This document shows positions 1 through 23,749 of a stretch of DNA of 23,749 nt, one piece after another. This DNA comes from Monosiga brevicollis MX1 (lineage: Eukaryota; Opisthokonta; Choanoflagellata; Craspedida; Salpingoecidae): positions 6,173-29,921 of the forward strand of contig NW_001865057.1 of the NCBI RefSeq assembly GCF_000002865.3. Direction: 5' to 3'. Below the pieces are notes generated by a model, which ran no database searches, was not told the DNA's origin, and saw nothing but the letters and a program-made list of their open reading frames with translations. The number at the start of each line of letters is the position of its first letter. Within the stretch, counting starts at the first letter, position 1. A program made the position numbers and the translations under genes.

Positions 1-763
1 CCTCGCATGGCCATGGGCAGGTATGCCCTAGTTCACGCACCCTGGGTTCATCACTGGTTTCAAATCCTGGATCGCGTGGTTGGTCCCTCAACATCCTTAC
101 GCGCTGCCATGGCCAAGACCATGCTGGATCAGGTGCGCAGCTCGCCTACCATGGGCCACACACATCTGTCAAACCACACTGGGCTGGTCCGCTTGTGAAT
201 TGGTTCTACATTCTCGTTCAACCCACGGGCCCTTTTCCTCTTAGAGTATATCCATGCCCGTCATTCTTTTTGGAATGCTGGTCTACACTGGGTTCATGGG
301 CGGCCTTGATCTTGAGGCGGCCATTGCCCGTGCCCGCGAGAACCACGTTGCAGTCATGACAGGTGAGGATCTCAGCTTGTGGTGTTGGCATGGCACGGAG
401 CGAGATCAGGGTTTTGTGCGTAACAACGCAGCGCAATGCTCGGTTTACCTTTAGGGGCGGCCATGACATGGATCCCGGCCTTGACTATCAACTTTGCGCT
501 GGTTCCGCCCCACCTGCGCTTGCTCTTCATTAACATGGTCATGGTCAGTCGAACCGAATTCTTAAAGAAGCTCCCCATCCTGTTGAGTGTCTTTTCGTAC
601 ACGGGCGTTCAGGAGCCACACTGCACCTCTTTACTCACAATGCTGATTGGCGTGACGTTGTTGATGTACTTTTGTTCCCTTCTTGGACTGATTGCCGCAG
701 TGTGGGTTTGGGATTTTTATTAGTAAGATGGCAAACAAGAAGAGCGAGGAAGGGGAATCATAG
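1..763 (+). CDS. Mpv17/PMP22 family membrane protein, 5'-truncated (4 exons visible)
   Basis: Exons read as 1-132, 245-362, 455-543 and 701-763 (stop TAG 761-763); the phases (0, 1, 0) agree at all three introns. The first exon gives PWVHHWFQILDRVVGP followed by KTMLDQ, matching the family signature GPxxHxWYxxLd...K...DQ. Exon 2 supplies a hydrophobic segment (PVILFGMLVYTGFMGG), and exon 3 gives the core W.PALTINFALVPPHLRLLF, matching the family pattern WPxxQxxNFxxVPxxxR. The last exon ends FISKMANKK, where relatives have FWNxxLS. Family members are small four-helix proteins of the inner mitochondrial membrane or peroxisomes, possibly channels; which organelle applies cannot be told because the N-terminus lies left of the window. 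Intron 3 uses a GTCAGT donor. Reading straight through it without splicing would add a hydrophobic tail ending at 723, so the C-terminus is the least certain part. Confidence 0.8.
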
Positions 764-849
764 ATGCATCTGCACGCGCTCACAAGCAAGCACAGCTCGA
801 GCGATTGAAGCGATATGCAGGCAAAAAATGCTCTGAAACGGCCAGGCCC

Positions 850-2703
850 TCACGTTGGCGATGGCGCATCTGGGCCAGCCGACTCATTTCCTGAAGCTGA
901 CACGCCAGCGTCTTGTTTGGGTGTGGTCAATGTCGCGGCCTCTCTGAGCACGTCTGCTGCAGCTTGATTGAGCTTTGCGACGCTGGTGTCATCCACCATC
1001 TCATGTCTCACTGAGACAGAGAGCGATGCCGTGGATCTTGACGTTGACGATGAAGAGGATGATGATGATGATGATGTAGAACTTGAGCGAGATGCGCGTG
1101 CGCTGACGCTCATGCTGCCCGAGGCAGCTTTGTCAACCTGTGGTGTGTCGGCATTTTGCTGATCAGTGTCACCCTGAGCAATGAGCCCCTGCGCATCGCC
1201 GAGGAGTGTGGTAATATCAGCATTGTCAGAATTGATAGAAGTCTGTGCTTTATCGGCGTCTCGTTGCCATTGCTGGGCCAAATCGACGAGCGGCATGTCA
1301 GCATCGGCTGAAAGAGGCCCGTCATCGCCCGGTAATGCGCGGCTTGCAGTCAGGTCCTTAGGGTCCGAGTCGTGTTCAACCTTGGCATCGAGGGTCGCGC
1401 CTGGTTCCGAGTCTCCCTCGTTGATTTTTTGGATGGGCCACTTGCCGGCCGCGAGGTCTCGTAAAGTTTGTTCATCCAACCAGTCATCGGCAGCGTCACT
1501 GCAGTTTGATGCAGCGTCGCCGTCTGCGTGCAGGCCGGCTCCACGGGCGAGCTGCGCCTCGTCCATGGCTTGCTGCACGAGCAAATCAGCCTTTTCAGCC
1601 TCGGACAGATCTGCTTCCTGTTGAGCTGCATCATGCCAGTCGCTGACACGTGCATGTTGGATGACGCGCTGGCCACCCGAGACCTTGGCTAACCGTTCGG
1701 CAAGATCAGCTTCCGAAGATACATGGCCTTGTTGTGGACCTTGATGCCTGAGCCAAGATGAACATGAAAAAAAGGAGCATAAAAAGGGAGCCAATCAACA
1801 TGATTCGTGCCCCAGGCACGGCAAGGCAGTGGTCAGCGCGGTACCAAGCTGCTTATCTCATGTACATGCACGGGAGCAAACGAGCAAAAAAAGGAAACCA
1901 AGGGCTGCCATTAGCGCGGGTCATGTCGACGCACCCTCGCACTTGATCCAACCGCGCTTGCAGTCTTGCGCCCGCATCGACCGTCTTGTGGGCTGAGGCT
2001 GGTTGCGGTGACCTGTCGGCACGTAAGGCTTCCAAGCGTCGCTGCAGCTCGTCCATAGTGGGAATGGATGCTGGTTGCTCAAATGGAGCCGCGTCACCTT
2101 TCTGCGCTTGCGGCACGGAGGGTAGGGAAGACGAAGGAAGCGCCTGGTCACACGCTGAGTCAGTCTCAAGCATGATGTCTGCTTGAGGTGTGGGTTGCGA
2201 GGCATTGGCAGGCACATGTGTAGGATTGTGAGCTAGTTGTCGGGCTGGACTCAGAGCCTGGGGCTGAAAAGACCTTGAGCCCACACCACGACGCTCATAT
2301 TGCTCGCGCAGCCAGCGGGGAAGCTGATCCAGGTGCTGTTGCTGTTGCTGGCCTGCATGCTGCTGTTGAGAGGCTGACGCGACAGCTGCATTGGTGTTGT
2401 TTGCTGCATCGGGCGCCCGCATTTGGTTTGCACAGGTTGGGCAACAGCGTTTTGATGTGCTGTCAGTGCCGGACCCTCGGCTTTGCTGTGCGCATGCATG
2501 GCACAAGTAGCACCCGCAGACGGCACAGACACCCTATACATGAGCGCGCAGTTCAAGCTTCAGAGCAGCGATTGAACCACAGGTGCAGGAGGGCCGCTAC
2601 ACAAAGCCACGTGCTCGGACCCCACCAGGCTGTCTGTCCCACTGACCTCGCGGTTGGTGAGCCAGCCAAAAGGCCGCCGACAAACAGCACACGCCGATGG
2701 CAT
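850..2703 (-). CDS. ZFYVE19: ANCHR/ZFYVE19-like FYVE-variant zinc finger protein, 517 aa
   Basis: Three exons: 2703-2647, 2533-1935 and 1747-850 (stop TGA), phases 0 and 2. The start is the ATG that opens directly into MPSACAVCRRPFGWL. An eight-Cys finger spans residues 5-53: C5/C8, C22/C25, C30/C33, C50/C53, with the exact C..CG...C..C core of FYVE domains, but the basic R(R/K)HHCR segment is absent. Short amphipathic repeats follow (LQRRLEALRAD, LQARLDQVRG, LAERLAKVSG), resembling the MIM-like LxxRLxxL repeats of ANCHR, the abscission-checkpoint protein that binds VPS4 and CHMP4. The rest is low-complexity: a poly-Gln stretch near residue 80 and a long Ser tract near residue 420. The C-terminal B-box of vertebrate ANCHR is not seen. 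The family call rests on finger type and repeat layout, so another FYVE-like protein remains possible. The role in cytokinesis is inferred. Confidence 0.72.
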
Positions 2704-3080
2704 GTTTTGCTGCTCATCAATAAAATTTTTAACGCAAATGCAAGTGAGTTTACCACGAACAAGAACAAACCAGAATAGATGACATCGTTTAGTGAATCGG
2801 ATTTTTTTCGTTTTTTTTTTTTAAAAGGTGGTCAATTAATAGAATTTATCAGACCAGGAACTGGTCGTGAGCGAGATGGGAAATGAGGCATGTGCACAGC
2901 ACCGCTAGCTCAGTGCGGCAGACACGGCGCGTGCGTTGTGGTGCGGCCGACACTTGGAACCCGGTTTTGGTTCTGGTAGCCTGGGGGGACCAAGTGTGCA
3001 CATCAGAAGTAGCGAGGCACGAGCGAGAAGCCACTCCGCTATTGCGCATCACACAGAGCTTTGCCAAGCCACGAGGGCAC
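2704..3080. other. Intergenic spacer between RasGAP 3' end and ANCHR-like start
   Basis: About 377 bp between two minus-strand genes. It holds an AT-rich block with T runs near 2803-2822 and a GC-rich half. I see no ORF with coding character, no canonical AATAAA on the minus strand and no RNA gene. It presumably contains the RasGAP 3' UTR and the promoter of the downstream gene. Confidence 0.6.
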
Positions 3081-6000
3081 TTACTTCTTTTCCTCATGAA
3101 GCAAATACAAGCGTTGGGTCACGCTGACAAAGGTGCCCAGACCAGGGGTAACAGTTTTGTGTGTCTCAGCTTGCAGGGCCCCTTGTGCCTCAAGGCAGAA
3201 CTGATATACCTGTTCCATCGTCAAACGCAGTTCCGGACGCTCAAATCCCCGCAGTCGTGGGAAGCGCTCGCTCGATTCCCTGCCCCACGCAGCGTACGAC
3301 AAACATGAGGGCGACTTAAAGTGCGAAAAAGGGGCAACGGTTTAAAAAACAAAAAACAAACAAACAAAAGAGGTGGTCCCCTTGCCCAAACCTCCAGTTT
3401 AACAATTCACAGGGTGGCGTACCGTGTGCAAGGCCGACAACCCGGGGCCTCGTCATCCCGGCTAGCACAGCATGTCCAGGCTCCCGCATACAGGCCTGGG
3501 TGATACGTGGGGCTAAGCCCCATGTTGTTCTCGCAGTAGCGGCGCAAGGACAAAATCCATTCTGTGCGATCCACCGCGTTTTCGGCCGCCAGGTACAGAG
3601 GTTGTTGCTTGGCCAGCAGCACCTGAAAAGCAAACTATACAGATTGATGCCCATGCAGCACGTTGTATCAGTCAAGCGACCACCGTCTTTTTGTTCTTTC
3701 TTTGCGTCCATGACTAGACATGGCATACCTCGCCCAAAGCGTCTTCCTGGGCCAGCTCGACGCCAATAATGTCTTGAGGCGTAAATTTGCCCAGAGCCGG
3801 GCCACCTGCAGCGGATATGACAAGGACGGAAGCCGTTCAGATGCAGCACGGCCGAAATTGAGCTGGGAAGCGCCTGGATACTCATATCTCACCTTTATCC
3901 TTGTGATAAGATAGCCCTTCATTGCTGAGGATGACAAAGCGTCGCTTGAGGTTTTTGAGACCGCTCACGTTCATGCCCATGACGCTCTTCTTTCGACCAA
4001 GGCCTCGCTTGGTCAAGAAACTAGGTGGCATGTACGCACGATCAGAAAAAACCGCCCCAGCATTTCAAACATCAACCGACCCGTAAGCATACCCTTCTTT
4101 AATGACAGCCAGAAGGCTGCCGGCAGGCCGATATGCTGAGCTGAGTCGACGCGTTGCACTCTCCTGTGACAAAGACAAGGAATAGAAGAAGAAGAAGAAG
4201 AAGAAGAAGATAAAAAAAAAAAACAAAAAAAAAAAACAAAAAAAAAAAAACGTGAAACAACTGCAGAGTACGATGGAACGCTTTGGCCGCACGGCGGTCG
4301 CGGGGAGCAGGCCAATCGTACATGGTCCTTCAATGAGGACAATTTGTCTAGGAAAAAGCGAACCCGGCCACTCTGGCGCTCATGCACGTTCTTCAAAATG
4401 TCTTTCATAAAAGCCTCTTTCAGGTTGCTAATTGCAGGCAAGGCAGAGACACCTCGTTGAATAAAAAGAAAGGGCTGGGGATTGGGCGGCCCTTTGAAAG
4501 CGGGCATGCAAGTGCCGTACCTTTCGGTGCCAAGATTTCCCAGGCTTTGAACCAGCTTGGAAATCAGGGTGAGAGTGCGCTTGACGGCCGGCGTTGGAAT
4601 GACTTGGCAGAGGTCAAACGACTGCGGATTCTGCTCTCAGACATGTCGATGCATGCAGGTGGAATGCAATGACGCGGGAGCAACGGCGGACAATGGGGTG
4701 ACACCACGGTTAGAACGCATTTGCATTGCTCTCAGCGCGCCACAAAGAAATCTCTCGGACAACATGCTGGCTCATACGAGAATGGCGGCCGCAAAAAACC
4801 GAAGAAAGATAAAGCCGCTCACAGCCCGCAACGGTGTGGTGGAATCCTCTATCGAGATGGTAATTTGATCGGTGAACGGCAAAAATAACACAACAACGCA
4901 AAGCTCAAAAGACAGTGAAGTATTTCGGCATCGCCTTGTTGGCTGGGATGACACACCTGGAAATCTTTGGCGGGCTTTTGTTGCTATGGCCGTCATGATC
5001 ACTTTGATGTCATCGGTGACCATAGAGGTAGATGATACCATGTCGATCAAGGCCTGTTCAACCTGTTCGAACGTGTGATAGAGCAGGGGTCAGCGGCGCC
5101 AAGGGCTTAGGCCAAACGCAGAGCATCGGTGGCCAAATCTAGACAAGCAAGGATACATTTCATGCGTACGAGCTGCTTGAGTTGAAACTGGTTCTGCTCC
5201 AAGACGGCGGGTGAGCTCACAAGGTCAGGGTTGATCTCCAAAGCCACCTGTAACAAAAGGCCATACGATACAGACGATAAGACGGTCGGATCGAATGACG
5301 CAAATGTGTCAGGCCTATGGCCACCATACAAAATCCGCAGAGACTAACCTCATGAGTAAGGACTTCGTTGAGGACTTGACTGAGGGTGTACCACAACATG
5401 TTGCTGCCGTTCATGCGCAAATATTGTTCGACCACTTTGGTAGCCAAGGTGTTGCCACGGAATAGCGTGGGCGCGCTCGAACATTGATCGATGTCGTGTT
5501 GCGCCACCTTGATCGCAAACTCTATATCACGATCTATGGGCGAGTCCAGCAGGCAAATTTGAACAAGATGTTTTCACTCAGCGGTGCTTGCTGGGCTCGA
5601 TTATCACAGGGTCGCCCTACCAAGATGCTGGTATGCCAAGAGGAGGGTGCGAGCCAGCTTTTCCAAATTTTTAACCCGTTGGGCCAACTGCAGCACATCA
5701 TACGACCGGAGAGGTGAGAGTTTGTGCGGTCAAATCCAAGGCAGCAAGCGCCCCGTTTTGAAAGATACCTCTAGAATCGGCGACTCATGAAAGGGTTCAT
5801 ACTCCAAAGCTTCACGCAAAAATGTTTGCAAGCATCTGGTGAGAAGAGATGGAGACGATGATGTAAACAAGCAACATTGTCGTTAGCCCTTGCACGTCAT
5901 GTGCAGAATGTGGGAGCGTCTTTTTGACGAAGGAAGAAAAAAAAGATAAACCAAGAAACAAGGGAAAAAAAAAAGAGAAGAGAAGAGAAGAGAAGAGAAG

Positions 6001-8292
6001 AGAAGAGAAGAGAACAAAATCGAAAAACGAGCAACAAAACTCAAGGTATGATCCAACAGGTATGATCCAACATACTCGTAATTGTCAATGGGAAGTAGCT
6101 GCAACTCGGCCAGCACCGCCTTGATGCGCAAGGATCCAAGCTCAGGCAACACCTCCGCAGTCTCTTCTTTAACCTGCTGTAAGCATCAAAGACCAGTTCG
6201 ATTGAGCCACCCCTGAAGAATTTGAGGTGTGTGGCAATACTTTCTCTAGCAGGAGCAATACCTGTTGTTGCAGAGTTTCACTTTGAACGGCAAACCATTC
6301 ACCAAGAGCTCCCAGTGTGGAGGCAGCGCCCTCGCTCTTGCAACGTGTCGCACGCGTGGTAGCCTGCGGGTTATAACAATTCGTGTTTTCAGTGACTGCG
6401 CCGTTGTAATGCAAAACGTCCACAGACACAAGCCCTCAACCACAACCTACCAAGTGTTTGGACTCTATTGGTACCACTGAGAAGCCAAGAAGACGGTCAT
6501 CTTGATCTTCCAATGCTTGCCACACGGAAACGCGCACAACAGGTGCTACGCCTGTCGGCCAACAAAGCTTCATTTGATCCACAGCTGAATTGCCAATGGG
6601 GCCCCCAGAGTGAGCCAAAAAGATACGATCAATCCGGCTGGAAGAGTATTCCACTAGTCCAGAACCGCGTATTCGCTCACGATGGGTGGCCGCATACATG
6701 GGAGGGGAACGCACCAATCTGCTTGGGGGTGACGGGAAGAACAAAGGTTTCACACCAAATAGGGTCGCGATCACGTCGGAAAACTTTGGTGTGGCACACT
6801 TGCTGCGCAGCAAGCAACACATGAGAAGAAATCACAACGGGGTCTGGGGTGCAAAGCTAGGTGGCTTCCGGCGCGCCCATAAACAATAGAACAGAACAGG
6901 GCCAGCTGGGAAGAACAATAGCAGGAAGGGCATGGCATGCAAGTTGAAGCGCACGCACCTCGGCGTGTTTGTAAACAGCATCGGGCGTATGGAGATAGAC
7001 ACCGCTGACGGCGTTCTGATCTAGGGTAATCAGGGCATAGAGGTTCGGGAGCCTGAACGTGGCGCCCTCAATGATCATGATTTTTGCCATCAGAGTGTCT
7101 GGTGCCATGGCGGCGCGTTGGAACGCTGGCTCTTGAATGTCACGATGGGCTTGGATCTCGATGTCAATATTGACCTTGCCCATGACCTGAGAATCCCCCA
7201 AAGGCTGATTTGCGAGAGAGGCAAAGTCAGCCGGCTAGTCTGAGGCATGCGTGGCGGTACTGCACATGCATGGCGAAGCATTGCCAATCCGTGCAACTCT
7301 GGAAAAAAAAAGACAGCCCACTTTTACTCACTCGCAACGGCAGCCACTTGTCCAACGGGCCCTCGGCCAGCATTTCTCGCTTATCCAAGGTCACCTGTGA
7401 GCATCGCAGGAGATCCAATGCACGACCAAAGGCGGGGTCGAGTCAAGAACCAGGTGCCCAGGGCGGCCTGTAAAGTTGAGCCGAGTCTCACCATGGCAAT
7501 GGGTTCATCTTTGGTCCGCTCACTGCGCGCATATAGGACAAGCCGAATCTGTCGACAAACAAACAGTGAGGCCTCTTGCGAATGACAATTGGATGACCAC
7601 GTGCAAATAGGCGGCGGCGGTGAGCGAAACGCTTCTCGATACAGACCAGCTCAAAGTCCTCTGGGATCCGGACACGCACATCTTCCTGCCAAAATGGCCT
7701 GCCAAAATTGTGGGCCACACCGGATGAGCGGCAACTCACCATGAATCTACAGCCTCGCCTGGTGGGGATAAAGGTGATGTACGCAGGGGAAAGCCCAACC
7801 AGGGCCGACACGACTCACCGGTCCTCAGCTAGCGCGCGCGTGCTGGCAACCAGGTCACCATCAATCTGCAGTAGCACATAGTATTTGCATCCACTCTCTA
7901 ACGCATAGGCTTTGGGATTCCATTCCACTACGCCGAGAATCAACCATCAGAGGTCGAAACACAGGCCAAAACAGGGGAGCTGAAAAAGCTGTTTGCTCTC
8001 GCGTCGGGGCGTGGGTCGATGTTCACTTGACCGAGACGCGCAGTGTGCTTCTGTACATCTACGCTGAGACTTACCAACGTTGAGCTGCAAGTGACGGTCC
8101 CAGTCAACGCCATCAGTCCCATGAGCCAGCCGAGAAATGCTCTGGGCCGCTGCCAAAAGCTGAAAAGACACCAGATGTGACGGGTGTGAGACCAAAGCAT
8201 TCAAGCAAACTTGACCCAGGATGGCCATCAAGAATATTTTCTCTCGTTGGTTTACGCACCTGGTTGAGTGACTGCCCGCGTGTGACCGACAT
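3081..8292 (-). CDS. GAP1-family Ras GTPase-activating protein (C2-C2-RasGAP-PH-Btk), 832 aa, 24 exons
   Basis: Exons (high to low): 8292-8260, 8159-8075, 7927-7819, 7698-7647, 7548-7492, 7394-7332, 7204-6959, 6802-6715, 6551-6451, 6363-6262, 6173-6076, 5835-5769, 5687-5621, 5533-5349, 5247-5170, 5062-4957, 4848-4778, 4630-4521, 4427-4322, 4163-4093, 4020-3893, 3805-3729, 3622-3423, 3279-3081. All phases agree, total 2499 nt. C2A lies at about residues 31-133 and C2B at about 137-300. The RasGAP domain (about 375-600) has TLFRGNTLATK with arginine finger R415 and FIFLRFFAAAIL at 525-536. The PH domain starts at KEGFLTKRG (about 630), and the Btk zinc motif is H741, C751, C752, C762. This is the order and length of RASA2/RASA3/RASA4/RASAL1, which switch off Ras (and Rap) at the membrane. 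Both C2 domains lack the Asp clusters that bind calcium, so it looks RASA3-like. Exon 9 could start 33 nt earlier in the same phase. Confidence 0.9.
4184..4250. repeat. (GAA)9 plus A-run block in a RasGAP intron
   Basis: About nine GAA units (4184-4210) followed by three A-runs split by single C bases. It lies in the intron between 4322 and 4163. On the sense (minus) strand it reads as T runs and CTT repeats just before the TTTGTCACAG acceptor, so it may act as an extended polypyrimidine tract. Confidence 0.9.
5932..6014. repeat. Purine-rich tract with (GAAGA)n pentamer in a RasGAP intron
   Basis: A purine-only style stretch ends in about eight tandem copies of a GAAGA/AGAAG pentamer (5975-6014). 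It sits in the intron between exons ending at 6076 and starting at 5835. On the sense strand it is a pyrimidine-rich CTCTT repeat. Confidence 0.9.
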
Positions 8293-9006
8293 GACGTTGG
8301 AGTGCTAGGACCTTTGTGCTTTGGTATGTGGCCGTGTGGTCAAGGGGGCTGAAAGGGCCGAGGAACTGCGCCTAAGCTTGGCTCGGGGCGTGTGGCTCCT
8401 GAACCTTCACAGCTGCTTGTGTTAGCAAACCTGCCTTCCGAAGCCTCAGCCAAGCTGCACGGCTGAAGACCACACTGGTCAGACGTTAGTGTTCCCTCGA
8501 ACCAGTCCACCAGTGTGCCTACACCCACCCACCCACACACGCGCGCGCGTACACACACGCACACGCACTCACACACACCCTCACACGCGCACACCCGCCA
8601 ACCGCCAACGAGTTGTGGTGCATCCGACGCGATGCGCCAAATGGATCAAGAAACGTGACAATTCCAACATCGGATGTAACAACATTAAAAGCAACTCATG
8701 AACCAACACACATACGCACAACACACACAAGCACCAAGGGCATCATCAACAGTCCGCGCAACCATCTTGGACGAGCGGGTGTTTCGGGTTTGAGGATCAT
8801 CAATTATTTTCAACGCCAATGATGGCTTGAGGATGAGTATTCATAGCCTCGCAGAAAGGGCGGCATGCATCGTTGGTCTCGCTGCCATAGGGAAAAAAAC
8901 AAGCAAAAAAACAAACCAAAAAACAAACAAGCATTATCCCATATTGTTTTGGTTGCAGATCACAACGTGGTCATGCTTGCCAGCGCGAGTGATGAGCGCA
9001 CGTGGA
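8293..9006. other. Intergenic spacer between golgin 3' end and RasGAP start
   Basis: About 714 bp between two minus-strand genes. The part near 8891-8930 is A-rich (runs of A split by C), which would be U-rich in the golgin 3' UTR. The middle holds the alternating purine-pyrimidine tract at 8519-8600. Short ORFs here are low complexity or lack coding character. I see no further gene. Confidence 0.6.
8519..8600. repeat. Imperfect CA/CG alternating tract upstream of the RasGAP start
   Basis: Mostly CA/AC dinucleotides with a CGCGCGCG core around 8541-8549, about 230-310 bp upstream of the RasGAP ATG at 8292. Alternating CA and CG steps favour left-handed Z-DNA. Translations through it (CVCVCV on the minus strand, THTRT on the plus) are repeat artefacts. 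Confidence 0.8.
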
Positions 9007-12000
9007 CTAAAAGCGCGGAAACCAGCCGCCGCCACGTTCGGCCTGGGGAGCGTCGACAGTTTGCAACTGCTGAAGCTCATTTAGCTCTTCGGGGGTAAAG
9101 TGTAGGAGCATCGAGAGCACAGGGACCAGCTGGGGCCGCTCATCGCGTTTTTGCAAAAACTGTAGGATAACATTCTTCAAGTACTCTATGTTGAGCTCAC
9201 CTCGCGTCTCACTGCGCTCATTTCGACGCAGCTCGTCTTTCAGCAACTATGGTTTTGACGCAGCGCACGTGAGAAGAGGGCTGCAAGTGGTGCAACAGGC
9301 GGACTTTCAGATTTGAGAGAGCAGAGCAGAGCACACCTTGAGTTGCTCCGTCAGTCGATCCACATTCACCTCGCTCTCGTTGAGCAGAGAAGTCAGGTGA
9401 CCGACCTATTTGGCGTGCAGGCACCATTAGCAGGGTCGAGGACAGGGCTGCTTACGAGCCCAAGTTTAGACCGCATGTCTCACCTGCTGCTGGGATTTGG
9501 TAAATGCGCGGGCGAGCTGCTCCGGCGTTAGACCAGACAGGTTGATTGCAGCATCTACATCCAGCCATGACCAAAAATCGGATTTCATCATTGGCAAGTC
9601 GAGTTGAAAGCTTGTGAAAATGCGGTCAGAAAAAGTCACCTCTTGCAAGCGCACCAACTAACCGGACACTTCCGATGGTGATCGGTTGGCAATTAAGCCA
9701 GCCAGGTCTAAGCCACTGCTATCTGATGCTGACGGGCTGGCATGTTCACGCTCAACCTCTTGGAGAAGATGCTGTGTTTGAAAGGATTGCGAAGCAGTTT
9801 GCCGATGATCACCGGCGCCACTGTATTGTGACGATGAGCGCCGATGCCCGCGTTCTCGATGCGAGTCAGCCACCTGATCCTGTGCTTCGTGCAGTTGGGC
9901 GCTGAAGCCCCGGCAAAAACCATGCAGTGCCAAAAATGAGCCACAATCATGATAAAGGCAAGGGAGAGAGAGAAGAAGAAGAAGAAGAAGAAGAAGAAGA
10001 AGAAGAAGAAGAAGAAGAAGAAGAAGAAGAAGAAGAAGAAGAAGAAGAAGAAGAAGAAGAAGAAGAAGAAGAAGAAGAAGAAGAAGAAGAAGAAGAAGAA
10101 GAAGAAGAAGAAGAAGAAGAAGAAGAAGAAGAAGAAGAAGAAGAAGAAGAAGAAGAAGAAGAAGAAGAAGAAGAAGAAGAAGAAGAAGAAGAAGGCATCG
10201 ACCCAAGGGTAGATCTCTTAAGAGGATAAGGACAGGAGCTCAATCCACCCAAACAGCAAAATATAAACAGATGCAAATGCTCGAGGTTGATTGCGCACAA
10301 ACCGTAGCACAGTGATTTGGTCATCTTTTTCGGCGTTGGCCAGCTCGAGCTCTTCAAGGCGTGCGGCGCTCTTGGCCTTGACTTCATCTACGATGCGTTG
10401 GCTGTCCGCTTGGACACGAGCCAGCAAGTCTTCCGTGTCATGGTGTGTTGTATCTAAGACCTCGCGCAGGCGCTTCAGCTACCCAAGTCAAAAAAGGGAT
10501 GGCGTGATGTGAGTATTAAGTAAGACCGGCAAAGGAATCCGCTAGTCATGGCATCTCAGAAAGGCACGATAAGTTGAAAACTCAATGCAGTACCTCTTCC
10601 TCACTCTGCTGAGCCTGCTCAGTGTATTGCTGTTTGGCGCGGAGAAATTCACCCTCCAAACGATTGGCATGCTCTATTTTATCGTGATCAATGCCTCGTG
10701 TCAGTGTTTTCACAATTCATGGGCAATGCATTTATACGCACAAAACCAAAAGAGGAAAACAAGAACAAAAACACAAAGGTCCCCGCCGTGAATTGCACGC
10801 GAGTCCAGGTTTTGACGAAGGGAGCTGTCGTACCTTCAAGCTCACGATACGCTGTTTGTGAATCGGCCACGACGGCCTCGCGCTGCGCCAGCTCGTCCTG
10901 GAGCCCTTTAATCTATGGCATGCCACGTGGCTAAGCAGGAGGAAACGCTTGCAAGCAGCAAGGGCGTACATTCAGGCGCCTCACCCTCTGCTTGGCGGCC
11001 TCAAGCTTCTCCCGGATACCCTGCAGCTCCTGGTGCTGTCGTTCTTGGCTGAGCACTGACTGTGCTCGGACCTAGGTGCGCATTCAGTCGACACATACTC
11101 GTTAAATCCCATTGCAGGCGACATCTGCTGGTATCACATCGCGGTTTCGGCTAGATGCAAGTTGGGACTGGCCGGTTGAATCCGGCTCACCTTGTACTTG
11201 TGAAACTCAGCGTTGGTCGACTGCAGATTTGCTTGAGATGTCTGCAGTTCACGTTGCAAGGTGCTCAGCTGGAATCGCAGGTCGCGCTTTTCAACGTCGT
11301 GCGTCATCTCGCTTTCACGATTCAAGGCCTCCAGGTTGGTGACGTGCTGATTCAAGCTATCCAGCTCTTGTGAAACTGTCTGCATTTGCTCCTCTTTGTC
11401 TGCAATCTAACAGTCACGCACAGGCAAATGAAACAAAAAACAAACATTGTCAGTAAGGTGGCCTTTTAAATCACGTCTGCCAAGGCCCCGTGAGATCAGG
11501 CTATTGCGCGCGTGTAGATGCGAGAGATATTCTGAAGCAAGTGGGCGTGCCAAGGACCACGACGACAACACACCTCGTCTCGTGCTGCGGCAAGCTCGCG
11601 ATCCTTCTGCTCGAGCTGGTTTTTATGTTCTTGGAGCTCATTCTTGACCTTAAGGAGAAGGGAGCGAAGCTTACCAATCTGCTCAGTGGCCTTTGACTTG
11701 GCGGTCTCTCCTGCGGGTTGAAGACGAACATGGACCATAGAGGCGCACGAACAGCATGATCTTGCGACGCGGCCAATGACACACACGCTTCATCTTAAAA
11801 AACCAAGAACCCAAAACGGACAGGCACAAAAAAGTATACATGCAGACACAACGAACGGCGTGGGGAGCGCACCGGTGGTCAGATTGGACCGCAGGTCCTT
11901 GACTTGGGCCTCCAATTCATTGGCACGCGCTTTGACACTGGTCATCTCAGCTTTGAGATCTTCGTTGAGGGTATGCAGCTTGTCCACCGTACGTTTGTAG

Positions 12001-14623
12001 TCGGCAATCTCCAGGTCAAGCATGGTGGATTGGGACAAATCGGCGGTGGCTTCGGATAGGCGGGCCTGAGCAGCACCATGCGCCTCCTTTTCCGCTTGCA
12101 GCTCAGCCTCAAGTCGGGTGATGGTCAGTTGCTGTTGCTCCACGCGATGTTGTAGCGCCTTCAAGTCAGCAAAGAGCTGGGTGTTGCGGTCCTCGAGGGT
12201 TTGCTGAGTTGTTGTGTAGCGTAGTTCCAACGCCTCAACCTCCTCTGCATGTCTACTTTCCAAGAGGTCTCGCTCCTGCGTCAGGCTTGTCTGCGCAGCC
12301 GCGAGTTGGGCCTGCACACCTTCAAGGCTAGTTTCAAGATCAGCAACACGGGCACGCGCCGCTGCTAGCGCCTCAGCCTCTGTGGCTGCACTTTGCTCAC
12401 CAACAGCCTGGCTGGCGCGTGCCGTCTCCAATTCACTCTGCACCTGGGCTAAAGCTGCTTGTGTTTCATCGTTCGCTTTCTCCAGCAGAGCCATGTCGGC
12501 GCGTAATTCGTGCTCGCGTTGCTCACCGAGAGCCAGTTGCTCCTGCAACGAGGTGTGCGCCGCTTGAAGACGGGCCATCTCTACAGCATGGGTTGCCGCG
12601 GCATCTTCATCGGTGGGTGAGCCCGCAGCTGTAGTCGCCTCAGGCCGACTGTGGGTGTTGCTAAGGGTCGAGATTTGTGACTCAAGGTCTGCACGCTGTG
12701 CAGCCCACTGATCACGTTCCAGCAGCAGCGCGTTGAGCTGCGTCTGCACTTGCTCCATCTCTTCCTGAGCAGCTTGGTCGCTAATATTATTTTCGGGCGT
12801 CGCTTGCTGCTCCAACTCGGCCTGTGCCGCACGATAGCGGTTCTCTAGTTCCTCATGCGCGGCTTGCAGGCTATCAAAGCGGGTCTGCAGTGCGTCTAGC
12901 TCAAACTGGGCAGTTGTTACTCGCGTTGACTCTTCTGCTTCTGCTTCTGCTGTCTGATCCTGCACCGTCTCCAGGTGTGCTAGACGGGCCTGTAGACCAG
13001 AATACTCAGCCTGCAATACCTCAAATTCAGTCTGACGTTCTTGGGTGGCAGCTTCAGCGGTGGCCAGAGCGCGCACGTGCTGTTCTTGCGCCGTCGACAG
13101 CTGAGTTTGTAGGCTTGCAATCTGGCTTTCTTGCTCTTGCTGTGCGGCCTAGTGGAAACACAAGCGTGCGTTGACATAAGTGGAGCACCACGGCTGCCTC
13201 TCGGAAGCTGGTTTAGGCGAAAAACCTTTTTTTTTTTTTTTTTTTTTTTTACGTTGACACAAACCTGAAAATCTGCCGCCTGTTGCTGCAGCTGGGTCTC
13301 AAGGACTTCAATCTTAGCTTGCAGCGCCTGAACGTCCGGTCTCGTTTCGTTCTCATCTTCTGTGGCATGACTGTGACGCAATTCATCGAGTTCGGAGACT
13401 AGAGATACTCGTAAGTCGCGCTCGGCCTGCAGCTGTTGCTGGTGACTGGTCAGTTCGCTGATAACATCGGCCTTTTCCTCTTGAGCGCGCGAAAGCAGAG
13501 CCAGCGTCTGATGTCATCCAGAGATGCAGGGGCAGGAATAGGGATGATGAGAGTAAGATTCCCTCGGAGATGAGATGTGAGCCAAGCCAAGAACGAGCCT
13601 TGCTCTCTACCTGGGCATTGTTCTCTTCCAATTCCGTGACCTAAGCGATGGGTGGGTGGCCACATGCAGGAGTAGATGACAATGCAATCAGCGAAAAGCA
13701 GCAAATCCATCCGGCATGCAAGCTTTCCAAGTGCCCTTGCCATTCGTTGAGGACAGGGGCCATGGCGTCTCCAACATACCCGTGCTTCGGCTTCCTTGCT
13801 CTTTTTTTGTAGCGCAGCAGCAAGGCGCTTCATCTTCTGCAGCTGCAGCAGCGTCTCGTCTGCGGCTGGAGAGGCCGGGGTGGTTTCACCTCCACCGCTG
13901 GCCTTGAGCTGTTCTAATTCGATTCGTGTGGCTGATTCATGCCCAAGACATGCCAATGCCACAGGGGTGCGGGAACGGGAAGAAGCAGCGAATGAACTCG
14001 ATTCCGCACGCCTTTGGTCACCAATGTGACTTGATGATTATGGCGCAGAGGTGAAGCATACCTTCATAGCGTTCCTTCACACGCTTGAGGAGGGTGAGCT
14101 GTTTCTCACTGTGCTGAATAAGATCCTCCTTGCTCATAGCAGCCAGCTTGCTGCGCGCCCCGCTGGCCGCGGTCGGGGTTGCACCCGCCTCAGGGGCGTC
14201 GGGGGTTGCCATCTCTGTTGGGACGGCTTGCCACTCGTCCCAAGCGTCTGAATCACTGGATGCCCGAGAAGTACGCCGAGCCGTGCGCCGAGGGGAGCGC
14301 CGGGCCGTGCGCGAGCTCGAGCTGGAATCAGTTGCAGCGGTTTCCGCGGAATGGCCAGGAGCCAAGAAGGGAACCCAGTTTGGGTTGGCTTGGCCGTGAG
14401 CCTCTGACAAATTGAGATTGGGCTCAGTGGCAGCAGCGGTATCTCGTTTCTAACGGCAAAAAGGAGCCGAATCGCGCGATTAAAGCTGCCACGTCGAGCT
14501 GGACCGCACCTTGGCGCGAGGGTTGTCCGAGCCTGCTTTGACACAGACCTGAGGGGCTCGTTGCACGGCCTGATCAAGTTCCGCTTCCAACTGTGCAAAG
14601 GAATCACTCAAAGCCCTGAACAT
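9007..14623 (-). CDS. GCC2: GRIP-domain golgin, GCC2/GCC185-like, 1198 aa, 16 exons
   Basis: Exons: 14623-14510, 14449-14062, 13931-13780, 13640-13611, 13507-13265, 13148-11873, 11710-11574, 11406-11191, 11071-10985, 10912-10834, 10673-10594, 10478-10303, 9901-9663, 9554-9484, 9405-9337, 9246-9007 (stop TAG). All phases agree, total 3597 nt. The N-terminus has a Ser/Arg-rich region, then SKEDLIQHSEKQLTLLKRVK (about residues 141-160), resembling the start of GCC2. Almost all of residues 170-1120 is heptad-rich coiled coil. Two further segments look like the conserved C-terminal part of GCC2: KLRSLLLKVKNELQEHK (exon 7) and FHKYKVRAQSVLSQE (exons 8-9). The GRIP domain is at about 1137-1175, NIEYLKNVILQFLQKRDE, with the Arl1-binding Tyr at about 1141. 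Such golgins sit on the trans-Golgi through Arl1/Rab GTPases and tether endosome-derived vesicles. GCC1/GCC88 or golgin-97 are alternatives, but length and internal blocks favour GCC2. Confidence 0.9.
9971..10194. repeat. Pure GAA/AAG trinucleotide tract, about 74 units, in golgin intron 12
   Basis: An uninterrupted AAG/GAA repeat of about 224 bp, preceded by GAGAGAGAG. It lies inside the intron between exon 12 (ends 10303) and exon 13 (starts 9901). On the golgin sense strand it is (CTT)n. Long poly-Lys, poly-Glu, poly-Ser and poly-Leu reading frames across it are artefacts of the repeat. Such a length should be unstable and polymorphic; in an assembly the unit count may be approximate. Confidence 0.97.
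13227..13250. repeat. T24 homopolymer in golgin intron 5
   Basis: Twenty-four consecutive T on the + strand, within the intron 13264-13149. On the golgin sense strand it is an A-run near the donor side, so unlike the other intronic tracts it cannot serve as a polypyrimidine tract. Confidence 0.95.
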
Positions 14624-15337
14624 GACCTCCACCGATCCGTGGCACGCTATACCTGGCTACACACCTCCCAACCTCAGCCCACCTAATCGATCCCGATTCC
14701 AAACACCCCACCACCCGCCGCCGCCGCCGCCGCTGCCACTTCGGATCCAGTGCCTGCCAGCACCCCCCACACACATGCACACTCACACTTACACATCAAG
14801 TGAGCCAACATGCACTTTCACCGATTTTCAATATTAGAGGATATTCAGCACCCCTTTAAAGTAGTCGCCTTGGACCAGGTGGTAGAGGGTGGAAGTGTGT
14901 TGTTTGATGCACTTTACAACCACGCGCTGTAAGTGCACAGCAAGACCAACGGGACCTTGGCGCTTGTTGGATGTGGGAAGCGGAATGGCACGGAATGGCA
15001 GCGCTCGACCGAACAAGCTGAACAAGACGCTGGTGCTCTTGGGATGGCGGGACCATCAGAAAGGGGGACTGAGCTTGCGCCACTGCGTCAGGGAGTCTAT
15101 GTGAAGAGTGTGAGCAGGAAGGGCAAAATATCGTGCTGTGTTACTGTTTCTTTCTTTTTTTTTTTTTTTTGCGTTCAGTCGGAACGGCTCCCGAGATGCG
15201 TGAGGCTATACCGTGACCTGCCCGCTGTGCTTGCCACTGATGGATGATTGGTGCTTTCAAAACCTTTGCCGGGTCCTCTCAGCTGTAGAAGACTTGCTGC
15301 CCCTGCACGTTGTCCATCTTCTTTTTGCAACGATATC
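14624..15337. other. Divergent spacer between golgin and TOM20; possible 5' UTR intron
   Basis: About 714 bp between start codons on opposite strands, so promoters of both genes should lie here. It includes a short CCG repeat near 14717-14733 and CA-rich sequence near 14765-14795. On the + strand a strong donor (GTAAGT at 14929) and a strong acceptor (T16 run then GCGTTCAG ending at 15178) could define a TOM20 5' UTR intron. On the - strand 14928-14834 an open frame ending at TAA has GC-rich third positions and follows a TTACAG, so a small unrecognised exon is an alternative. Confidence 0.4.
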
Positions 15338-16120
15338 ATGTCGATGAGCACGGGACTCAAGCTTGTAGGTGGCCTCGGCCTGGCAGCTGGCCTCGCCTAC
15401 TGCGTCTATTTTGACTACAAGCGCACCCATGCTCCGGATTATCAGGAGAAGATTCGCAAGCGTAAGTGATCGGCTGCAAGCATGAAACCAGGCTCATTAC
15501 GACAGATAATGCCAGTGGGATCTGGCTAGGCTGCATCGCCTTTTTCTCCTGTTGATCTCCCTCCTTCGCGTATGGTGAAACAAATTTGCACCGCACCAGC
15601 TCACTATTGGCGCTTTAATATTTGCTCCTTCTCCCTGCAAATTCGAACGTTTCACTTCACCATTATCAGGTCGTGAGGAGCAAAATGCCAAGGTCAGCCT
15701 TCCCACCCCATCCCGATTGCTTATTGCACTGGTTTGAATGCTCTCTTGACGGTTTGTCTCATTCATGTTTGGCAAGTAGAAGCAGTCTACGATTGACCCC
15801 AATCAACTGCAGGCCATCTTCAACAAGTGCATCGAGCAGGGCCAGGCTCTTGTTGCTAGTACGTCAAAATTTGCGATACCCCGTCTAGCTTGTGTCGCTT
15901 GCATTGTCGGAGCCGTCCGTATTCGCCGGGCTCACTTCTGGGTTGCCTTCTTGCCCCTTTTCGGTTCTTAGCCCAACCACAGCTGGCCGCGCGGCACTTT
16001 GCCAACGCTGTCCGCATCAGCCAGAACCCTAGCAACCTGATTCAGATTCTCAAGCGCCAGCTGCCGCCCCAGGTCTTCCTCATGATTATGCAGGATCTGC
16101 AGGCCAACGCAACCGAGTAA
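15338..16120 (+). CDS. TOMM20: TOM20, mitochondrial import receptor subunit, 124 aa, 4 exons
   Basis: Exons 15338-15461, 15670-15692, 15780-15858 and 15972-16120 (stop TAA), phases 1, 0, 1, all consistent. The N-terminus has one hydrophobic signal-anchor helix (LVGGLGLAAGLAYCVYFDYKR), with the YCVYFDYKR junction matching the YCIYFDRKR of metazoan TOM20. A basic linker IRKRREEQNAKK follows. Then come a TPR-like helix pair (GQALVATQPQLAARHFANAVR, broken over two exons) and LKRQLPPQVFLMIM, matching the LPPPVFQMLL segment of the animal receptor. TOM20 is anchored in the outer mitochondrial membrane and binds amphipathic presequences for the TOM complex. It is about 20 residues shorter than the human protein, with a reduced linker and no acidic tail. 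The 23-nt exon 2 is unusually small. The start is the first ATG after a pyrimidine-rich leader; a second ATG two codons later would also work. Confidence 0.93.
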
Positions 16121-16843
16121 ATTTGCTGTTTTGGGCAGGGCCCACACGCACCAGTGTCTAGATTTAACGGATGCTACCGACTCAGCCTTTTTCCTCCTTC
16201 CTTTTTTTTTTTAAAGCTGAGAGCAGCTTTTGTGCGCTTGTATTTGTTTGAGTGTCTGTGTGCGTGTGCGCATTCTTCTTTCTGCGTTTTGCTTTTCTTC
16301 CAGCTTTACTTCAGCCTTTACCCAGACCAAAATTTGCCCACCCTGACTGGTCAGGGCTGATGGATCGTCAATTTGCTTCCAAAACTTGCGCTTCCTTGTA
16401 CTCGCCGTGCTGAGCTTCCCATGTCGGTCTGCCTTTTGGTCTTGGCTGCGCAGAGGTCTCGTTTGAGCGTTTTACTGGCTTTGGTGATGCCTTGATCCTG
16501 CTGACTTGACTTGCTTGTCATGCAGAGGACCCCCCCTCGCCCTTCCAATTTGTTGCTTGTGCGCTTGTCAGCGAGTTGAGTTGGGCACATGATTCGACTT
16601 GCATGCAAACACAGACGCACGTCCATTTGCACACAGTCGCTGTTGAGTGCCTTGGTAAACTCAAGTTCGAATAAAATTGCGATTCAGGATTCACTAGCTG
16701 TCTCAAAAGGCACGTAAAACTGACGCTTCACCTCTCCCCAAGCTTGAACATGGCACCAGAATATCATAGGCCCATCACAGGCTATGGAGGCAGGCAAAGT
16801 GTGCGAAAGGAGGGGAGAGAGCAGGGAAGAACATTAAATGCTC
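16121..16843. other. Convergent spacer between TOM20 and MscS-like genes
   Basis: About 723 bp holding both 3' UTRs. The + strand has T-rich stretches (16199-16213) and a Cys-coding low-complexity reading that does not look like protein. The only canonical polyadenylation hexamer is AATAAA at 16670-16675 on the + strand. No further gene is evident. Confidence 0.6.
16670..16675 (+). terminator. Candidate polyadenylation signal AATAAA (TOM20)
   Basis: Canonical AATAAA on the + strand, about 550 bp after the TOM20 stop and 170 bp before the convergent MscS-like stop. The distance is long for a compact genome, so a non-canonical nearer site is also possible. Confidence 0.35.
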
Positions 16844-19800
16844 CTACTTTTTCACCGGCTCTCGCGCCAGTTCCTGGGGCGGGCCCCGAGTGGGAACCGC
16901 TGCTTGGCCCGCCGTCGCATCGCTCGGCACGGCAGGGTCTGTGGTTGTTGAGGCACCCGCTGGCGTGTGGCCGGTCAAGTGATGAAGGACTGGCAAGGAC
17001 TGGGTTTGACTGACTGGAATGGTTGGCGGCGCCACCTGATTGGGTGCGCCCGCCTCAGCCGTCACAGTTGTAGCCAAGGATGACTTCGGTCGCACCTCTG
17101 GCGCGACATCCGAGCGTGGCGTGGCAAAAGCCGACAGGCGGCCAGCAGCCCGCTCTGAGGGGCTGGGTGAGGTGGGTCGGGTGCGTACAGTAGCAGATGT
17201 AGTTGTTGTTCCCTTGCCATCTTCCGTTGGTTGAGGTCTGGGCATCTGTGAATAGCCCATCACGTCCGAGGGCCCCTCAATGATAGCACCGCGCTGGCGT
17301 GGACGCCAATAGGTAATCTCGAGATCATTGCATGAAGACACAATCTCGCGAATCAGCATGTGCTTGCGCGGTACGTGTTCACCGTTCTGGAAGTTGGTCG
17401 TCTGTGCCACAATAAAGCCCACCTACACAAGATACATATCCACACCAATGCGCAGAGGGGAAAGAATAAGAAAAGGGAAGAAAGAGAGAAGAAAGAAATG
17501 GAAACCTATTTTTGTGTGTCCTTGCTCGGCGGATGTGGATGGTCCTGGGACGAGACAGGGTTCAGCGGAGATTGCCCCATTATACCTTGAGCGCGTTGCC
17601 GTCTCCCACATCAATGTCTCGGACAAAGAACGAGGATGCCGTCTCGTCGAAATCAGCAGATTTAGTGCGCAGGAAAGCTCGGTAGCGCTTTTCAAGCTCC
17701 TCCAACTTCCACCATGGCGTATCCACGGACACTATGCGATGTTGCCAGAATCAGTGTTAGAACAGATGGCTCTGTGCCGACTGCGAGGGCTCGGTCGCGG
17801 CTGACTCTTGGTGAGTCTCTGCAAAGAAGGAGATGCGCAACCAACCTTGAATAAAGGTAGCTTCAGTCATGGGGCCAGCACGACGAATGTTCGTCAACTC
17901 CTTGGGATATAGGGAATGGTTGGCAATGGTCACCACGCGGCCTGATTACGGACGGAACCATGCAGAGCATGAGTTTGATGCATCCCGTTTTGTGGCAGCA
18001 GTGGAGCTCAGGCAAAGGTAGAATCTGTAGTATGGCCACTCACCGTCCCAAACACGGAACACAGTCTGCGAGAGACTCATGCTAATCACATACATGGGAT
18101 CCCATCCCGGCACATGGCTGTTGACGCAAGCGACCGAAAAAAAAAAATGAAAAAAAAAAAAAAAAATTAGAAAGAAAGAAAGAAAGAGTGAGCAGTTGGT
18201 ACTCGCTGCAAGCACGACCATCGAAGACAAATGCCTCGACTGTATGTAAAACGCACACTCGATCGCCAATATCAAATGGGTGCATGACCTGCACAACAAG
18301 TGACGGCAGCGTGAGAATGAGCTGGGTTGCAAAAGCTCGGCTAGGGAGGGGTGGTGGAGTGATGGAGCACGCAACGTACAAAGAGGAAAATGAACGAGTT
18401 GAAGAGCTAAAAGACACGGCCAGAGCAAGCCAGGAGCGGTCGTGAGACTTCAGAGCGCGCTCCGAGAAAAAGGGCAAGCAAGATGGGTCAAGGCGATGGA
18501 TGCGCACGTTTTTGGCCGATTCGGCAAAGATGAAGGACAGCGCAAAGAGCGTTGTGCCAACCGTTACCGTGACCTCCGCATAGTCACCCGTGGAGAAGAC
18601 AATGTTCACCAGGAAAAGGGTGATGATGATGACCGCCGCTGTCAAGAAGGAGCCCAACGCCTGCACGCTCGTTCAAAAGGCAGTGCAGTGCCCAAGGTGA
18701 AGTTGCATCGAGATGTGTTCGCATCAATGGTCCCAAGAGCAGAGGCCGATGAGGCATGGTCTCTGTTTGTCTGTGTCTGGCAACGTCCAACATGCAAGCC
18801 TTCATGCAAGCTATTGCAACATGCACCGCACCAAAAACGCACCTGCACGATCGAGTCTAGATCCTTGAGGCTGAGCGCCAGATGTTTACGCTTGTGATAC
18901 ACGCGGCTCATGGCTTCTTCCAGATCGCTAAGTGCGAGATTCTGCTTATCGTGTGGGTCAAACATCTCAAGGATGCGCCGACGCATATCTGGCGAGCTGA
19001 CGTAGGGCGAAGCCAGGGCTGTGATGGCTACATGATCGCCGACTTCATGACGATAAAAAAGCGCCTCGGCTGTTTTCATGGCCAGCTAGACAAGCATTAA
19101 AAAAAAAGGAAAAAAAAAAAAAAAGGAAAAAAAAAAGAAAAAAGAAAAACAAAAAAAAAAAAAAAACCCCTCCCATGAGAGAAGGTGCATGGGACCCACA
19201 CACACCAACACACGTTGAATTACAATAAGATGGGCGCTCTGCCCGGCCCTCTTTCGACAGTTAGGCCAGCAGGGTATGCTGGGTGAGTTGCAAGAGTGTC
19301 GAAGAATATACCTTGCGATTCTTGATGGCCAAGCGACCGTGGCAGGTCGTGAGATAGGTATAGCGCACTGTTTCAAACCCCACCAACATGGCTGCGGTCA
19401 TCTCGCTATCATTGGCTTCAATCAGGTCTTGGATAGCCTTGTCCGCCTGCCAAGCCACGACACGCAAAAATGATGGTGATGGGATCAAGGATGAGAAAAA
19501 CAAGAACTAGGCAAGCCGGGCAGGTTGTGGGGTTGCTACGACAAGATACCTCGCCCTTGACACGATGGGCATTGCTTTTGGAGACGCGCGATTTGTGTCG
19601 ATTGATGCGGCGAGAGGGATTTGAAGCGCGTTCATTTGAATCCGACATGTGAGGCTCCTCCTGACTTCGAGTGTCACTCTTGTTGCGCTTATGCTTGGTC
19701 TTGTGCCTTTTCCGCTTGGCCTTGTGCTTATGGCTGCTTTCCGACACCTCGGTCGACTCCTCGTTGCGTGAGGTGACCGAGTCAAGGTAGCCGCCGTCGT

Positions 19801-21085
19801 CATCGCGCAGATTGACGGGGGCGGGTCGTTCGATAACGGAAGTAGTCCGGCGCGAGCTAGCGCGTCGCACGGGGGTCGGCCCCTTCTCACCAGCTGTGTC
19901 CACTGCTGTCTCCTTGAGGAGTTCTTTGGGTGTACGGGCGGGACTCTGATCTCGAGCGGGTTTCGAGGTTGGGACTGGGGCTGGGACCGGGGTGGCTTCA
20001 GGGGTGTTCCCGGACTGAATGGTGCTGAGGGGTGCTGCTGCTTGAGCGGATGTGCGTCGTCCTCCCCAGCCCCGGCTCTGGCCGAGGGAGGTAGAGTTGT
20101 TGACGCTGGCATCGGTTGTTTCAGGCTTGCGTTTCTTGCGGCGGAGAAAGCCTCGAAACATGCCCTGGAGCTTGATGGCGGCATCGTATTCGGTAATGGC
20201 AGGCTGCTCTGTCAGCTTGGGACGGGGCTGTGGATCAAAAATCTCTGCCATTTGCATGTCCTCAGTCAAATGCTCCAATACTTCCTGTTCTTCTAGAACC
20301 TGCTGGACTTGGTGCGCGTACTGCAGCATGCGGTTCTGCAAGAGGTCACATCATGGAGCAGAGTGAAGAAGAACGACGCAAACAAAGCAAAAGGCGCGGG
20401 TGTTGGACTCAACGTTGCGGCGCGCTTTCACCCAAAAGGGTGCAACGTACACCGAAGCGCAGGCGAACGAGGGCCATGGCACGTAGAATCCTAAGCGGGG
20501 AAAAAGGAATAAGCTAGGAGTCGGGATGTTGCGAGGGGACGGGCGGCATTTTCAAAGAATCGGGGGTCGAAACCCAAGAGGAGCGTACAGAAGAATGGCG
20601 AGGAAGATGTTCACAATGAAGAGGCGAGGGATCCAAAAGGTTGCATCTCGGTCAAGGGTGCGCTCGGAGCCATCGCTACGGCGGGCGGGAAAGGGATTGA
20701 CGCCAAAGACGGCTTCAAACACAATGATGACAAGAACACTCCAGATGAAATAGGCAATGCTGGTGTAGAGGGCAGTGAAGACAAGGCGGCGCCGTTGAGA
20801 CTTGTCGAGTTTGATGGCAATGGTGATTGTGAACCAGACCACGGCACAGACGCCCATCCAAAGGCCAATGGCTGCGACGATAAAGATGCCCCAGGCAGGA
20901 ACGCTGGCATTGGCGATGAGAGTGCCTGGCCAGATGATGCGAGCGAGAACTGAGATACCGGCTATCACAATGGCCACCGTGAACCAGCCGAGCCAGTGGC
21001 GTCTGTTCCAGCTCCGCCATGCCGTCTGTTCAATGGGCACCAGCAGCGAGTCACGGTCGATGCCCGTTGACTTTTTGGGATCCAT
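16844..21085 (-). CDS. MscS/MSL-family mechanosensitive channel with IQ motif, 955 aa, 11 exons
   Basis: Exons: 21085-20589, 20490-20451, 20335-19550, 19446-19312, 19085-18843, 18660-18508, 18321-18203, 18117-18044, 17941-17846, 17731-17586, 17422-16844 (stop TAG); all phases agree, total 2868 nt. Start MDPKKSTGIDRD; the frame is open upstream but has no earlier ATG. Four hydrophobic helices lie in residues 27-175. A long cytoplasmic loop (180-441) carries an IQ motif, AAIKLQGMFRGFLRRK (L235, Q236, R240, G241, R245), then a Ser/Pro- and Lys/His/Arg-rich disordered stretch. A degenerate EF-hand-like segment (FDPHDKQNLALSDLEEA, 528-544) precedes two more helices (about 568-612). The MscS core follows: VMHPFDIGDRV (630-640), SLSQTVFRVWDGRVV and NHSLYPKELTNI, matching eukaryotic MSL/Msy channels, whose pore opens under membrane tension. 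The last exon is a Pro/Thr-rich tail. The fit is closest to fungal Msy1/Msy2 and plant MSL10-type proteins; the calmodulin link is inferred from the motif. Confidence 0.9.
17457..17506. repeat. Purine-rich (GAAA/GGAA) tract in MscS-like intron 10
   Basis: Imperfect AAAG/GAAA repeats between exons 10 and 11 of the channel gene. On the sense strand it is pyrimidine-rich and lies about 35-80 nt before the acceptor at 17423. Confidence 0.8.
18137..18187. repeat. A-run plus (GAAA)n tract in MscS-like intron 7
   Basis: A11 and A16 runs followed by AAAG repeats, inside the 84-bp intron between 18203 and 18117. On the sense strand the T runs fill most of the intron and form its polypyrimidine tract. 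Confidence 0.9.
19098..19166. repeat. A-rich homopolymer block in MscS-like intron 4
   Basis: Several A runs separated by GG, G or C, just upstream (sense strand) of the exon 5 acceptor at 19086. On the sense strand it is a T-rich tract ending about 10 nt before the AG. Confidence 0.9.
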
Positions 21086-21233
21086 GCTGGCGGGTTGGCA
21101 GTTCAAGACACAGTCACAGTGCGAGGACCAGCAACCACTGCTGCTGCGGTACAACTAGCAGAAACTCGAGGGCATACGAGACCACTGGGTCATGCTTTCC
21201 TCCTTTCAATGCCTGCATAGACACGACGAGGCC

Positions 21234-21253
21234 TTTTTTTTTTTTTTTTTTTT
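21234..21253. repeat. T20 homopolymer
   Basis: Twenty T on the + strand, about 150 bp upstream of the MscS-like start codon (an A-run on that gene's strand). Confidence 0.95.
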
Positions 21254-21477
21254 CTGTTCGGGCGAGGGCAGACGCAATGCTGGACCACGGCCCGCACGGC
21301 AGCCCAAAGCAACTTCTATACTGTCAAAGTCCAAGTCACACAAACGCGCGTCCCCACGTTGGCGGCACAGAGCACCCCCACCCCCACGATGCATTCGAGG
21401 CGACCCGAAAAAGGGGGAAAATGATGCCAGCAACGCGCGTGGTGTGTGTGTGAGCGCGCATGCGCATCAAAGTTAAA

Positions 21478-21500
21478 TTTTTTTTTTTTTTTTTTTTTTT
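21478..21500. repeat. T23 homopolymer
   Basis: Twenty-three T on the + strand. On the minus strand it is an A-run starting inside the stop codon of the coding-like stretch 21499-21718. Confidence 0.95.
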
Positions 21501-21718
21501 AAAACGACTCCAACAATCCCATGTGTTCCAAGCCTTGAATGGGGGGGTGGGGGATGGTATTCTCATTCCCTGGCTCAATTTCAAACGACTGGTTCCCGTT
21601 GCTCCGTGCTTGACGGCTGGTGAAGAAACAGCTCCAAGACGTAGAGACTGGGCTCCGTGTCACGGCTCTGCTCGGGGGCCGGCGATGCACAGCCTCCGTC
21701 GTTGCTGCCATTTGACAT
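21499..21718 (-). pseudogene. Unrecognised coding-like stretch in two overlapping frames, ending at an A-run
   Basis: From ATG 21718-21716 a 45-aa frame (MSNGSNDGGCASPAPEQ..., with LYVLELFLHQPSS) runs to TGA at 21581. A second frame, shifted by one base, takes over near there with FEIEPGNENTIPHPPIQGL and LEHMGLLESF, ending in TAA at 21499, immediately followed by the A23 run. Both parts have unbiased protein-like composition and GC-rich third positions. It could be a frameshifted remnant, a retrocopy end, or upstream exons of the MscS-like transcript. I do not recognise a family, and no protein is asserted. Confidence 0.3.
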
Positions 21719-21731
21719 GACCAGCAATGCA

Positions 21732-21739
21732 TGACGTCA
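21732..21739. promoter_or_regulatory. CRE-type palindrome TGACGTCA
   Basis: Perfect TGACGTCA, the consensus for CREB/ATF bZIP factors, inside the divergent spacer and 5 bp from the (CA)n tract. It lies about 650 bp upstream of the MscS-like ATG and 630 bp upstream of the HIBADH ATG. One match to an 8-mer is weak evidence by itself. Confidence 0.35.
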
Positions 21740-21740
21740 T

Positions 21741-21743
<3 letters not shown>

Positions 21744-21814
<71 letters not shown>
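21744..21814. repeat. (CA)n dinucleotide microsatellite, about 35 units
   Basis: Uninterrupted CA repeat of about 71 bp in the divergent spacer between the MscS-like and HIBADH genes. It should be polymorphic and can adopt Z-DNA. Confidence 0.97.
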
Positions 21815-21816
<2 letters not shown>

Positions 21817-22263
21817 TGGGAAGTTCGAAGAAGCTTAAGGAACAGTTGGAGGGTCAGCAGCTCCAATAGCTTTAGTTCAAATCAGTGGGTGGGCGCATCA
21901 ACGGGGTTAGGGTGCTTGTGTGCATATGACCATCGCTTGCCGGCACACCACTCCCACAACCCGTGAGGCATGCAGGCATGGTTTGGTTGCAAGGCGAGAG
22001 CTCACATCGGGGAGAGAGTGTGGCGGTTTTCTTTGCATGGGCAAGCACCTGTCAACTCGGCGCCTGCCTTACGCCACTGACCGATCTGCCGCCCTGTCTT
22101 TGTTCTTTGCATAGCGATGCAACTGCCGCGGCCATGCGTGCCTCTGATGGCGACGCCTCTACTCAGACCAATACGCCAACAGCCGAAAAGGCATCTCTGC
22201 TCCGGTTGCCGTTTTCTCGGTCACGCAACGTGTGTGTGCCCACTCCTTGTATTGTTTGCCTAC

Positions 22264-22266
<3 letters not shown>

Positions 22267-22314
<48 letters not shown>
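22267..22314. repeat. (TG)n dinucleotide microsatellite, 24 units
   Basis: Uninterrupted TG repeat of about 48 bp, 50 bp upstream of the HIBADH start codon and followed by TTTTCCAACCAG. It is the reverse complement of the (CA)n tract 450 bp to its left. Confidence 0.97.
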
Positions 22315-22319
<5 letters not shown>

Positions 22320-22364
22320 CAACCAGGGTCACCCAGAGGCACCAGAGCGGCAGACGGGAAGAAG

Positions 22365-23658
22365 ATGATGATGATGGCGACGACAGGGACGCTGCGGCGA
22401 TTGGCCGCCGTGGGCACGCGCCGGGACCTCAGTACCAGCTTGGCGGCGGCTGCGCGCGTTGGTTTTATTGGCCTTGGTCAAATGGGCAACCGTATGGCGA
22501 AGAACGTCGCCAAGGCCGGACACGATCTCGTCTTGTACGACGTGAATCGCCAGTCCGTTGACGAGGTGGCAGCCACGTCGGCCAAGGTGAGTTAATCGTG
22601 GTCTCAATTGGGCCATTCAAGCTTGTACCTGTGGTCTTGTACCAGTAGCTATGTATGAGCCACATGATTTCCGCTCACGAGCCTCTAACGTCAATGTGTC
22701 CAGGCTCGCGCTGCCGACTCGGTCGCCGAGGTCGCTGCAGGTGCCGAGGTGGTCATTACCATGTTGCCGGAAGGGTACGCGGCCAGACGCTTTCTGAATG
22801 GCGTGGTGCTCGTGATTATCATTCGTCCTTGTCGCGAGCATGACTCACGTTGTCGCCGGCTTTGCCGCCCCTTTGCTTGGCACTTTGTTCTGCGCGTGCA
22901 CGCATGCTCGCGTGCAACAGCTCGCACGTTCGGGGCGTGTATCAGGGCGACCAGGGCCTTTTTGCGGCGGCCTCGCCCGATACACTTTTCATTGATGGTT
23001 CCACCATTGATGTGGCCACGGCCACCCTGCTGGCTCACGAGGCTGAAGAGAGTGGCCATGCCATGCTGGACGCCCCCGTATCTGGCGGTTCGTAGATGGA
23101 GTGCCCTCCCTGGCTTGGCTCGTACCCCTTTCTTCGTCAAGCGCAGCATGGTTTCACTTGACCGAATCGGATCGATGCGTGGCAGGTGTCGGAGGCGCTG
23201 AAGCTGGCACTCTGACCTTTATGGTCGGCGGCACGCCGGCCGCCTTTGATCGTGCGGCCCCCGTTCTCGCCTCAATGGGCAAGAATGTCGTGCACTGCGG
23301 TGCCAACGGAACGGGGCAGGTCGGTCCCCCCCTACGTCCCCTTCTTGTCTGCTAGAGCACATGGCGGGGAGAATGGGCTGCTTCTCACTCTGGTTCAATC
23401 CGCCACAATAATCCTTCATGTCAGGTTGCCAAGATGTGCAACAACATGCTTCTGGCCATTGGCATGCTCGGCACCTGCGAGGCTATGGCCTTGGGTCAGC
23501 GCATGGGCATGGACCCAAAAGTTTTGGCCGGTATCATCAACACCTCCACCGGCCGCTGCTGGTCCAGTGACACCTACAACCCAAGCCCCGGTGTAATTGA
23601 TGGCGTGCCCTCCTCACGCAACTACGAGGGTGGCTTTGCCACCGAGCTTATGGCCAAG
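22365..23658 (+). CDS. HIBADH: 3-hydroxyisobutyrate dehydrogenase, mitochondrial, 3'-truncated (5 exons visible)
   Basis: Exons 22365-22586, 22704-22774, 22921-23087, 23186-23319 and 23425-23658 (phases 0, 2, 1, 0, 0) give 276 residues; the rest lies beyond the window, whose last 91 bases look like an intron. The N-terminus (four Met, then Arg/Ser/Ala-rich) fits a mitochondrial presequence. [16 protein letters not shown] at 32-47 is the NAD-binding Rossmann GxGxxG motif. [30 protein letters not shown] and GQVAKMCNN follow, the last with catalytic Lys about 201 and Asn 205 of the KxxxN motif. [14 protein letters not shown] is the HIBADH-specific signature. The enzyme oxidises 3-hydroxyisobutyrate to methylmalonate semialdehyde with NAD+ in valine breakdown. 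Introns 4 and 5 use GTC donors (GTCGGT, GTCCTT). The start is the first of four consecutive ATG codons; any of them could be used. Confidence 0.93.
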
Positions 23659-23749
23659 GTCCTTGCGCACGGCACACCCCATTGCTGCCACATTCATGCG
23701 TTTTTGAGGAGCAATTCGCACAACTTGGGCATTTCGCACCCCTTTCCTT

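Follow-up and report, generated by a model that had tools for sequence, protein, structure and literature searches.

The MscS-like proteins Msy1 and Msy2 of S. pombe carry EF-hands. Crm1 of C. neoformans is described, in the available text of PMC6904872, as having six predicted helices and, upstream of its channel domain, an EF-hand. In FLYC1 the linker between TM4 and TM5 occurs in an up and a down position, coupled to motion of the membrane helices, and the R334E substitution, which breaks a contact with D598, makes deactivation about 40-fold slower (available text of PMC8844309). The linker domain of AtMSL10 is similar and adopts the down position (available text of PMC10560256). The main texts of these two papers, as available, contain no mention of calmodulin or EF-hands. 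MscS genes have been kept in choanoflagellates and may have been lost from animals; three MscS homologues are reported from Monosiga brevicollis, in line with the three loci found here, and the available main text mentions neither EF-hands nor calmodulin (PMC3681921). Among the matches listed in our literature search, which covered titles and abstract openings outside the subscription literature, no MscS channel with an IQ motif was described.

The present analysis concerns such a channel, encoded in a window of 23,749 nucleotides (G000:C38:6173-29921, the whole stretch of DNA analysed) from a genome of 39.5 Mb in 57 contigs.

The channel gene and its third exon

Judged by its beta-domain and pore, the gene listed in Table 1 is a channel gene of the MscS superfamily. 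The Pfam beta-domain MS_channel_2nd lies at residues 615-683 of the 935 (E 1.1e-9), after the pore helix (PF00924, 38.6 bits against a cut-off of 20.2). A search of the PDB with the channel returned 22 sequences at E<=10, the top five being FLYC1 and MSL10 (E 3.6e-25 to 5.4e-24) and the following 14 (ranks 6-19) channels named as MscS, small-conductance or YnaI (E 8e-5 to 0.11); the final three are unrelated (E 1.2). Hydrophobic 19-mers give a six-helix layout in which segments four and five are almost 400 residues apart. The fourth 19-mer spans the junction between exons 1 and 2. Introns measure 91-226 bases each, and the exon joins were picked by hand from the genomic sequence alone. The first-pass annotation had proposed a product of 955 aa; its residue numbering agrees with ours up to the motif discussed below, but its length does not.

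Table 1. Features of the channel locus (positions in the window) and of its two paralogs (positions on contigs C50 and C52).
Feature	Position	Strand	Remarks
MscS-type channel gene	16844..21085	-	12 exons, 935 aa; GT-AG introns, closing phases, open frame to stop
Exons 1-6	21085-20589, 20490-20451, 20335-19550, 19446-19312, 19085-18843, 18660-18508	-	
Exons 7-12	18406-18380, 18288-18257, 18117-18044, 17941-17846, 17731-17586, 17422-16844	-	
Exon 1, TM1 to most of TM4	20589..21085	-	Hydrophobic 19-mers at residues 33-51, 67-85, 110-128, 156-174
Exon 3, residues 180-441	19550..20335	-	End of TM4 extension, IQ helix, long basic loop (TM4-TM5 linker)
Helical cytosolic TM4 extension (predicted), residues 181-212	20237..20332	-	Helix 2-33 of the exon model; block pLDDT 93, 93, 83 and, at the end, 57
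IQ motif, Pfam-matched residues 230-247	20132..20185	-	Full 21-residue unit YDAAIKLQGMFRGFLRRKKRK, residues 229-249
Degenerate EF-hand-like loop, residues 529-540	18924..18959	-	DPHDKQNLALSD, immediately before the pore helices
Exon 6, pore helices TM5-TM6	18508..18660	-	Hydrophobic 19-mers at residues 571-589, 595-613; aligned to FLYC1 and MSL10
MscS paralog on C50	249415-251929 as modelled		29-34% identity per matched stretch
MscS paralog on C52	near 717526-719417		27-31% identity per matched stretch

Exon 3 has no stop in the frame that connects it to the neighbouring exons, is in phase 0 at both ends, and is bounded by the acceptor CTCTTGCAG and the donor GTATCTTG. Codon log-odds trained on 894 codons, from the C50 paralog and one calmodulin gene, amount to +0.505 bit per codon in the frame used and are negative in the other five. 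The block holding the IQ motif (codons 220-259) is the highest of the seven in the exon at +0.85, with -0.57 and -0.36 for its other two forward frames. The measure has its limits: two introns are weakly positive in one frame (+0.17 for intron 6, +0.03 for intron 9), and exon 12 attains no more than +0.08.

The IQ motif and its predicted helix

The IQ consensus is [ILV]Qxxx[RK]Gxxx[RK], and it is matched by LQGMFRGFLRR at residues 235-245 of the channel. The first-pass annotation had claimed a full IQ match in a cytoplasmic loop with the N-terminal helices on one side and the pore on the other. The match, AIKLQGMFRGFLRRKK, begins at residue 232, precisely where claimed, and the placement is borne out, the loop being the TM4-TM5 linker. 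The score obtained from the Pfam IQ profile (PF00612) depends on the length of the query, with 13.5 bits (E 0.066) for the whole protein, 18.3 for a 90-aa segment and 21.0 for a 30-aa segment, so that the curated cut-off of 20.3, which is meant for the whole-protein score, is passed by the 30-aa segment only. A six-frame scan of the complete genome with this profile gave 90 matches at E<=10, including 59 over the cut-off (for 8, only when neighbours are counted in); the channel motif ranks 63rd, tied with the 64th, at 19.5 bits and E 0.058, under the cut-off. In a control set of prokaryotes the scan found matches in one of 14 genomes, and in none of the 14 above the cut-off.

The IQ sites of the genome itself served as a further standard. 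From the 43 best of the 90 scan matches, 34 were chosen by hand and, after removal of two miscut sites and one duplicate, the remaining 31, all from outside the channel, were made into a 21-column matrix. On this matrix the channel motif scores 28.1, a value that none of 5000 shuffled versions of the loop (262 residues) attains (mean -6.0, maximum 12.8), and in a leave-one-out comparison 10 of the 31 sites score below it. The strict pattern [ILVFM]Q...[RK]G...[RK] arises by chance in 63 of 20000 shuffled loops and in 133 of 20000 shuffled whole proteins, and is weaker evidence than the matrix. A PDB search with a 31-aa peptide spanning the motif returned six sequences at E<=10, all of IQ type although with weak E values of 0.22-1.6: Sp17 (twice), radial spoke protein 23, a neuromodulin IQ-calmodulin fusion and myosin-5A (twice), the first four assigned to this type by alignment and the two myosins by name. 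By its sequence the motif is confirmed as a good IQ motif, known from one genome.

The segment is predicted to form a helix. When exon 3 alone was modelled with AlphaFold from a single sequence, overall confidence was poor (mean pLDDT 56.2, pTM 0.18), and two helices only were obtained, one being the TM4 extension of Table 1 and the other covering residues 228-247 with block means of 57 at its start and then 88 and 84. The prediction thus makes the IQ motif a helix standing by itself, 15 residues beyond the TM4 extension. It is followed by a long tail, mostly of low confidence, and 139 of the 262 residues of the exon have pLDDT <50. The loop is basic, with 48 K+R to 34 D+E among its 262 residues, and the IQ segment itself terminates in RRKKRK. 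Residues 230-247 have a modest hydrophobic moment (0.39) and fall outside the eight highest windows (0.57-0.64).

Paralogs and the EF-hand-like loop

A protein search of the genome identified at least two further MscS loci (E<=0.01), on contigs C50 and C52, with 23-32% identity across the aligned parts. Neither has a clear IQ motif in the matrix scan. The best loop window of C50, EHAAARLQSKLREIMDARRAI, scores 1.1 and is equalled in 334 of 5000 shuffles, and the best window of C52 scores -6.6, equalled in 2066 of 5000; the Pfam IQ profile has no match in the first exon of C50 or in the C50 and C52 segments. From the matrix and Pfam results, a clear IQ motif is thus present in one of the three paralogs. 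An LQ segment in C50 was considered as a counterpart and set aside. When the three paralogs are aligned with MAFFT, this segment does not fall under the IQ motif of the channel; the likeness comes from the matrix scan alone, where it is not significant. With the channel protein as query, viral contigs gave no pattern match. With an alignment as query they gave 156 pattern matches and no relative, and prokaryote contigs gave one relative among 128 pattern matches, a bacterial contig aligned within the pore part, to query residues 159-201, and uninformative for the IQ motif.

All three genes have an EF-like segment at the same place. As the first-pass annotation had stated, that of the IQ-bearing gene is degenerate: positions 3, 5 and 6 of DPHDKQNLALSD are H, K and Q, and the segment before the pore has neither a canonical EF-hand loop nor a Pfam EF-hand match. 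Those of the paralogs, DPNDVGSLDRQW and DPSKTGKLTREQ, are non-canonical as well. The C52 loop is the least decayed, carrying S at position 3, T at 5 and G at 6, yet Q at 12, and its segment has a weak Pfam EF-hand match (12.7 bits against a cut-off of 25). The FLYC1 stretch aligned with the loop, FEVNEKGQISLKAF, also appears non-canonical by inspection. It had been proposed that calcium sensing shifted from an EF-hand of the channel to bound calmodulin. Since the loop is non-canonical even in the two paralogs without a clear IQ, the loss of the EF-hand and the presence of the IQ are unlinked by present evidence, and replacement of the one by the other is not supported by this genome. The earlier interpretation holds to the extent that a genuine-looking IQ motif lies in an MscS loop in a genome with calmodulin, but not as regards EF-hand replacement.

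Possible calmodulin control and known channels

Two open reading frames on contig C31 encode an identical calmodulin of 149 aa, the first of which matches PDB calmodulins end to end, and EF-hand-pair matches in the genome number 62, calmodulin among them. We favour, with a probability of roughly 0.6, a six-helix MscS-type channel in which the IQ helix of the TM4-TM5 linker (residues 228-249) serves as a docking site for calmodulin or a light chain resembling it. It is unlikely, though deserving of serious consideration, that the IQ likeness instead arose recently or by chance in a basic, disordered loop that evolves fast, and has no particular partner. The composition and low model confidence of the loop would suit such an origin, as would the divergent paralogs without a clear IQ, the whole-protein Pfam score under the cut-off and the occasional strict pattern in shuffled loops; the full 21-residue profile match that no shuffle attained, the genome-wide E value, and the coincidence of the predicted helix and of the peak coding signal of the exon with the motif all speak against it. 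Basic amphipathic helices near membranes often bind lipids, and the helix might have as its partner a calmodulin-like light chain, centrin or acidic membrane lipids facing its basic side, rather than calmodulin itself. The wealth of EF-hand pairs and the basic end of the segment would accommodate this reading, which we consider distinctly unlikely because the profile match goes beyond basic charge and the hydrophobic moment is only modest.

Less likely again is that calcium sensing passed from an ancestral EF-hand of the channel to calmodulin at the IQ motif. The EF-hand upstream of the channel domain in fungal Crm1 (available text of PMC6904872) and the co-occurrence of a degenerate loop and an IQ motif in the same channel here are in its favour, but the loops of the paralogs and of FLYC1 discussed above are not. 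An error in the gene model, with the IQ stretch intronic or spliced out, is very improbable. Splicing at any of fifty in-frame GT-AG pairs could take out some of the motif, four of the pairs using a listed donor (a single one, GTACGC at offset 14 of exon 3), and the coding measure is imperfect; against this, the frame is continuously open, among the forward frames the IQ stretch is strongly coding in that one only, and in the C50 paralog the corresponding loop and TM1-TM4 are read through within one continuous open frame.

Docking of calmodulin on the linker helix would build on what was seen directly, namely a channel gene with its third exon, an IQ motif for which an isolated helix is predicted, and calmodulin genes in the same genome. 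Many IQ motifs hold calmodulin at resting calcium, and calmodulin would probably be bound here already in that state, resting on the linker about 15 residues beyond the helical extension of TM4. On opening of the channel by tension and a rise in cytosolic calcium, calmodulin may rearrange and pull on the TM4 extension, altering the speed of opening or closing. The likeliest effect would be a calcium feedback on closure, by analogy with the swinging of the FLYC1 linker in gating. Calmodulin control from the TM4-TM5 linker is plausible because the FLYC1 linker moves with gating (available text of PMC8844309). One tentative extension of this model is that calmodulin is a standing subunit on the MscS linker, providing calcium feedback on gating, and that the trace AA-x-[RK]-LQ in C50 is the same site in a decayed form. 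If the trace is a decayed docking site, the site would therefore be older than the paralogs. Membrane-tension sensing combined with calmodulin feedback is best known from unrelated channels. A calmodulin riding on the gating linker would unite the two in one family, would endow the nearest single-celled relatives of animals with a calcium feedback on mechanical gating, and would give the FLYC1 idea of linker-controlled gating a natural calcium switch as a testing ground.

In voltage-gated sodium and calcium channels, calmodulin is recruited by a cytosolic C-terminal IQ motif. The present channel likewise combines a pore with a cytosolic IQ, but the pore families are unrelated. Compared by description with Crm1 (available text of PMC6904872), the EF-like segment here is in the corresponding place; the channel differs from the fungal EF-hand MscS-like proteins in its degenerate loop and in the predicted IQ helix upstream. 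Closest are FLYC1, aligned in its pore and beta-domain over channel residues 524-782 (E 3.6e-25), and MSL10, aligned over residues 541-782 (E 1.6e-24). For TM1-TM4, a profile built from the three paralogs found no PDB chain at E<=10, so the agreement with MSL10 and FLYC1 in this part is one of layout alone, and the linker mechanism of FLYC1 is carried over by layout only. In a phmmer side-alignment residue R177 falls over R334 of FLYC1, at -3.5 bits, and this is not relied on. The shared layout comprises six hydrophobic segments, with a long stretch separating segment four from segment five, comparable to the TM4-TM5 linker as described in the available texts of PMC8844309 and PMC10560256; the channel presented here differs from FLYC1 and MSL10 in that its linker bears a predicted IQ helix.

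The loop before the pore

An EF-hand-like loop precedes the pore in the MscS-type channels found in this genome and is recognisable in all three paralogs (window 18924-18959 in the channel gene, and the paralog loci L016 and L017). The canonical EF-hand pattern is gone from this loop in each of the three, and the loop is followed by a conserved SLxDLDS segment.

An IQ match and the calmodulin genes

We also observed an IQ match of 20.6 bits on the contig of one of the other paralogs (G000:C50:255557-255616, minus strand). It is located about 3.6 kb past the modelled end of the MscS paralog, on the opposite strand, and probably belongs to a separate gene. Two calmodulin ORFs, L028 and L029 (G000:C31), encode an identical 149-aa protein, are found on the same strand with about 3.7 kb between them, and are likely a tandem duplicate.

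Surroundings of the channel gene

The channel gene is arranged head to head with a dehydrogenase gene, which continues past the window edge, and tail to tail with the MAS20 / Tom20 open frame. In the dehydrogenase gene, NAD_binding_2 is matched by a 45-aa piece and NAD_binding_11 by 23356-23748 (+). The matches of the coiled-coil-like frame are weak, each below its own cut-off. Poly-E, poly-K and poly-R frames result from the (GAA)n/(TTC)n-like tract.

Other features in the window
Feature	Position	Strand	Matches or score
RasGAP match, open frame	5220-5573	-	28.9, narrowly above cut-off 28.3
(GAA)n/(TTC)n-like tract, long	about 9960-10210		
Coiled-coil-like open frame, 452 aa	11793-13148	-	ATG16, MAD, Lebercilin
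MAS20 / Tom20 mitochondrial import receptor match, open frame	15860-16117	+	37.2 bits, cut-off 27
CA/TG tracts, long	near 21745-21815 and near 22268-22315		
Dehydrogenase gene, 3-hydroxyisobutyrate type	about 22365-23748	+	NAD_binding_2, NAD_binding_11
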